Source: Bacteroidetes bacterium OLB10
GTDB taxonomy: Bacteria; Bacteroidota; Bacteroidia; AKYH767-A; OLB10
Length of the DNA: 64,000 nt
Direction: 5' to 3'
Assembly: GCA_001567275.1 (NCBI GenBank)
Contig: LNBX01000033.1
Span: 62,001-126,000 of the forward strand
The notes beneath the pieces are model-generated. The model was not told the origin of the DNA. It did not search any database and was given only the letters and a program-made list of their open reading frames with translations. This document shows, piece by piece, positions 1-64,000 of this stretch. Position 1 is the first letter of the stretch. The number at the start of each line of letters is the position of its first letter. The translations under genes were made by a program, and so were the position numbers.

Positions 1-93
1 TTTGGTTACCTTAGTTACTCTGTTTACTGCTACGAGCCTGTCCTTTAATTCGATTTCGCCCGGTTTTACTTTTTTATTCGCTGTTGCTAACAT
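1..93 (-). CDS. rpsE: 30S ribosomal protein S5 (uS5), N-terminal fragment
   Basis: Only the first 31 codons are inside the window; the gene runs off the left edge. The peptide begins MLATANKKVKPGEIELKDRL and continues with VAVNRVTKVTK, which matches the N-terminus of Bacteroidota S5 leading into the double-stranded-RNA-binding fold. S5 sits on the small subunit near the decoding centre and contributes to accuracy. It lies 9 bp downstream of rplR, in the expected spc-operon order. The call rests on sequence and order together, since most of the protein is not visible. Confidence 0.85.
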   Translation of the reverse strand, partial: MLATANKKVKPGEIELKDRLVAVNRVTKVTK

Positions 94-102
94 GTTCTGA
101 TT

Positions 103-453
103 TTAAAATTTTAAACCACCTTCTCTGGCACCTTCAGCCAAAGCTTTTACTCTGCCATGGTATAAATAACCACCTCTGTCAAATGTTACTGCTGAAATAC
201 CTTTTGCAATTACGCGCTCGGCAATCATTTTTCCTACCGAAGCAGAAATTTCAGACTTATTACCTTTGGCAATACCTGCTTCTGCTGATGAAGCAGCTGC
301 GATTGTATGACCTGCAACATCATCTATAACCTGGGCATAGATTTGTTTGTTGCTGCGGAATACAGATAAGCGTGGCTTCTCCTGTGTTCCTTTAACGCTA
401 CCGCGAATTCTCTTGCGGATTTTAGCTCTGCGTGAATCTTTAGTCTTTGACAT
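103..453 (-). CDS. rplR: 50S ribosomal protein L18 (uL18)
   Basis: A 116-residue protein, the normal length for L18. It has the basic N-terminus ([11 protein letters not shown]), the [19 protein letters not shown] segment, and the C-terminal [26 protein letters not shown] signature. L18 binds 5S rRNA together with L5 and anchors the central protuberance of the large subunit. It follows rplF by 7 bp and precedes rpsE by 9 bp, so it is translated within the spc part of the operon. Confidence 0.98.
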
Positions 454-460
454 TACTTAA

Positions 461-1015
461 TTATTTTTTAGCTGCAGATTTTCCTGCTTTTCTTCTTAAT
501 ACTTCACCTGTGAACTTAATACCTTTTCCTTTATAAGGTTCCGGTTTGCGCAGCGAGCGTATTTTAGCTGCTACCTGACCGATAAGTTGCTTATCATGGC
601 TTTCGAGAATAATGGTTGGGTTGCTTCCTCTTTCTGTTTTGGTATTCACTTTAATTTCTGAAGGCAACTGAAACACTACGTGATGCGAATGGCCTAATAC
701 AAGATCCAACTGTTGGCCCTGATGACTTGCTCTGTAACCAACACCTACCAGTTCCTGTTCAATTTTATAACCTTGTGATACACCTTTCACCATGTTATTG
801 ATAAGTGCACGATACAATCCGTGCAATGCTTTATGCTGCTTTTCGTCAGATGCGCGTTTTACCACAACCTGACCACCATCTACTTCAACTGTTACACCCT
901 CTGAGATAGCTTGTGTTAAAGTACCTTTAGGTCCTTTTACAGTAACCACATTATCTGCAACAGATACCTGAATACCTGAAGGGAGTGCTATGGGTAATTT
1001 TCCTATTCGTGACAT
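461..1015 (-). CDS. rplF: 50S ribosomal protein L6 (uL6)
   Basis: A 184-residue L6 with the family N-terminus MSRIGKLPI and the C-terminal motif PEPYKGKGIKF followed by a lysine-rich end. L6 has two repeated alpha/beta domains and binds 23S rRNA near the sarcin-ricin loop, where elongation factors act. Length and motif order are normal. It sits between rpsH and rplR with 12-bp and 7-bp gaps and is intact. Confidence 0.98.
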   Translation of the reverse strand: MSRIGKLPIALPSGIQVSVADNVVTVKGPKGTLTQAISEGVTVEVDGGQVVVKRASDEKQHKALHGLYRALINNMVKGVSQGYKIEQELVGVGYRASHQGQQLDLVLGHSHHVVFQLPSEIKVNTKTERGSNPTIILESHDKQLIGQVAAKIRSLRKPEPYKGKGIKFTGEVLRRKAGKSAAKK

Positions 1016-1027
1016 CTTCTTATTCGA

Positions 1028-1426
1028 TTAATAAATATAACATAATACTTCACCGCCAACATTCAACTGGCGTGCTTCCTTGTCAGTCATAATGCCTTTG
1101 CTGGTAGAAATAATTGCTATTCCTAAACCGTTAATAATGCGAGGCAGTTTGTCGTGGCTGACATATCTTCTCAATCCGGGGCGACTCACTCTGCGCATTT
1201 TTGTAATAGCTGGCAGCTTAGTAACCGGATTATATTTTAATGCAACTTTTATATTACCCTGATGATTATCTGTTTCTTCGAATTTATAATTCAGAATATA
1301 TCCTTTGTCGAACAGAATCTTGGTAATTTCTTTCTTGGTATTGGATGCAGGAACTTCCACAACACGGTGATTTGCTTTCACTGCATTGCGTAGTCTTGTT
1401 AAATAATCTGCTATCGGATCCGTCAT
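1028..1426 (-). CDS. rpsH: 30S ribosomal protein S8 (uS8)
   Basis: A 132-residue S8 beginning MTDPIADYLTRLRNA and ending with the conserved STSKGIMTDKEARQLNVGGEVLCYIY region. S8 is a primary 16S rRNA-binding protein of the platform and in many bacteria also the translational repressor of the spc operon by binding its mRNA; no such target structure was identified here. Intact, with rpsN upstream and rplF downstream. Confidence 0.98.
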   Translation of the reverse strand: MTDPIADYLTRLRNAVKANHRVVEVPASNTKKEITKILFDKGYILNYKFEETDNHQGNIKVALKYNPVTKLPAITKMRRVSRPGLRRYVSHDKLPRIINGLGIAIISTSKGIMTDKEARQLNVGGEVLCYIY

Positions 1427-1462
1427 TTTATTCTTATTGATTGATGAGTTAAAACTTTATTA

Positions 1463-1732
1463 TTACCAGCTGGCTTTGGTTACACCTGCAATTTTTCCTT
1501 CGAGTGCCATTTTGCGGAACAACACACGTGATATACCAAACTGACGCATATAACCGCGTGGTCGTCCTGTAATCATGCAACGGTTATGCAGACGAACAGG
1601 TGATGAGTTACGTGGCAGTAAAGCCAATGCCTGATAGTCACCTGCTTCTTTAAGAGCAGCACGCTTGGCAGCATATTTCTCTACAAGGCGTTCTCTTTTT
1701 CTGCTTCTTGCTTTTATTGATTCTTTTGCCAT
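1463..1732 (-). CDS. rpsN: 30S ribosomal protein S14 (uS14), zinc-free form
   Basis: An 89-residue S14 of the long type. It carries the C-terminal signature [19 protein letters not shown] with a single cysteine, so it lacks the CXXC pairs of the short zinc-binding type. It binds 16S rRNA in the head of the small subunit. Placement between rplE and rpsH is canonical, with gaps of 13 and 36 bp. Confidence 0.98.
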
Positions 1733-1745
1733 ACTTTTTTATTTC

Positions 1746-2306
1746 TTAGTTATTAGATCCTGTTCTGAATGGTAAACCAAATTCTTTGAGTAATTCCATT
1801 GCTTCATTATCTGTTTTTGCTGAAGTAACGAAGGTGATATCCATTCCACGGATTTTACTTACTTTATCAATATTGATTTCAGGGAAAATGATTTGTTCAG
1901 TGATACCAAGTGTATAATTTCCTTTTCCGTCAAAACCTTTGTTGTTGATACCACGGAAATCGCGGATACGGGGCAGAGCAACTGATACCAGGCGATCGAG
2001 AAATTCATACATTTTCTCGTCACGTAAAGTAACACGTACTCCAATCGGTACTCCCTTTCTCACCTTAAAATTTGAAATATCTTTCTTAGCATAAGTAGCC
2101 ACAGCTTTCTGACCGGCAATAGTGGTCATTTCTGCTACACATGCATCCACAATTTTCTTATCACTTACTGCATCTCCGATACCCTGATTCAAACATATTT
2201 TTTTGATTTTGGGAACCTGCATAATGCTTTTGTACTGAAAACGGCTTTTCAGTGTCGAAACGATTTCGTTTTTGTATTTGCCTTTGAGGCGTGGTGCGTA
2301 ACTCAT
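1746..2306 (-). CDS. rplE: 50S ribosomal protein L5 (uL5)
   Basis: A 186-residue L5 with N-terminal [14 protein letters not shown], the [15 protein letters not shown] strand and the [15 protein letters not shown] segment typical of the family. L5 binds 5S rRNA and contacts S13 across the subunit interface. Length and motifs are normal. Spacing to rplX is 7 bp, consistent with translational coupling. Confidence 0.98.
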
Positions 2307-2313
2307 TATTTAA

Positions 2314-2622
2314 TTACCTCCCCTGATTTTTTGCGTAACGTACTATTTTACCATCAACTGTTTTGCGACCTACACGTGTTGGTTTTCCTGACTTAGGATC
2401 TATCAACATCAGATTTGAAACACTTATAGGTGCTTCTTTTTTCTCGATACCACCTTGAGTGTTCTTCGCATTTGGGCGTGTATGTTTTGAAACGATGTTC
2501 ACATTTTCAACACTTGCACGGTTTTTCTCAGGATAAACAGCAAGTACACGACCCTGCTTACCTTTTGATTCACCGGCAATCACTTTTACAATATCGCCTT
2601 TCTTTATTTTCAATTTAGCCAT
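2314..2622 (-). CDS. rplX: 50S ribosomal protein L24 (uL24)
   Basis: A 102-residue L24 with the KOW motif near the N-terminus ([21 protein letters not shown]) and the conserved [12 protein letters not shown] stretch. L24 is an early assembly initiator that binds domain I of 23S rRNA near the exit tunnel. Intact and in canonical order between rplN and rplE. Confidence 0.98.
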
Positions 2623-2645
2623 AACTGCTATTTTTTTCTTGTTTA

Positions 2646-3014
2646 TTAAATTACTTCAGGTGCCAGTGATACAATTTTCATGTATTGTTTCTCACGCAAT
2701 TCACGTGCTACCGGTCCGAAGATACGGGTGCCTCTTAACTCGTCAGCCTGATTTAACAGAACTACTGCATTATCGTCAAAGCGGATATAAGAGCCATCAC
2801 TTCTTCTTACTTCTTTGTTTACTCGCACTACAACGGCTTTGCTAACTGCACCTTTTTTGATATTGCCGGAAGGCATTGCATTTTTTACTGCTACCACAAT
2901 TTTATCACCTAATGAGGCGTAGCGTTTGCGGGTTCCTCCCAGAACACGGATACATAATACTTCTTTTGCCCCGCTGTTATCTGCTACTATTAATCTTGAT
3001 TCAGACTGTATCAT
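2646..3014 (-). CDS. rplN: 50S ribosomal protein L14 (uL14)
   Basis: A 122-residue protein, exactly the usual L14 length. It begins [27 protein letters not shown], contains the conserved RFDDNAVVL strand and ends with [29 protein letters not shown]14 sits at the subunit interface and contributes to bridges and to binding of ribosome-silencing factor. Intact, with rpsQ upstream. Confidence 0.99.
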
Positions 3015-3062
3015 TTTATCTGTTTGTTATTGCGTTGTTACCAAAGAACAACAGCCGTTTTA

Positions 3063-3323
3063 TTATTTTGCTTTTTCTAATATTTCTACTAATCTCCAAC
3101 GTTTCGTTTTGCTCAATGGGCGTGTTTCCATAATCAAAACACGATCGCCATTACCACATGAATTGTTTTCATCATGCACATGAAACTTTTTGGTTTTCTT
3201 GATAAACTTTCCGTACATCGGGTGCTTCACCTTATATTCTTCAGAAACCACGATGGTTTTTTGCATTTTTATGCTGGTAACTATACCTGTTCTTGTTTTA
3301 CGTAATGCTCTTTCAGTGCTCAT
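3063..3323 (-). CDS. rpsQ: 30S ribosomal protein S17 (uS17)
   Basis: An 86-residue S17 with an OB fold. The segment [19 protein letters not shown] and the core [43 protein letters not shown] are diagnostic. It is a primary 16S rRNA-binding protein at the base of the body. It follows rpmC by 9 bp. Confidence 0.98.
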
Positions 3324-3332
3324 TTTATCAAA

Positions 3333-3533
3333 TTATTTTGATGCCTGTGACATGCGTTTGTTTAACTCCGTTTTCAATCTTGCAATCAGTTTGCGAGTGG
3401 TACGGATTTTTATTGGATTATCCATAGGAGAAACTGCATGCTGCATTTTGAATTTCTGCAGATTGCTCACTTCTTCTTTTATTCTTGCCTTAACTTCTTC
3501 AGTAGTTAAATCGTTTACGACAGACTGTTTCAT
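3333..3533 (-). CDS. rpmC: 50S ribosomal protein L29 (uL29)
   Basis: A 66-residue, helix-rich L29 with the LTTEEVKARIKEEVSNLQKFKMQHAVS stretch and the C-terminal IRTTRKLIARLKTELNKR, the usual two-helix hairpin. It sits at the peptide exit tunnel near L23. The rplP-rpmC-rpsQ order is that of the S10 operon, and the gene is intact. Confidence 0.98.
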   Translation of the reverse strand: MKQSVVNDLTTEEVKARIKEEVSNLQKFKMQHAVSPMDNPIKIRTTRKLIARLKTELNKRMSQASK

Positions 3534-3548
3534 TTTCTAATTACTTTT

Positions 3549-3971
3549 TTATGCAGCGGAATAATCTCTGCGTACAACAAATTTTGTAGTTACAGGTAAC
3601 TTTTGTGCAGCCAGACGCATTGCTTCTTTGGCAATTTCCATAGAAACACCATCGGCTTCAAACAAGATGGTACCCGGTTTAACCTGTGCAATCCAATATT
3701 CTGGAGCACCTTTACCTTTACCCATACGCACTTCGGCAGGTTTACGGGTAACAGGTTTATCAGGAAACACACGAATCCATGATTGACCTTCACGTTTCAT
3801 AAAACGGGTCAGGGCCACACGGGCTGCTTCAATCTGACGGGCAGTCAACTGAGCATTTTCTAATGATTTAATTCCAAAAGATCCAAAAGCGATTTGTGCG
3901 CCACGGCTTGCATTGCCACGGTTACGCATCTTTTGCTGCTTTCTGAATTTTGTCTTTTTGGGCTGTAACAT
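3549..3971 (-). CDS. rplP: 50S ribosomal protein L16 (uL16)
   Basis: A 140-residue L16. It begins [38 protein letters not shown] and contains the [24 protein letters not shown] motif, which contains the family Gly-Lys-Gly loop, followed by the [16 protein letters not shown] helix. L16 organises the A-site tRNA and peptidyl-transferase region. Intact and in canonical order after rpsC. Confidence 0.99.
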
Positions 3972-4004
3972 TTTCTAAATTCTTCTTTACAGTTTTTAAC
4001 TTAA

Positions 4005-4763
4005 TTATTTTCTTTCTCCTCTTCTGCCACCGCGTCTTCCACCACGTTCACCTCTTTCACGCTCTTGTCTGCGTTCTCCACTACCGGCATTAGGTTTCTG
4101 GTTAGATGTCATTCCAACATTAGGTGACAAATCTCTTTTTCCGAAAACTTCGCCTTTACAAATCCACACTTTCACACCAATTTTTCCGTATGATGTCTGT
4201 GCTTCTGCAATTGCAAAATCAATATCAGCACGGAAGGTATGCAATGGAATACGTCCTTCTTTGTATTGCTCGGTACGCGCCATCTCTGCTCCACCAATAC
4301 GTCCTGCACACATTACTTTAATTCCGTCAGCACCCATTCTCATAGTAGATGCAATAGCTGTTTTTATTGCTCTGCGGTAAGAAATACGAGCTTCAATTTG
4401 TTTGGCCACACCTTCTGCTACTAATTGCGCATCCAACTCCGGACGTTTAATTTCATAGATGTTTATCTGTACTTCTTTACGTGTAATTTTCTTTAATTCT
4501 TCTTTCAGTTTATCAACTTCAGATCCACCTTTTCCAATTACAATTCCCGGACGGGCTGTATGGATGGTAGCTGTAATGAGTTTCAGAGTACGCTCGATAA
4601 CTACACGTGCAACTCCTCCTTTTGAAAGACGGGCTTGCAGATAGTTGCGAATTTTTTCGTCTTCTACTAATCTGTCTGAGTAGTTTTTACCACCATACCA
4701 GTTAGAATCCCATCCGCGAATGATACCTAATCTGTTTCCTATCGGGTGTGCTTTTTGTCCCAT
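4005..4763 (-). CDS. rpsC: 30S ribosomal protein S3 (uS3) with Arg/Gly-rich tail
   Basis: A 252-residue S3. It starts [23 protein letters not shown], has the KH type II RNA-binding loop ([20 protein letters not shown]) and the C-terminal domain with [31 protein letters not shown]3 forms part of the mRNA entry channel and its helicase activity. The last roughly 25 residues are a run of Arg, Gly and Glu after the conserved domain, a lineage-type extension. Its ATG shares one base with the rplV stop (TAATG), suggesting coupled translation. Confidence 0.98.
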
Positions 4764-5200
4764 TATGCTTCCGTATTTTCAGTTACTTGTTCTTTATTTT
4801 CTTTTTTATTGATTGTATCAACAAACAGCGTCACATGGTTTGAGCGTTTGCGGATACGATATCCTCTTCCCTGAGGTGCAGGGCGTAAACGTTTTAACTG
4901 GCGTGCACTGTCAACAAAAACCTGTGATACCACCAGCGTTTCATCCTCGATGCGAACACCTTCGTTTTTTGCCTGCCAGTTGTTGATTGCTGACAATAAC
5001 AATTTATGCATATTGCCTGCAGCTTCTTTCTTGCTGAATTTAAGCAAACCCAAAGCCTGGTCAACTTTTTTGCCACGAATCATATCGGCAACAAGTCGCA
5101 TCTTACGGGGCGAAGTAGGACAGTTGTTTAACTTGGCAACGTAAGTTGATTTCATTAATTCTTTGCGTGCATCAGCCGCTTTTTTCTTTCTTGCTCCCAT
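4763..5200 (-). CDS. rplV: 50S ribosomal protein L22 (uL22)
   Basis: A 145-residue L22 with the [27 protein letters not shown] helix pair and the C-terminal hairpin region ending [25 protein letters not shown]-like sequence. The long beta-hairpin lines the peptide exit tunnel and is the site of macrolide-resistance changes in other bacteria. An extra acidic/Asn-rich tail of about 17 residues follows the conserved core. Both ends overlap neighbours by one base (rpsS upstream, rpsC downstream). Confidence 0.97.
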
Positions 5201-5472
5201 TATTTCTTATCTTTATTTCCTGCATGTCCTCTGAAAGTACGTGTAGGAGCGAATTCGCCAAGTTTGTGACCTACCATATTTTCTGTGATATAAACAGGGA
5301 TAAACTTATTACCATTATGTACTGCAAATGTGTGTCCTACGAATTCAGGTGCAATTACCGAGCGTCTGCTCCAGGTTTTGATCACTGATTTCTTTTTACC
5401 ATCATTCATCGCCACCACTTTGTTTTCAAGTGTGGGATCGATAAACGGACCTTTTTTAAGTGAACGACTCAT
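5200..5472 (-). CDS. rpsS: 30S ribosomal protein S19 (uS19)
   Basis: A 90-residue S19 starting [16 protein letters not shown] and carrying the [52 protein letters not shown] core. S19 lies in the head of the small subunit and contacts S13 and the A-site finger of the large subunit. Its stop shares one base with the rplV start. Intact. Confidence 0.99.
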
Positions 5473-5514
5473 TTCTTCTTTTTGTGTTTTTTATTCAGAT
5501 TGTTGTCGTGAATG

Positions 5515-6339
5515 TTATTTCTTTCTTCTTTCTATAATATGCTTGTTGCTCTGATTTTTTGGCTTTCTGGTTTTTCTTCCTTTAGCCAATAATCCTTTGC
5601 GTGAGCGAGGATGTCCTCCTGAAGCACGGCCTTCGCCACCACCCATCGGATGATCAACCGGGTTCATTGCAACACCACGTACTCTCGGGCGAATACCTCT
5701 CCAGCGATTACGTCCTGCCTTACCCAATGTTTCTTTATTGTGTTCAGCATTTGAAACTGTACCTACTGTTGCAACACAAGTTGATAAAACCATTCTTGTT
5801 TCACCGGAAGGCATTTTGAGAATAGCATACTTACCATCACGGGCAGTAAGCTGGGCATAAGCACCTGCACTGCGTGCAAGTTTGCCACCCTGACCCGGAC
5901 GTAATTCAATATTATGAACGATAGTACCCATTGGCATATCTTTCAACATCATTGCATTTCCTACATCAGGAGTAGCTTTATCTCCTGATAAGATACTTTG
6001 TCCTACTTTAATTCCTGCAGGTGCCAGTATGTATCGTTTTTCACCATCAGCATAATGAACCAAAGCAATAAATGCTGTGCGGTTAGGATCGTATTCTACA
6101 GTGGCAATTTTACCGGGAACACCATCTTTATTGCGCTTAAAATCTATGAGACGGTATATTTTACGGTGACCACCTCCGATATAACGCATGGTCATTTTAC
6201 CTGTATTGTTACGACCACCGGTGCGGCTGATACGCTCAGTAAGCGATTTTTCAGGTCTGTCTGTGGTTACCTCTGAATAGTCAGGGGCATTGAGAAAGCG
6301 TTGACCCGGTGTTGTAGGATTGAATTTCTTAATTCCCAT
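5515..6339 (-). CDS. rplB: 50S ribosomal protein L2 (uL2)
   Basis: A 274-residue L2, the usual length. It begins [15 protein letters not shown], contains the [19 protein letters not shown]-domain segment and the C-terminal [51 protein letters not shown] loop. That loop includes the histidine within [11 protein letters not shown] which approaches the peptidyl-transferase centre. Intact, 10 bp downstream of the rplW stop. Confidence 0.99.
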
Positions 6340-6349
6340 TGTTTAAATT

Positions 6350-6642
6350 TTAAATGCTTGCGTAAAAATCAATTGTTTCTCCTTTTGCTACAGTTACGTA
6401 AGCTTTTTTCTGTCCACCCTTTTTACCTTGCAAAATTCCAGCTTTGGTAAAGCGTGTTTTACTTTTTATTGCGTTATTAACAGTGTTTACACTTACAACA
6501 TTCACGTTGTACATTTTCTCCACTGCCTGTTTTATCTCAATCTTGTTGGCTTTTTTATCAACAATAAATGCATACTGCCCGAGTTTTTTCGGACTTCTGC
6601 GTCATTTTTTTCGGTGATAACCGGCTTCTTTAAGATGCTCAT
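6350..6642 (-). CDS. rplW: 50S ribosomal protein L23 (uL23), broken by two homopolymer insertions
   Basis: Starting at an ATG that overlaps the rplD stop (ATGA at 6639-6642), the frame reads [12 protein letters not shown] and then derails. Dropping one base from the T7 run at 6605-6611 and one from the T6 run at 6584-6589 restores [21 protein letters not shown], then [20 protein letters not shown] and [31 protein letters not shown], a textbook L23. The repaired product is 96 residues, normal for L23, which lines the tunnel exit and docks trigger factor and SRP. Without repair no intact L23 exists here. Because the gene is essential I read this as consensus error in the sequence rather than a true pseudogene; programmed slippage is the alternative. 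Confidence 0.9.
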
Positions 6643-7268
6643 TTGTTTAAAATATTTTCAATTACCGGCAAAGCGCCTTCAGTTAATACCAAATTTTGCG
6701 CGTTCAGAATATCGTAAGTGTTTATATCAGAAGCACTTACAACCTTGCTGCGCTGTAAATTTCGGGATGACAAAAATAAATTTTTATTTGTTTGTTCAGT
6801 CACCAATAAAACTTTTTTATCGGTAAGTTCAAGATTCTTCAATAAACTTACCACTTCCTTGGTTTTAGGAGATGAAAAGTTTACATTTTCCAAAATGGTT
6901 ATATTATTATCCTGAGCTTTATAACTAAGTGCTGATACACGAGCCAGACGTTTCACTTTCTTATTCAGTTTGAATGAATAATCGCGAGGTTGAGGACCAA
7001 ACACACGGCCACCACCCACAAACACAGGTGATTTCATACTTCCGGCACGAGCTCCTCCTGTACCTTTCTGACGCTTAAGTTTTTTGGTAGTACCGGAAAC
7101 TTCATTACGTTGTTTTGATTTATGGGTACCCTGACGCTGGTTTGCCTGAATACTTTTTACATCGAGCCAAATTGCATGATCGTTAGGTTCAACACCGAAA
7201 ATTTCTTTATTCAGTGTTACCTTTCGACCGGACGACTGTCCGTTTGTCTGTTTAACTTCTAATTCCAT
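6639..7268 (-). CDS. rplD: 50S ribosomal protein L4 (uL4)
   Basis: A 209-residue L4 with the conserved tunnel loop region ([63 protein letters not shown]). L4 lines the narrowest part of the exit tunnel and in some bacteria regulates its own operon. Its TGA stop overlaps the rplW ATG by the ATGA arrangement, and rplC lies 5 bp upstream. Intact. Confidence 0.98.
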
Positions 7269-7273
7269 TTCTC

Positions 7274-7891
7274 TTAAAATTCTACTTTAATGTAAGACCC
7301 TTTTGCACCTGGTACTGCACCTTTTAAGATAAGAAGGTTTTGCTCAGGCATTACTTTTAAAATTTGAAGGTTAACGATTTTAACCTGATCATTTCCCATG
7401 TGACCTGTCATGCGTTTTCCGGGTAATACGCGTGATGGGAATGAAGATGCACCCATAGAACCGGTTGCTCTCATTCGGTTGTGCTGACCATGTGTTGCTC
7501 CACCTACACCGGCAAAATTATGACGCTTCACAACTCCCTGGAAACCTTTTCCTTTGGAAGTTCCTATTACATCACAAAATTCACCTTCGGGGCAGATATC
7601 AACCTTAACCACATCTCCGGGTTTTACCTCGGTAGTGAAATTTCTGAATTCCACAACCTTACGTTTAAACGGGCTGTTAACTTTAGCAAAGTGACCCTGC
7701 AATGCTTTAGTCGTATGTTTTTCTTTTTTGTCATCAAAAGCCAATTGAACAGCATTATAACCATCTGTTTCAACTGATTTGACCTGGGTAACCACACAGG
7801 GGCCGGCTTCAACTACTGTGCAGGCAATATTTTTGCCTTCAGCATTGAACATGCTGGTCATTCCTATTTTCTTTCCTATTATTCCGGACAT
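7274..7891 (-). CDS. rplC: 50S ribosomal protein L3 (uL3)
   Basis: A 205-residue L3. It begins [20 protein letters not shown] and has the central [59 protein letters not shown] loop, which reaches the peptidyl-transferase centre, followed by a C-terminal [15 protein letters not shown]3 is an early assembly protein of the large subunit. Intact; rpsJ lies 25 bp upstream. Confidence 0.99.
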
Positions 7892-7916
7892 TTTCTTCTA
7901 AACTTTATACGTTTAA

Positions 7917-8222
7917 CTATACTTTAATTTCAACCTCTACACCACTGGGTAACTCAAGTTTCATGAGTGCATCCACCGTTTTGGAAGTAGAGCTATAGAT
8001 ATCCAACAATCTTTTATAGGAGCAAAGTTGGAATTGCTCACGAGCTTTCTTGTTCACGTGTGGTGAACGCAGAACCGTATAAATCTTCTTCTCTGTAGGA
8101 AGAGGAATAGGTCCGCTGATAACCGCTCCTGTAACTTTTACAGTTTTCACGATTTTCTCTGCTGATTTGTCAACCAGGTTAAAATCGTAAGATTTGAGCT
8201 TTATTCTGATGCGCTGATTCAT
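7917..8222 (-). CDS. rpsJ: 30S ribosomal protein S10 (uS10)
   Basis: A 101-residue S10 starting [25 protein letters not shown] and carrying the [40 protein letters not shown] core. S10 belongs to the small-subunit head and in other bacteria also joins the NusB antitermination complex. Here it follows fusA by only 33 bp, so the str and S10 gene sets are continuous, with tuf absent from its enterobacterial position. Confidence 0.99.
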
Positions 8223-8255
8223 CTGTGTTATCTTATTATTGATTCTAAATTTTAT

Positions 8256-10379
8256 TTATGCTTTTTCTAACTTACCTTTTACTTTGGCAATTACCTCTTC
8301 GGCAATCGCTTTAGGACACTCTGTATAATGTGAGAATTCCATACTTGATGATGCTCTTCCTGAGGTAATGGTACGCAAGGTAGTTACATAGCCAAACATT
8401 TCTGACAATGGTACTTTAGCCTTGATAACCTGTGCACCTGCACGAGTATCCATACCTTCCATCTGACCTCTTCTGCGGTTCAAATCGCCCATTACATCAC
8501 CCATATATTCATCAGGAGTAACTACTTCAACTTTCATGATAGGCTCAAGCAAAATTGGTTTTGCTTTGGCACAAGCTTCTCTGTAAGCGAGTTTCGCTGC
8601 AATCTCAAAAGATAAAGCATCAGAGTCAACCGCGTGGAAAGATCCATCTGTAAGTGTTACTTTCAGGCTATCAAGAGGGTAACCGGCAAGAACACCATTT
8701 TGCATTGCTGCTTTAAAGCCTTTTTCAACTGAAGGAATAAATTCCTTTGGAATGTTACCACCTGTAATCTGATTTACAAACTGAAGGTTGGTTTTATTGG
8801 CAACCGTATCAAAATCGCTGTCAATTGGGCTGAGTGTAAACTGTATATCTGCAAATTTACCACGACCACCGGTTTGTTTTTTATAAACCTCGCGGTGCTG
8901 AACGCTTCCTGTAATTGCTTCCTTGTAAGATACTTCAGGTGCTCCCTGATTACATTCAACTTTAAACTCACGCTTCAGACGGTCAACAATAATTTCGAGG
9001 TGTAACTCACCCATACCACTGATAACGGTTTGTCCGGTTTCTTCATCGGTCTTAACACGGAAAGTTGGATCTTCTTCAGCCAGTTTGCCAAGAGCAACGC
9101 CTAACTTTTCCATATCGGCCTGAGTCTTTGGTTCAACGGCAAGACCAATAACCGGTTCAGGAAACTGCATTGCTTCCATCACTATTGGTGCATTTTCAGC
9201 ACAAAGGGTATCACCGGTTTTAATATCTTTAAATCCAACAGCTGCTCCAATATCACCTGCCTCGATAAAAGGAATTTGATTTTGTTTATTGGCATGCATC
9301 TGGAAAATACGAGAGATGCGCTCCTTATTGCCGGAACGGGAATTGAGCACATAAGAACCTGATTCCAAACGACCTGAATAGGCACGGAAATATGCCAAAC
9401 GACCTACGAACGGATCAGTAGCAATTTTAAATGCCAAAGCTGTGAATGGCTCTTTTACATCAGGCTTACGTGATACCTCTTCGCCTGTATCAGGATTGGT
9501 ACCTGTAATATTGTCTTTATCCAGCGGACTTGGCAATAATTCCATTACCAGGTCGAGCATGGTTTGAACTCCTTTATTCTTGAAAGATGAACCACAAACC
9601 ATTGGTACTACCTTTCCGGCAATGCAAGACTTGCGCAAAGCATCCAAAATTTCGCGCTCGGTAATTGAGTTTGGGTCATCAAAATATTTCTCCATCAACG
9701 AATCATCAAACTCAGCAATTGCTTCCAGCATTTTTTCGCGTAAAGCTTTTGCTTCGTCCATTAATTCGGCAGGAATAGGAACTTCGGTAAATGTCATTCC
9801 CTGGTCATGTTCATTCCAAACAATACCACGGAAGTTTATTAAGTCCACAACACCTTTAAATGAATCTTCAGACCCAATCGGCAATTGCAAAGGAACTGCA
9901 TTACCTCCTAACATTTCGCGAACCTGCTTCACTACATTGAGGAAGTCAGCACCGGCACGGTCCATTTTGTTTACAAAACAAAGGCGGGTGACATTATAGT
10001 TATTCGCTAAGCGCCAGTTGGTTTCTGACTGAGGTTCAACGCCATCCACTGCTGAAAAAAGGAAAACCAAACCATCCAAAATACGAAGTGAACGATTTAC
10101 CTCAACAGTAAAATCAACGTGACCCGGAGTGTCAATAATATTTACTTTATACTTATTTCCACGGTAGTTCCAGAAACAGGTAGTAGCAGCAGAAGTGATA
10201 GTAATACCTCTTTCCTGCTCCTGTGCCATCCAGTCCATAGTAGCAGCACCGTCATGTACTTCACCTAATTTGTGGTTAACACCGGTATAATAAAGGATAC
10301 GCTCAGTGGTAGTAGTTTTACCCGCATCAATGTGAGCAGCAATACCTATATTTCTTGTAAATCTTAAATCCTGTGACAT
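8256..10379 (-). CDS. fusA: Elongation factor G
   Basis: A 707-residue translocase, full length. The G domain has the P-loop AHIDAGKTT, switch [10 protein letters not shown] and the base-recognition NKMDRAGA. The later domains include the [18 protein letters not shown] motif of domain III and the C-terminal [27 protein letters not shown] of domain V. It drives GTP-dependent tRNA-mRNA translocation. The EF-G1 type is suggested by its place between rpsG and rpsJ. Intact, with no truncation. Confidence 0.99.
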
Positions 10380-10394
10380 TGTATCCTTATTCTA

Positions 10395-10863
10395 TTAAAC
10401 TTTAAAGTGCGAGAATGCTTTGTTGGCTTCAGCCATACGGTGTGTGTCGTCTTTTTTTCTTAACGGCAGCACCTTCACCTTTGGCAGCAGCAATAATTTC
10501 GCCTGCCAAGCGGTCAGACATTGATTTTTCGTTGCGAGAACGGGCATAACCTACCAGCCATTTTATGCCAAGTGCAGTTCTGCGCTCAGGACGAACTTCG
10601 GATGGAATCTGAAAAGTAGCACCACCAACCCTGCGGCTACGCACTTCTACAAGAGGCATTACATTTGTAAGTGCCTTCTTCCACTGATCCAATCCGTTTT
10701 CCTGTGTCTTTTCAGAAACTTTATCTAAAGCATCATAAAAAATCTGATATGCAGTACCCTTTTTACCTGACTCCATCATGCCATTAACGAAACGGGTAAC
10801 CAGTTGATCGTTATAACGTGGGTCTGGTAACAAAATCCTCTTCTTGGGTTTCGACTTTCTCAT
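10395..10863 (-). CDS. rpsG: 30S ribosomal protein S7 (uS7), 3' end frameshifted by a homopolymer
   Basis: The first ~135 residues are a clean S7 (MRKSKPKKRILLPDPRYND, then GGATFQIPSEVRPERRTALGIKWLVGYARSR). Read as written, the frame leaves the family after AAVKKK and stops at 10429. Removing one base from the T7 run at 10452-10458 restores DDTHRMAEANKAFSHFKV and a stop at 10395, giving 155 residues, the normal bacterial length. S7 nucleates assembly of the 30S head. The C-terminal helix contacts E-site tRNA, so the loss as written would be functionally relevant; a consensus error is the simpler reading. Confidence 0.93.
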
Positions 10864-10894
10864 TTGTGAGTATAATTAAATTGAAACGTTCTTA

Positions 10895-11287
10895 TTATTT
10901 TTTAGCAGCAGGTGCGCCTTTAGGTTTTTTGGTTCCGTATTTACTTCTGCGCTGATTACGGCCTTCAACTCCGGATGTATCCAGAGCTCCGCGCACAATA
11001 TGATAACGTACTCCGGGAAGGTCTTTTACACGACCTCCGCGAATGAGTACAATGGAGTGCTCCTGAAGGTTATGACCTTCTCCGGGAATATAAGCTGTAA
11101 CTTCAAATTTATTGGTAAGGCGAACACGAGCAACTTTGCGGAGTGCTGAGTTTGGCTTCTTTGGAGTAGTCGTGTAAACACGGGTACATACTCCTCTGCG
11201 CTGAGGGCAGGATGTTAAGGCCGGGGACTTGCTTTTGTCCTCTATTTTAGAGCGGCCTATACGTATTAATTGTTGTATTGTAGGCAT
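10895..11287 (-). CDS. rpsL: 30S ribosomal protein S12 (uS12)
   Basis: A 130-residue S12. It begins [57 protein letters not shown], where the [11 protein letters not shown] motif lies at the decoding centre and is the classical streptomycin-resistance site. It also has the [32 protein letters not shown] block. The Asp of RVKDLPGV is the residue that RimO methylthiolates; rimO is at 41,048-42,355. As the first gene of the operon it is preceded by a good promoter. Intact. Confidence 0.99.
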
Positions 11288-11313
11288 CTTAATTATCCAA
11301 TATGTTTAAGAAC

Positions 11314-11327
11314 CCCAAAAATTTGGG
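11314..11327. repeat. Short palindrome at the predicted rpsL transcript start
   Basis: CCCAAA, two bases, TTTGGG. The inverted repeat overlaps the predicted transcription start of the ribosomal operon. It could be an operator or the first hairpin of the leader; it is short enough to be chance. Confidence 0.35.
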
Positions 11328-11331
11328 ACTG

Positions 11332-11360
11332 CAAATGTAGTTATTGTTTTTGATTTACAA
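11332..11360 (-). promoter_or_regulatory. Bacteroidota primary-sigma promoter for the rpsL operon
   Basis: On the minus strand TTG (11,360-11,358), an 18-base spacer, then TACATTTG (11,339-11,332) match the Bacteroidota -33 TTG and -7 TAnnTTTG pattern. The start site should lie near 11,325, leaving a leader of about 38 bases before the rpsL ATG. This is the only strong promoter seen for the 11-kb ribosomal run. The assignment is by motif match, not experiment. Confidence 0.75.
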
Positions 11361-11601
11361 ACATTTAATTAAAAGTTTTTTAAAAATCTATCATTAAATG
11401 CAAGTTATTGTTTATGAGATGTTTAATGGCTTAATTGTGAACAGTGATGTTGAAAAGAGCTTTAATGCTATTTTATTTTCTGTTTATCCGGATGCAAATA
11501 TGAAATTCATTGTTGGGAAAATTCCCATAGAAACAGCTGAATTTTTGCTGTTTCTGCTATTCTTTCTAAAATACGTAGCTTCGGACTCAAAAAAATCACT
11601 T
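11361..11601. other. Upstream region of the PIG-L gene, no gene identified
   Basis: This AT-rich stretch separates the rpsL promoter from the start of the PIG-L-like gene on the other strand. An open frame continues upstream of 11,602 to 11,398 but its translation has no signal-peptide or family resemblance, so I treat it as non-coding leader. No tRNA, terminator or clear promoter element was recognised. Confidence 0.4.
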
Positions 11602-14072
11602 ATGTCAAGGTATTTCATCTGTTTTTTATTTTGTTTTCAAAGTGTTTTAGCTCAAAAAGCATCTTTTAATCCAATGGATATTAAATTGGCCCTTCAGCGG
11701 TTTAATACCGTGGGTACCGTATTATATATAGCTGCCCATCCTGATGATGAAAACACCAGGCTTCTGGCTTACTTAGTTCGCGAAAAACATTTGCGCACCT
11801 GTTATCTGAGTCTGAACCGCGGAGAAGGTGGACAAAACCTGATTGGCAAGGAACAGGGAGCTGATTTAGGCATAATACGTACCAATGAACTGTTGCAGGC
11901 ACGAGCTATTGACGGTGCTGAACAATATTTTACCCGCGTAATTGATTTCGGTTACAGCAAATCCCCTGAAGAAACCTTTCAGTTTTGGAATCATGACAGT
12001 GTGCTTGCCGATGTGGTTTACTTAATCAGAAAACTTAAACCCGATGTTATCATTACACGTTTCCCCACAACAGGCGAAGGTGGACACGGGCATCATACAG
12101 CGAGTGCCATACTTGCCGGTGAAGCGTTTAAAATCACAAATCTACGAACGATTTTCCCTCACAATTGAAAAGTGTGAATCCATGGCAAGCAAAAACACTT
12201 TACTGGAATACATTCAACTTTGGAAGCACAAATACCCAGCGTGATGATCAGCTGAAAACGGATGTAGGTTTATTTAATTCGCTCATAGGTGAAAGTTATA
12301 ATGAAATTGCAGCCAAAAGCAGAAGTCAACATAAGAGCCAGGGGTTTGGTGTATCAGTAAACCGAGGCAGTTCTATTGAATATTTGAAAAACATAAACGG
12401 AGATACACTTTGTACTTCACTATTTTGCAATAATGATTTTAGCTGGGACAGAATTAATGGAACTGAAAGAATAAAGACTTTAAGCGAAAAAGCATTGACA
12501 GAATTTGACTATCAGCATCCGGAAAAATTACTTCCTGTTTTATTTAACCTGTATGATGAGGTTTCAAAACTGAAGGATGACTACTGGCGTAATTATAAAA
12601 CCAATGAATTAAAACAACTTATTCTGGCATGTTCAGGCATTTGGTTTGAAGGAGTTGCCAATAATTATTTTGTAACACCGGGTGACAGCCTCAATCTGAA
12701 ACTGAATATTATTAACTACAGAAATGCAGATGTGCATTTGACGAAAATTAATTACGATACATTCAGTTCAAAAACTGAAGACATTGTACTAAATGAAAAC
12801 AAATTAATTTCAACTGATCACACAATTCAAATACCTGCCAATTGCTCCTATTCCTTTCCATATTGGTTAAAAGAAAAACCTGAAGCAGGAAGATATCAGA
12901 TATCAGACCCTTCATTGATTGGCAATCCGATAAATAAGGCAGCATTTTCAATTGGATTTAACCTGAAGATTAATGGTAAAGAGTTTGAATTTACTACTCC
13001 TGTGAGATACAAGTGGACAGACCCAACCGAAGGTGAGAAGTACAGACCTGTGGAAGTAACACCACCTGCTTCGGTAAACTTTAACGAAAATGTTTGTATG
13101 ATGATGAATGGAAAAGAGCAAGCCATTAAACTTACTGTAAGAAGTTTGAAGTCTGATTTAAGTGGAAAAATAAAATTAGAAGTACCGGCAGGTTATAAAG
13201 TTGAACCTTCAGAATTTTCAGTAAACAGACTATCAAGAAATGAAAGAATCACTTTGACTGCAACTGTTATGCTTTCCAATAATGCTGCTATAATGCCTGC
13301 TCCTGGATTACTCAAAGTGAGTTTAGATGACGCTTCAACAAAGGCATATTCACTGCATGAGTTGCATTATCAGCACATACCTTATCAGATGATTTTTCAC
13401 GATGCAGAACTAAAACTGGTACCTGTAGAGTTAATGACCACCAATAAAAAAATTGGTTATATTGAAGGTGCAGGAGATGACGTAATGGCAAGCCTTCAGC
13501 AAATGGGATATCAGGTAACCTTGCTTAAAGAAGAAAACATCAAGAATGATGATCTTTCAAAATTTGATGTGATAGTTACAGGAGTGAGAGCATATAACAC
13601 CAACGAATGGCTGAATAGTTACAGACAGAAGCTGATGGATTTTGTTAACGGTGGCGGCAATTACGTAGTTCAGTACAACACCAATAATAATCTGGGGAAA
13701 CTCGGCAACAACATTGGTCCATATCCGTTTAAAATTTCGAGAAACAGAGTGACAGACGAACATGCGACAATGACAATGGATATACCCGAACATCCTTTAC
13801 TTACCTATCCCAATAAAATTACTTCTGCTGATTTTGACAACTGGATTCAGGAACGTGGAATATATTTTGCAACGGATGTTGACAAAGATTATTCCATGCC
13901 TTTGAGTTGTCATGATAAAGGAGAGAAACCACTTAACGGAAGTCTTATTACGGCACCTTATGGCAAAGGTAATTTTACTTATACCGGATTGGTTTTTTTC
14001 AGAGAATTGCCGGCAGGAGTAGCGGGAGCTTATCGTTTGTTTGCAAATATCATTGAACAGAAAAAACACTAA
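11602..14072 (+). CDS. Secreted PIG-L family deacetylase-like protein, one frameshift
   Basis: I place the start at 11,602 because it opens a signal peptide (MSRYFICFLFCFQSVLAQ). The PIG-L/LmbE domain follows with the zinc motif AAHPDDENTR and GGHGHHTASA. The frame then stops at 12,168, but sequence from the next frame (DFPSQLKSVNPWQAKTLYWN onward) continues the same family. Adding one base around 12,136-12,141, for instance in the AAA at 12,138-12,140, joins them into about 823 residues, usual for this Bacteroidota family. The C-terminal part has a beta-rich domain and a Rossmann-like segment (KKIGYIEGAGDDVMASLQQMGYQVTLL). Members are predicted to deacetylate N-acetyl sugars, but the substrate is unknown. 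The break may be an error or real decay. Confidence 0.8.
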
Positions 14073-14086
14073 AAGAAATAAAAGTG

Positions 14087-14809
14087 TTATTCTTTCTCGA
14101 AAAACCACTTTGACCGTTTCATCTGAAGTTCCTTTGCAAGTTTAAATCTCTTGATTGCCTTTACTCGGACAAATTCTGTCATTTCTGCAATGCTGTCGGT
14201 TACCAGCAGCGAGTCAAATTCTGTCCGAGAGGCTGTCTTCTCTCTGTCGAAAGTATCGAGCAAGTCCAGCAGCGGTTTCCAGAATTCTTTTCCCATAAGT
14301 ATCACAGGGAAATCGCTTACTTTTTTTGTCTGAATAAGAGTTAATGCTTCAAACATTTCATCGGTGGTACCTACTCCACCCGGTAAAACAACAAATGCAA
14401 AAGAGTATTTAAACATCAATACTTTTCTCACAAAGAAGTGATTAAATTCTACCACTTTATCCAGATATGGGTTGGCAGTTTGTTCCTTTGGAAGAACAAT
14501 ATTACAGCCTAAAGATAATCCACCGGCTTCTTTGGCTCCACGATTTGCAGCTTCCATGATTCCAGGGCCGCCACCTGTCATCACTGCAAAACCAAGTTTG
14601 CTCAATGCAGAACCTGCTTCCATACCTAATTTATAATATGGGTGTTCTTCGCCAAAGCGTGCCGAGCCAAAAACGGTTACACATGGCCCCACAAAATGAA
14701 GTGTACGGAATCCTTTAATAAATTCACGCATGACCTTCAAGGTAAATAAAAACTCCTGTAAACGTGATTGCTTTTCCTGAAGGAACTTTTCTTCTGAATG
14801 ATTATGCAT
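14087..14809 (-). CDS. LOG family nucleoside-monophosphate phosphoribohydrolase (TIGR00730)
   Basis: A 240-residue Rossmann-fold protein with the two LOG signatures, GGGPGIMEAANRGA and LPGGVGTTDEMFEALTLIQ. Characterised members cleave nucleoside 5'-monophosphates, releasing a base (cytokinin activation in plants; a housekeeping hydrolase in bacteria). The ATG at 14,809 (MHNHSEEKF) is chosen over a TTG at 14,833 because a TACATTTG promoter element overlaps the latter. It converges on the PIG-L gene with a 14-bp gap. The older name lysine decarboxylase is misleading for this family. Confidence 0.88.
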   Translation of the reverse strand: MHNHSEEKFLQEKQSRLQEFLFTLKVMREFIKGFRTLHFVGPCVTVFGSARFGEEHPYYKLGMEAGSALSKLGFAVMTGGGPGIMEAANRGAKEAGGLSLGCNIVLPKEQTANPYLDKVVEFNHFFVRKVLMFKYSFAFVVLPGGVGTTDEMFEALTLIQTKKVSDFPVILMGKEFWKPLLDLLDTFDREKTASRTEFDSLLVTDSIAEMTEFVRVKAIKRFKLAKELQMKRSKWFFEKE

Positions 14810-14830
14810 ACTCTTTAAGCTAACAACTGT

Positions 14831-14838
14831 CAAATGTA
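14831..14838 (-). promoter_or_regulatory. TAnnTTTG promoter element for the LOG-family gene
   Basis: TACATTTG on the minus strand, 21 bases before the chosen ATG, gives a predicted start site near 14,824. I see no good -33 TTG at the right distance, so this is a half match. Confidence 0.5.
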
Positions 14839-14926
14839 AAAGATTAACTTAACTTCAGTATTAACCAAATTCAATTCCTTACGAGAAAAGTTTTATCACA
14901 AACACAATATCTCCAAAAAATAAAAC

Positions 14927-14934
14927 TAAATTTG
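14927..14934 (+). promoter_or_regulatory. TAnnTTTG promoter element for the 15-kb outer-membrane barrel
   Basis: TAAATTTG lies 26 bases before the ATG at 14,961, giving a leader of roughly 20 bases. No clear -33 TTG is visible. Confidence 0.5.
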
Positions 14935-14960
14935 TACTATAAACTCAAAAATAAAAACAA

Positions 14961-15578
14961 ATGAAAAAAGTTTTCATCATGCTTGTTGTAATTATAACAA
15001 TTGCATCATCAGCTCACGCTCAAAAAGGAAACATAATGATCAATGGTAATCTTGGTTATTTTGCAGGTAATCAAAAATCAGGTAACAATACTGACAAACA
15101 CAGTGAATTCCGTTTTATCCCGGGAGCAGGATATTATTTAAGCGATAATTTTATGGTTGGTTTAAGTTTAGGTTATTATTCAGATGTGGACGACCCGGAT
15201 GGAAAACTGAAAACAAAAACCAATGGTTTTATGATTGGTCCCTTTGCACGTTACTATAAAACATTAAGCGATATTTTTTCATTGTATGGCCAATTTGATT
15301 TCTTATATATCAGCGGTAAAACGGAAGACATTGATTATTTTGGATTTAGTGGTGAGCAGAAAATGAATGGATGTTCCATTTCAGTATCACCTCACATAAG
15401 TGCAAATGTAGGTAAAGGATTTGCCATAAATTTTGGATTTGGCTCATTAGGATATAACAGTAGCACAACTAAATCTGATTATGGTGACAAAACAAAAGAC
15501 AATACATTTGGTCTGGACTTGAATGGAAGCACTTTGGATTGGGGTATTTCCTACTCTTTCAACTGTGCAAATAAATGA
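14961..15578 (+). CDS. Outer-membrane beta-barrel protein (small porin-like family)
   Basis: A 205-residue protein with a signal peptide (MKKVFIMLVVIITIASSAHAQKGNIMINGNLGYF). The remainder is a series of amphipathic strands with alternating aromatics (DNFMVGLSLGYYSDVDD, GFMIGPFARYYKTLSDIFSLYGQFDFLYISG, GKGFAINFGFGSLGYN) ending in a strand with near-terminal aromatics. This is the pattern of eight-stranded barrels of the OmpA/OprF-like PF13505/PF13568 type. Function cannot be assigned beyond an outer-membrane location. It converges with the TonB receptor that ends at 15,613. Confidence 0.75.
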   Translation: MKKVFIMLVVIITIASSAHAQKGNIMINGNLGYFAGNQKSGNNTDKHSEFRFIPGAGYYLSDNFMVGLSLGYYSDVDDPDGKLKTKTNGFMIGPFARYYKTLSDIFSLYGQFDFLYISGKTEDIDYFGFSGEQKMNGCSISVSPHISANVGKGFAINFGFGSLGYNSSTTKSDYGDKTKDNTFGLDLNGSTLDWGISYSFNCANK

Positions 15579-15612
15579 CAGTGCTGCACAGGTAAAAGCA
15601 ATCAGTTATTCT

Positions 15613-18135
15613 TTAAAATTTAGCAGAAAGTCTCAGGCTTATTTGTCTTCCTGTAAGATAATTTGGTACACCGTATTTTGTACCATACACATCGCTTATC
15701 CATGTATAGGAAACAACATTGTTTACCTGAAACAAGTTGAATACCTCCAGTGATAGCGATAATGACTTAAGTCTGTTAAGCGCTGTAAACCGGCTTTGCA
15801 ATTTAGTACCTTCTTCTATAAAAACTTTGCTGAAACCAATATCTACTCTTCGATAAAAAGGGTAACGATTGATATCCAGATAACGTTCATTGCCCGGAGG
15901 TCCTACAGGCAAGCCACTTCCAAACACCAGCGTAAGGTGCATACGATAAGATGGAAATTTCGGCAGATAATCTGAGAAGAAAATACTGAAAGTAACACGC
16001 TGGTCAGTAAGTCTTGGAATGTAACCGGGAATCACTTTGATGCTGTCAACAGCTACTTTATCAACTGTATAACCTCTGATGGTATCACCTCTGGCATTAA
16101 GGCGTATGTAGTACACATCGTCCTTAATATCTTCTTCTGTTTTTAAGAATGACAAACTTGCCCAGGATTCAGATTCATTAACAAATTGTCCGTTGATCCG
16201 AAAGTCAATACCTGTGGCATAACCATGTGAGTTATTGCTTCCAAGATAACGGATTCGCACATTATCTACCTTATATGGAATGAGGTTGCTCAACCATTTG
16301 TAATAGGCTTCGGTAACAAACTTAAAATCTCTTCCCCATGCTTTGAAAACATAATCAGTACCACCGACAATATGTATAGAGCGTTGCGATTTGAGAGTGG
16401 TATTGAGGCTGCCATCAATGTTATGCAACTCTTTATAAAACGGAGGCTGATAATACCATCCACCTGCAAGTCTGAAAGAGAAATTTCGTTTCCATTCAGG
16501 CTTATAAGATAATGATACGCGTGGGCTTATGTCGAGTTCCTTATTTAAATCCCACCATGTGAATCGCACGCCAGGCGATAATACAAATCGTGAATTGTCG
16601 GAAAAGAAAAAGTTATGTTGCACATAACCGCTGTATCTGTTACTCGACAATGCATTTTCTCTGTTCATTACATCCTGCAACAGCAGTTGTGGCTGTGAGG
16701 GAAGACTTCCCCCGACACTATCCTGAGGATGTGGCAATGAGTATCCTGCAGAGTCAATGTAGTTCCATTCATTTATCTGATCATTGAACTCTTCGTGCGA
16801 ATAGCGCAATCCCCACAGCAACTCATTATGTTTATAATTATAGGTTCCTTTGTGTTCGGCTGTATATACTTTTCCATCGAGAAAATTACGTGCGTGATTT
16901 AAAAAGGAGCCAACACCGAGATTAGTTTTTACTTCTCCGAAATTTTTTGATGCAGGATCTTTCTCCAACTCATCCAGATAATATTGTCCTAAGATGTCGA
17001 ATGTTTCTTCTTCACGTGTATTAAAAATTGAACCTATAAATTTCAGATTTACATTTTTATTAGGATTATGATTAAAAATGACCGCTCCTGTTGTTGTGGT
17101 AAAATCATCTACTTCTTGTCCATCGAAATAAACAGTTAAACGCAGCGCCTGACTTACTGTTCCAAAGTCTGTAGTTCGTGTTTGAGGTACAATGTTGTAT
17201 TTACTTTTAGAGAAATTGCCAAGCAGTGATACTGATGTTTTTTCATTAAACTCATAATTAACCATGGCTTGTACGTCATAAAACACAGGTTTGTAATTTC
17301 CTTTGGTATCGAGTGTTCCAAGCAGATACTTAGTTGATTTTTGTCTTGCGCCAATAAGCCACGATAATTTTTTATTCTTGCTTGCGCCCTCTAAACTTAG
17401 TCCACCACCAAGGAGACCATAGGTAATTTTACCTCCAAATTTATCAGGTCTGCGATAACGTATGTCGAGTACTGATGACATTTTATCGCCATATTGTGCA
17501 TCAAATCCCCCTGCAGAAAACTTTATGCCTGAAACCAAGTCAGGGTTGATAAAACTCAAACCCTCCTGCATACCGGAGCGCACTAACTGAGGACGGTATA
17601 TTTCCACATCATTTACATACACTAAGTTCTCATCAAAATTTCCACCTCGAACAGAATATTCAGAGCTTAACTCGTTGTTGGAAACTACTCCGCTTCCAAT
17701 CACTTTCAATATCGTTTCGAAATTGCCTGTAGGATTTGGAATTTCTTCTACTGACTTGGGATCAATACGGATAATAGAGTTGCGCTCACGTGGGTCGGAA
17801 ATGGTGACGTTGGGCAAAGGAACAACAGATGGCAGAAGCATTTTATCCAATTGCTTTTTTTCACCTTCGGCAAGAATAAGTTTTTGCGATGACTGTTCGT
17901 AGCCAATGAATGAAAACACAATTGTTAACTCTCGGTTTGACGGAACGGTGATGGTGTATTCTCCTTCAGCATCAGAAATTACACCCAATGCTGTGCCTGC
18001 AATTCCAATACTCACTCCAGGCAAAGGTTTCTTATTTTCTCCTGTTATTTTTCCATATATGCGAGCAGTAGTATTTTGTGCAATGACTGCCGATGATAAC
18101 AAAATAAAAAAAACTGCAGCAAGGCACTTTCTCAT
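15613..18135 (-). CDS. TonB-dependent receptor with N-terminal carboxypeptidase-like domain
   Basis: About 840 residues. The start at 18,135 gives a proper signal peptide (MRKCLAAVFFILLSSAVIAQ); a start at 18,168 adds 11 unneeded residues. Order: a CarboxypepD_reg-like domain (ARIYGKITGENKKPLPGVSIGIAGTALGVISDAEGEYTITV), a plug domain (SVRGGNFDENLVYVNDVEIY), then a long 22-strand-type barrel ending in RQISLRLSAKF with a terminal Phe. It should import a ligand through the outer membrane using TonB energy; nothing in the sequence shows the ligand. The gene upstream (18,146-18,778) is only 10 bp away and has a related regulatory domain, so the two are likely co-transcribed. Confidence 0.9.
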   Translation of the reverse strand: MRKCLAAVFFILLSSAVIAQNTTARIYGKITGENKKPLPGVSIGIAGTALGVISDAEGEYTITVPSNRELTIVFSFIGYEQSSQKLILAEGEKKQLDKMLLPSVVPLPNVTISDPRERNSIIRIDPKSVEEIPNPTGNFETILKVIGSGVVSNNELSSEYSVRGGNFDENLVYVNDVEIYRPQLVRSGMQEGLSFINPDLVSGIKFSAGGFDAQYGDKMSSVLDIRYRRPDKFGGKITYGLLGGGLSLEGASKNKKLSWLIGARQKSTKYLLGTLDTKGNYKPVFYDVQAMVNYEFNEKTSVSLLGNFSKSKYNIVPQTRTTDFGTVSQALRLTVYFDGQEVDDFTTTTGAVIFNHNPNKNVNLKFIGSIFNTREEETFDILGQYYLDELEKDPASKNFGEVKTNLGVGSFLNHARNFLDGKVYTAEHKGTYNYKHNELLWGLRYSHEEFNDQINEWNYIDSAGYSLPHPQDSVGGSLPSQPQLLLQDVMNRENALSSNRYSGYVQHNFFFSDNSRFVLSPGVRFTWWDLNKELDISPRVSLSYKPEWKRNFSFRLAGGWYYQPPFYKELHNIDGSLNTTLKSQRSIHIVGGTDYVFKAWGRDFKFVTEAYYKWLSNLIPYKVDNVRIRYLGSNNSHGYATGIDFRINGQFVNESESWASLSFLKTEEDIKDDVYYIRLNARGDTIRGYTVDKVAVDSIKVIPGYIPRLTDQRVTFSIFFSDYLPKFPSYRMHLTLVFGSGLPVGPPGNERYLDINRYPFYRRVDIGFSKVFIEEGTKLQSRFTALNRLKSLSLSLEVFNLFQVNNVVSYTWISDVYGTKYGVPNYLTGRQISLRLSAKF

Positions 18136-18145
18136 CCGGTAAAGG

Positions 18146-18778
18146 TTATTTGTTTTTAAAATCGCCATTTTTCCATGCCTGAATGAACTTTGACCAGGCT
18201 ACAGGGTTCAGTAAATTGTTAGCAGGAAGCTGACCGGTGTTGTAAAGTTTGCTTTGTTGCTTGTCGAAAATATATTTACTATTCAGGCTTGCATCCATCT
18301 CAATGCGGTTACTCTCTTCGCGCATGGTTTCGAGAGCCAGGTTTCTGCGTGCATGTGCCATATCATCATCAGGAATTTTCAAATCTAAAAAAGCCTGCTT
18401 AAACTGCTCCTTGGTGGGCCATGGATAAATTACTGCCTGATTGAGCATTACCGTATCGCGGTTTAGCATCTGAATGAGAGAATACCTGTTTTCTTTGAGT
18501 GTATCGGGAATCTGATAAATAGCTTTTTTGAAACCAATGGCAGAAAATTCTATTTCATCACCTAACTGTGCTACAACCGAAAAAAATCCATAATAATCTG
18601 ACACCGTACCACGGCTGCTTGATTTTATCATGATGCTGGTGAATGGTACGGGGCTAAGGCTATCTCCGGTAACGATAACTCCACTGAGTTGAACCAGTCT
18701 TTCGTTTGAAGGTTGTGCTATTACTGCACTCAGCATCAGCATAGATGCAGTTAATGTGAGATATATTTTTCTTATCAT
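18146..18778 (-). CDS. Secreted carboxypeptidase-like regulatory-domain protein
   Basis: Starting at 18,778 the product is about 210 residues with a signal peptide (MIRKIYLTLTASMLMLSAVIAQ). A CarboxypepD_reg-like beta-sandwich follows (LSGVIVTGDSLSPVPFTSIMIKSSSRGTVSDYYGFFSVVAQLGDEIEFSAIGFKKAIYQIP), and then a charged helical tail with no barrel. Such stand-alone domains occur next to TonB receptors in Bacteroidota, and this one lies 10 bp upstream of such a receptor. A role as an accessory or surface partner is inference. The upstream 14-residue extension to 18,820 lacks signal-peptide character and is rejected as a start. Confidence 0.75.
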   Translation of the reverse strand: MIRKIYLTLTASMLMLSAVIAQPSNERLVQLSGVIVTGDSLSPVPFTSIMIKSSSRGTVSDYYGFFSVVAQLGDEIEFSAIGFKKAIYQIPDTLKENRYSLIQMLNRDTVMLNQAVIYPWPTKEQFKQAFLDLKIPDDDMAHARRNLALETMREESNRIEMDASLNSKYIFDKQQSKLYNTGQLPANNLLNPVAWSKFIQAWKNGDFKNK

Positions 18779-18985
18779 TATTGGTCTTAAAGTTCTCAAA
18801 AATAAAAAATAGCATGGCATGAAAACGATTCAGAAGGTATTTTATTTTAAACGGAATGCTGAAAGGTTGTTAAAAAATAAAATGAGAATAGAGTGAATGA
18901 TTAACATATTGCTGTGAAAACATGCTTTATGGTTGGCTGATATTGTATGCAGAAATGTTATTTTCGCCACAAATAATTATACCTG

Positions 18986-20098
18986 ATGAACTGGAAATTC
19001 TGGAAAAGTAACAAACGCAAAAGTAAAACACGAGAGTGGATTGATGCATTGGTATTTGCAGTAGTGGCAGCTACCATCATCCGCACTTTTCTCATAGAAG
19101 CCTTTACCATCCCCACACCTTCCATGGAAAAGTCGCTGCTTGTAGGAGATTTTCTTTTTGTGAGCAAAATGAGCTATGGCGCGCGTACACCTATGACACC
19201 TATTTCGTTTCCTTTTGTTCATCAGGAGTTACCCATCATTGGAGGTAAATCTTATAGCGATGCCATTCAGTGGGGATATCATCGCCTGCCGGGTTTTGGA
19301 AAAGTAAAAAATAATGATGTGGTAGTGTTTAATTATCCGGGTAATACGTTTTATCCTGATGATGATTTGAAAAGACCAATTGACAAAAAAACACATTATA
19401 TAAAACGTTGTATTGGTATTCCCGGTGACAGTATTAAAATCATTGACGGGCTTGTGTATGTAAACAACAAAGCTGTGCCTTTGCCACCAAACGGGCAAAT
19501 GACCTATACAGTGATAACTGATGGCAATTCTATCAACCCAAAGACGCTAGAAAAATATCATATTACTGAAGGAGCAAGTTTAGGCAATGGTATGTATCAG
19601 TTTATACTTACACGAAAAGCTGCCGATGAACTTCGCAGCCTGCCATTTATCAAAAGTGTGGAAGAGTATCATCAGGAACCAGGAGCACCAAATCCGTATC
19701 AGAAACTTTTTCCTTATGACACCCGCTACAACTGGAATGTGGATAATTACGGACCGATTTGGGTGCCAAAGGCCGGAGCAACCATTACACTTACAGATGC
19801 AAATTTGCCTTTTTATCAAAGATGTATTGTTGAGTTTGAAAAGAACACTCTCGTTATTCAGGGCAATAAATTTATCATCAACGGCAAGGAAACTACAACC
19901 TACACCTTCAAGCAGGATTATTACTGGATGATGGGAGATAACAGACACAACAGTGCTGACTCACGCTTCTGGGGTTTTGTGCCCGAAGATCATATTGTAG
20001 GAAAAGCTGTGTTTATCTGGATGAGTTGGAACTCCAACGGCACCTTCTTCGACAAGATAAGATGGAACCGTTTATTCAGCCTCATTAAGAGTGACTGA
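18986..20098 (+). CDS. lepB: Signal peptidase I
   Basis: A 370-residue S26 peptidase. One transmembrane helix (residues ~19-38) is followed by the catalytic Ser46 in TIPTPSMEKSLL and the general-base Lys140 in THYIKRCIGIPGD. The C-terminal box MMGDNRHNSADSRFWGFVPEDHIVGKAVFIW matches the family GDNRxNSxDSRxxGxV signature. It removes signal peptides from Sec-exported proteins. The insertion between the Lys box and the C-terminal box (approximately residues 160-275) makes it longer than the E. coli enzyme, as is common in Bacteroidota. It ends one base into the WbqC-like gene (TGATG). Confidence 0.97.
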   Translation: MNWKFWKSNKRKSKTREWIDALVFAVVAATIIRTFLIEAFTIPTPSMEKSLLVGDFLFVSKMSYGARTPMTPISFPFVHQELPIIGGKSYSDAIQWGYHRLPGFGKVKNNDVVVFNYPGNTFYPDDDLKRPIDKKTHYIKRCIGIPGDSIKIIDGLVYVNNKAVPLPPNGQMTYTVITDGNSINPKTLEKYHITEGASLGNGMYQFILTRKAADELRSLPFIKSVEEYHQEPGAPNPYQKLFPYDTRYNWNVDNYGPIWVPKAGATITLTDANLPFYQRCIVEFEKNTLVIQGNKFIINGKETTTYTFKQDYYWMMGDNRHNSADSRFWGFVPEDHIVGKAVFIWMSWNSNGTFFDKIRWNRLFSLIKSD

Positions 20099-20679
20099 TG
20101 CTTCAGGCAACCTTTGCTACTGCTTTTTTGCCGACTGCTGAATATTTATTTCATCTGTTGAAGTATGATGAAGTGCAGATAGAAGCCTGTGAATTTTTTC
20201 CTGATCAGACAAACCGCAACCGTTGCCATATACTTGGGCCTAATGGTGTGCAAACGCTTTCTATTCCTCTTTGCAAACATGCGAATAAAACTCCTGTCTG
20301 CGAAATTGAAATAGCAAACGGAAACTGGAAGGTTAGGCATTGGCGAAGTATAGAAACAGCTTACAACCGCAGTGCATTATTTGAACATTACCGTGAAGAA
20401 TTCAGACAACTATTTTTTGCTGATGAAAAAAATCTGCTTCGATACAATACGGGACTACTGAATTATATTCTTAATAAAATAAAGGCCACTACTGTCATTA
20501 GTTATACTTCGACATTCCGCAGTACGTTGGAACTTGATTTTCGCTATATGAGTAATGGAAAAACTCACAGACAGATGACAGATATAAAACTGCTTCCCTA
20601 CCCTCAGGTTTTTGCAGACAGGTTTACGTTTATTCCTAATCTTAGTGTTATAGATTTTTTGTTCAATACCGGAGGGTGA
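20098..20679 (+). CDS. WbqC-like family protein
   Basis: A 193-residue cytoplasmic protein matching the WbqC-like family (PF08889), with the diagnostic segments WKVRHWRSIETAYNRSALFEHYREEFRQLFF and the conserved C-terminal PYPQVFADRFTFIPNLSVIDFLFNTGG. The family is often seen in O-antigen or polysaccharide loci, but its biochemical activity is unknown. Here it is translationally coupled to lepB, an arrangement I believe is recurrent in Bacteroidota. Intact. Confidence 0.88.
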   Translation: MLQATFATAFLPTAEYLFHLLKYDEVQIEACEFFPDQTNRNRCHILGPNGVQTLSIPLCKHANKTPVCEIEIANGNWKVRHWRSIETAYNRSALFEHYREEFRQLFFADEKNLLRYNTGLLNYILNKIKATTVISYTSTFRSTLELDFRYMSNGKTHRQMTDIKLLPYPQVFADRFTFIPNLSVIDFLFNTGG

Positions 20680-20956
20680 TAAGTATCAAAAATAACGATT
20701 GATGTTTGTGTAAATCGAAATCTGATTTTACAATCTATCCAACCGGTTATGTTCAATTTCAAATCAACCTTTGAACAAATAGCACTTACTTTTCAAACCA
20801 AAAATTAAATGAAGAAGGAAAGTTAAAATCATCTCTTGCTATTCTACTAAAGCTGTGATTAATTACTTTTGAATACAAAAAGAAAAATCATTTATGCATA
20901 TCATAGTGCATTTACGATAATACGTATTTAAACATCTCATCAAAAATTCCAACCAC

Positions 20957-21403
20957 ATGACCAACACCATAAAATTACATCGGGTATTCACTGCACCGGC
21001 TGACAGAATTTTCAAAGCCTTTACCGATGCTGATGCCATGGCAGCATGGCTCCCACCCTATGGCTTTGTTTGCAAAGTACACAGCTTTAATCCCACACAA
21101 GGCGGAAACTACAAAATGTCTTTTACCAATTTCGGCACAGGCAGCAGCCATTCCTTTGGTGGCACTTATCTGCAAATCATTCCCAACAAGCTGCTGAAAT
21201 ATTCCGATCGTTTTGACGACCCCAACCTGCCCGGAGAAATGATTACTACCATCGAACTCAAAGAAGTAAGTTGTGGTACTGAAATTTTTATCACTCAGGA
21301 AGGAATTCCTCAGGCTATACCTGCAGAAATGTGTTACCTCGGCTGGCAGGAATCGCTCCATAAACTAAAGCATCTTGTAGAACCAAATATTCCTGATGCA
21401 TAA
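20957..21403 (+). CDS. SRPBCC (AHSA1-like) domain protein
   Basis: A 148-residue single-domain protein. The N-terminus TNTIKLHRVFTAPADRIFKAFTDADAMAAWLPPYGFVCKVHSFNPTQGGNYKMSF is the START/SRPBCC fold of the AHSA1 (activator of Hsp90 ATPase) branch, with a hydrophobic cavity expected. Substrate is unknown. It begins a run of four short genes on the same strand with intervals of 26, 16 and 6 bp (VOC, DUF1801, VOC), suggesting one transcript. Confidence 0.8.
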   Translation: MTNTIKLHRVFTAPADRIFKAFTDADAMAAWLPPYGFVCKVHSFNPTQGGNYKMSFTNFGTGSSHSFGGTYLQIIPNKLLKYSDRFDDPNLPGEMITTIELKEVSCGTEIFITQEGIPQAIPAEMCYLGWQESLHKLKHLVEPNIPDA

Positions 21404-21429
21404 ACTCAACAACATTCATCAATCTAATT

Positions 21430-21840
21430 ATGACAAAACAAATATTTATCAACTTAGCTGTAAGAGATTTGGATGAATCCATGCGATTCTATTCTGCATT
21501 AGGATTTACCAACAATCCTCAGTTCTCGGACCAGACAGCCAAATGCATGGTGTGGAGTGAACATATTTTTGTAATGTTGCTAACGCATAATAAATTTTCC
21601 GCATTTACTGCCAAACCTATTGCTGATACTAAAACCAACATTGCTTCATTGCTATCATTATCGCTCAGCAGCATTGATGAAGTTAACAACATCATGGCCA
21701 ATGGACTTAACGCAGGTGGCACAGAAACTAATGAAATGCGTGATTATGGTTTCATGCAACAGCGTACCATAGAAGATCCTGATGGACACACATGGGAATT
21801 ATTTTTTATGGATATGAGTAAATTTCCCGGTCAGGTTTGA
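21430..21840 (+). CDS. VOC superfamily (glyoxalase-like) protein
   Basis: A 136-residue two-module vicinal-oxygen-chelate protein beginning MTKQIFINLAVRDLDESMRFYSALGFTNNPQFSDQTAKCMVWSEHIFVMLLTH and ending with RTIEDPDGHTWELFFMDM, where the DPDGH..E box provides the C-terminal metal-ligand region. Family members include glyoxalases, dioxygenases and antibiotic-binding proteins, so the substrate cannot be named. Second gene of the four-gene run. Confidence 0.85.
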   Translation: MTKQIFINLAVRDLDESMRFYSALGFTNNPQFSDQTAKCMVWSEHIFVMLLTHNKFSAFTAKPIADTKTNIASLLSLSLSSIDEVNNIMANGLNAGGTETNEMRDYGFMQQRTIEDPDGHTWELFFMDMSKFPGQV

Positions 21841-21856
21841 AATTAATCCTTTTAGC

Positions 21857-22243
21857 ATGAATAAGGAAATAGAAAACTATAATAAAGCTTTAAAAGAAGT
21901 TGAGTTGTGCAACTTGCTTGCAAATTTGATTGACAGTAATCTTGCAGGTGCTGAGAGTAAAATATGGCATGCACATCCGGTCTGGTTTATTGACGGCAAT
22001 CCAATAGTTGGCTACAGCAAGCAGAAAAAAGGAATCAGGCTGATGTTTTGGAGTGGAGCAGACTTTGAAGAGGAAGATTTAAATGTAAGAGGTAAAAAAT
22101 TTAAAGATGCTTCTGTTTTTTATAACTTAGTTGAAGAAATAAACACTACCAGTATAATCAGATGGCTTGAAAAATCCCGAAAAATACAATGGGATTATAA
22201 AAACATCGTCAAACGTAAAGGAAAATTAGAAAAATTAAAATAA
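21857..22243 (+). CDS. DUF1801 domain protein
   Basis: A 128-residue protein with the DUF1801 pattern (AGAESKIWHAHPVWFIDGNPIVGYSKQKKGIRLMFWSGADFEEEDLNVRGKKFKDASVFY) and a lysine-rich C-terminus. The domain resembles the frataxin-like fold of YdhG/Fra-type proteins proposed to handle iron, but no activity is shown for this branch. Third gene of the run, 16 bp after the VOC gene and 6 bp before the next. Confidence 0.75.
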   Translation: MNKEIENYNKALKEVELCNLLANLIDSNLAGAESKIWHAHPVWFIDGNPIVGYSKQKKGIRLMFWSGADFEEEDLNVRGKKFKDASVFYNLVEEINTTSIIRWLEKSRKIQWDYKNIVKRKGKLEKLK

Positions 22244-22249
22244 CATATT

Positions 22250-22684
22250 ATGGCAAGTATCAATCCTTACATTCACTTCAACGGCAATGCCGAAGAAGCA
22301 TTTAATTTTTACAAATCTGTTTTTGGCGGAGAGTTTGCAACCGTTGCGCGTTTCAAAGATCTGGCTATTCCCGGTCAGCCCATCTCCGAAAGCGAAGCCA
22401 ACAAAATAATGCACATTGCCCTGCCTATAGGAAAAAACAGTATTCTGATGGCAAGTGACACTCCTGAGTTTATGGGTAAGCACAACGAAAGAGAAAACAG
22501 GAGCAAAATTTCCATCAGTGCCGAAAGCAAAGAAGAAGCCGACAAACTATTCAAAGGCCTGTCAGCAGGTGGCGAAGTGGAAATGCCGATTGAAGACAGT
22601 CCCTGGGGATCTTATTTCGGAATGTTCAGAGATAAATTCGGCATTGAATGGATGGTAGATTATGATGCACGTAGCGGTAAATAA
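22250..22684 (+). CDS. PhnB-like VOC protein
   Basis: A 144-residue VOC protein of the PhnB/DUF1338-neighbour type. It begins MASINPYIHFNGNAEEAFNFYKSVFGGEF and ends PWGSYFGMFRDKFGIEWMVDYDA, the hallmark of this subfamily. Metal-ligand residues are poorly conserved in this group, so it may bind rather than catalyse. It is the last gene of the four-gene cluster and is followed by the intergenic repeat island. Confidence 0.85.
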   Translation: MASINPYIHFNGNAEEAFNFYKSVFGGEFATVARFKDLAIPGQPISESEANKIMHIALPIGKNSILMASDTPEFMGKHNERENRSKISISAESKEEADKLFKGLSAGGEVEMPIEDSPWGSYFGMFRDKFGIEWMVDYDARSGK

Positions 22685-23113
22685 CAACATACCATTTACT
22701 TAAATACATATCAACTATAAATTTTTTTCTCTCCCGGAGAGAAGGATGTAGAGATAAACTTCTTCGAGAATAGTTGCATCGCTCGCACTCACCCCAACTC
22801 CTGAAGGGGTGATAACGCGCTTGAATTTTAAGAGAGATTACACCCGGCAAGAGGCAAGCTCTTGCTGAGTTGTTTACGTTTCACACCCAGCAGGAATCTT
22901 CGATAACCTGCCGGGTGTTAGAAGGAATTTTCGATAACCTGCTGGGTGTTAGAATTTAGGGCCACGGGTGCGCGGAGGAAACGCAACTGAACTCAATACT
23001 TTGACCTAACCTTTTATTGATATTCTCCTTTTGATATCTTTAATGTGTCTGTATTCTTCCTAATTCAAAAAAATTTCCTATCTTTATTCAAGTTTATTTT
23101 ATTATCATCAGTA
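22685..23113. repeat. Intergenic island of stacked inverted and tandem repeats
   Basis: No gene is visible. There are five structures: an 8-bp inverted repeat with one central base at 22,727-22,743 (TTCTCTCC/GGAGAGAA); CACCCC/GGGGTG at 22,790-22,811; GCAAGAG/CTCTTGC at 22,847-22,865; CACCCAGCAGG/CCTGCCGGGTG at 22,884-22,917; and a 31-bp unit repeated directly at 22,893-22,923 and 22,924-22,954 with two differences. The second unit carries CCTGCTGGGTG, the exact complement of the arm at 22,884. The region looks like a composite of dispersed palindromic repeats, not a simple terminator. Confidence 0.7.
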
Positions 23114-24835
23114 ATGAAAAAGTTGTTTTTCCTGCTCTCCTTACTTTTTGGGTATTTTAATTCTACTCAAGCTCAGCATTGTTATCCTGCTAATGCATTT
23201 AATGAATTAAATGTAAATAACGTAAATACCCGTATATATAACTTTACAGATAAATGGCGGGATGTTAATCCTTCTTTTTCACCTCCACACTACGAAGTTC
23301 CTAAAGGTTCAGGCAAAAATGCTTTAAATGCGGGCACTATCTGGATTGGAGGTTATGATGACAATGGTGTCTTAAAAACTGCTGCAATGACATATCGTCA
23401 GAATGTTGGTATGGATTATTTCCCCGGACCTATCGGTAACATAAATGGTTCTTTAACATTCGACACTTCTAATTGTACACGTTACAACAAAGTATGGAGT
23501 TTCAATAAATCTGATATTCTTGATTTCTTGAACAACGGAAACATAACCAACGATATGCTTACCTATCCAGCCAACGGCAATACTTCTGTTGGAGAAATGC
23601 AGATATTGTCGCCATTTTATGATGCTGACAACAATGGATTGTACGAGCCTTCTAAAGGTGATTTCCCTTTGATGGATGTTTATAACAATTTACCATTAAC
23701 TACACCACAATTATATGGCGATCAGTGTTTGTATGCTATTTGCAATGACTTTGCCGGAACAAAAACTGAAACACGAAGTTTACCTTTAGGAATTGAAATT
23801 CACCAACAGTCATTTGCCTTTTCATCACCTGTGGCAGCAATAAACAATACCACTTTCTACCTATACAGAATCATTAACCGTTCAAATTTTAAGTACGACA
23901 GTGTTTTTGTAGGGCACTGGACTGATCCAAAATTAGGTGCATATTTTGATAACTACATTGGATGTAATGTTCCTCTGAATATTGGGTTTTGTTATAATGC
24001 AGATAATAATGATGATGATGGAACGGGTACCTGCTATGGGTTAAATCCTCCTGCTATCGGAATAAAATTATTACAAGGCCCCAGAGTAGGTAAAGATGAC
24101 GGTTTAGATAACAACCACAACGGCATTACAGACGAAGCTGATGAAAGATGGGGTATGAGTAAATTTATGAACTATTGGAGTGACTTTACGCATTTTGGAA
24201 GCCCTGAAGATTCACTGGAGTATTATTATTATTTGTCAGGCTACTGGAAAAATGGGCAACGTTGGTCAAGAGATAATATTAAGGGAACGAATCCAGGTTA
24301 TCCACCAACAGATTATTTTTATCCTGGGACAACTGATCCTGCCTACCCAGGTAGTGATTGGACAGAATTTACTGCCGGAAATTCACCCTACTTTAGATTG
24401 TTTGTTATGACAACCGGTCCGTTTACACTTGATGCCGGTCAGGAAGAAACCATTATTTATGCCGTCATCTGGAGCTCATCAGGAGTAAGCAATATGGCAT
24501 CACTCGATACATTGCTTAAAGATGCAGTAACCATTCAAAATTTCTATAACAACAACTTTAATCTCAACACAACTCAACCAGACAGCAACGCTATATCTGT
24601 CTCAATTTTTCCAAACCCTTCAAAAGATTTTGTGCAGATAGAAATAAATCAAACCTCTTTTAATACCCATTTCAAACTTGAATTAAGAGACTTGTGTGGC
24701 AAATTTATTGAGCAAAAAGATATAACTAACAATCGTCACCGGTTAAATATACATTCACTTGCCAAGGGCGTATATACATGCAGCGTTTATAATAATGATG
24801 GATTCAAAGCTGTCAGAAAAATAATAAAGTTGTAA
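23114..24835 (+). CDS. T9SS cargo protein, function unknown
   Basis: The ATG at 23,114 opens a signal peptide (MKKLFFLLSLLFGYFNSTQAQ); the frame upstream to 23,045 is not signal-like. The mature protein, about 550 residues, carries acidic Asp/Asn-rich stretches resembling calcium-binding loops (ADNNDDDGTGTC, KDDGLDNNHNGITDEADERWG). The last ~80 residues form a type A T9SS sorting domain (SVSIFPNPSKDFVQIEI ... ELRDLCGKFIEQK ... LAKGVYTCSVYNNDGFKAVRKIIKL). It is thus predicted to be exported through the outer membrane and surface-attached or released. No catalytic motif is recognised. Confidence 0.85.
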   Translation: MKKLFFLLSLLFGYFNSTQAQHCYPANAFNELNVNNVNTRIYNFTDKWRDVNPSFSPPHYEVPKGSGKNALNAGTIWIGGYDDNGVLKTAAMTYRQNVGMDYFPGPIGNINGSLTFDTSNCTRYNKVWSFNKSDILDFLNNGNITNDMLTYPANGNTSVGEMQILSPFYDADNNGLYEPSKGDFPLMDVYNNLPLTTPQLYGDQCLYAICNDFAGTKTETRSLPLGIEIHQQSFAFSSPVAAINNTTFYLYRIINRSNFKYDSVFVGHWTDPKLGAYFDNYIGCNVPLNIGFCYNADNNDDDGTGTCYGLNPPAIGIKLLQGPRVGKDDGLDNNHNGITDEADERWGMSKFMNYWSDFTHFGSPEDSLEYYYYLSGYWKNGQRWSRDNIKGTNPGYPPTDYFYPGTTDPAYPGSDWTEFTAGNSPYFRLFVMTTGPFTLDAGQEETIIYAVIWSSSGVSNMASLDTLLKDAVTIQNFYNNNFNLNTTQPDSNAISVSIFPNPSKDFVQIEINQTSFNTHFKLELRDLCGKFIEQKDITNNRHRLNIHSLAKGVYTCSVYNNDGFKAVRKIIKL

Positions 24836-24884
24836 CCAAAACAATCTGCTCTAATTACAGTTAATAACCAAACAGTTTATTCAG

Positions 24885-25328
24885 ATGATAAAAAAACAAT
24901 TTCGTGGAATACTTTTATCAGTAGTTGCAATATTTATTTCTAACATTTCTATGTCGCAGGATAAAGTGATGACCAACTCTGAGATTCCTGCCGAAATACA
25001 ACACTATGTTAAAACACATTTCGCACAGCATACCATTGCCCGTGCTGAGATAAACAAGGAAGGTCTGCAAAAAGAATATGAAATAAAATTGAATGACCGC
25101 ACACAATTAGAGTTTAACAGCAAATATCAAATCATTAAAATAGATGCTGACACTGCCCTGCCTCAAAGTGTAATCCCTGCCAAACTTCTGTCTTACATAA
25201 AAACCAACTATCCTCAAAACCACATTACCGAATGGGAGCTTGATAATAAAGTCCAGGAAATAAAATTAAATAACGGAATAAAACTAGAATTCAGCAAGCA
25301 AGGCGATTTTAAGCGAATTGACCGCTGA
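24885..25328 (+). CDS. PepSY-like periplasmic protein
   Basis: A 147-residue protein with a signal peptide (ILLSVVAIFISNISMSQ). It then holds two copies of a PepSY-like repeat: IPAEIQHYVKTHFAQHTIARAEINKEGLQKEYEIKLNDRTQLEFNSKYQIIKID and IPAKLLSYIKTNYPQNHITEWELDNKVQEIKLNNGIKLEFSKQGDFKRID. The PF11396 group is periplasmic and sometimes annotated as beta-lactamase-inhibitor-like, but its role is unproven. It follows the T9SS gene by 49 bp and may share its transcript. Confidence 0.82.
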   Translation: MIKKQFRGILLSVVAIFISNISMSQDKVMTNSEIPAEIQHYVKTHFAQHTIARAEINKEGLQKEYEIKLNDRTQLEFNSKYQIIKIDADTALPQSVIPAKLLSYIKTNYPQNHITEWELDNKVQEIKLNNGIKLEFSKQGDFKRIDR

Positions 25329-25398
25329 CACACTCCCTACAGTTGACAGCAATCTGTTGTCAAATTATTTACCTTCGTGAAATAATAATCGTGCACGT

Positions 25399-26901
25399 AT
25401 GAAACTGCTTACGGCAGAACAATTTCGCATGGCTGATGCATACACTATTCAGCATGAGCCTATCTCGTCTGTCAACCTGATGGAACGTGCAGCAACAAGA
25501 TGCTATGAACAAATAACAAACATTACAAACAATACTGTTTGCGTTTTTGCAGGTACAGGAAACAATGGCGGTGATGGCCTTGCCATTGCCAGAATGTTGC
25601 TCAAATCGGGACGTGATGTACGTATTTTTATATGTGGCCGTGAAAATTCCATGAGTGCTGACTGTAAAACAAATTACCTGCGACTGAAAAAGCTCAATGC
25701 ACCGGTTAATTTTATTACTTCTGAAAAAAATATTCCTGAAATAACTCCTGATTCAACAGTTATTGATGCAATGTTTGGAACAGGATTAAACAAACCACTC
25801 GAAGGCATTGCAGCTTCAGTTGCTCAAAAAATCAATCATCAAACATGCACTGTAGTTTCTATTGACATTCCGTCAGGGTTGTTTGCTGATGAGCATACGC
25901 CACCGTCATGCATTACGGTAAAAGCTGATTACACTCTAACCTTTCAGCGACTGAAGCGCTGTATGCTGTTTGCTGAAAATGCTTTGAACACCGGTCAGAT
26001 CATGGTGCTGAACATCGGCCTGAACGAAACCTACATGGACAGTCTTCCATCATCGTTCACACTTACTGATGATGAAACTGTAAAGAAAATATTATTGCCC
26101 CGAAAAAAATTTTCACATAAAGGCACTTATGGTCATGCATTGTTGCTTACTGGCAGCAAAGGAAAAGCAGGAGCGGCAGTGCTGGCTGCCAAGGGATGCA
26201 TCCGAACAGGAGCAGGCCTCTCAACTGCGTATATCCCCGATACGTTGCTAACAATAATGCAGACAGCAGTGCCTGAAGCCATGTGCATAACAGACCGCTC
26301 AACTGATTATCTCACTACCCTCCCCGATTTGTCGAGCTACACAGCTATTGGTGCAGGCCCCGGGTTGGGCACACAAAAGCAAACCATAACCTTGGTAGGT
26401 GAATTGCTGAAACAAGCTGAATGTCCACTCATACTTGATGCCGATGCACTGAACTGTATCAGCATGAACAAAAAATTACTCCGGCAGCTTCCTGAAAACA
26501 GCATCCTCACGCCTCATCCAAAGGAGTTTGAAAGACTTTTCGGAAAATGCAAAAACGATTTCGAAAGAAATGAAATACAAATTGCAGCTTCTGTAAAATA
26601 TAAAGCAGTGATTGTACTTAAAGGAGCTTATACATGCATCAGCACAAAGGATGGAAAATGTCATTACAACACATCAGGCAATGCAGGACTTGCAAAGGGT
26701 GGCAGCGGTGATGTGCTTACAGGAATAATTACATCATTGCGTGCTCAGGGTTACAGTGCAGAAGATGCTGCGGTTGCAGGAGTTTACCTGCATGGCATGG
26801 CAGCAGACCTTGCAGTCGCTCAACAAAGTGAATACAGCATCACTGCAACAGAGGTGACAGATTTTTCAGGAAAGGCTATCCGTATGCTCATGGGCAGGTG
26901 A
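25399..26901 (+). CDS. nnr: Bifunctional NAD(P)H-hydrate epimerase / ADP-dependent dehydratase
   Basis: A 500-residue fusion. The N-terminal YjeF_N domain (residues ~1-215) has the AGTGNNGGDGLAIARML nucleotide motif and epimerises damaged NAD(P)HX. The C-terminal ribokinase-like domain has the KGGSGDVLTGIITSLRAQG motif with its catalytic Asp and dehydrates S-NAD(P)HX using ADP. Together they repair hydrated NADH and NADPH. The 3' end overlaps the 3' end of ispG by 36 bp in convergent orientation, so the termini are mutually constrained. Intact. Confidence 0.97.
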   Translation: MKLLTAEQFRMADAYTIQHEPISSVNLMERAATRCYEQITNITNNTVCVFAGTGNNGGDGLAIARMLLKSGRDVRIFICGRENSMSADCKTNYLRLKKLNAPVNFITSEKNIPEITPDSTVIDAMFGTGLNKPLEGIAASVAQKINHQTCTVVSIDIPSGLFADEHTPPSCITVKADYTLTFQRLKRCMLFAENALNTGQIMVLNIGLNETYMDSLPSSFTLTDDETVKKILLPRKKFSHKGTYGHALLLTGSKGKAGAAVLAAKGCIRTGAGLSTAYIPDTLLTIMQTAVPEAMCITDRSTDYLTTLPDLSSYTAIGAGPGLGTQKQTITLVGELLKQAECPLILDADALNCISMNKKLLRQLPENSILTPHPKEFERLFGKCKNDFERNEIQIAASVKYKAVIVLKGAYTCISTKDGKCHYNTSGNAGLAKGGSGDVLTGIITSLRAQGYSAEDAAVAGVYLHGMAADLAVAQQSEYSITATEVTDFSGKAIRMLMGR

Positions 26902-28878
26902 TGGATCAACCCAGTCGCCATGATCTTTGATTAGTTGAATAAGCGCATCAACAGCATCGGCAGCATTGATGTTACGTTGCACCACTGTTTTGCCTTTGTA
27001 GAGAGTAATCTTTCCGGCTCCTGCACCGACATAACCATAATCGGCATCGGCCATTTCACCGGGGCCGTTTACAATACATCCCATCACTCCTATCTTCACC
27101 CCTTTGAGGTGACTGGTACGTTCGCGAATGCGTGCTGTGGTTTCCTGCAGATTAAAGAGTGTACGTCCGCAGGATGGGCAGCTGATATACTCTGTTTTGG
27201 AAATGCGCATACGTGCTGCCTGCAATATGCCAAACGATGTTTTGTTAATGTCTGACGTATTGACCATTGGCGCAGTAAGCATCAGTCCGTCACCCATACC
27301 GTCCAACATGAGCGCACCGGCATCAGTGGCACTGTACAAACGAAAAGGTTCAATGGTTTCAGTTGAATATTCTCTGCAAATAATTACGGGATGATGGATA
27401 TTGGCATGAAGCAGTTCAACAAATAATCTGCGCAGTTCAGGCATTGCATGCAGGTTGGATGTGTGAGCTAAAAGCACTACATTCCTGAATGAAGCAATCT
27501 GATCTTTTAGCTGAAGTACTTCAGCTAAAGTAACTTTCACAAAATTGAGCACTTCTGATTTTTCAGATGCAGACAGGAATTCTTCCAAACTATACAACGG
27601 AAATCTGCCTGATCTATCATTACAATTTTTCCATACAGCATAATCCATTATCAATGCCAAAGAGCCCGGTAGGGCGAAGTCAACATTTTTATTTCCTGTA
27701 TAAATAAAATCAGCAGCTTGATCCTGTATATTCCAGGAATCTTTCGGAATGGAGTATGCATAACCTGCACCGAATAAAGTAGCTTGCGTAATTTTTTCAG
27801 CATACGATAAATTAAGAATGACAACAGGCACCTGATGTCCGCCTGTATTTCTCACAGCATGAGTATCTCTTCTGTTGTATTCAAACGGAGTATAGCCTGG
27901 ATTGGAATAATTTATCGAAGGAATGATTGCATGTTTTTCTCTGTTGTTGTAGCGGTCAACAAGAGTTCTTGCGACAGGAATTTCAAATTCAGGATCTTCT
28001 GTGAGTGACACTCTGATGGTATCGCCAATTCCGTCTTCGAGCAATGCACCAATACCCATTGCAGATTTGATGCGTCCATCTTCGCCTTCACCTGCTTCAG
28101 TTACTCCAAGATGTAATGGAAACAATGCATCAATTTTTCGCTTTGCATTTTCGGCCAAAAACTCTTCCCGCATTTTTGAAATCAACAGCCTGTATGCTTG
28201 CACCATTATCTGCGGGTTGCTTGCTTTCATGGAGAGGACTATATTCAAAAATTTTTCGTCAATACAAATACGAAGAAACTCCAGTGCCGACTCAACCATT
28301 CCAAGAGGTGTATCGCCATAGCGGCTCATAATTCTGTCGCTCAGCGAACCATGGTTAGTGCCTATGCGCATGGCAGTGCCGTATTCTTTGCAAATTTTCA
28401 CCAGTGGCGTGAATCTTTGTCTGATGCGTTCTACTTCTTCCTGATAAGTTGCTTCGGTGTATTCAATATTTTCAAATTTCTTTTTATCCGCATAGTTTCC
28501 CGGATTCACTCTTACCTTTTCTACAATGCGAGCAGCAGTTTCGGCAGCATTGGGTGTAAAATGTATATCAGCAACGAGCGGAGTGCGTAAACCCCGTGCA
28601 CGTAATTCTCTTTTGATATTTTCAAGATTTTTTGCTTCGTTGATGCTGGGTGCAGTAATGCGTACATACTCACATCCGGCTTCTATCATACGAACACTCT
28701 GCTCCACGGTAGCTTTGGTGTCCATGGTATCGGTAGTGGTCATGCTCTGAACACGAATCGGATGATTGGCACCCATTGGAACATCACCGATTTTTACTTC
28801 CAGTGTTTTCAGCCGCGAATAAGATGTCAGGCTGTTGCAATATAGCTGAAAATCTTCCTGAATAATTTTGTCTTCCAT
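26866..28878 (-). CDS. ispG: (E)-4-hydroxy-3-methylbut-2-enyl-diphosphate synthase, long form
   Basis: A 670-residue IspG. It converts MEcPP to HMBPP in the non-mevalonate isoprenoid pathway using a [4Fe-4S] cluster. The N-terminal TIM barrel contains AGCEYVRITAP, ADIHF and GVTEAGEGEDGRIKSAMGIGALLEDGIGDTIRVSLTEDPEFE. The C-terminal reductase-like domain has the cluster cysteines at about 567 and 570 (SCPSCGR) and 601 (GCIVNGPGE), including the Glu of GPGE. The insert between them (about residues 300-555) is the extra domain of the long Bacteroidota/Chlamydia/plant-type enzyme. Intact. Confidence 0.97.
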   Translation of the reverse strand: MEDKIIQEDFQLYCNSLTSYSRLKTLEVKIGDVPMGANHPIRVQSMTTTDTMDTKATVEQSVRMIEAGCEYVRITAPSINEAKNLENIKRELRARGLRTPLVADIHFTPNAAETAARIVEKVRVNPGNYADKKKFENIEYTEATYQEEVERIRQRFTPLVKICKEYGTAMRIGTNHGSLSDRIMSRYGDTPLGMVESALEFLRICIDEKFLNIVLSMKASNPQIMVQAYRLLISKMREEFLAENAKRKIDALFPLHLGVTEAGEGEDGRIKSAMGIGALLEDGIGDTIRVSLTEDPEFEIPVARTLVDRYNNREKHAIIPSINYSNPGYTPFEYNRRDTHAVRNTGGHQVPVVILNLSYAEKITQATLFGAGYAYSIPKDSWNIQDQAADFIYTGNKNVDFALPGSLALIMDYAVWKNCNDRSGRFPLYSLEEFLSASEKSEVLNFVKVTLAEVLQLKDQIASFRNVVLLAHTSNLHAMPELRRLFVELLHANIHHPVIICREYSTETIEPFRLYSATDAGALMLDGMGDGLMLTAPMVNTSDINKTSFGILQAARMRISKTEYISCPSCGRTLFNLQETTARIRERTSHLKGVKIGVMGCIVNGPGEMADADYGYVGAGAGKITLYKGKTVVQRNINAADAVDALIQLIKDHGDWVDPSPAHEHTDSLS

Positions 28879-28924
28879 TTCCGTTTATTAAAAGCAGACA
28901 GAAATTAATAACACTGTCATTGCT

Positions 28925-29830
28925 TTAAAGTTTAATCAATCGTTTCTGTAAAATTTTCTTTTCTGATTCAAGGGTGAGAAAATAAACACCCTTGGGCAAA
29001 AAACTCCAGTTATAGGTTATCTGATTGAGTGCTTGCCTTTGGGTACTGCGATAAACAGTTTCGCCATAGGTGTTGGTCAGTATCAGATTGTAGTTACGGT
29101 ATAAAAAATCATCGGAATAAATACACACTTTATCTTCAAAAGGATTGGGATACACCATTACTCGGTCGCCTTTGATGATTTCGCTCTCGCCTACAGCAAT
29201 TACCGAATCGCAATCAATCAGACTGTTGAGCTGATAAAGCCCAAGTGAGGAATCGCGATAACATCTGAATGCCGTAGCCTGCGGATCGCAGCCGGTGAAC
29301 TGAGGAAACAGAAAGTTCAGACTACCGATGCCTTCAATTATCGGTCCTTCGAAAACAAATGGAATGTGTGTTGTATCGGCATAAGAGATATAAAACATCT
29401 TACGCTGTTGCCCGTTGATGGAGATGTAATTGATGGAATCAACACGCACAAGTACACTGTCAACAAGAGGTGCAGGTGGCGGCTGGTACATGGTATTTGA
29501 AACAATATTCCAGGTATCGCCCGGATGGGCATTGAAATCATAAAGCATGGTGAACGTATTTACGTTATACAGAAATCTGTAAACCGTATCATTACTCTGA
29601 TAAATCGGAATATTATTAATTCCCACGCAGGTAAAAGGAGCAATCTGCAGGTTGGTGCATGTTTTTCCATTCACTGTAAACTGACCTGTAGCATTTACCT
29701 GAACAGGACCGCAGGTGTAAGGAAAATTAACTGTGCACTGAGTGTAGTGCCATTGCGAGCCTAAAGGTGCAAACTGAGCTGAGGCCACTGACGAAATACA
29801 AACAGCAAGGGTGAAGATGAATCCTCTCAT
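28925..29830 (-). CDS. T9SS cargo protein with C-terminal sorting domain
   Basis: A 301-residue secreted protein: signal peptide (MRGFIFTLAVCISSVASAQ), a mature domain of about 195 residues with several Cys (QCTVNFPYTCGPVQ, CTNLQIAPFTC, GCDPQATAFRCYRD), and a type A sorting domain starting near MVYPNPFEDKVCIYS and ending GVYFLTLESEKKILQKRLIKL. The mature domain matches nothing I recognise. It faces ispG from upstream on the same strand with a 46-bp gap. Confidence 0.82.
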   Translation of the reverse strand: MRGFIFTLAVCISSVASAQFAPLGSQWHYTQCTVNFPYTCGPVQVNATGQFTVNGKTCTNLQIAPFTCVGINNIPIYQSNDTVYRFLYNVNTFTMLYDFNAHPGDTWNIVSNTMYQPPPAPLVDSVLVRVDSINYISINGQQRKMFYISYADTTHIPFVFEGPIIEGIGSLNFLFPQFTGCDPQATAFRCYRDSSLGLYQLNSLIDCDSVIAVGESEIIKGDRVMVYPNPFEDKVCIYSDDFLYRNYNLILTNTYGETVYRSTQRQALNQITYNWSFLPKGVYFLTLESEKKILQKRLIKL

Positions 29831-29854
29831 TGTACTGCTAAAGTAGTAAAAACA

Positions 29855-30943
29855 TCAGCCGATTACCTTCTTAAAAATATCGAGATAATGTTGTTTATTA
29901 ACATGCAGTGAATACTCTTTCTCTACCTTGATGCGTCCTGCCTGCCCTATTCTTTTTCGCTCCTCAGGGTGATTGATGAGATATTCGATTTTCTCAACCC
30001 ATTCGTCCATTGTTTCCACCAGATATCCTGAAACGCCATTGTCAATAATCCTGAAATTAGTGCCTAATGCTGTGGCAATGGTAGGAATGCCAAGCGCCAT
30101 ATATTGAAGTGCCTTGCCTCCGCTTTTACCATAAACCCAAGGTTCGTCAAAAGGCAAAGGATAAAGACCAATATCAATTTTTTGTAAGTCGGGAACTTCT
30201 GTTGCCGAGACCCATGGAATCGTTACACAGTCAAAATCCTTAAACCTGAATGAAGTGTCGCCAATGGCGAGAATTTGAACTCCCTGGCGGTTAGAAAATT
30301 TTCGTAACACATCTTCAAGCAGGCGAAGATACCGGCTGGTACTGTGGCTTCCGCTCCAGCCAATAGTAACTACTCCTTCGTTGGAATATTTATTTGCAGG
30401 TAAATACACATCTGTATTAATAGCAACTGATATGTCGGTGATGTTTTTATTAAACTGGGAAGCAAACTCACCGTTTTTGGGTGTTGAAACTACAATGTGT
30501 TTAGCTTTTTTCATCAGGTAGGTTACCTTGCTTTTGCCTTTAAGTACTTCAATAAAACCATTGGCACTGCTTGAATGACCAAGGAAAATCATGTCGTCAA
30601 TATCATATATCACCTTGGGATGAATCAGACAAACAAGCCATTCAAAAAAAGGAAGACCAAAAGGAGTTACCCATAAAAAAACATAAACTGCATCATACTT
30701 TCTCAGCCTGAACAAATCACGTATGCGGATAAAATATCCCATCAGTGTCCAGAAAATTTTTGGCAGCAGATTTCCTTTCTTATAAACTATTTTCCAGAAA
30801 GGTTTTGTGATGAACGATGATATTTCAAAATCATAGCCATGCTCACGGAAAATTTTCAGATACTGCTCATAACGCAGACGCTGGCCGGGAGCGGTATCTT
30901 CAGGATATGGGCACAGCAATAATATTTTCTTTTTGTCACTCAT
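29855..30943 (-). CDS. Glycosyltransferase, GT4-like
   Basis: A 362-residue GT-B fold protein without signal or membrane-spanning segments beyond hydrophobic patches. The C-terminal nucleotide-sugar domain includes GWSGSHSTSRYL and YPLPFDEPWVYGKSGGKALQYMALGIPTIATALGTN, with the E-x7-E-like retaining motif degenerate. It starts inside the stop of the preceding glycosyltransferase (TGATG, one-base overlap). Donor and acceptor are unknown; a surface-polysaccharide role follows from the neighbours. Confidence 0.85.
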   Translation of the reverse strand: MSDKKKILLLCPYPEDTAPGQRLRYEQYLKIFREHGYDFEISSFITKPFWKIVYKKGNLLPKIFWTLMGYFIRIRDLFRLRKYDAVYVFLWVTPFGLPFFEWLVCLIHPKVIYDIDDMIFLGHSSSANGFIEVLKGKSKVTYLMKKAKHIVVSTPKNGEFASQFNKNITDISVAINTDVYLPANKYSNEGVVTIGWSGSHSTSRYLRLLEDVLRKFSNRQGVQILAIGDTSFRFKDFDCVTIPWVSATEVPDLQKIDIGLYPLPFDEPWVYGKSGGKALQYMALGIPTIATALGTNFRIIDNGVSGYLVETMDEWVEKIEYLINHPEERKRIGQAGRIKVEKEYSLHVNKQHYLDIFKKVIG

Positions 30944-32196
30944 CAGGCTACGGGTTGGGTTTTCTTATTTTCATGTGCAGGAGTTTTTTCCAGTTGTCTG
31001 TAAACATCAGCATATAACTCTACACCGTGTTCAAGATTAAAAATTTCATAAGCGCGTTTGCGTACTTCTTCCTTCGCCAATGCCAGCACCGTTGGCACTT
31101 GTGATACAGCTTTTTTCATTTCTTCTTCCGAAAAATCTTTCAGCAAAATTCCTGCATTGGTTTTTTGAATATACTTATCCACATCACCCACACCATCGTT
31201 GCAGATTACCGGCAGGCCACCCGCCATCATCTCCCCCATTTTGGTAGGAGAACTGCTTTGTTTTGAAAAACATGGTTTGATAAACGAAATTCCTGCATGT
31301 GCAAGTGAAAGATATTCAGGCACCATTTGTCGCGAAGCAAAAACAACCCTTACTGCATCAGATGGAATCTGAAACCGCGCAGCATTCTCCAGAATAAATT
31401 TTTCCTGTTCAGGAGTGATAAACAGGAAGCAAAATGATGAATCGGATTGTCGAAGCAAAGAAAAAAACTGCAACATTTCGTCAAACATATACCATGTGCC
31501 TATGGAACCGAGATAGCACAATACTTTATGGCTATCACTGATGTTAAGCTGACTTTTCAGTTCTTTGTTTTCAGGAAGAACACGAAACAATTCAAAATCG
31601 GCACAACAGGGTATGATGCTGAATTTTTCCAGCTGTGAAGGAGAAATTTTCCATTTACAGATTTCACGGTAACCTGCCTCTGTTAAGCTGATGGAATAAT
31701 CGGCCTCATTGAAAAACTGCAATTCTTTTTTCTTGAAATAATGATAAATCCATCTGTACAACGGATTTTTTATGTTCCAGAGATTACCGTCTATACGTTC
31801 ATCAGGCCAGAATCCGCGCATATCAAAAATAAAACGACAACCATACTTGCGCTTCAGCATCTGACCTGCCATGGCAGGCATGTAACTGCGACAATGTGTG
31901 GCATCATATTTATTTTTAAGATAAAGTTGTTTGGCTTTGTTATGCATACGAATGGTATCATACACAGAAGCCAGAACGGGAGGGCGCTTGGTATATTTAA
32001 GCGGATACCATCCAATACCTGCTTCGCGAAGTAAGTCTTTCACAAGTGATTCTCTTTTACTGAAGTTTTCAGGTTTCTCAAAACTCAATATATCAAATGA
32101 GTGACCATGCTTAATCAAACCTTTCAGATAGGGAATTACCTGCGATTGCCCCAGGTTATCCGTCATCCCGTCATAAGAAATATATAGCACCTTCAT
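30943..32196 (-). CDS. Glycosyltransferase, GT4-like
   Basis: A 417-residue GT-B protein. The N-terminal acceptor domain contains MKVLYISYDGMTDNLGQSQVIPYLKGL and the donor domain LCYLGSIGTWYMFDEMLQFF and FSKQSSSPTKMGEMMAGGLPVICNDGVGDVDKYI, where KMGE..AGGLPVI is the retaining GT4 motif. It is the upstream partner of the 29,855-30,943 glycosyltransferase in a two-gene unit. Its acceptor is unknown. Confidence 0.87.
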   Translation of the reverse strand: MKVLYISYDGMTDNLGQSQVIPYLKGLIKHGHSFDILSFEKPENFSKRESLVKDLLREAGIGWYPLKYTKRPPVLASVYDTIRMHNKAKQLYLKNKYDATHCRSYMPAMAGQMLKRKYGCRFIFDMRGFWPDERIDGNLWNIKNPLYRWIYHYFKKKELQFFNEADYSISLTEAGYREICKWKISPSQLEKFSIIPCCADFELFRVLPENKELKSQLNISDSHKVLCYLGSIGTWYMFDEMLQFFSLLRQSDSSFCFLFITPEQEKFILENAARFQIPSDAVRVVFASRQMVPEYLSLAHAGISFIKPCFSKQSSSPTKMGEMMAGGLPVICNDGVGDVDKYIQKTNAGILLKDFSEEEMKKAVSQVPTVLALAKEEVRKRAYEIFNLEHGVELYADVYRQLEKTPAHENKKTQPVA

Positions 32197-32255
32197 CTGG
32201 CGCGCAAAACTATTGCTTTTATTACAAAAACAGAAGTTTAAATGGAATCAGATTT

Positions 32256-34871
32256 TTACATACCCATGTCAGGCACTGAATCTGTATTCATCTGCAGATT
32301 TTTTCTTTTGAAGAGTGAAGTATCAAATTTTCCGAAACGGTAACTGAATGTAAGTCTGAAGATCTGTGCATCACGTTTGCGCCAGCTATCCTGTGTATAG
32401 AATGTTGACTCCGAGTGCACATCATTTATTCTTGTTTTGAAAATATCGGAAACATTGAGTGTAAGTGATGCTGCTTTGTCTTTTAGAAACTCATATTTTA
32501 TTCCTGCATCAACTCCATAATTAGGTCTTACATATCCCTGTGCCGTGTTCTGAGTACCCCCCATGTGGCCACCTCCCCAGCCACCACTATTGGTAATCTG
32601 CAGTGCCATTTTTGACTGGTAACTTCCTGAAACATTCAATGAAAAATTCTTAGGTAATTTGAAATTGAGGTTCAGTTTTGCAAACCAGCTGAATTGTTTA
32701 TTGGTAAGGTTATTTTCAATATTGTTTCCATCAATTACCGACTGGTAAGCATTGAAGTTGGATGTGATGTCAAGCCATCCTTTGATATTGTTTTGTGAAG
32801 TAAGTTCCAGTCCGTATGCATAACTTGAAGAAGCGTTTCTGAAGGTGCTAACCAAAACACTTTTGTCCAGAATAGTATCAAAGGTGTATTCTAGATATCG
32901 TGTTATCACATTATCAGTGCGCTTATAATAAACAGAACCCAACAATGTGTTTCTTCGACTAAAAGTGTGCATCATTGAAAGCTCAACAGAGTGTGTAAAC
33001 TCAGGCCTTAATCCGGGATTACCTTTGCTGATATTGAGAGAATCAGAATAATCGGTATATGGAATTATCTGGAAAAAATTAGGTCTGTTTATTCTTCGGC
33101 TGTAGTTGATCTGCAAATCATTTTTATCATCAAGTTTGTAAGAAGCAGATGCACTTGGGAAGAGGCTCACCGGATAATTGGTCTTAAATTTTTCTCCTGT
33201 CTGAGTGAGTTCTCCTTCATAGAAAGAGCTTTCTGCGCGTAAGCCTGCTTGGTAACTGAATTTTTTAATCTGATGTGAGTAAGTTACATACGCTGCATAA
33301 ACCTGATCCACATACTTATAATTGGCAGTTAGATTTGGTATCAGCACGTATTCCTGACTGCTATTATCGAAAATAAAATTCTGGTTCACACTACTGTAAT
33401 CACGCATGCTTCCACGGATTCCCGTTTCAAGTTTTCTTTTTGCACCTAAGGGCAATACTAAATCCGATTGCGCAGTAAGAATTGTATTATCTCCTTCAAT
33501 TTGCTGATTCTGAATTATAGGAGATCCACTTTCAGTCATGTCGCTCAAATAGTTTTGTGTATTGTAATCACCTGACATATCACTTGTCATGGAATTAAAG
33601 TTTACATCCGCTGTCCACTCCTTTCCTTCCTGAGGAAACAGGTGCTTGAACGCTACCGAAGCTCCTCTGTTTTTAAAATCACGTTTGCTATTGGAATTAC
33701 GAATTGAAATTCCGGATGATATGTCATTAGTAAATAAAGTATCGGTTTGAGTTCGCAGATAATCTTTAGGCTTGAATTGTCCATTCATATACATACCCGA
33801 AATGGTGAGGGTGTTTCTGTTGTCAATAAATATATCTGCACCCGAGCGCAAAAAACCAAAAAAACCATTGCTGGTATTTTTACTGTTCTGAGTAATTTTC
33901 AAAGGCGAAAAACCTTCATTCATGGTCTGACGTTCAGTAAGACCTGTACCGTTGGATTTGCGTTGATTCAGGTTTCCGCTTACAAATACATTCACTTTAC
34001 CTTCTCTTACATTAAAATCTCCTCCGAGGTTAGCTCTGCCACGCGAATCCACTCCCGCACGCACCATGCCGTTGTAACCTATACGCCTGTTTTTCTTCAG
34101 TACAATATTCAGGATTCCTGCCATACCACCACTTGCATCGTACTTGGCTGAGGGGTTGGTAATAATTTCAATATCCTGGATTGCATCTGCAGGTATCTGA
34201 TCAACGGTAAGTGTGGTGGGCCTGCCATCCACAAAAATCTGAGGTGCTGCATTTCGCAATGTAACATTGCCATCAATATCCACATTTACAGAGGGAACAT
34301 TCTTGAGTACATCTTCTGCAGTTCCACCTGTAACTGTGGGGTTCTTATCTACATTGTAAACCTTCTTATCCGGTCTTAATTCCAATACAGGCAATGAACC
34401 ATCAATCTGTACTTCTTGTAACGATACTGCGTTGGGTTCAAGTTTGATATTTCCTAAATCCCTGTCAATGGCATTGAGTGCCTGTTGCCAGTTGCCCATT
34501 TGATTTTGCCCATTTCCCTGTGGCATCTTTATATCAAATTTTACTTTCTGCTCATAAAGTTTATATCCCATTGCAGAAACCTTAAATGTGAGTTCACCAA
34601 AAACAGGCAACTGATCCAGACTGAAATCGCCATTGGCCTGAGTAAGCTGACCATTGAGAATATTTTCTTTCATGGTGCCTGTGCTGTCTTTCTTAAAATT
34701 TGAAATCTGAACAGCTGCAAACTCCACAGGCTTGTTTGTTTTGGAGTCAACCACCTTGCCATAAACACGACCTGCTGTCATCCCCTTCTGCATCATTTGT
34801 TGCATCTGAGAAAACGCATTGTTGCTAAAACCTAAAAATGCAATTGCAAAAAATAGAAGTACTTGTTTCAT
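32256..34871 (-). CDS. TonB-dependent outer-membrane barrel (OMP_b-brl_3 type)
   Basis: An 871-residue protein with a signal peptide (MKQVLLFFAIAFLGFSNNAFSQ). A CarboxypepD_reg-like domain follows (GRVYGKVVDSKTNKPVEFAAVQISN), then a plug (GGTAEDVLKNVPSVNVDIDGNVTLRNAAPQIFVDGRPTTLTVDQIPADAIQDIEIITNPSAKYDASGGMAGILNIVLKK), and a large barrel. Its plug and barrel style (PF14905) differs from classical SusC receptors and is often found near polysaccharide or metal uptake genes. Ligand unknown. It lies between the glycosyltransferases and the sugar transferase. Confidence 0.9.
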   Translation of the reverse strand: MKQVLLFFAIAFLGFSNNAFSQMQQMMQKGMTAGRVYGKVVDSKTNKPVEFAAVQISNFKKDSTGTMKENILNGQLTQANGDFSLDQLPVFGELTFKVSAMGYKLYEQKVKFDIKMPQGNGQNQMGNWQQALNAIDRDLGNIKLEPNAVSLQEVQIDGSLPVLELRPDKKVYNVDKNPTVTGGTAEDVLKNVPSVNVDIDGNVTLRNAAPQIFVDGRPTTLTVDQIPADAIQDIEIITNPSAKYDASGGMAGILNIVLKKNRRIGYNGMVRAGVDSRGRANLGGDFNVREGKVNVFVSGNLNQRKSNGTGLTERQTMNEGFSPLKITQNSKNTSNGFFGFLRSGADIFIDNRNTLTISGMYMNGQFKPKDYLRTQTDTLFTNDISSGISIRNSNSKRDFKNRGASVAFKHLFPQEGKEWTADVNFNSMTSDMSGDYNTQNYLSDMTESGSPIIQNQQIEGDNTILTAQSDLVLPLGAKRKLETGIRGSMRDYSSVNQNFIFDNSSQEYVLIPNLTANYKYVDQVYAAYVTYSHQIKKFSYQAGLRAESSFYEGELTQTGEKFKTNYPVSLFPSASASYKLDDKNDLQINYSRRINRPNFFQIIPYTDYSDSLNISKGNPGLRPEFTHSVELSMMHTFSRRNTLLGSVYYKRTDNVITRYLEYTFDTILDKSVLVSTFRNASSSYAYGLELTSQNNIKGWLDITSNFNAYQSVIDGNNIENNLTNKQFSWFAKLNLNFKLPKNFSLNVSGSYQSKMALQITNSGGWGGGHMGGTQNTAQGYVRPNYGVDAGIKYEFLKDKAASLTLNVSDIFKTRINDVHSESTFYTQDSWRKRDAQIFRLTFSYRFGKFDTSLFKRKNLQMNTDSVPDMGM

Positions 34872-34988
34872 GTAAAAAAATTAAGGTATAAAGAACGTAA
34901 ACTATTAATTCCGTAAAATTGTTTTACCGAGTAAATTTCAACAGAATTATTCATTTAAGAATAATTTAACAACGTCTTCCTTAATTTT

Positions 34989-35582
34989 TCATCCAAAGAA
35001 TACCCTGCTGAAAGTTTGCCAGAGAATTTTGATATCCGTAAACAATCCCGCATTGCTGATGTATTGCTGGTTCAACTGAAGTTTATGAGGCATGATTTCT
35101 GAGATATAAACCTGTTCAGGATTTTCGGCATGAGCCAGCAACTCATTTTCTTTTCTGTAATAGATACTTGCATAATCGGTGATTCCCGGTTTCACACTCA
35201 ATACTTTTTTCTGTTCTTCAGTGTATAAATCAACATACTTACGCACCTCAGGGCGAGGACCAACCAAACTCATTTCACCTGACAGCACATTAAAAAGCTG
35301 AGGAAGCTCGTCCAGTTTGAATTTTCTAAGGTAATAACCTGATCGTGTCACCCTTGGATCGCGGCCACCAACCGTAAGCAATCCTTTCTTGTCGGCATCG
35401 GGATACATGGTGCGGAATTTAAAAATTTCAAAATCTTTTCCATGCAAGCCTACACGCTTCTGACGATAAATAATATTTCCGCGACTGTCTGATTTTATCC
35501 AAACAGCAAGGATGAGCAGAATAGGCGATAACAGAATTATCAGCAACAGTGAAATCATCAGGTCAAAAACTCTTTTCACCAT
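34989..35582 (-). CDS. Polyprenyl-phosphate sugar (phospho)transferase
   Basis: A 197-residue member of the bacterial sugar transferase family (PF02397). One N-terminal hydrophobic helix (VFDLMISLLLIILLSPILLILAVWI) precedes the catalytic region. That region carries QKRVGLHGKDFEIFKFRTMYPDA, with the Lys-Phe-Arg-Thr-Met signature, and LDELPQLFNVLSGEMSLVGPRPE, followed by VKPGITD. The enzyme moves a sugar-phosphate from a nucleotide sugar to a lipid carrier and starts glycan repeat-unit assembly. It is separated by 3 bp from bshC. Intact. Confidence 0.93.
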   Translation of the reverse strand: MVKRVFDLMISLLLIILLSPILLILAVWIKSDSRGNIIYRQKRVGLHGKDFEIFKFRTMYPDADKKGLLTVGGRDPRVTRSGYYLRKFKLDELPQLFNVLSGEMSLVGPRPEVRKYVDLYTEEQKKVLSVKPGITDYASIYYRKENELLAHAENPEQVYISEIMPHKLQLNQQYISNAGLFTDIKILWQTFSRVFFG

Positions 35583-35585
35583 AGG

Positions 35586-37199
35586 CTATTTGCTGTCGAA
35601 TGACAATACCTGAAAATTTTGAGGAAATAAGTCCATCACTTTCAGCAAATCATCAAAAAAAACCTTTCCGTATTCAGCGATAAAAGGAAATACATTCTCC
35701 GTTCTCTCCTGCAAATTTCCTCCGGGGAAAAGCGAATCCTTCAGTTGCTGTATGGTCTGCACATCGGTCTCATTCTTTTTCTTTAACGCACGTAACATTC
35801 TTTTTTCTGTTGCAGCCAGCCGCTTTTTTAGCCGCACCTGCTCTGCATCTGCATGTTTTGCAAGAGTAACATCTATGGCTGATGCCTTTTCTTTTATATG
35901 CTTATATGCGAGTTCCAACTGATGATATGCCTCACCAAGGTCAAGTTTTTCAGAATATTTTTCCCTGAAATATTTGTTGGCAATCACATTTACATCATCA
36001 AAAATATCCTTCCAGTTTAACTTTAATGAAGTGAGCGTTTTGCTATTGATACTGTCAGCCACCATCATGCAATTACGCAATGCAATAATCGGAAAGAAGA
36101 CTTTATTATGCTCAAATATTTTCTTCAGTTGCAGCCAGTAATGTACTTCGGCAGGGCCTCCTGTGTAACACAGATTCGGAAGAATCATTTCCTGATACAC
36201 GGGTCGTAATATCACATTAGGGCTGAACCTCTCCGGAGATTTTTCAAGTTCACGAAACAATTCTTCCGGTGAAAATCTGATGTCAGTGCTTACTACTTCG
36301 TAACTGCCATCACCGTTCTTTGAAATCCTTTCCCTGGTATCAGGTTGCAGATAGAATAAATTTATCTCACGTGCATGTACCTGCAAACCATATTTCTTCT
36401 CGAACGTTTCAAGATTGTTAAATTCCTTAAAAGCTGTATGACACTGTAAGTCGTCTTTAAAAACAGATATTGCCTGACGCTTAAGAACAGGTTCGTCAGC
36501 ATCTAAAACTACTATTCCATATTCTGAAAACAACTCATGTACCATGCTTCTGGTAGCATTTGCCAGTGTATTGTTTTTCAGATAAGCGGTTTCCAGAATA
36601 CTTCGAATGAATACTTCCTTCTTGCTTGCAGAAAATTTTTTCAAAATCAGTCCCAGCGTTTCTTTAAATCCCTGAGTATTCATCCTACCTGTAGCGCCCT
36701 TCTGATTTGTTTGCCAGGTAATTTTTTCACCTGCTACATTCACTGACTTTATTTCTTCCAAATCATGGTCTTCGGTAGCCATCCAGTACACCGGCACAAA
36801 ATGATTTTCAGGAAACATCTTTTTCAACTCCTCAGCTTGCCGGACTGCAGTGAGAATTTTAAAAACAAAATATAAAGGTCCCGTGAAAATATTCAGTTGA
36901 TGACCGGTAGTAACAGTAAACGTTTCAGACTTGCCTAATTGCTGTATGCTTTGAAAAACAGAAGAAGATTTCCAGTCACTGTTGAATACCGTTGCTTCGT
37001 ACTGCTTTAATAGAGTACTTACTAAAACTTCTCTGTTTACAGGGTAATTCTTTCTGCTTTTAATAGCTTTAGTCAAACTATTTTTATCTGGGGGAAAGGC
37101 AAAATAATCAGCCAATGCAGGATTTGCTGAAACATAATCGGTAATAAGGCTGGAAAAACCTGCTTCTTTAAAAGTTACCTGATGACTGGTAAATGACAT
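35586..37199 (-). CDS. bshC: Bacillithiol biosynthesis cysteine-adding enzyme
   Basis: A 537-residue BshC. The core Rossmann-like domain carries TVTTGHQLNIFTGPLYFVFKILTAVRQAEELKKMFP, a histidine-rich VPVYWMATEDHDLEEI motif, and LRPVYQEMILPNLCYTGGPAEVHYWLQLKKIF, then a coiled-coil arm (residues ~400-470). BshC ligates cysteine to GlcN-malate, the last step of bacillithiol synthesis, a low-molecular-weight thiol. No bshA or bshB recognised in the window. The 3-bp gap to the downstream sugar transferase suggests co-transcription. Confidence 0.95.
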   Translation of the reverse strand: MSFTSHQVTFKEAGFSSLITDYVSANPALADYFAFPPDKNSLTKAIKSRKNYPVNREVLVSTLLKQYEATVFNSDWKSSSVFQSIQQLGKSETFTVTTGHQLNIFTGPLYFVFKILTAVRQAEELKKMFPENHFVPVYWMATEDHDLEEIKSVNVAGEKITWQTNQKGATGRMNTQGFKETLGLILKKFSASKKEVFIRSILETAYLKNNTLANATRSMVHELFSEYGIVVLDADEPVLKRQAISVFKDDLQCHTAFKEFNNLETFEKKYGLQVHAREINLFYLQPDTRERISKNGDGSYEVVSTDIRFSPEELFRELEKSPERFSPNVILRPVYQEMILPNLCYTGGPAEVHYWLQLKKIFEHNKVFFPIIALRNCMMVADSINSKTLTSLKLNWKDIFDDVNVIANKYFREKYSEKLDLGEAYHQLELAYKHIKEKASAIDVTLAKHADAEQVRLKKRLAATEKRMLRALKKKNETDVQTIQQLKDSLFPGGNLQERTENVFPFIAEYGKVFFDDLLKVMDLFPQNFQVLSFDSK

Positions 37200-37479
37200 A
37201 CTTTAGAAATTGCATGCAAAGTAACCTAAAATAAAGCAACCAAAAAAATTTATGTTGCTGCACGCTCTGAATCAGACTTAATTTATTAACCGAAAAAAGC
37301 ATAAACATCTATCGGCAACACTCATCAAATATCTAAAAAGTAACGGAAACAATATACACAGGATTAAAGTATAAAGTTTAAAGTTTTCACCAATCTGCAT
37401 TTTAAATCTTTTGAAAAATAAAATTGAATAATATAGATTCATCTCACAACTTTGTAACTTCAATAAAATATTCCGCTTT
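37200..37479. promoter_or_regulatory. Divergent intergenic region between bshC and pyc; near-consensus promoter
   Basis: About 280 bp of AT-rich sequence between two outward-facing genes. Facing pyc there is TTG (37,424-37,426), 20 bases, then CAACTTTG (37,447-37,454), one change from TAnnTTTG, with the ATG at 37,480. No strong element facing bshC was seen, and no other feature. Confidence 0.4.
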
Positions 37480-40400
37480 ATGAACAAAATCAAGAAATTA
37501 TTGGTCGCCAACCGTGGTGAAATTGCCATACGCTGTTTGCGTGCTGCCTCCGAACTTGAAATTAAAACCATAGCCGTTTATACTTACGAAGACCGTTATT
37601 CGCTGCATCGCTACAAAGCAGATGAAGCCTATCAGATAGGGCATGACAGCGATCCGCTGAAACCATACTTAGATATTGAAGAAATTATCCGCATAGCGAA
37701 AAAATATGAAGCGGATGCAATACATCCCGGCTATGGTTTTCTGAGTGAGAATGTCATCTTCAATAAGCGCTGTCGCGAAGAGGGAATTATATTCGTAGGT
37801 CCTTCGCCAGAGGCTATGAATATGCTTGGCGATAAAGTGGCTGCCAAGAAAGTGGCGCAGGCATGTAAGGTGCCTATGATAGAAGACAGTAAGACTGAAC
37901 TTACTGATGCATCCATTGCACTTAAGGAAGCAAAGCGAATTGGATTGCCTGTAATATTGAAGGCTGCTGCAGGTGGTGGTGGCAGAGGCATGCGTGTGAT
38001 TCGCAAGGAAGTAGAGATGGAAAAATCTTTTAACGAAGCACGAAGCGAAGCTGCCAATGCATTTGGTGACAACACTGTATTTATCGAAAAGTTTGTAGAT
38101 AATCCCAAGCATATCGAAGTGCAGATTCTCGGTGATGAACATGGAAACATTGTTCATCTGTTTGAAAGAGACTGTTCGCTGCAGCGCAGATTTCAGAAAG
38201 TGATTGAAATTGCTCCTGCCCCATCACTGAAACAGCAAACCAAAGATGCTTTGTATGATTATGCACTGCGTATTGCTAAGCACGTTAACTACAGTTGTGC
38301 AGGTACCGTTGAATTTCTGGTTGACGAGAATGAAAATATTTATTTTATTGAAGTTAATCCGCGTATTCAGGTAGAACATACCGTCACTGAAGAAATTACA
38401 GGCATTGATATTGTGCGTGCACAGATTTTAATTGCAGGAGGTATGGCACTTTCTGATGCTGCCATTGATATACCACAGCAGAATAAAATTGCATGTAATG
38501 GTTTTGCCATACAGTGTCGTATTACTACCGAAGATCCGCAGAATGATTTCAAGCCTGATTATGGGACCATCATTGCATATCGCAATGCCGGTGGTTATGG
38601 CATACGGTTAGACGAAGGCAGCTCGTATCAGGGAGTAAAAGTGTCACCGTTTTTTGATTCCATGTTGGTAAAAATAACAGCATCGGGAAGAACGCTGCAG
38701 GGAGCAAGTGCGCGACTACTGCGTGCCTTGCGTGAGTTTCGTATTCGCGGAGTTAAAACCAATATACGATTTTTAGAAAATGTATTAAAACATCCTGTTT
38801 TTAAAGAAGGAAAAATAACTGTACCATTTATTCAGAAACATCCGGAGTTATTTAATTTTAAAACCACACAGGACAGCGGAACCAAGGTATTGCGTTATCT
38901 TGCTGATGTGATGGTGAACGGAAATCCTGACTTAAACGGACTACAAAACATACGAACATTTTCAGCACCACGCATACCTCAGTACGATTACAACAAACCT
39001 TTTGCTGATGGTACCAAACAGAAACTTACAGAGTTGGGGCCTGATAAATTTTCGAAATGGCTGAAGGATGAAAAAATCATTCATTACACCGACTGTACGT
39101 TCAGAGATGCACATCAGAGTTTACTTGCCACGCGTGTGCGCACCATTGACATGATGAATGTAGCACGTGCATTTGCACAAAACCATCCACAACTTTTCTC
39201 AATGGAGGTTTGGGGTGGTGCCACTTTTGATGTGTCGTTGCGCTTTTTGCACGAAGACCCCTGGAGACGACTTCAACTGTTCAGAAAAGCAATACCCAAT
39301 ATCCTTTTGCAGATGCTCATTCGTGGCAGCAATGCCATTGGTTATTCTGCCTATCCTGATAATCTGGTAGAAAAATTTATTGAGAAAAGCTGGGAAAACG
39401 GAATTGATGTATTCAGGATTTTCGACTCGCTCAACTGGACCAAGAGTATGAAAGTTTCTATCAATGCTGTAAGAAATTTGACAGGTGGTCTTGCCGAAGT
39501 TTGTATTTGCTACACCGGTGACATTTTGAATCCGGAAAGAAAAAAATATTCATTGCAGTATTATGTTGACCTTGCAAAAGAACTTGAAGACAGTGGTGCA
39601 CATATCCTCGGAATAAAAGATATGGCAGGCTTACTGAAACCGTATGCTGCTGAAAAACTCATTACTGAGTTAAAGAAAAATATCTCCATTCCAATCCATT
39701 TGCATACCCATGATACCAGTGCAGTGCAATGTGCCACTTACATGAAAGCTATTGAAGCCGGAGTAAATGTGGTTGATGTGGCATTAAGTTCGCTGAGCGG
39801 ATTAACCTCTCAGCCAAACTTCAACTCACTGGTGGAAGTGATGCGAGGCACCAAACGTGAGAATAAATTCAACATTGAATCACTCAACGAATTTTCAAAT
39901 TACTGGGAGGTTGTACGCGAATGGTATTATCCGTTTGAATCGGGATTGCAGGCCGGGACTGCTGAAGTGTATAAACATGAAATACCGGGAGGACAGTATT
40001 CCAATCTGAAACCACAGGCCAATTCTTTAGGTCTTGGAAATAAGATGGAAGAAATTAAAAAAGCGTATGAAGATGTAAATATTTTATTTGGTGATATTGT
40101 TAAAGTAACTCCTTCGAGCAAGGTTGTTGGAGATATGGCATTGTACATGGTGACCAACAATCTGAGCAACGAAGATATTTTCAATAAAGGCGAAACATTG
40201 TCATTCCCCGACTCAGTGAAAAGCATGTTCAGAGGTGATATCGGCCAGCCTCCGGGAGGCTTTCCTGAAAAATTACAGAAAATAGTTCTGAAAGACGAAA
40301 AACCTTATACCGATTTACCTAATGCACATCTTCAGCCCATCAATTTTGATACAGAGTTTGAAACTTTCAAAAATAAATTTGATGACAGGCTTACCTTCCT

Positions 40401-40914
40401 CGATTTTCTCTCTTATAAATTTTATCCGAAGGTATTTGAAGATTACTATGACAAGATTCAGCAATATGGTGATTTGATGCCCCTGCCTACCATACCGTTT
40501 TATTACGGAATGAAAAACAATGAAGAGATTATTGTTGATATTGGTAAAGGAAAAACCATTCTTATCCGCTTACTTTATGTAGGTGATGCCGATGAAAACG
40601 GAGTTCGCACCGTTTATTTCAGACTGAACGGACAAACACGTACAGTAGATGTGCAGGATAAATCTCAGAAATCGAAAAAGCAACAGCATATTAAATCCTC
40701 TGCCGAGAATCACATTGGTGCACCATTGCAGGGAATGCTTTCTAAAATTTTTGTCAAGGAAGGTGACAAAGTGAAACGTAATACTCCGCTATTTGTAATT
40801 GAAGCAATGAAGATGGAGACTACCATCACTGCACCTGATGATATGACAGTTAAGAAAATTCACCTGAGTGAAAAAACAATGGTAGAGAGTGATGATCTGG
40901 TGATAGAATTTTGA
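37480..40914 (+). CDS. pyc: Pyruvate carboxylase
   Basis: An 1144-residue single-chain enzyme that carboxylates pyruvate to oxaloacetate with ATP and biotin. Order: biotin carboxylase (residues ~1-460, KLLVANRGEIAIR, GGGGRGMRVI and EVNPRIQVEHTVTEEITG); carboxyltransferase (~525-800, DCTFRDAHQSLLATRVRTIDM, HLHTHDTSAVQCATYMKAIEAGVNVVD); the PYC/OADA C-terminal allosteric-tetramer region; and the biotinyl domain with biotin-accepting Lys1111 in EAMKMET. Length is usual. It serves anaplerosis and gluconeogenesis. Confidence 0.97.
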   Translation: MNKIKKLLVANRGEIAIRCLRAASELEIKTIAVYTYEDRYSLHRYKADEAYQIGHDSDPLKPYLDIEEIIRIAKKYEADAIHPGYGFLSENVIFNKRCREEGIIFVGPSPEAMNMLGDKVAAKKVAQACKVPMIEDSKTELTDASIALKEAKRIGLPVILKAAAGGGGRGMRVIRKEVEMEKSFNEARSEAANAFGDNTVFIEKFVDNPKHIEVQILGDEHGNIVHLFERDCSLQRRFQKVIEIAPAPSLKQQTKDALYDYALRIAKHVNYSCAGTVEFLVDENENIYFIEVNPRIQVEHTVTEEITGIDIVRAQILIAGGMALSDAAIDIPQQNKIACNGFAIQCRITTEDPQNDFKPDYGTIIAYRNAGGYGIRLDEGSSYQGVKVSPFFDSMLVKITASGRTLQGASARLLRALREFRIRGVKTNIRFLENVLKHPVFKEGKITVPFIQKHPELFNFKTTQDSGTKVLRYLADVMVNGNPDLNGLQNIRTFSAPRIPQYDYNKPFADGTKQKLTELGPDKFSKWLKDEKIIHYTDCTFRDAHQSLLATRVRTIDMMNVARAFAQNHPQLFSMEVWGGATFDVSLRFLHEDPWRRLQLFRKAIPNILLQMLIRGSNAIGYSAYPDNLVEKFIEKSWENGIDVFRIFDSLNWTKSMKVSINAVRNLTGGLAEVCICYTGDILNPERKKYSLQYYVDLAKELEDSGAHILGIKDMAGLLKPYAAEKLITELKKNISIPIHLHTHDTSAVQCATYMKAIEAGVNVVDVALSSLSGLTSQPNFNSLVEVMRGTKRENKFNIESLNEFSNYWEVVREWYYPFESGLQAGTAEVYKHEIPGGQYSNLKPQANSLGLGNKMEEIKKAYEDVNILFGDIVKVTPSSKVVGDMALYMVTNNLSNEDIFNKGETLSFPDSVKSMFRGDIGQPPGGFPEKLQKIVLKDEKPYTDLPNAHLQPINFDTEFETFKNKFDDRLTFLDFLSYKFYPKVFEDYYDKIQQYGDLMPLPTIPFYYGMKNNEEIIVDIGKGKTILIRLLYVGDADENGVRTVYFRLNGQTRTVDVQDKSQKSKKQQHIKSSAENHIGAPLQGMLSKIFVKEGDKVKRNTPLFVIEAMKMETTITAPDDMTVKKIHLSEKTMVESDDLVIEF

Positions 40915-41047
40915 TTTATACTTAACTGCTGCAATTGTCATAGGTAAATAACTAAACCATTTGCAGACTAAATGAACAGTCAAAATTCTTCCGTATAAAA
41001 AATTCCGATTTTTAATTTCTACTTTAAGATTGTAAATATCTGAAGTG

Positions 41048-42355
41048 TTATACCCTCACTCCCATCAGGTCGAATGCTTCGGCTGAAGTAATTTTGATGT
41101 TGGCAAAATCGCCAATCCGTACATAATTATTTTGTGCCTCTACCAGCACTTCATTATCCACTTCAGGTGAATCAAATTCAGTACGTCCCACAAAATAATT
41201 TCCTTCTTTTCTGTCGAACAGAACCTTGCATGTACTTCCTACTTTATTTTGATTAACTGAATAGGATATCTGCTGTTGCACCTGCATCAGTTCATCCAGT
41301 CTGCGCTGTTTGGTTTCTTCGTCCACATCATCTTTCAAAGTATAAGCATGGGTATTTTCCTCATGCGAATAGGTAAACACTCCTGCTCTGTCAAAGCGCA
41401 TCTCTTCCAGAAAACGCAATAATGTTTCATGGTCTTTCTCGGTTTCACCGGGGTATCCTGTAATAAACGTTGTGCGAACTGCCACACCGGGAACTTTCTC
41501 TCTGATGGTATTGATGAGTGCTGTTGTTTTTTCACGCGTAATTCCTCTGCGCATACTTTTAAGCATGTTGTCGCTGGCATGTTGCAAAGGAATGTCGAGG
41601 TATTTGCAAATGTTAGGTGTTTCTCTCATCACATCCAGTATTTCAAGAGGGAAACCTGACGGAAATGCATAATGCAAGCGTAACCATTCAATACCTTCTA
41701 CAGCAGCCAACTGTTCCATCAACTTATGCAATCTGCGCTCTTTATAAAGATCAAGGCCATAAAATGTTGAATCCTGTGCAATCAGAATTAATTCTTTGGT
41801 TCCTTTGGCAGCAAGTACTTTGGCTTCTTTCACCAACTCTTCAACAGGTTTTGAAACATGCTGCCCTCGCATCAGAGGAATGGCGCAGAAAGAGCATGGG
41901 CGATCGCAACCTTCCGATATTTTCATGTAAGCAAAGTGGCGCGGTGTAGTCATCAGCCTTTCACCAATCAGCTCATGTTTGTAATCGGCACCGAGTGTCT
42001 TAAGCAGCATTGGCAAATCATGTGTGCCAAAAAAATTATCTACTCCTTTAATTTCTTTTTCGAGTGCAGGTTTATAGCGCTCGGAAAGACATCCTGTGAC
42101 AATCAGTTTTTCAATTTTACCTTTTTCTTTTTCTCTGGCATAATGCAGAATGGTATCAATAGATTCCTGTTTGGCATTATCAATAAAACCACAAGTATTT
42201 ACAATGACAATCTCCGCATTTTTGGAAGATTCATGCTCCACATCAAAATCATTTGCCTGTAATTGCCCCATCAGTATTTCCGAATCCACCACATTCTTGG
42301 AGCAACCCAGTGTCACTACATTAACCTTTATTGGCTTTGAAATTTTTGTTCTCAT
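41048..42355 (-). CDS. rimO: Ribosomal protein S12 methylthiotransferase
   Basis: A 435-residue radical-SAM enzyme. The N-terminal MTTase domain has the auxiliary cluster Cys18 (VTLGCSKN), Cys55 and Cys89; the radical-SAM CX3CX2C is Cys150, Cys154, Cys157 (GCDRPCSFCAI); the C-terminal TRAM domain binds RNA/protein. It methylthiolates the conserved Asp of S12, whose gene rpsL is at the other end of this window. Six bases separate it from ftsY upstream, which suggests one transcript. Confidence 0.97.
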   Translation of the reverse strand: MRTKISKPIKVNVVTLGCSKNVVDSEILMGQLQANDFDVEHESSKNAEIVIVNTCGFIDNAKQESIDTILHYAREKEKGKIEKLIVTGCLSERYKPALEKEIKGVDNFFGTHDLPMLLKTLGADYKHELIGERLMTTPRHFAYMKISEGCDRPCSFCAIPLMRGQHVSKPVEELVKEAKVLAAKGTKELILIAQDSTFYGLDLYKERRLHKLMEQLAAVEGIEWLRLHYAFPSGFPLEILDVMRETPNICKYLDIPLQHASDNMLKSMRRGITREKTTALINTIREKVPGVAVRTTFITGYPGETEKDHETLLRFLEEMRFDRAGVFTYSHEENTHAYTLKDDVDEETKQRRLDELMQVQQQISYSVNQNKVGSTCKVLFDRKEGNYFVGRTEFDSPEVDNEVLVEAQNNYVRIGDFANIKITSAEAFDLMGVRV

Positions 42356-42361
42356 GGTGAT

Positions 42362-43312
42362 TTATTTTGCAAAAAGAGAATCTACAAACGCTACACGGTC
42401 GAATGCCTGCAGATCGGTAATCTTCTCTCCTACGCCAATGTATTTTACAGGAATTTTAAATTCGTCTGAAATGCCGATGACAACTCCGCCTTTGGCAGTG
42501 CCATCGAGTTTGGTAAGTGCAAGTGCATTCACTTCGGTTGCAGCAGTAAACTGTCGGGCCTGTTCAATGGCATTCTGTCCTGTTGAAGCATCAAGTACCA
42601 GAAGAATTTCATGCGGAGCATCAGGAATAACTTTCTGCATCACACGTTTAATCTTCGACAATTCATTCATCAGATTCACTTTGTTGTGCAGTCGTCCGGC
42701 AGTGTCAATAATTACCACATCACTTTGCTGTGCCACACCCGATTTTACCGTGTCGAAAGCTACCGATGCAGGGTCAGCATTCATTCCCTGCGAAACAATT
42801 GGAACATCAACACGCTCTGCCCAAATATTCAACTGGTCAACTGCCGCAGCTCTGAAAGTATCAGCCGCACCTAACAACACTTTCTTACCTCCGTTTTTAA
42901 ACTGATATGCAAGTTTTCCTATGGTAGTAGTTTTGCCTACTCCATTTACACCCACCACCATAATCACATAAGGCTTTTTTGTTTCATCAATAAGCGATGC
43001 CACTGTTGCAGATTTATTTTCTTCAAGCAGCGTAGCAATTTCTTCTTTCAGAATTTTGTTCAGCTGGTCGGTGCCCACATACTTATCACGTGCCACACGG
43101 TCCTGAATACGCTTGATAATTTTCAACGTAGTGGTTACTCCCACATCAGACGAAACAAGCACCTCTTCGAGCTTATCGAGAACTTCGTCATCAACGGTAG
43201 ATTTTCCGATTACCGCTTTGGTGATTTTTGAAAAAAAACTTTCTCTTGTTTTATCCAAGCCGCTGTCGAGCGATTCTTTTTCCTTCTTTGAAAACAATCC
43301 GAAAAAACCCAT
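42362..43312 (-). CDS. ftsY: Signal recognition particle receptor FtsY
   Basis: A 316-residue SRP GTPase with the four-helix N domain and G domain: P-loop GVNGVGKTTTIGKLA, DTFRAAAVDQL, IIDTAGR, and TKLDGTAKGGV, followed by PVKYIGVGEKITDLQAFD. The acidic A domain is very short, as in many non-enterobacteria. It docks ribosome-SRP complexes at the membrane. It follows the rpmG/DUF4295 group but a terminator separates them. Confidence 0.97.
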   Translation of the reverse strand: MGFFGLFSKKEKESLDSGLDKTRESFFSKITKAVIGKSTVDDEVLDKLEEVLVSSDVGVTTTLKIIKRIQDRVARDKYVGTDQLNKILKEEIATLLEENKSATVASLIDETKKPYVIMVVGVNGVGKTTTIGKLAYQFKNGGKKVLLGAADTFRAAAVDQLNIWAERVDVPIVSQGMNADPASVAFDTVKSGVAQQSDVVIIDTAGRLHNKVNLMNELSKIKRVMQKVIPDAPHEILLVLDASTGQNAIEQARQFTAATEVNALALTKLDGTAKGGVVIGISDEFKIPVKYIGVGEKITDLQAFDRVAFVDSLFAK

Positions 43313-43337
43313 ATCTGCTTATACCTTGCTCTAAACA

Positions 43338-43377
43338 AAAACAGCCTTCTCCCTGATGGAAGAAAGCTGTTTAATCA
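43338..43377 (-). terminator. Rho-independent terminator after DUF4295
   Basis: Minus-strand hairpin with a 15-bp stem of which two pairs are G-U wobbles (AAACAGCTTTCTTCC pairing with GGGAGAAGGCTGTTT), a four-base loop (ATCA) and a following T-rich tail (TTTTTG...). It sits between DUF4295 and ftsY, so it should separate the ribosomal mini-operon from ftsY-rimO. Confidence 0.8.
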
Positions 43378-43389
43378 TTTACATTCTTA

Positions 43390-43542
43390 TTATTTCTCTT
43401 TTAAAAAATCTTTGATGTGATCGTTATGTACCACTTCTTCTTTAAAAGAATAAGAACCGTTAGGTCCTTTCACCATCTTAATTACTTTGGAAAACTCTTT
43501 GCCTTTTCCGGTCTTAAGTGTTGCAACTACCTTCTTAGCCAT
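43390..43542 (-). CDS. DUF4295 protein, predicted ribosomal protein bL38
   Basis: A 50-residue basic protein (MAKKVVATLKTGKGKEFSKV, then IKMVKGPNGSYSFKEEVVHNDHIKDFLKEK). It is the Bacteroidota-specific DUF4295 gene, normally next to rpmB and rpmG as here. As I recall, a Flavobacterium johnsoniae ribosome structure assigned such a protein to the large subunit and called it bL38; I could not check this. The short gene is easily missed. 21 bp separate it from rpmG. Confidence 0.88.
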   Translation of the reverse strand: MAKKVVATLKTGKGKEFSKVIKMVKGPNGSYSFKEEVVHNDHIKDFLKEK

Positions 43543-43563
43543 GTTCTGTGAGTTTTAATATTG

Positions 43564-43746
43564 TTATTTAATTTCTTTATGTACGGTTACTTTTTTCAGA
43601 ATGGGGTTGTATTTTTTCAACTCCAAACGCTCCGTAGTGTTTTTCTTGTTCTTGGTGGTAATGTAGCGTGACATACCCGGCATACCGCTGGCTTTATGCT
43701 CTGTACATTCCAAAATTACCTGTACCCTGTTACCTTTTTTTGCCAT
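43564..43746 (-). CDS. rpmG: 50S ribosomal protein L33 (bL33)
   Basis: A 60-residue L33 with the [54 protein letters not shown] sequence. It has a single cysteine and so is a zinc-free version. It lies near the E site on the large subunit and follows rpmB by 12 bp. Confidence 0.97.
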
Positions 43747-43758
43747 GGTTTATAGGAA

Positions 43759-43992
43759 TTAAATGTGTCCTTTTTTAATTAAACTGTTGATGCAGGCCGA
43801 TATACCTTTTTTGTTGATGGTACGTAGGGCGGCTGCCGATACTTTTAATGTTATCCATTCACCTGTTTCAGGAATGAAAAACTTTTTTTCTTGCAGGTTC
43901 GGGTTGAATCTGCGTTTCGTTTTACGGTTCGAAAACGATACGTTATTTCCTACCACACTGCCTTTGCCTGTTAAATCACAAATACGCGACAT
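43759..43992 (-). CDS. rpmB: 50S ribosomal protein L28 (bL28)
   Basis: The ATG at 43,992 (MSRICDLTGKGSVVGNNVSFSNRKTKRRFNPNL) gives 77 residues, the normal L28 length and start. The longer frame to 44,022 begins inside the promoter and is rejected. The C-terminus EKKFFIPETGEWITLKVSAAALRTINKKG is typical. First gene of the rpmB-rpmG-DUF4295 unit. Confidence 0.97.
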   Translation of the reverse strand: MSRICDLTGKGSVVGNNVSFSNRKTKRRFNPNLQEKKFFIPETGEWITLKVSAAALRTINKKGISACINSLIKKGHI

Positions 43993-44019
43993 AATATTCT
44001 CACTTTTAATAAGGGTCGG

Positions 44020-44048
44020 CAAAAGTAATCAATTATATGATATTTCAA
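44020..44048 (-). promoter_or_regulatory. Bacteroidota promoter for rpmB-rpmG-DUF4295
   Basis: TTG at 44,048-44,046, an 18-base spacer, then TACTTTTG at 44,027-44,020, an exact TAnnTTTG. The predicted start is near 44,013 with a leader of about 20 bases before the rpmB ATG. The arrangement matches the rpsL promoter in this window. Confidence 0.75.
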
Positions 44049-44137
44049 AAACGAATCTGCAATTTTTAAATAACAGATTTGATTATTGTCAATAAGATTC
44101 TAAAGTGTTGATATTAAACAATTTAAATTCTAACACT

Positions 44138-45322
44138 TTATTCATCCAAAGGTATCAGCTCATAATTTTTTACTTCTATCAGTCTGACATATTGGTTCTC
44201 GAAACATCCATGACTGTCAATCTGAGTAAATTTGAAAGGCAATAACCTCTTTTTTTGCTGCTTGCGGTTTTCATCTGTTTTGTTAGCGGCAAATTCCATT
44301 ACCAGTTCGAAACCCTGATAGGCTGCAAACATCGGTTCCGCATTATAACGGCTGATATACTTATTTCTGAAATCTTTAACGTGTTCATCATTTGAATTTA
44401 CAAATCCGGTTGTGAAGTAAATCACTCTCAGATTTTTCAGTAATGAATAATCAATACTTTCAAAATTTTCCCATGTAGGAAGGCCCATGATGGTAATGGT
44501 TCCATCGGCTGCTGCATTAATTTGGTTTAATGTGGATGAAACAAAACCTTCGTCAGATGAAACCATAATAATAACCTGCTCATGGCGCAAAGCATGTTTA
44601 GCCACCGAGTCTAATTTAGCTTTGTTGGTGATTGAATAAGTTTTAGAGGCCGGCAATCCCGGTTTAAACAGTACTGCTATATCCTGCTCTCGCTTATTAT
44701 CACTTGTAAACAAAAAGAAATGTGCTGCAGGCATAGCTGAAGCAAGTTTGGCTGCAGCAATCTCACACTGAGTGGTAGTGGATGTGGCTGCAAGATATGC
44801 ATTGTCATACGATGTAAGTGAAGTGGTTGATACAGGCTGTGTGAACACTATCTTTTGCTTATGTAATTTGGCTATACGTGCAGCAGTAGCAGCATTGGCA
44901 GCAGGCACCGAAGCCAGTATAACATCGGCATGCAACATATCAGGCTTGTAAAGTTTATTGGATAAATAAAAACTGTCAGCAGGTGCATCACTGATTTTTA
45001 TGGAAACCATTTGTTTAGTCATGTTTAATGAATCGGCAGCGAGCATAGCACCTTCGGCAAACTGCAACTGACTGAGTGTATATGCATCCATACCCATATC
45101 TACTGATGTATCGGTGAGGGCATCCAGATGCTTTTTAATATCAAGTGGCAATAGCAAACCTATTTTGATTTCTTTATGCACAACCTCCTTAGTTGCAGGT
45201 GCATGAACGGTATCTTTCGCAACAGTTTTGGGCGGAGTAGGTTGCGGTGCAGGAGCAGGAACTTTCTTTTGTGTGCTGCACGACATTCCCATAAATGCCA
45301 TTGCACAAAAAAGATACTTCAT
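44138..45322 (-). CDS. Lipoprotein of the type 1 periplasmic binding fold
   Basis: About 394 residues. The start at 45,322 gives a lipoprotein signal (MKYLFCAMAFMGMSC, Cys after the lipobox); earlier candidate ATGs lie at 45,358-45,367 overlapping guaA. After a Pro/Lys linker, the mature part follows a PBP1 fold (KIGLLLPLDIKKHLDALTDTSVDMGMDAYTLSQLQFAEGAMLAADS, VILASVPAANAATAARIAKLHKQKIVFTQPVS). Many Bacteroidota homologues add a LysM domain, not seen here. Ligand unknown. It is downstream of guaA with a near-overlap, so probably co-transcribed. Confidence 0.75.
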   Translation of the reverse strand: MKYLFCAMAFMGMSCSTQKKVPAPAPQPTPPKTVAKDTVHAPATKEVVHKEIKIGLLLPLDIKKHLDALTDTSVDMGMDAYTLSQLQFAEGAMLAADSLNMTKQMVSIKISDAPADSFYLSNKLYKPDMLHADVILASVPAANAATAARIAKLHKQKIVFTQPVSTTSLTSYDNAYLAATSTTTQCEIAAAKLASAMPAAHFFLFTSDNKREQDIAVLFKPGLPASKTYSITNKAKLDSVAKHALRHEQVIIMVSSDEGFVSSTLNQINAAADGTITIMGLPTWENFESIDYSLLKNLRVIYFTTGFVNSNDEHVKDFRNKYISRYNAEPMFAAYQGFELVMEFAANKTDENRKQQKKRLLPFKFTQIDSHGCFENQYVRLIEVKNYELIPLDE

Positions 45323-45357
45323 GACAGAGAAACCAATATCTGTTCTGTATTTTCTCA

Positions 45358-46884
45358 TCATTCCCACTCTATGGTTGCAGGTGGTTTTGAACTGATGTCG
45401 TACACCACCCTGTTAATTCCTTTTACTTTATTGATAATTTCATTCGACACCAGACTTAAAAACTCATAAGGCAGGTGCGCCCAGTCAGCAGTCATGCCAT
45501 CCGTGCTGGTAACAGCCCTCAGGCAAACTGCATTTTCATAGGTTCGCTCATCGCCCATTACTCCAACCGACTTCACCGGCAGAAAAATTGTTCCTGCCTG
45601 CCACACTTTCTGATACAAATTATGTTTCTGCAGCAACTGCATATAAACGGCATCAGCCTCCTGCAAAATCTTTACTTTGTCGGCTGTTATATCTCCTAAA
45701 ATTCGTATTCCCAATCCCGGACCCGGAAAAGGATGACGATTCAGCAGTGCATCTTTCAGACCCATTTCTTTTCCCACTCTGCGCACTTCGTCTTTAAAGA
45801 GCGAACGCAACGGCTCTACTATTTTCAGCTTCATTTTATCGGGTAGTCCTCCAACATTGTGATGCGATTTGATGGTTGCTGAAGGACCTTTTACAGAAAC
45901 CGATTCTATCACATCAGGATAGATGGTTCCCTGTGCCAGCCATTTCACATCTTGAATTTTATGAGCTTCGCGGTCGAAAACTTCAATAAATACCCTACCA
46001 ATGGTTTTGCGTTTCTGCTCCGGATCCGAAATTCCTTTCAGGGCTGAATAAAACTCTTCTGAAGCATCAACAGCATTTATCTGCAATCCCATCGGGCTGA
46101 ACACTTCCATTACCTGCTTCGACTCATCTTTACGCAAGAGTCCGTTATCAATAAAAATGCAATACAGGTTTTTACCTATTGCCTTGTGAAGCAACAAAGC
46201 TGCTACACTTGAGTCCACTCCACCCGACAGTCCTAAAATTACTTTGTCATTTCCCAGTTTTGATTTCAATTCTGCTACAGTTTCATCTACAAACGAGCCC
46301 GGTGTCCAGTCGCCCGAGCAGCCACAGATGTTATACACAAAATTGGCAAGCATTTGCTTTCCTTCCATGCTGTGATATACTTCCGGATGAAACTGAAAGC
46401 CATACACAGGAAGTTCTTTATGTTTGAAAGCGGCAACACTTACATCTTCTGTTTCGCCTATTACTTCAAAACTTTCTCCACAACTTTTTATGGTATCGGC
46501 ATGCGACATCCACACCTGACTTACAGAACTTACATCCTTAAATATGGTATCATCGTAAGTAAGTTTGAGTTTAGCACGACCATACTCTCTTATTTTTGAA
46601 GCCATCACTTCACCGCCATGCTGATTTGCGAGAAGCTGCGCGCCATAGCATAAACCCAAAACGGGAAGTTGCTGTATGTATTTTGCTGTATCAATAAAAG
46701 GAGCATCCTGATCGCGTACCGAACACGGACTTCCTGAAAAAATAATTCCTTTTACTGAGGGAGAAATGTCAGGGAGGTGATTATAAGGGTGAATTTCGCA
46801 ATAAACATTCAGCTCACGAAGTCTTCTGGCAATCAGCTGCGTATATTGCGAGCCAAAGTCAATGATTAATATAGATTGGTGCAT
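45358..46884 (-). CDS. guaA: GMP synthase (glutamine-hydrolysing)
   Basis: A 508-residue enzyme from the ATG at 46,884; a TTG two codons earlier is less likely. Domains: class I glutamine amidotransferase with [12 protein letters not shown], the nucleophile Cys in [12 protein letters not shown], and [11 protein letters not shown] pyrophosphatase P-loop [15 protein letters not shown]; and C-terminal dimerisation region ([69 protein letters not shown]). It aminates XMP to GMP. Intact. Confidence 0.97.
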
Positions 46885-47171
46885 GGGCAAATGTAGGCAG
46901 AAAATATCAATATTAAGGATGACAAAAATAGTAACTCTGCACCACTGTTCGCATCAGCATGTTGACTTATTGAGATTATATTGAGAGTTAATAAAAAATG
47001 TTAGTGTTTTTATTCAATGTTATACTCTCAGATTGAAAAATGAAAGTATATTTTAATTGCATATCACATTTCTACGTCAGTAAAAAACAGGGCTATCTTA
47101 AGTAAGTATTTAACTCAGAAAAAATTTAATTTTAATAAATAAGGAAGCAATTACAACTCTGTGTTTTACCG
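46885..47171. other. Divergent intergenic region between guaA and thrS, otherwise empty
   Basis: Apart from the thrS promoter element and a TACATTTG on the minus strand that lies too close to the guaA ATG to be trusted, I see only AT-rich sequence. No tRNA, T-box-like structure or open frame is convincing. Confidence 0.45.
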
Positions 47172-47179
47172 TATATTTG
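47172..47179 (+). promoter_or_regulatory. TAnnTTTG promoter element for thrS
   Basis: TATATTTG, 18 bases before the ATG at 47,197, predicts a start near 47,186 and a very short leader. It argues against the upstream start at 47,161. A -33 TTG is not evident. Confidence 0.6.
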
Positions 47180-47196
47180 CAAAAATTTTTTTTAGA

Positions 47197-49134
47197 ATGA
47201 ATATTACTTTTCCGGATAAAACAGTGCGCGAATATCCATCGGGAACTACAGCCATGGATATTGCAAAAAGTATCAGCGAGGGTTTGGCAAGAAATGTACT
47301 TGCAGCAAAAGTTAATGGCGAGGTACGCGACCTGATGCGACCAATTACTGAAGATGCTACACTCGAACTCCTGACATGGGACAGCAAAGACGGAAAAAAC
47401 ACGATGTGGCATTCGTCAGCGCACCTGATGGCCGAAGCACTGGAATTTTATTTCCCGGGAATCAAATTCTGGGTTGGACCTCCTGTTGAAAACGGTTTTT
47501 ATTACGATGTGGATTTGCAAGGTCAGCAGATATCGAGTGATGACTTCAAAAAAATTGAAGACAAGATGATTGAACTGGCGCGTCAGAGTAATCCTTACAT
47601 CAGAAAAGAAATGGCCAAGAGTGATGCCGTAAAATATTTTACTGAAAAAGGTGATGAATATAAACTTGATTTGCTTCAGAATCTGGAGGATGGTACCATC
47701 ACTTTTTACACGCAGGGAAATTTTACCGATTTGTGCCGTGGGCCGCATATTCCAAACACAGGTTACATCAAAGCAGTTAAACTGATGAACCTTGCCGGTG
47801 CATACTGGAAGGGTGATGAAAACAACAAGCAGTTAACCCGTATTTATGGTATCAGTTTCCCAAAACAGAAAGAACTGGACGAATACCTTGCCATGCTGGA
47901 AGAAGCAAAAAAACGCGACCACAGAAAGCTGGGAAAAGAACTGGAGATATTTATGTTTGACGATGAAGTTGGCCCGGGTCTGCCTTTGTGGATGCCTAAC
48001 GGAGGTATTATTATTGAACAGTTAGAATCGTTGGCAAAACGTACCGAAAACGAAGCCGGATACAAACGGGTGAGAACCCCTCACATTGCCAAGGAAAGTA
48101 TGTATCTTACAACAGGTCACCTGCCATATTATGCCGAAAGTATGTTTCCTCCGATGGAAATGGACGGAGAGAAATATTACCTCAAGCCCATGAACTGCCC
48201 ACATCACCATAAGATTTTTGGTAATATGAATGCCAGCTACCGCGATTTACCTATCCGTTTGGCTGAGTATGGTACCTGTTACCGTTATGAACAATCGGGT
48301 GAATTATTTGGGCTTATGCGTGTGCGATGTCTGCAGATGAATGATGCACATATTTATTGTACAGAAGAACAGTTTGCTGCTGAATTTAAAGCAGTTAACG
48401 ATATGTACTTAAAGTATTTCAAGATATTTGGAATTGAGAAATATGTGATGCGTTTTTCAACACACTCACCTGAAAAATTAGGGAAGAAATATGTGAATGA
48501 ACCCGAGTTATGGCTAAAAACAGAGGACATGGTAAGGAAGGTACTTATTGAAACAAAAGTTCCTTATGTGGAAGTTCCTGACGAAAGTGCATTCTACGGG
48601 CCAAAGATTGATGTACAGGTATGGAGTGCCATCGGTCGTGAATTTACTTTGGCCACCAATCAGGTTGACTTTGCAGTGCCTGTACGTTTTGGGCTTACCT
48701 ACCGCGATGCAGACAATACGCTGAAAACACCCTTGTGTATTCACCGTGCGCCATTGGGAACGCATGAAAGGTTTATCGGATTTCTGATAGAGCATTATGC
48801 CGGTAATTTCCCACTGTGGCTGTCGCCAAAACAGGTAGCCATTTTACCGATTAGTGAAAAGTTCAATGAATTTGCAAATTCTGTTTCACAGTTACTAAAT
48901 AATTCCGATATTCGCGCCCTCGTTGACGAAAGGGCAGAAAAAATCGGACGAAAAATCCGGGATGCGGAAGTAAAAAAGATACCATTTATGCTCATAGTTG
49001 GCGAAAAAGAGATGGCTGAGAACAAAGTATCTGTGAGGCAACATGGCAAGGGCGACCTTGGAACCATGACACCCAAAGAATTTTGTGATGTAGTGCGGAA
49101 AGAAATAGACAAACAATTATTAATAAACGAATAA
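47197..49134 (+). CDS. thrS: Threonyl-tRNA synthetase
   Basis: A 645-residue ThrRS. Order: TGS domain (MNITFPDKTVREYPSG ... KVNGEVRDL); editing domain with the HSSAH HxxxH pair and its partner Cys in DLCRGPHIPNTG; class II catalytic core with KPMNCPHHHKIF (zinc Cys) and motif 2 RYEQSGELFGLMRVR; anticodon-binding domain (VAILPISEKFNEFA). Motif 2 reads RVRCLQMNDAHIYC instead of the usual RVRGFTQDDAHIFC. The ATG at 47,197 is supported by the upstream promoter. Its stop lies in frame 12 bases before the infC initiation codon. Intact. Confidence 0.96.
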   Translation: MNITFPDKTVREYPSGTTAMDIAKSISEGLARNVLAAKVNGEVRDLMRPITEDATLELLTWDSKDGKNTMWHSSAHLMAEALEFYFPGIKFWVGPPVENGFYYDVDLQGQQISSDDFKKIEDKMIELARQSNPYIRKEMAKSDAVKYFTEKGDEYKLDLLQNLEDGTITFYTQGNFTDLCRGPHIPNTGYIKAVKLMNLAGAYWKGDENNKQLTRIYGISFPKQKELDEYLAMLEEAKKRDHRKLGKELEIFMFDDEVGPGLPLWMPNGGIIIEQLESLAKRTENEAGYKRVRTPHIAKESMYLTTGHLPYYAESMFPPMEMDGEKYYLKPMNCPHHHKIFGNMNASYRDLPIRLAEYGTCYRYEQSGELFGLMRVRCLQMNDAHIYCTEEQFAAEFKAVNDMYLKYFKIFGIEKYVMRFSTHSPEKLGKKYVNEPELWLKTEDMVRKVLIETKVPYVEVPDESAFYGPKIDVQVWSAIGREFTLATNQVDFAVPVRFGLTYRDADNTLKTPLCIHRAPLGTHERFIGFLIEHYAGNFPLWLSPKQVAILPISEKFNEFANSVSQLLNNSDIRALVDERAEKIGRKIRDAEVKKIPFMLIVGEKEMAENKVSVRQHGKGDLGTMTPKEFCDVVRKEIDKQLLINE

Positions 49135-49135
49135 C

Positions 49136-49142
49136 AAGGAGG
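49136..49142 (+). promoter_or_regulatory. Strong Shine-Dalgarno sequence before infC
   Basis: AAGGAGG lies 4 bases before the ATA at 49,147, directly after the thrS stop. Bacteroidota genes seldom use this signal, so a near-perfect match is noteworthy and helps decide the infC start. Confidence 0.7.
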
Positions 49143-49146
49143 ACAT

Positions 49147-49740
49147 ATAGCAACATTTAACAAACCGGGAGGAAGCCCTGAAAACAGACCGCAAGGTTAC
49201 AGAGACAGGAGGCTTCCACAACCAAAGGTTGATGAACACAGAATCAACGAACGTATCAGAGTTCCGCAGGTACGTTTGGTCGGAGATAACGTAGAAAATA
49301 AGATTTACGACACGGATACAGCACTTCGCATGGCAAGAGAAATGGAACTTGACCTTGTGGAGATTTCCGAAAACAGCAATCCACCGGTATGTAAAATAAT
49401 AGACTATCAGAAATTCCTTTACGAGCGAAAGAAAAAGGATAAAGAGCAGAAAGCAAAAGCAGCAAAATCAGTTGTAAAAGAAATTCGCTTTGGACCCAAT
49501 ACTGATGAGCACGATTTCAATTTCAAACTGAAACATGCCATCAAGTTTTTGGAAGAAGGAGCTAAAGTAAAAGCTTATGTTCACTTTAAAGGAAGGACGA
49601 TAGCATATAAAGAAAAGGGAGAAATTATCCTGCTGAAATTTGCACAGGCACTGGAACAGTATGCAAAGGTTGAAATGCTTCCAAAACTGGAAGGAAACAG
49701 AATGTTCCTGCATCTTGCACCACTGCCTAAAAAGAAATAA
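49147..49740 (+). CDS. infC: Translation initiation factor IF-3, ATA start codon
   Basis: The frame is open upstream from the TTG at 49,276 back to the thrS stop at 49,132 (TAA-CAA-GGA-GGA-CAT-ATA-GCA). No ATG, GTG or TTG in frame would include the full conserved N-domain; ATA at 49,147 follows AAGGAGG by 4 bases. The product of 197 residues has an N-terminal extension ([20 protein letters not shown]), the IF-3 N domain ([70 protein letters not shown]) and the C domain ([55 protein letters not shown]). Rare AUU-type starts let IF-3 repress its own synthesis in E. coli; the same logic is likely here. Confidence 0.9.
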
Positions 49741-49773
49741 CGAATTTAAATAACACAATAAAAAAGAAGTATT

Positions 49774-49971
49774 ATGCCGAAAATGAAGAGCAACTCCAGC
49801 GCGAAAAAACGTTTCAGCGTTACCGGCACCGGAAAAATCAAGAGAAAGCATGCTTTCAAAAGCCACATTCTCACCAAGAAGTCAACCAAGCGCAAGCGCG
49901 CACTTACCAACCCGGCTATTGTGAACAAAGCCGATGAGTTCAGAGTAAAAAGAATGTTGGCTATTGCTTAA
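49774..49971 (+). CDS. rpmI: 50S ribosomal protein L35 (bL35)
   Basis: A 65-residue L35 with the basic [48 protein letters not shown] sequence. It assembles late in the 50S subunit. It lies between infC and rplT in the conserved order, with a 33-bp gap before it. Confidence 0.98.
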
Positions 49972-50057
49972 GAAAATTTAATTCAATATAAGTTTAACCA
50001 GGTACTTAGCATAAAGATTCCGCATGGCGGAGCGCTAACGCCAAAAATTACAAACAC

Positions 50058-50403
50058 ATGCCACGTTCGGTAAATTCAGTAGCGTCAAAAGCAAGACGTA
50101 AAAAAATTGCTCAAACGCGCCAAAGGAAACTGGGGCGCAAGAGGTAACGTATTAACCGTTGCCAAACATACGGTTGAAAAAGGATTGCAATATGCTTACC
50201 GCGACCGTAAAACCAAAAAACGTAACTTCCGCGGATTGTGGATTCAGCGTATCAATGCTGCCGTAAGAAATTACGACATGTCATACAGCGAATTCATGGG
50301 CAAACTGCATAAGGCAGGAAATCAGCTCAACAGAAAAGTTTTGGCTGATCTTGCTCTTAACAATCCTGATGCTTTCAAAGCAATTGTGGAGTCGGTAAAA
50401 TAA
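50058..50403 (+). CDS. rplT: 50S ribosomal protein L20 (bL20), one homopolymer frameshift
   Basis: The ATG at 50,058 starts [16 protein letters not shown], the invariant L20 N-terminus, and then enters an A7 run (50,100-50,106) and goes out of frame. Dropping one A continues [98 protein letters not shown]. The repaired protein is 114 residues, normal for L20, an assembly initiator. Read as written, no start gives the N-terminal arm that threads the 23S rRNA. The likely cause is a consensus error. Confidence 0.93.
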
Positions 50404-50427
50404 AATTACGCTCTTCGCAGCACAAGA

Positions 50428-50458
50428 AAGTCGTTCTAAAACAGAACGACTTTTTTTT
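50428..50458 (+). terminator. Rho-independent terminator after rplT
   Basis: A perfect 10-bp stem (AAGTCGTTCT and AGAACGACTT), loop AAAAC and an eight-T run ending at 50,458. It closes the thrS-infC-rpmI-rplT operon. Confidence 0.9.
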
Positions 50459-50538
50459 ATGCATTAAAAATGCGCTCGCTTTTGGAATAATTAACTGAAG
50501 TAAAAAACTTTAATTCTGAGATGATAAATCCGGCTAAA

Positions 50539-50568
50539 AAAAATCCGCCTTACAAAAAGCGGATTTTT
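50539..50568. terminator. Bidirectional terminator between rplT and ccmE
   Basis: A hairpin with AAAATCCGC and GCGGATTTTT arms, flanked by A and T runs on both sides. It can serve transcripts from either strand, probably chiefly the ccm cluster. Confidence 0.75.
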
Positions 50569-50602
50569 AATTTTATAAATCTGTAGCTGAATGCCTTTAA
50601 AA

Positions 50603-50992
50603 TTATGAAACCGGTTTCAGGTTTTCATCAGCATACTTACTGGGGCATTTCAACAAAATATCAGAAGCAATAAACTCATCCCCTTTCATCTTTCCGATTA
50701 TTACAATCTGCTCTGATTTGTCAAAATCCTGAGGCTTTGCCTTATTTAATAACACTTTGCGTTCTTCACCATTATTATCAAAGAGATAAAACGTAAACAA
50801 GTTGGCATTTTGATGTGGGTTGTACACATACGGTTTCTCACGGTTGAGTTTGCCAACCACGTGATAAACTTTTCCTTCATGAGCAGCAGCTTCGCTGAAA
50901 TTGGAGTACGTGCCAGAATCGTTCACTGTACTGATAATGGCCGCAAATGCTATTCCTATAATAAGTATTGCTATGATGTAAGACTTTTTCAT
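50603..50992 (-). CDS. ccmE: Cytochrome c maturation protein CcmE, CXXXY type
   Basis: A 129-residue single-pass membrane protein. One N-terminal helix (MKKSYIIAILIIGIAFAAIIST) is followed by a CcmE-like OB fold (HEGKVYHVVGKLN ... LFTFYLFDNNGEERKVLLNKAKPQDFDKSEQIVIIGKMKGDEFIASDILLKCPSKY). CcmE chaperones heme covalently between CcmC and the ligation complex. The attachment motif is Cys116-PSK-Tyr120 rather than the classical His-XXX-Tyr. It is the last visible gene of the ccm cluster on the minus strand. Confidence 0.85.
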   Translation of the reverse strand: MKKSYIIAILIIGIAFAAIISTVNDSGTYSNFSEAAAHEGKVYHVVGKLNREKPYVYNPHQNANLFTFYLFDNNGEERKVLLNKAKPQDFDKSEQIVIIGKMKGDEFIASDILLKCPSKYADENLKPVS

Positions 50993-51005
50993 TTCTTAAA
51001 CTTCT

Positions 51006-51857
51006 CTACTTGTTCTTGAATTTTTCTTCCATTTTTTTCACTTTGCGATCAATGCTGAACAGATATAACAACACTGTTGCTAACACTACACATAATACTG
51101 CTACAACCACATAAATTTTACCATTACTGCGTAAAGCATCTGCCATTTCAACACCATCAGCGAAAGTAACAGATGGTAGAACTGACAGCAAAACAATTAT
51201 TCTGATAAGTTTGTTTCGTTCCATAAATTTTATTCTGATACGGATAGAAGTTATCCATAAACCGAGTAAAGTCCATGCAATGATGGCAGGGTAAAATACC
51301 ATTCGCATATTATTATCTAAATCATACTGACCAAATGCAGGGTTGCCTCCATTTCCGGGATGAAGTGAATCAGTCATACGAGGTAATATGAAAATAAATG
51401 CCATCATTAATGGAAATGCAAACACCAGATAAACAGCACTGAGTTTGGCACGCTTGTTTTCATCATCAGTAGCATTGCGCAAAATGAAGTAAGCAGCATA
51501 CATCAGCATAGCTGCGGCAACACCGTTTAGTTTGGTGTCATTCACCCAAAAAGCCCCCCAGGTAAATTTTGCCCAAATCATTCCTGTTATCAATCCGGCT
51601 ATACCAAACACCATCCCTGTTTGAGAATATTGTTCGGCTTTCATATCATACCTGAGTTGTGAATTTGTCAGAAACCTGATGCTATAAACTATTGATATTA
51701 CCATGTGAGTAATCATGACAAACCACATGGTTACATGAAAATATAAATTACGAATCGTTTCGTTCAGTATCGGAAGTTCAGGAACGGGAAGTAAAAATCC
51801 TGCAATCACTGTATAAAACAATAAAATCACACAAATTATTTTCCAGACTGAATGCAT
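51006..51857 (-). CDS. ccmC: CcmC-like heme-handling protein fused to a CcmD-like tail
   Basis: A 283-residue frame. The first ~220 residues are a six-helix CcmC/CcsA-type protein with the heme-binding tryptophan-rich motif WAKFTWGAFWVNDTKLNG and helices such as LYFHVTMWFVMITHMVISIVYSIRF. From about residue 214 (MERNKLIRIIVLLSVLPSVTFADGVEMADALRSNG) the frame goes on into a signal-like helix and a CcmD-like membrane segment (KIYVVVAVLCVVLATVLLYLFSIDRKVKKMEEKF). In relatives these are two genes, so this is either a real fusion or a merged frame caused by a base error around the A4 run near 51,230. CcmC presents heme to CcmE. It follows ccmB. Confidence 0.8.
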   Translation of the reverse strand: MHSVWKIICVILLFYTVIAGFLLPVPELPILNETIRNLYFHVTMWFVMITHMVISIVYSIRFLTNSQLRYDMKAEQYSQTGMVFGIAGLITGMIWAKFTWGAFWVNDTKLNGVAAAMLMYAAYFILRNATDDENKRAKLSAVYLVFAFPLMMAFIFILPRMTDSLHPGNGGNPAFGQYDLDNNMRMVFYPAIIAWTLLGLWITSIRIRIKFMERNKLIRIIVLLSVLPSVTFADGVEMADALRSNGKIYVVVAVLCVVLATVLLYLFSIDRKVKKMEEKFKNK

Positions 51858-51886
51858 CTTAAATTGAGGTGCTGACCTCCTGTTTT

Positions 51887-52544
51887 TTATTCACGCCAAA
51901 GGTATGGAAATAAAATAAAGGCTAATGCAGGAACAATCAGATTTAATGAAAGTATCAATGTCAGATACTTTACATTCACAGAAAATTCAATTCCGTCAAT
52001 TGCATTCTTGGATAAATGGATGAGTATGATAAGTAATGGCAGCAATACAGGAAATCCAAGTATAGCCATCATACTTGACTGATGTCCTGCCCTGGAAGCG
52101 ATTGCAGAAATCATGGTTAGAACTGACGAAATACCAAAACATCCTGCAAGCAGTGTAATCAAAAACATAAAACTATCCTGAACAGGATTGCCCAACAATA
52201 TGGTATAAAACAAAAGAGTGAGTAACCCTAAAACAAAAAGTAAAACACCATTGTAAATAATTTTCCCGATGATAACTACCTGGGGATTTAGGAAGGTGTA
52301 ATAAAACAGCTGAAGTCCCCTACTCTCTGTCATAAAACTTTTGGCAAGTGCATTAACAGCCATAAACAGAATAAGAATCCAGAATAAGGCATTCCATGTT
52401 GCAGGGTCTGCAATTTTTTTTAAAACTCAGATAACTGATATACAACCCTGAAAGTATATAAACCGAAAGCCCGGCAATTGCCGAGCGGTTGCGCCACTCC
52501 AGCTTCCATTCTTTGGCAATGATCAGTCCTATTTGCGACAACAT
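51887..52544 (-). CDS. ccmB: Heme exporter protein CcmB, one homopolymer frameshift
   Basis: From the ATG at 52,544 the product is MLSQIGLIIAKEWKLEWRNRSAIAGLSVYILSGLYISYLSFKK, then the frame breaks in the T8 run at 52,414-52,421. Removing one base restores IADPATWNALFWILILFMAVNALAKSFMTESRGLQLFYYTFLNPQVVIIGKIIYNGVLL, continuing to the end. The repaired length is 218 residues with six membrane helices, normal for CcmB. With CcmA (not in this window) it forms an ABC complex acting with CcmC. Nothing else suggests decay; a sequencing or consensus error is likely. Confidence 0.88.
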
Positions 52545-52696
52545 ACGGCAAAAATCCAAAAAATTGTTCAAATGGCGGTTACATTCAATTTTACAGAGGT
52601 TTTCAGTATCTATTTTTTTTACCATTTAAGCTATTATCAATTGCTTTTCTATTATTTTTACACTCTTAAAATCATTCAAAATTTAATAAGTTAAAA

Positions 52697-54862
52697 ATGA
52701 AAAGAATCTTACTAAGTGTGCTTGCAGTAGCAACAATGGCAACTGCTTATGCACAACAAAGGAAAGTAGCCGGAAATCTGAAAGCTGATCCTGCAATTAC
52801 AGTACGGACATGCGGAACAGCTGAACTTCCGCTCGAGTACGAAACATGGCTCGCAAATAAAATGCAGGAGCCAAGTGCCAACCGCATTCAAACGGTTTAC
52901 ACCATTCCGGTGGTAATACATGTAATTCATAATGGAAGTGCTGTTGGTACAAGTTACAACATCAGTGATGCGCAGGTATTATCACAGATTGATGTACTGA
53001 ACGAAGATTACCGCAGATTAAATGCTGACACGGCATCAACACCTTCTGCCTATCTTCCTGTTGCTGCAGATTGTGAAATCAATTTTTGTTTGGCACAACG
53101 TGACCCGAATGGAAATGCCACTACCGGTATTGACCGTATCAACAGAAATTCAAAAGGATGGAGTGCTCCGCCCTACACAATGTCTTATATTGATAATACA
53201 ATAAAACCGGGTTCTATCTGGGATCCTACACAATATATGAACATTTGGGTAGTACCTGATTATACTTCCAGCGGATTTCAACTTTTAGGGCATGCAACTT
53301 TCCCATTGAACAGTGGGCTTACAGGTTTGACCGGCAACTATGGTAATGCAACCAATGATGGGGTTGTTATCTATTATAAAGCATTTGGCCGAACAGGTAA
53401 TCTTGACCCATTATATAATAAAGGACGCACCGCAACACATGAAATTGGTCACTGGCTTGGATTACGCCATATATGGGGTGATGCCAACTGTGGTAACGAC
53501 TATGTTAGTGATACTCCAACACAACAAACGGCCAATTATGGCGGACAGAGTATTCCTTACCCATGTCCGGGTTTCCCACAGGTTACATGCAACAATGGAC
53601 CTAATGGCGACATGTGGATGAACTATATGGATTACTGTTATGACAAATGCCTGAACATGTTTACAGCGGGACAAAAAGCCCGTATGGTGACTGCTATGCA
53701 AAACGGAACTTATCGTGCACCTTTGGCAACTTCATTAGGATGCCAGGCACCAACAGGTGGTGGACCGGTTGCTCAATTTACTGCCAACACAACATCTATT
53801 GCACCCGGTGGAAGCGTAAACTTTACTGACCAAAGTACAGGTTCTCCCACATCATGGAGCTGGACATTCCAAGGTGGCAGCCCGGGAACTTCCACTGCGC
53901 AAAACCCATCAAACATTGTGTATGCTGCTGCGGGAACTTATGATGTAACTCTTACTGTTACCAATGGGCAGGGTAGCAATACCATGACAAAAACTGACTA
54001 CATTACCGTGACTCAAGGCGGTGGCGGAGGTTGTGATACTCTTGCTAATTTTGATGTTGCTACCAGTACTCCAACTATTTATACTGCGCAGAGCGGAGGA
54101 TATGTAGCAGGACAAAACGGTTATGGCGATATTTCAAAAGCTGATATATTCACAAATAACACAGCCAATGCATTTGTTGATCAGGCAATAATAGTTTTTG
54201 GTGTAGGAGCTTCTTCCGGAACCGGACATACTGCCAATGCCAATGTATGGAATGATGCATCAGGATTGCCGGGTACAATAATCGGTACCAAGACTGTTAC
54301 TTATGATGCAATTGCTGCAGATGTTACAGCACAGTTGCCTACCATCATTGACTTCTCACCTAATGTAAATCTTCCAATTGGAAATTTTTATGTAGGAATG
54401 AATTTTGACTATCATGCCGGTGACACTTTAGCCATCGTTACCAATCTGGATGGTGAGACAGTACCGGGTACAGCTTATGAAGAGTGGGGACAAGGCGGAG
54501 GATGGTATGCATATTCTGATGCATCAAATTCATGGGGATTGGATTTAGCTCATGCCATTTTCCCTGTAGTGTGTACCAGTACAGGTTTAAGTGAGGTATT
54601 GACTCCGGGTAACACCTTAGTAGTTTATCCAAACCCTTCTGCTTCCGGAAACTTTAACTTTATTGTTCCGCAACACAATATTAAAGACAATGTGTTGGTA
54701 AGGGTTTATGATATGAAAGGTGCAGTTGTGTTTAATCAATCTATTGCATCTAATGGTAACGGAATTTATCAGTTAAGCTTACCAAATGCTGATAAAGGAA
54801 TTTATATGCTCGAAGTTCAAACCAACAACGGAGTGAAAACACAGCGTATTACCGTTAAATAA
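52697..54862 (+). CDS. Secreted M43-type metalloprotease with PKD domain and T9SS tail
   Basis: A 721-residue protein. Signal peptide (MKRILLSVLAVATMATAYAQ), propeptide-like segment, then a metzincin-like domain with the zinc motif HEIGHWLGLRH (residues 248-258) and the Met-turn region (WMNYMDYCYDKCLNMFT). A PKD domain (QFTANTTSIAPGGSVNFTDQSTGSPTSWSWTFQGGSPGTSTAQNPSNIVYAAAGTYDVTLTVTN) follows, then a beta-rich module, and a type A T9SS sorting domain (LVVYPNPSASGNFNFIVPQ ... KGIYMLEVQTNNGVKTQRITVK). It is an exported protease of the pappalysin/cytophagalysin family. Intact, with a terminator after it. Confidence 0.92.
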   Translation: MKRILLSVLAVATMATAYAQQRKVAGNLKADPAITVRTCGTAELPLEYETWLANKMQEPSANRIQTVYTIPVVIHVIHNGSAVGTSYNISDAQVLSQIDVLNEDYRRLNADTASTPSAYLPVAADCEINFCLAQRDPNGNATTGIDRINRNSKGWSAPPYTMSYIDNTIKPGSIWDPTQYMNIWVVPDYTSSGFQLLGHATFPLNSGLTGLTGNYGNATNDGVVIYYKAFGRTGNLDPLYNKGRTATHEIGHWLGLRHIWGDANCGNDYVSDTPTQQTANYGGQSIPYPCPGFPQVTCNNGPNGDMWMNYMDYCYDKCLNMFTAGQKARMVTAMQNGTYRAPLATSLGCQAPTGGGPVAQFTANTTSIAPGGSVNFTDQSTGSPTSWSWTFQGGSPGTSTAQNPSNIVYAAAGTYDVTLTVTNGQGSNTMTKTDYITVTQGGGGGCDTLANFDVATSTPTIYTAQSGGYVAGQNGYGDISKADIFTNNTANAFVDQAIIVFGVGASSGTGHTANANVWNDASGLPGTIIGTKTVTYDAIAADVTAQLPTIIDFSPNVNLPIGNFYVGMNFDYHAGDTLAIVTNLDGETVPGTAYEEWGQGGGWYAYSDASNSWGLDLAHAIFPVVCTSTGLSEVLTPGNTLVVYPNPSASGNFNFIVPQHNIKDNVLVRVYDMKGAVVFNQSIASNGNGIYQLSLPNADKGIYMLEVQTNNGVKTQRITVK

Positions 54863-54883
54863 ATACAGCTCTGTAATAAAATT

Positions 54884-54915
54884 AAAAGCTGCCTCGCATT
54901 GAGGCAGCTTTTTTT
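54884..54915 (+). terminator. Rho-independent terminator after the M43 protease
   Basis: A 12-bp perfect stem (AAAAGCTGCCTC and GAGGCAGCTTTT), loop GCATT, and a T run. It ends the M43 protease transcript and may also serve the convergent kinase gene. Confidence 0.9.
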
Positions 54916-54958
54916 ATGGCAAATAATTAAAATTAATTCTATACCGGAAGAATAAAGT

Positions 54959-55912
54959 TTAACCAAACAATTTCGAGAAGAAATTCTTACGTTCCGATTC
55001 GTTTAGCTGAGGTAATATTTTTTCTACTGCGGTTTTAAATTCTTCGCAGGACTGAAAACGTTGTGCCTGGCCTTCAGCAATGGTTTTTTCTATTTCTTCC
55101 GATTCAAGTTGTGCCGGTGGCAAACGCAACTTCTTCTTGGCAGTAGCTTTGTGAATAAGACTGAGCAATGCAGGCTGAATGTTCTTATGTTCTTCAACAG
55201 AAGTGTTCAGTTGCAGATGCATGACCATTTCCGGGTTATCATTAAAAAAAGGAGGATACTGAGCAATACACTCGTAAAGAGTAAGACCAAGGCTGTATAA
55301 ATCAGATGTGGCATTCACCAGTCGGGGATAATTCAATAATTGCTCGGGAGGAGAATAAATAAGAGAAAACGGCATACGATGCGCAAGAAAATCAGACTCG
55401 GAATGTTTGCTCAACCCGAAATCAATAAGTCTCACTTGCGGATGAATAATATCAGGATGTCCGCGCTTGTTTACAAGAATCAAAATATTATCCGGTCTTA
55501 AATCGCAATGATAAATTCCTTTATTGTGAAACTGACTGAGTATATCGAGAGTTCCAATGATACACTTCGCAATAAATAAAGGCCGGTTAATTAATTTATG
55601 TTGCATCATCTGTCGCAACGACAATCCGTCAATAAATTCTTTGATGATGTAATATCCTGATTCATCCTTCCATGCGTCCAGAGTATGCTGTACACCGAAA
55701 AAATCAAACCCCATTAAAGATTCCTTCTGAAATCGGAACTGCGTTTGAACATCATCAGGATCATTGAGTTTTTTTATTACCACTGGAAGTTTGTCTTCAA
55801 CCCTGTAACCCAGATATACTGAACTGAACTTACCTTTTTTTTTCAAAACAAGATCTTCGTTATCGGGGTCGAGTAAATATGCTGCCTGGTTGGTTTTTAG
55901 TATATAAGACAT
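54959..55912 (-). CDS. Ser/Thr protein kinase, non-RD
   Basis: A 317-residue Hanks-type kinase catalytic domain with no extra domains or membrane helix. Lys47 (VVIKKL) is the ATP-binding lysine. The catalytic loop is HCDLRPDN (residues 135-142), with Asp137 present but Cys136 instead of Arg, so it is a non-RD kinase. Then DFG at 164-166, an SLIYSPPEQLL activation/P+1 region, and the DLYSLGLTLYECIAQYPPF helix. The glycine loop is weak (KGKFSSVYLG). Substrate unknown. It converges with the M43 protease. Confidence 0.9.
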   Translation of the reverse strand: MSYILKTNQAAYLLDPDNEDLVLKKKGKFSSVYLGYRVEDKLPVVIKKLNDPDDVQTQFRFQKESLMGFDFFGVQHTLDAWKDESGYYIIKEFIDGLSLRQMMQHKLINRPLFIAKCIIGTLDILSQFHNKGIYHCDLRPDNILILVNKRGHPDIIHPQVRLIDFGLSKHSESDFLAHRMPFSLIYSPPEQLLNYPRLVNATSDLYSLGLTLYECIAQYPPFFNDNPEMVMHLQLNTSVEEHKNIQPALLSLIHKATAKKKLRLPPAQLESEEIEKTIAEGQAQRFQSCEEFKTAVEKILPQLNESERKNFFSKLFG

Positions 55913-56039
55913 GCCTGACTCATTTTTTTATTTCAGCTAAGATAATAAACAGCCTTTATGTAGTTTTGTTACCTGAGAAATATTCCTTCACTTATAAAAA
56001 CGGAAGGAAGCATAATTAATTTTAAAGGAAAAACGAATT

Positions 56040-57005
56040 ATGATAGTAGTAACAGGAGCAGCTGGGTTTATAGGAAGTTGTCTGGTAAAACAACTGAACG
56101 AAGAAGGATTTAATGATGTGGTAGTTGTGGATGATTTCAGTAATGCAGAGAAAAACAAGAATCTGGATGGTAAAAAATTTACCGCACAAATTGACCGTAA
56201 TAAATTTTTTGACTGGATTGATCAAAATCATCACCTCACACAATTTATTATTCATATAGGAGCCCGCACTGATACTACAGAGTTTAACCGTGAGGTGTTC
56301 AATAAATTAAATCTTAATTACACCAAAACCGTATGGAACAAATGTGTGGAATATGGATTGCCTTTGATTTATGCATCGTCTGCTGCTACTTATGGCAATG
56401 GTGAATTTGGTTATGATGACAATGAGGAAATTATTTCAAAGCTAAAGCCCTTGAATCCATACGGAGAGTCGAAAAATGATTTTGACAAATGGGCAATTGC
56501 ACAGGAACGCAAACCATACTTCTGGGCAGGACTGAAATTCTTTAATGTGTATGGGCCGAATGAATATCATAAGGGAAGAATGGCTTCTGTTATATTTCAT
56601 GGCTTTCATCAGATTAAAAAAGAAGGAAAAATAAAACTCTTTAAATCGCATCGTGATGACTACAAAGATGGATGGCAGCTGCGCGATTTTATTTATGTTA
56701 AAGATGTGACGAGCGTTTGTATGTTTCTGATGAATCAGCGAAAGAATTCAGGCATATATAATCTGGGAACCGGACAGGCCAGAAGTTTTTATGATTTGGC
56801 AGTAAATACTTTCAGTTCACAAAATCTTGAACCCAACATTGAATTTATTGATATGCCACAGGATATCAGAGATAAGTATCAGTATTTTACTGAGGCACGT
56901 ATGGAAAAACTGAAATCAATTGGATATAAAAAACCATTTTACTCGCTGGAAGATGGCATTGCTGATTATGTAAAAAATTACCTGTTACCGGGGACATATT
57001 ACTAA
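56040..57005 (+). CDS. hldD: ADP-L-glycero-D-manno-heptose 6-epimerase
   Basis: A 321-residue extended SDR enzyme. The NAD motif is VVTGAAGFIGSCLVKQL; the catalytic region includes LIYASSAATYGNGEFGYDD and Y-x3-K in YGESKNDFDKW; and FFNVYGPNEYHKGRMASVIFHGFHQIKKEGKIKLFKSHRDDYKDGWQLRDFIYV matches the HldD/RfaD family rather than GalE. It makes the heptose donor for LPS inner core. Monocistronic by the following terminator. Intact. Confidence 0.95.
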   Translation: MIVVTGAAGFIGSCLVKQLNEEGFNDVVVVDDFSNAEKNKNLDGKKFTAQIDRNKFFDWIDQNHHLTQFIIHIGARTDTTEFNREVFNKLNLNYTKTVWNKCVEYGLPLIYASSAATYGNGEFGYDDNEEIISKLKPLNPYGESKNDFDKWAIAQERKPYFWAGLKFFNVYGPNEYHKGRMASVIFHGFHQIKKEGKIKLFKSHRDDYKDGWQLRDFIYVKDVTSVCMFLMNQRKNSGIYNLGTGQARSFYDLAVNTFSSQNLEPNIEFIDMPQDIRDKYQYFTEARMEKLKSIGYKKPFYSLEDGIADYVKNYLLPGTYY

Positions 57006-57010
57006 ATCAG

Positions 57011-57036
57011 AAACTGAAGAATACTTCAGTTTTGTC
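57011..57036 (+). terminator. Possible terminator after hldD
   Basis: A 9-bp stem (AAACTGAAG and CTTCAGTTT), four-base loop (AATA) and a partial T tail (TGTCTTG). The tail is weak. Confidence 0.5.
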
Positions 57037-57126
57037 TTGACGATTTTAAAATTTCAGTTGAACTTCAGCAATCTTTTTTCAACATTCTACTTCACTGTGA
57101 CGTAATAAAGTTACTTTCGCCTCCCG

Positions 57127-57586
57127 ATGATAAAATTTACCATACGGGTATTAAATCTGAAAGTTGTCAGATATTTTTTTTCAGCAGCATCGGCTACAGT
57201 GGTGGACGTAGTAATTTACTTTTTGGCATTCAACTACATTTATCACAAGGAAGATATCCACCTGCCTTTTTATACTTTCTCCGCTCCTACTGCATCATTA
57301 GCTTTGTCTTATACATGCGGACTTATCACCAATTTTTTTCTTACCAAGAATCTTGTATTTAAAGAATCTGATCTGAAAGGGCATCATCAGTTTCTGCGAT
57401 TTGTACTGGTTGCCATTGGTGTATTGTTTCTCAATTATGTACTGATGAATTTTTTTAATTCGTCAGTTACACTGGTATCCTACCATCTCACGTGCATTTT
57501 CTGCAGTAAGCTTTGGTGTATTAAGTTTTATTGTACATAAAACCTTTTCATTCCGTGTTTCGAATACGGAAGAAGTTGAAGACTGA
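57127..57586 (+). CDS. GtrA family membrane protein, one homopolymer frameshift
   Basis: The frame starts MIKFTIRVLNLKVVRYFFSAASATVVDVVIYFLAFNYI, with the four GtrA helices beginning. After VLMNF the T7 run (57,450-57,456) throws the reading into a wrong frame. Removing one T gives FLIRQLHWYPTISRAFSAVSFGVLSFIVHKTFSFRVSNTEEVED and a stop at 57,586, a complete 152-residue GtrA-like protein. GtrA proteins are thought to help flip or donate polyprenyl-linked glucosyl or related sugars in polysaccharide and teichoic-acid systems; the partner here is not identified. It follows hldD, which fits surface-glycan work. Confidence 0.82.
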
Positions 57587-57592
57587 ATAATT

Positions 57593-60592
57593 TTACCAGT
57601 CTCTCATCACTGCAATTCTAATTACAGACATGATTCGGTGATTTCTTATGATGCGAACGGCATAAATACCTGATGTCTGTATTGCTGAAACATCAATTTT
57701 GCATTTACCTCCGAAGTTATCGCATCGCTGAGTAATAATCAGTTTGCCTAACATATCAGTCAGTTCAATATCGAGTGTTGAAATGTCAGATTCGATAATG
57801 ATATAATTATTCATTACCGGATTAGGATATAATTTATACCAGTGTCCTGATGCAAAATTCTGAACAGCGTTAACGGTATCACAATCCCAAATACCTGTAT
57901 TACCTCCTACACAAATACCACAGGTATCAAAATAAGCAGTACCGCCCCAGTCGCCATTGCAATCCTGAATGCATGCAGTAAGACCTGTATTACCTCCTAC
58001 ACAAATTCCGCAACTGTCAATATATGCTGTGCCACCCCAATCACCATTACAATCAAAACCACAAGGGAACAATCCTGTATTTCCTCCTACACATGTTCCG
58101 CAGCTGTCAATATATGCTGTGCCGCCCCATACTCCGTTACAATCTTGTGTACAAGCTGTCAGACCTGTATTGCCACCAACACAAGTGTTGCATGAATCTA
58201 TAAATGCAGTTCCACCCCATACTCCATTACAATCCTGAGTACAGGCAGTAAGACCTGTATTACCTCCAACACATGTATTACATGAATCTATAAATGCAGT
58301 TCCACCCCATACTCCGTTACAATCCTGAGTACAGGCAGTGAGACCGGTGTTTCCTCCAACACATGTTCCACAACTGTCGATGAATGCTGTACCATTAAAA
58401 TCTCCATTGCAATCAGTTGTACAGTTAGGATAGACATTTTTTTCATCATAACCACTTAGGCCACCATCATCCGTTACTGTTAATCTGATACGGTAATAAT
58501 ATATTTCGCCATCACAACCCACCGGTAACAGCGTTGCCGTAGTAACTCTGTTGGTATCTGTAGGTTCAGGATGCTCATGCTGATTGTGATGAAAATAAAC
58601 ATTCCATTTGTAATGTAACTGCGATGGACCATGTTCGGCATCAGTAACAGTAGCCTGCAATGGAAGAATTGTGCTTTGAAGCATAGAATATAAATCTCCA
58701 TCATTGAAACTTGTAATATCTACAACAGGCGGTGTATTGTTGATGGAAATTAACACTGAATCTTTAGCAAAATTACCGGCTGTATCAGTTACAGTAAGCT
58801 CAACCCAGTAACTCTGAACAACACCACCGGGAACGGTAAAGGTATGTTGAGGATTTATTAATGTAGATGTAAAACCATCACCAAAATTCCATGAATATGT
58901 CAAAGGGTCGCCATCAGGGTCGTATGACTGGCTGCCGTCAAACTGAACTGTCAAAGGTGATGCACCGTAGTTTGTATCAGCTGAAGCAATAGCATAAGGA
59001 GTGTTGTTTACATTGGCTCCATAACAAATTCTCCGTATCTGATCAGGGTAGCGCACATAATAGATACAACCATCTTCCTGATTCTCTCGCATATACACTA
59101 CTGCTCCCATGTTATCACCAAAATTTCTTGCAAGCGTTGCAGTATCATTGCTATTAAAATCAAACCGTTTAATCCATTCACCTGCATAGTCGCCATGAAA
59201 ATAACTGCCCTGCATATCTAATGGAAACTTATTTCCCTGATAAAACAATCCACTTACAGATGTATAACCACCAAACCGTACACCATCAACAGGTGATGAA
59301 GGATCGTCTATATCAATTTGTGAAGCATTATTCCCAACAAAAATTCCTGTTCTTGATTCATTGCCATGATAATAATCTATTACAGGACGTGCATGAACAA
59401 ATGTGAGAACTGTTGGAGGAATAGACTGGTTGTTATCGCAAGGATTTAAGAACGGTACTATTCCGTTTTGAGTAGGGTTTTGAATCAGGTCATGAAAAGT
59501 AAAATACTTTTGTGTACATCCTCCCGTACCATAAAGTGGATTGGGTGCATAAAAATTATATTGTTTCGAACCAAAATAATTAGGATCCAAATCAAATCCC
59601 TGATAAACGGGCCAACCGAAATTCATACCGGGAGCATTACATACATTAATATCTTCCCAAAACTGCCAGCCCACATCTCCTATATAAAACGTACCCGGGT
59701 TTCCTGCAGTAGGATCTGATTCACCGGTACCAGGTTTTAAAATTATACGAAATGGATTTCTCAATCCCAGCGCCCATACTCTAGATTGTGGTGAACGCGG
59801 GTGCAACGGATCATAAAAAGGATTGGTTGGCATTCCGTCACCTGTGGCAGGATCAAGACGTAAGAGTTTTCCATTAAGCGACTGAATCATCTGTGAACGG
59901 TAAGCACCCACATTTTCTTCCGGTGTGATGATACTGTCAGCAAGTGCCTGCGGCCAGTAACTTAACACAGGTGAAATCTGACCACTGTCAGCAGTAGCCG
60001 GAGATGCACCATCACCGGTTGAAACAAATAAAGTTCCGTCAGTGGCAAATACAAGCGACCCGCCACTATGTGTATCATACAATACAGGAATACCGGTTTG
60101 CTTTGTTTCACCAAGCAATACAAATCTGCTTCCCGGAATTGTGGTTGTAAAGTTCGTTGCAGGATCAGCAGTGTATCTGGTTACTCTTGCAATAGATGCC
60201 GCATTATACTGATTTGAATCAGGGTCATAAGTTGGGGTGCCATAATAAAGGAGATAATGTAAATCTACCACATAAAAAAGATAGAAATATCCATTGGTTC
60301 TGAAGTGAGGGTCGAGTGCAAATCCGTTCAATCCATGGTCGCGCCAGTTACCTACTTCATCACTGATGTCAATAAGCGGCTGAGCAAGTTTATTTCCGTT
60401 GGTATCAACCACCCAAACAATTCCGGCTTTCTCCCAAACATAATTCTGTCCTGTTGAATCATTGACAAACCCCTCAACTTCATCCCATCCTGCACTTACC
60501 AACTGATCAAGGAATAACGGGGGCAGCGTTTGCGCAGTACCTTTCAGTATAAAAAATAAAAATACTGCCGAAAAAAGTAGAATTCTTTTCAT
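57593..60592 (-). CDS. Secreted glucose/sorbosone dehydrogenase-like protein with PKD, repeats and T9SS tail
   Basis: A 999-residue protein with a signal peptide (MKRILLFSAVFLFFILKGTAQ). Residues ~25-535 resemble the soluble PQQ-type GSDH six-bladed propeller (LNGFALDPHFRTNGYFYLFYVVD, GKLLRLDPATGDGMPTNPF, RVWALGLRNPFRIILKP, DVGWQFWEDINVCN). Then a PKD domain (YDPDGDPLTYSWNFGDGFTSTLINPQHTFT), a further beta module, six 30-residue Cys-containing repeats (about residues 727-906) and a T9SS sorting tail (WYKLYPNPVMNNYIIIESD ... IYAVRIIRN). It is exported and likely sugar- or polysaccharide-related; substrate and cofactor use are inferred. Confidence 0.85.
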   Translation of the reverse strand: MKRILLFSAVFLFFILKGTAQTLPPLFLDQLVSAGWDEVEGFVNDSTGQNYVWEKAGIVWVVDTNGNKLAQPLIDISDEVGNWRDHGLNGFALDPHFRTNGYFYLFYVVDLHYLLYYGTPTYDPDSNQYNAASIARVTRYTADPATNFTTTIPGSRFVLLGETKQTGIPVLYDTHSGGSLVFATDGTLFVSTGDGASPATADSGQISPVLSYWPQALADSIITPEENVGAYRSQMIQSLNGKLLRLDPATGDGMPTNPFYDPLHPRSPQSRVWALGLRNPFRIILKPGTGESDPTAGNPGTFYIGDVGWQFWEDINVCNAPGMNFGWPVYQGFDLDPNYFGSKQYNFYAPNPLYGTGGCTQKYFTFHDLIQNPTQNGIVPFLNPCDNNQSIPPTVLTFVHARPVIDYYHGNESRTGIFVGNNASQIDIDDPSSPVDGVRFGGYTSVSGLFYQGNKFPLDMQGSYFHGDYAGEWIKRFDFNSNDTATLARNFGDNMGAVVYMRENQEDGCIYYVRYPDQIRRICYGANVNNTPYAIASADTNYGASPLTVQFDGSQSYDPDGDPLTYSWNFGDGFTSTLINPQHTFTVPGGVVQSYWVELTVTDTAGNFAKDSVLISINNTPPVVDITSFNDGDLYSMLQSTILPLQATVTDAEHGPSQLHYKWNVYFHHNQHEHPEPTDTNRVTTATLLPVGCDGEIYYYRIRLTVTDDGGLSGYDEKNVYPNCTTDCNGDFNGTAFIDSCGTCVGGNTGLTACTQDCNGVWGGTAFIDSCNTCVGGNTGLTACTQDCNGVWGGTAFIDSCNTCVGGNTGLTACTQDCNGVWGGTAYIDSCGTCVGGNTGLFPCGFDCNGDWGGTAYIDSCGICVGGNTGLTACIQDCNGDWGGTAYFDTCGICVGGNTGIWDCDTVNAVQNFASGHWYKLYPNPVMNNYIIIESDISTLDIELTDMLGKLIITQRCDNFGGKCKIDVSAIQTSGIYAVRIIRNHRIMSVIRIAVMRDW
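57875..58414 (-). repeat. Six tandem 90-bp coding repeats
   Basis: Within the sorbosone-dehydrogenase-like gene, six copies of a 90-base unit encode DCNGxWGGTAxIDSCGxCVGG followed by NTGLTACTQ-like sequence. Copies 2 and 3 are identical at the protein level; the others differ at a few sites. The Cys/Asp/Gly pattern suggests small disulfide-bonded or calcium-binding modules, as in the DCxG repeats on T9SS proteins. Confidence 0.95.
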
Positions 60593-60624
60593 GATTTGAA
60601 TAATTTAGATTGCTTTGTTGCAAG

Positions 60625-60632
60625 CAAATCTA
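60625..60632 (-). promoter_or_regulatory. TAnnTTTG promoter element for the 57.6-60.6 kb gene
   Basis: TAGATTTG on the minus strand lies 32 bases before the ATG at 60,592. No good -33 TTG is at the expected distance. Confidence 0.45.
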
Positions 60633-60653
60633 ACATTATTCTGATAAATCCAT

Positions 60654-61508
60654 CTATTTTCTTTTCAACACTTTTATCAATTCTATATCAAAAACCAGAG
60701 GAGTAAATGGTGGTACCGGCCCATAACCTTCTTCACCATACGCAGTAGATGAAGGCAATACTACTGTAACTTTTCCTCCTTCATTCATGCGTTGCAGTGC
60801 TTCATTCCATCCGTCAATCAATCCATTGCTACCCACTTTACATTGCAAGGGCTTCTTACCCACGTTGCTGTCAACAGGGCGGCCATCTAAAAAATATCCG
60901 CTGTAATTGATAAGAACTTCATCTTCATAATTGGCCTGCGCACCTTTGCCCTTCACCTGTTCAGAAAAAAATGTACCTGACGAGAGAAATTCTCCTTTCA
61001 GTTTATGTTGATTTATATAGTCTTTTATTTCCTGTGCTTCATGTTCTGTTTTTAATTTTTTAGCTTCAGTAAGTTCCTTCTCATATTCTTTCAGTGGTGT
61101 TATTTTTAAAAGTCTGACATCAAAAACAACCTGAGATTCTTTTGTCATATATCCGGGCATTGACTGTTTCAGTGTGTTTACATAAAATTTTTCAGCATTG
61201 AGTTTAAACCGCGCACTGTCACCTGTTCTAAGCATAGCCAGTGCTTCATTAATATCTCCTTTATACTGTGGTTTTTTAAGAATAAGTCTGAAGGTATCTG
61301 AAATCATCCTGGAATCGAACAACAAACAATCTTTATCGGTGTGATAAGTCATCCGCAGATTAAGTATATCACCGGGTTTGGCTTTTGTTCCATCTTTATT
61401 TTCCTGAACAAACATATAACTTAGTCCTGTTGTAGTTTCCTGAAAGCCGGGTTTACAACCTGCAACAAAAATTAAAATTAATACTACACCTCTGAAAAAT
61501 TTCTTCAT
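60654..61508 (-). CDS. FKBP-type peptidyl-prolyl isomerase, lipoprotein, two-domain
   Basis: A 284-residue lipoprotein (signal MKKFFRGVVLILIFVAGC). A degenerate FKBP-like domain (residues ~30-135, GDILNLRMTYHTDKDCLLFDSRM) precedes a helical linker and a full FKBP domain (VLINYSGYFLDGRPVDSNVGKKPLQCKVGSNGLIDGWNEALQRMNEGGKVTVVLPSSTAYGEEGYGPVPPFTPLVFDIELIKV) with the aromatic cavity residues. It folds or chaperones envelope proteins. The 8-bp gap after the next FKBP gene and the xerD-baiN-FKBP-FKBP order point to a single transcript. Confidence 0.9.
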   Translation of the reverse strand: MKKFFRGVVLILIFVAGCKPGFQETTTGLSYMFVQENKDGTKAKPGDILNLRMTYHTDKDCLLFDSRMISDTFRLILKKPQYKGDINEALAMLRTGDSARFKLNAEKFYVNTLKQSMPGYMTKESQVVFDVRLLKITPLKEYEKELTEAKKLKTEHEAQEIKDYINQHKLKGEFLSSGTFFSEQVKGKGAQANYEDEVLINYSGYFLDGRPVDSNVGKKPLQCKVGSNGLIDGWNEALQRMNEGGKVTVVLPSSTAYGEEGYGPVPPFTPLVFDIELIKVLKRK

Positions 61509-61516
61509 TTCTGATA

Positions 61517-62050
61517 TTATTTTTTTACTACTGCAAGTAATTTCACATTATAATAAAGCACTGCATTGGGAGGAATTTCTGCACCATCACCTGTAAGACC
61601 ATAACCTAACTTTGAGGGTGTAATAAAAACAGCTTGTTCACCCACTCTCATTAATTGCATTCCTTCCTGTAAACCTACAGGCAAATCTGTTTTTCCAATC
61701 TGAAATTCCAAAGCACCTGTGCTGTCAGACGAATAACAAACCGTTCCATCGAGTAATTTTACAGAGTAATCAATTTTCACAATACTGTGTGCTCCCGGTT
61801 GTAGTCCTTCAGTTCGTTTATAAATATAATATCTCAATCCTGTGTCTGTAGTTTTAACCGGATATTTATATCGCTCGAGAAAATCCTGAATCTGGCTTTC
61901 TTCATTATATGTTTGAACCTTATTCACCCTCACCATTTGTTCTTTTATCTGCTGACGGTTTGGTTCAGCCTGTTGCTGAGTTCTCTCTTCATTACTACAG
62001 GACACAACTGTAAATAAAATTAACGCAAAGAAAAATGCTCGTTCTGACAT
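61517..62050 (-). CDS. FKBP-type peptidyl-prolyl isomerase lipoprotein (GldI-like)
   Basis: A 177-residue lipoprotein (MSERAFFFALILFTVVSC, lipobox before the Cys). A Glu/Gln-rich linker is followed by one FKBP domain (SIVKIDYSVKLLDGTVCYSSDSTGALEFQIGKTDLPVGLQEGMQLMRVGEQAVFITPSKLGYGLTGDGAEIPPNAVLYYNVKLLAV). It resembles GldI, linked to gliding in Flavobacterium, but without gld neighbours this is only a resemblance. 9 bp from the baiN-like gene. Confidence 0.9.
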   Translation of the reverse strand: MSERAFFFALILFTVVSCSNEERTQQQAEPNRQQIKEQMVRVNKVQTYNEESQIQDFLERYKYPVKTTDTGLRYYIYKRTEGLQPGAHSIVKIDYSVKLLDGTVCYSSDSTGALEFQIGKTDLPVGLQEGMQLMRVGEQAVFITPSKLGYGLTGDGAEIPPNAVLYYNVKLLAVVKK

Positions 62051-62059
62051 GGCGCTAAA

Positions 62060-63302
62060 TTACAATTTCTGTTTGCAACGACCTGCAATGGTTTGCGCTG
62101 CAGCCATGGATGTTGACCAGGCCGCCTGAAAATTAAATCCACCTGTGATGCCATCTATATCCAAAACCTCTCCTGCAAAAAAGAGATTATTTACAAGTTT
62201 GCTTTCCATGTTCTGCATATTTACTTCTTTTAACGACACTCCGCCACTGGTAACAAATTCTTCCTTGAAAGTGGTTTTACCTTTCATCATTAACTCAAAA
62301 GATGTCAGTTTATTTGCCAAAACATTTATCTGTGAATTTGAAATATTTCCCAATGAATTGTGCATACTGATGCTCACTAACTCACAAATACGTTGACGTA
62401 ATCGTTGCGGCAAAGAATGTAGCAGATGCTGAACCGTCTGATTTGGCGATAGAGTGCGTTCGCTGATGAATTTTTGTTTTAAAGTTTCCGCATTTTCTTC
62501 AGGGAAAAAATTTATTCGTACCATACAGTTATAACCGAGCTCAAAAAGTTCACGTGCTGCCCATGCTGAAAGCCGGATTACAGCCGGGCCACTCACTCCC
62601 CAATGTGTAATCAGCACAGGGCCTGTTACGTTTTGTTTAATTCCACTTAAGCTGACTTTTGCATTTACAACAGCAACTCCTTCAAGTCCATGCAAAGGCG
62701 AGTCCGGGATATTAAAAGTAAACAGGGACGGTAATGGTGCTATAATTTTATGACCACTGCTTTGAGTTATCCATTCATAATTTTTTGGTGCAGAGCTGCC
62801 TCCTGTTGTTACCAGCAAATAATCGCATGATAAAGCAGTTTTATCAGTCAGTGACAATACAAATTTTTCGTGCTTTTCAAATGATACAACTCCAACACCG
62901 GTACGTATCTCCACATGATACTTTTCAGCTTCGCTGAGATAACACTGTATGATTGTTTCGCTGTTGTTGCTCGAAGGAAACATTCGTCCGTCATCTTCTG
63001 TTTTAAGAATGATTTTTCGCTGTGCAAACCACTCCGTCACTTGCTGCGGTCCGAAATTCTGCAATACACTGCGTAATTCCCTTCTGCCTCTCGGATAATT
63101 TTCTGACAACAATTTATTGTCGTAGCAGGCATGGGTCACATTACATCTTCCTCCTCCTGAAATACGTACTTTTGAAAGCAGCTTATGTGTTTTTTCCAGA
63201 ATGATAACTTTCAACTCAGGACATAATGCAGCTGCATTAATAGCTCCGAAAAATCCTGCTGCACCACCACCTGCTACTACCAGCACTTTTTTTTTCTTTC
63301 AT
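62060..63302 (-). CDS. NAD(P)/FAD-dependent oxidoreductase of the BaiN/HI0933 family, 5' homopolymer shift
   Basis: The natural start is the ATG at 63,302, whose A lies in the xerD stop (ATGA). Read from there, a T9 run (63,287-63,295) shifts the frame; removing one base gives MKEKKVLVVAGGGAAGFFGAINAAALCPELKVIILEK, the FAD GxGxxG motif, so the protein is 413 residues. Without repair only a GTG at 63,286 yields the body. Other motifs: GGGRCNVTHA, VTTGGSSAPKNYEWITQSSG, NLFFAGEVLDIDGITGGFNFQAAWSTSMAAAQTIA. Members bind flavin; BaiN takes part in bile-acid dehydroxylation, but a general role is unknown. Confidence 0.88.
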
Positions 63303-64000
63303 GCCCGCGGATGGTGTTTCATAATTTCCTGACGAAGGTAATCTCTGTCGAGGTGAGTATATATTTCTGTGGTGGTGATGCTTTCATGTCCGAGCATTTC
63401 CTGCACTGCACGCAGGTCAGCACCTCCTTCAATGAGGTGTGTGGCAAAACTGTGTCTGAATGTATGCGGACTGATTTGTTTTTTTAACTGAATTTTTTCA
63501 GCCAACTGTTTGATGATGGTAAAAACCATTACTCTTGTCAACTTTGCTCCCCTTCTGTTCAGAAATAAAATATCTTCATTACCCGGTTTTATTTTCAGAT
63601 GGTTGCGATAAGCAGTTTCATACAACTCAATATGCTTATTAGCTGAGCTTCCTAATGGAACCAAGCGTTCCTTATTTCCTTTGCCGGTTATTTTCAGAAA
63701 TCCAATATCAGAATAGGTATCCGATTTACGAAGTGTAACGAGCTCGCTCACGCGCAATCCCGAACTGTACAAAGTTTCGAGCATAGCACGGTTACGTTGT
63801 CCTTCCGGAAGACTCAGATCTATTGCACCCAGTATTGCATCCACTTCTTCAATGGTAAGAAAGGAAGGCAATTTACGACCGAGTTTCGGTGTTTCAAGCA
63901 AAGTAGTAGGATCATCGTTGATGGTATTCTCTAACAACAGATACTTATAAAAAGCTTTAATCCCTGAAATTACTCTTGCCTGCGTGCGAGCACTTAATCC
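63299..64000 (-). CDS. xerD: Tyrosine recombinase XerD, N-terminus outside the window
   Basis: The gene continues past the right edge. Residues visible at the edge (GLSARTQARVISGIKAFYKYLLLENTINDDPTTLLETPKLGRKLP) are the core-binding domain. The catalytic domain follows with the Arg in YSSGLRVSELV, Lys within TGKGNKERLVP, HTFRHSFATHLIEGGADLRAVQEMLGH and the catalytic Tyr in TEIYTHL. With XerC it resolves chromosome dimers at dif. Its stop overlaps the start of the baiN-like gene. A partner XerC is not in the window. Confidence 0.93.
   Translation of the reverse strand, partial: GLSARTQARVISGIKAFYKYLLLENTINDDPTTLLETPKLGRKLPSFLTIEEVDAILGAIDLSLPEGQRNRAMLETLYSSGLRVSELVTLRKSDTYSDIGFLKITGKGNKERLVPLGSSANKHIELYETAYRNHLKIKPGNEDILFLNRRGAKLTRVMVFTIIKQLAEKIQLKKQISPHTFRHSFATHLIEGGADLRAVQEMLGHESITTTEIYTHLDRDYLRQEIMKHHPRA

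Follow-up and report, generated by a model that had tools for sequence, protein, structure and literature searches.

The question raised by the intergenic gap at 22685-23113 is whether its stacked inverted and tandem repeats act as RNA, in a switch or a terminator, or are one copy of a dispersed DNA element. Coordinates are those of the window, the whole 64,000-nt stretch analysed, which is C33:62001-126000 of a draft Bacteroidota genome of 2.96 Mb (the own genome, G000). The gap lies between the stop codon of a glyoxalase-like gene (22684) and the ATG of a gene for a type IX-secreted protein (23114). The features of the island are as follows, with E values from the covariance models R1-R3 described below and G001 denoting the sister genome:

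22729-22741, no strand assigned: local palindrome CTCTCCCGGAGAG, outside the dispersed family and degraded in G001
22776-22821, plus strand: HP-A module, GCATCGCTCGCACTCACCCC to CCTGAAGGGGTGATAACGCGC (model R2, E = 2.8e-14)
22835-22876, plus strand: HP-B1 hairpin with loop T2 (AAGAGGCAAGCTCTT), left half of the HP-B dimer (model R1, E = 2.8e-11)
22869-22885, plus strand: spacer S (TTGTTTACGTTTCACA), inverted in G001
22879-22923, minus strand: HP-B2 hairpin with loop T1 (GGTTATCGAAGATTCC), loop T2 in G001 (model R1, E = 2.1e-13)
22920-22950, plus strand: 31-bp tandem duplication, right half of HP-B2, absent in G001
22950-22982, minus strand: truncated HP-C module (GCACCCGTGGCCCTAAA..) with GT(A/G)G head (model R3, E = 4.2e-7; alignment A3)

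Reality of the repeats

The first-pass annotation had described inverted repeats, a 31-bp duplication and a complement to an arm of the first hairpin in an otherwise empty gap, and all of these were confirmed by repeat search and open reading frame bounds. Local inverted repeats were located at 22727-22743, 22842-22870 and 22874-22927; the 31-nt duplication comprises 22889-22919 and 22920-22950 (copies 90% identical), and 22883-22894 is an exact 12-bp complement of 22938-22949. The block CACCCC..GGGGTG (22788-22811) occurs once in the window (0.00 in shuffles), and either strand of the island gives a better fold than its shuffled versions (z = -3.3 and -3.5). The repeats of the island are thus real and not a product of chance. 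No Rfam family was matched anywhere in the window. The palindrome CTCTCCCGGAGAG was found twice in the window at up to 2 mismatches, versus 0.94 expected, and blastn of this stretch against the own genome returned low-scoring matches only, with no significant other copies. The earlier impression of a dispersed block was therefore borne out for CACCCC..GGGGTG, which belongs to the family described below, and not for CTCTCCCGGAGAG.

Dispersal of the modules

Searching the own genome with the island by blastn gave 49 rows at E<=10, many of which fall together in clusters, and inspection of 20 matched places found HP-A, HP-B and HP-C in varying order and orientation. Three covariance models were built from 26, 16 and 19 selected rows and searched in 24 genomes of the family; the resulting copy counts are lower bounds, since no more than 150 candidates were scored in each genome and several G000 contigs end inside copies. 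HP-B (R1) gave at least 39 rows in G000 and at least 57 in G001. Since either strand of a palindrome produces a match, these rows were merged into at least 21 and at least 31 distinct places. At E<=0.1, HP-B matches were present in at least 16 of the 24 genomes, most of those outside the genus being weak. HP-C (R3) was found in four of the 24 (at least 21 rows in G000, 27 in G001, and 3 and 16 in the others), with matches in at least 5 of 42 genomes in an order-wide search, and HP-A (R2) likewise in four (at least 16 matches in G000, 10 in G001, and 1 and 1 in the others). In a named genome collection, the exact HP-B/T1 pattern was matched in five stretches, which belong to the Bacteroidetes MAGs WAS_Bin_1, WAS_Bin_9 and SZAS-1.

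The modules are not tied to one arrangement. Solo HP-B hairpins were also seen (loci L034 and L035), and inner palindromes occur in other outer frames, loop T6 for example being shared by L124 and the 'D' repeat of L031. This 'D' repeat, at L031:429-573 and L045:898-992, carries TTTTGTCTTGACAC and the AATCCCGCTGAACTGCGGGATT palindrome, and the latter doubles as an HP-B loop in L124.

The further copies sought in the genome and its relatives were thus found and support the reading of a dispersed palindromic repeat: the island belongs to a dispersed modular palindromic repeat family of a narrow Bacteroidota clade, the modules of which lie at tens of intergenic sites in the own genome and in G001. 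A viral or plasmid carrier was rejected, the exact HP-C and HP-B/T2 patterns giving no match in viral contigs and blastn with the repeats giving none in phages and plasmids.

The orthologous site in the sister genome

The same site is present in G001 at 94.8% identity across 4.5 kb. The window and G001 were joined in a single collinear alignment of 58,463 columns (58.4 kb; 91.3% identical), and this comparison is with one sister genome, both assemblies being draft. Just two indels in the alignment reach 8 nt, one of 23 nt at 22899 and one of 11 nt at 22934. Both lie in the island, as do the lowest 60-nt identities of the alignment (0.30-0.42, at 22860-22900). At the end of the alignment (57890-58424 versus sister locus L205) lies a tandem repeat, with a period of ~90 bp in the sister and many shifted self-matches.

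Within the island, G001 lacks the 31-bp duplication, carries loop T2 in HP-B2 versus T1 in the window, and has the spacer TTGTTTACGTTTCACA reversed, while the loop of HP-B1 is of the same type (T2) in both. Inversion was scored where the reverse complement of a 16-mer (up to 1 mismatch) lay at the orthologous place and the 16-mer itself had at least 5 mismatches there; over 58,343 positions, only 22869-22877 passed. A screen with exact 14-mers had returned nothing, owing to one substitution, and was rerun at k=10-13 and with one mismatch allowed; at k=12 it gave one extra place (38488), which fails the 16-mer test. Eight distinct HP-B dimers were available in the searched loci. Since the window and six others share one spacer orientation and the G001 ortholog alone has the opposite one, the inversion is best placed in the G001 lineage.

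A second loop difference was found between L036 (G000) and L070 (G001), where flanks and arms are identical and the loops are of different types, T4 and T2. In all, the loop differs in 2 of the 3 informative orthologous HP-B hairpins, those with normally diverged surroundings, HP-B1 being the unchanged one; the other orthologous copies sit in ~99% identical blocks and are uninformative on loop change.

Loops, arms and dimers of HP-B

Intact HP-B dimers were found with the loop pairs (T2,T1), (T2,T2), (T2,T3), (T4,T1) and (T4,T2). Loop and arm diversity was computed on 47 HP-B rows, with L129, the second copies L068 and L126, L131/L133, L132, L134 and L195 left out, as well as L044 1173, L071 510, L035 823 and L063 487. 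Per-site diversity in the loop core, inner arm and outer arm was 0.011, 0.142 and 0.224 for T1 (10 rows), 0.031, 0.259 and 0.433 for T2 (17 rows) and 0.020, 0.067 and 0.147 for T4 (6 rows). T3 (0.448, 0.289 and 0.421; 8 rows) and T5 (0.253, 0.240 and 0.300; 5 rows) gave no such loop-versus-arm contrast as computed, their cores having been cut in different frames and left unaligned; as listed, the T3 and T5 cores differ by 0-3 mismatches. In three of the five multi-copy loop types (T1, T2 and T4), the cores are nearly invariant and the arms vary, a contrast that is unlikely to be a search artefact because arms count alongside loops in the search model.

The outer arms fall into three types, and left and right arms match in type in 16 of 35 rows versus 12.9 if independent (P = 0.17; 12 of the 47 rows unclassified). 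Arm positions are paired in 82.3% of cells versus 79.5% when shuffled, with 88 of 2000 shuffles reaching the observed value (3 of the 47 rows dropped: one ortholog duplicate and two with shifted arms). Near-independent arm types and a weak pairing excess imply that hairpin halves have recombined, with selection on pairing at most weak.

Turnover at other sites

Repeat content differs between matching flanking genes at L130/L136, L032/L124, L037/L067, L045/L073, L043/L071 and L035/L135, a third content being present at the last of these in G003 (L075). At most of the compared orthologous sites, the entire intergenic contents differ. The sites searched for a clean insertion, with an empty counterpart and a target duplication, all proved to be occupied or rearranged.

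At one site, the sister carries ~8 kb flanked on either side by an island with HP-B (L206, G001:C5:136500-147500); it encodes a complete type I restriction-modification cluster, with HsdM, HsdS and HsdR, along with a Schlafen/AlbA protein and one of the PD-(D/E)XK type. The own genome has <1 kb there, adjoining tRNA-Met, in which HP-B was matched four times and HP-C twice, next to a Bro-N fragment (L207, G000:C25:103000-107000). Separately, L131, L126 and L133 share ~1.36 kb with an HP-B-like hairpin at 99.7-99.8% identity across three species, whereas identity in the other DNA compared between them is much lower, at about 91% and 82%; this shared stretch is a putative recent transfer or conversion.

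Search for a transposase

A look for an IS200/IS605-like transposase had been suggested as a check, and a link of the repeats to one was not upheld. PF01797 (IS200/RAYT) gave no match in the own genome (96% complete) in two profile searches. Genes with PF01797 were found in 19 of the 24 family genomes, G001 having one, and the 11 Y1-transposase loci of seven relatives contained no HP-C (R3) match and one weak HP-B-like (R1) match. A cognate RAYT was on these grounds rejected. The G001 Y1 gene is flanked by palindromes other than the HP modules (L184:1700-1790, G001:C9), namely GGACTCC..GGAGTCC and GACCCCAGAGGGGTC; this gene and its palindromes are probably a RAYT/REP pair in Bacteroidota. With regard to MITE features, in addition to the absence of a clean empty site among the searched sites, no transposase was detected by Pfam near the repeats in 20 ORFs from 14 loci, picked from the ORFs of 22 loci.

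Alternative explanations

A two-state regulatory RNA or attenuator, in which the duplicated arm would pair with either hairpin and so switch the downstream gene, could make use of the exact 12-bp alternative pairing in the window and would agree with its folding (z = -3.3). However, the minus strand folds equally well, no Rfam family was matched, the covariation check found arm pairing little above shuffles, and the sister island has no duplication, an inverted spacer and a swapped loop. Given how the sister island differs and how weak the covariation is, this RNA reading, also entertained in the first-pass annotation, was rejected and is regarded as highly improbable; the alternative pairings simply follow from the repetition of arms, G001 being without them. 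That the hairpins are intrinsic terminators or stabilisers of mRNA 3' ends behind the glyoxalase-like gene is suggested by the start of the island directly after the stop codon and by the setting of 30 islands with crude ORF calls (21 between tandem, 5 between convergent and 4 between divergent genes). The single terminator-like site, versus 0.5 expected in shuffles, is nevertheless without a real T-run, and at other genes the same modules are found facing either way and grouped into islands of several hairpins. An intrinsic terminator was rejected in the absence of a GC-rich hairpin followed by a T-run, and this reading as a whole is quite unlikely.

The classical REP/BIME account, in which a RAYT (TnpA-REP) spread and cut the hairpins and has since been lost or is missing from the assembly, is possible but doubtful. 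It draws on the HP-C module, whose small GC-rich palindrome is headed by GT(A/G)G in 18 of 19 rows, as in RAYT-linked REPs, those of one study all being reported to have such a head (available text of PMC2817692); on dimers and heterodimers with alternative loops, which are known in REP families (PMC3733652, in the part available); and on the PF01797 genes of the relatives, G001 included. Against it stand the lack of such a gene in the own genome, the Y1 loci of relatives without HP-C, the different palindromes at the G001 gene, the HP-C stem of only ~5 bp, and the absence of the head as such from HP-B and HP-A. A two-slot palindromic element, in which loop cassettes of 15-18 nt would be exchanged between same-arm hairpins by hairpin-directed recombination or transposition without a RAYT, is considered a rather unlikely candidate.

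The favoured explanation is that the island is a copy of a dispersed REP/BIME-like palindromic DNA mosaic, probably remodelled by template switching or recombination at the arms. The REP-type guess of the first-pass annotation was right in kind, the palindromes being dispersed and mosaic. The island works like a REP/BIME mosaic and is not filed as a RAYT-dependent REP because the HP-C head and known alternative loops are present but no cognate RAYT was found.

Comparison with known repeat systems

Mosaic palindromes are well studied in gamma-proteobacteria. As in REP/BIME elements, the present repeats are short GC-rich extragenic palindromes in many copies and mosaic clusters, with dimers having conserved spacers, alternative loops within one family and, on HP-C, the GT(A/G)G head. 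They differ in their tens of copies per genome (low for REPs), in an own genome in which no RAYT gene was found, in HP-B hairpins without the head tetranucleotide, and in the HP-B structure of a 10-bp arm and a structured core of 15-18 nt. In the available text of PMC3733652, GTAG repeats are listed in other phyla and CGTC repeats for Bacteroidetes.

REPINs are likewise two inverted hairpins with a spacer, foldable as two small hairpins or through the middle, and the repeated unit here is also an inverted doublet with a spacer (seven canonical dimers and one with the spacer inverted). However, REPINs have invariant outer REP ends and a variable spacer (PMC3116915, as far as its accessible text goes), whereas T1, T2 and T4 of HP-B have an invariant loop core and variable outer arms, the opposite gradient. 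Inverted rRNA hairpin loops, bacterial ones included, are attributed to template switching in the accessible portion of PMC8794818; they resemble the present case in that a loop flanked by short inverted arms is turned in place, and differ in that the change here lies within a dispersed mobile-like repeat and is accompanied by the replacement of a loop and by a partial duplication.

Neisserial intergenic mosaic elements presumably offer another parallel, being large intergenic mosaics in which short conserved inverted repeats enclose variable inserts, though their sequences differ. Neisseria mosaics are mentioned in the sections available of PMC3733652. The REP-like mosaic family described here is new.

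Proposed mechanism and significance

Under the favoured reading, the unit would be the HP-B dimer, to which HP-A and HP-C are joined; its two hairpins have near-identical arms of 9-10 bp and are separated by a conserved spacer of 10 nt. Because the arms are alike in sequence, the nascent strand could switch template in replication, or recombine, and such events may flip spacers, swap or delete loops and yield partial duplications. A simpler route to the loop 'swap', compatible with the same arms, would be that an ancestral dimer carried both loops and that these were lost differentially. Seeding of new sites may have been the work of a RAYT-type transposase acting earlier or elsewhere.

To our knowledge, loop and spacer change has seldom been seen at orthologous sites, and no report of it in palindrome mosaics was found in the literature searched. 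Comparison with the sister genome reveals an inversion, the replacement of a loop and a partial duplication within a single island, and the 58 kb of collinear DNA, otherwise quiet, serve as a control. The island has the look of a DNA repeat in constant change and not of a gene switch, and the comparison suggests that rapid turnover of intergenic DNA can be driven by short inverted arms alone.
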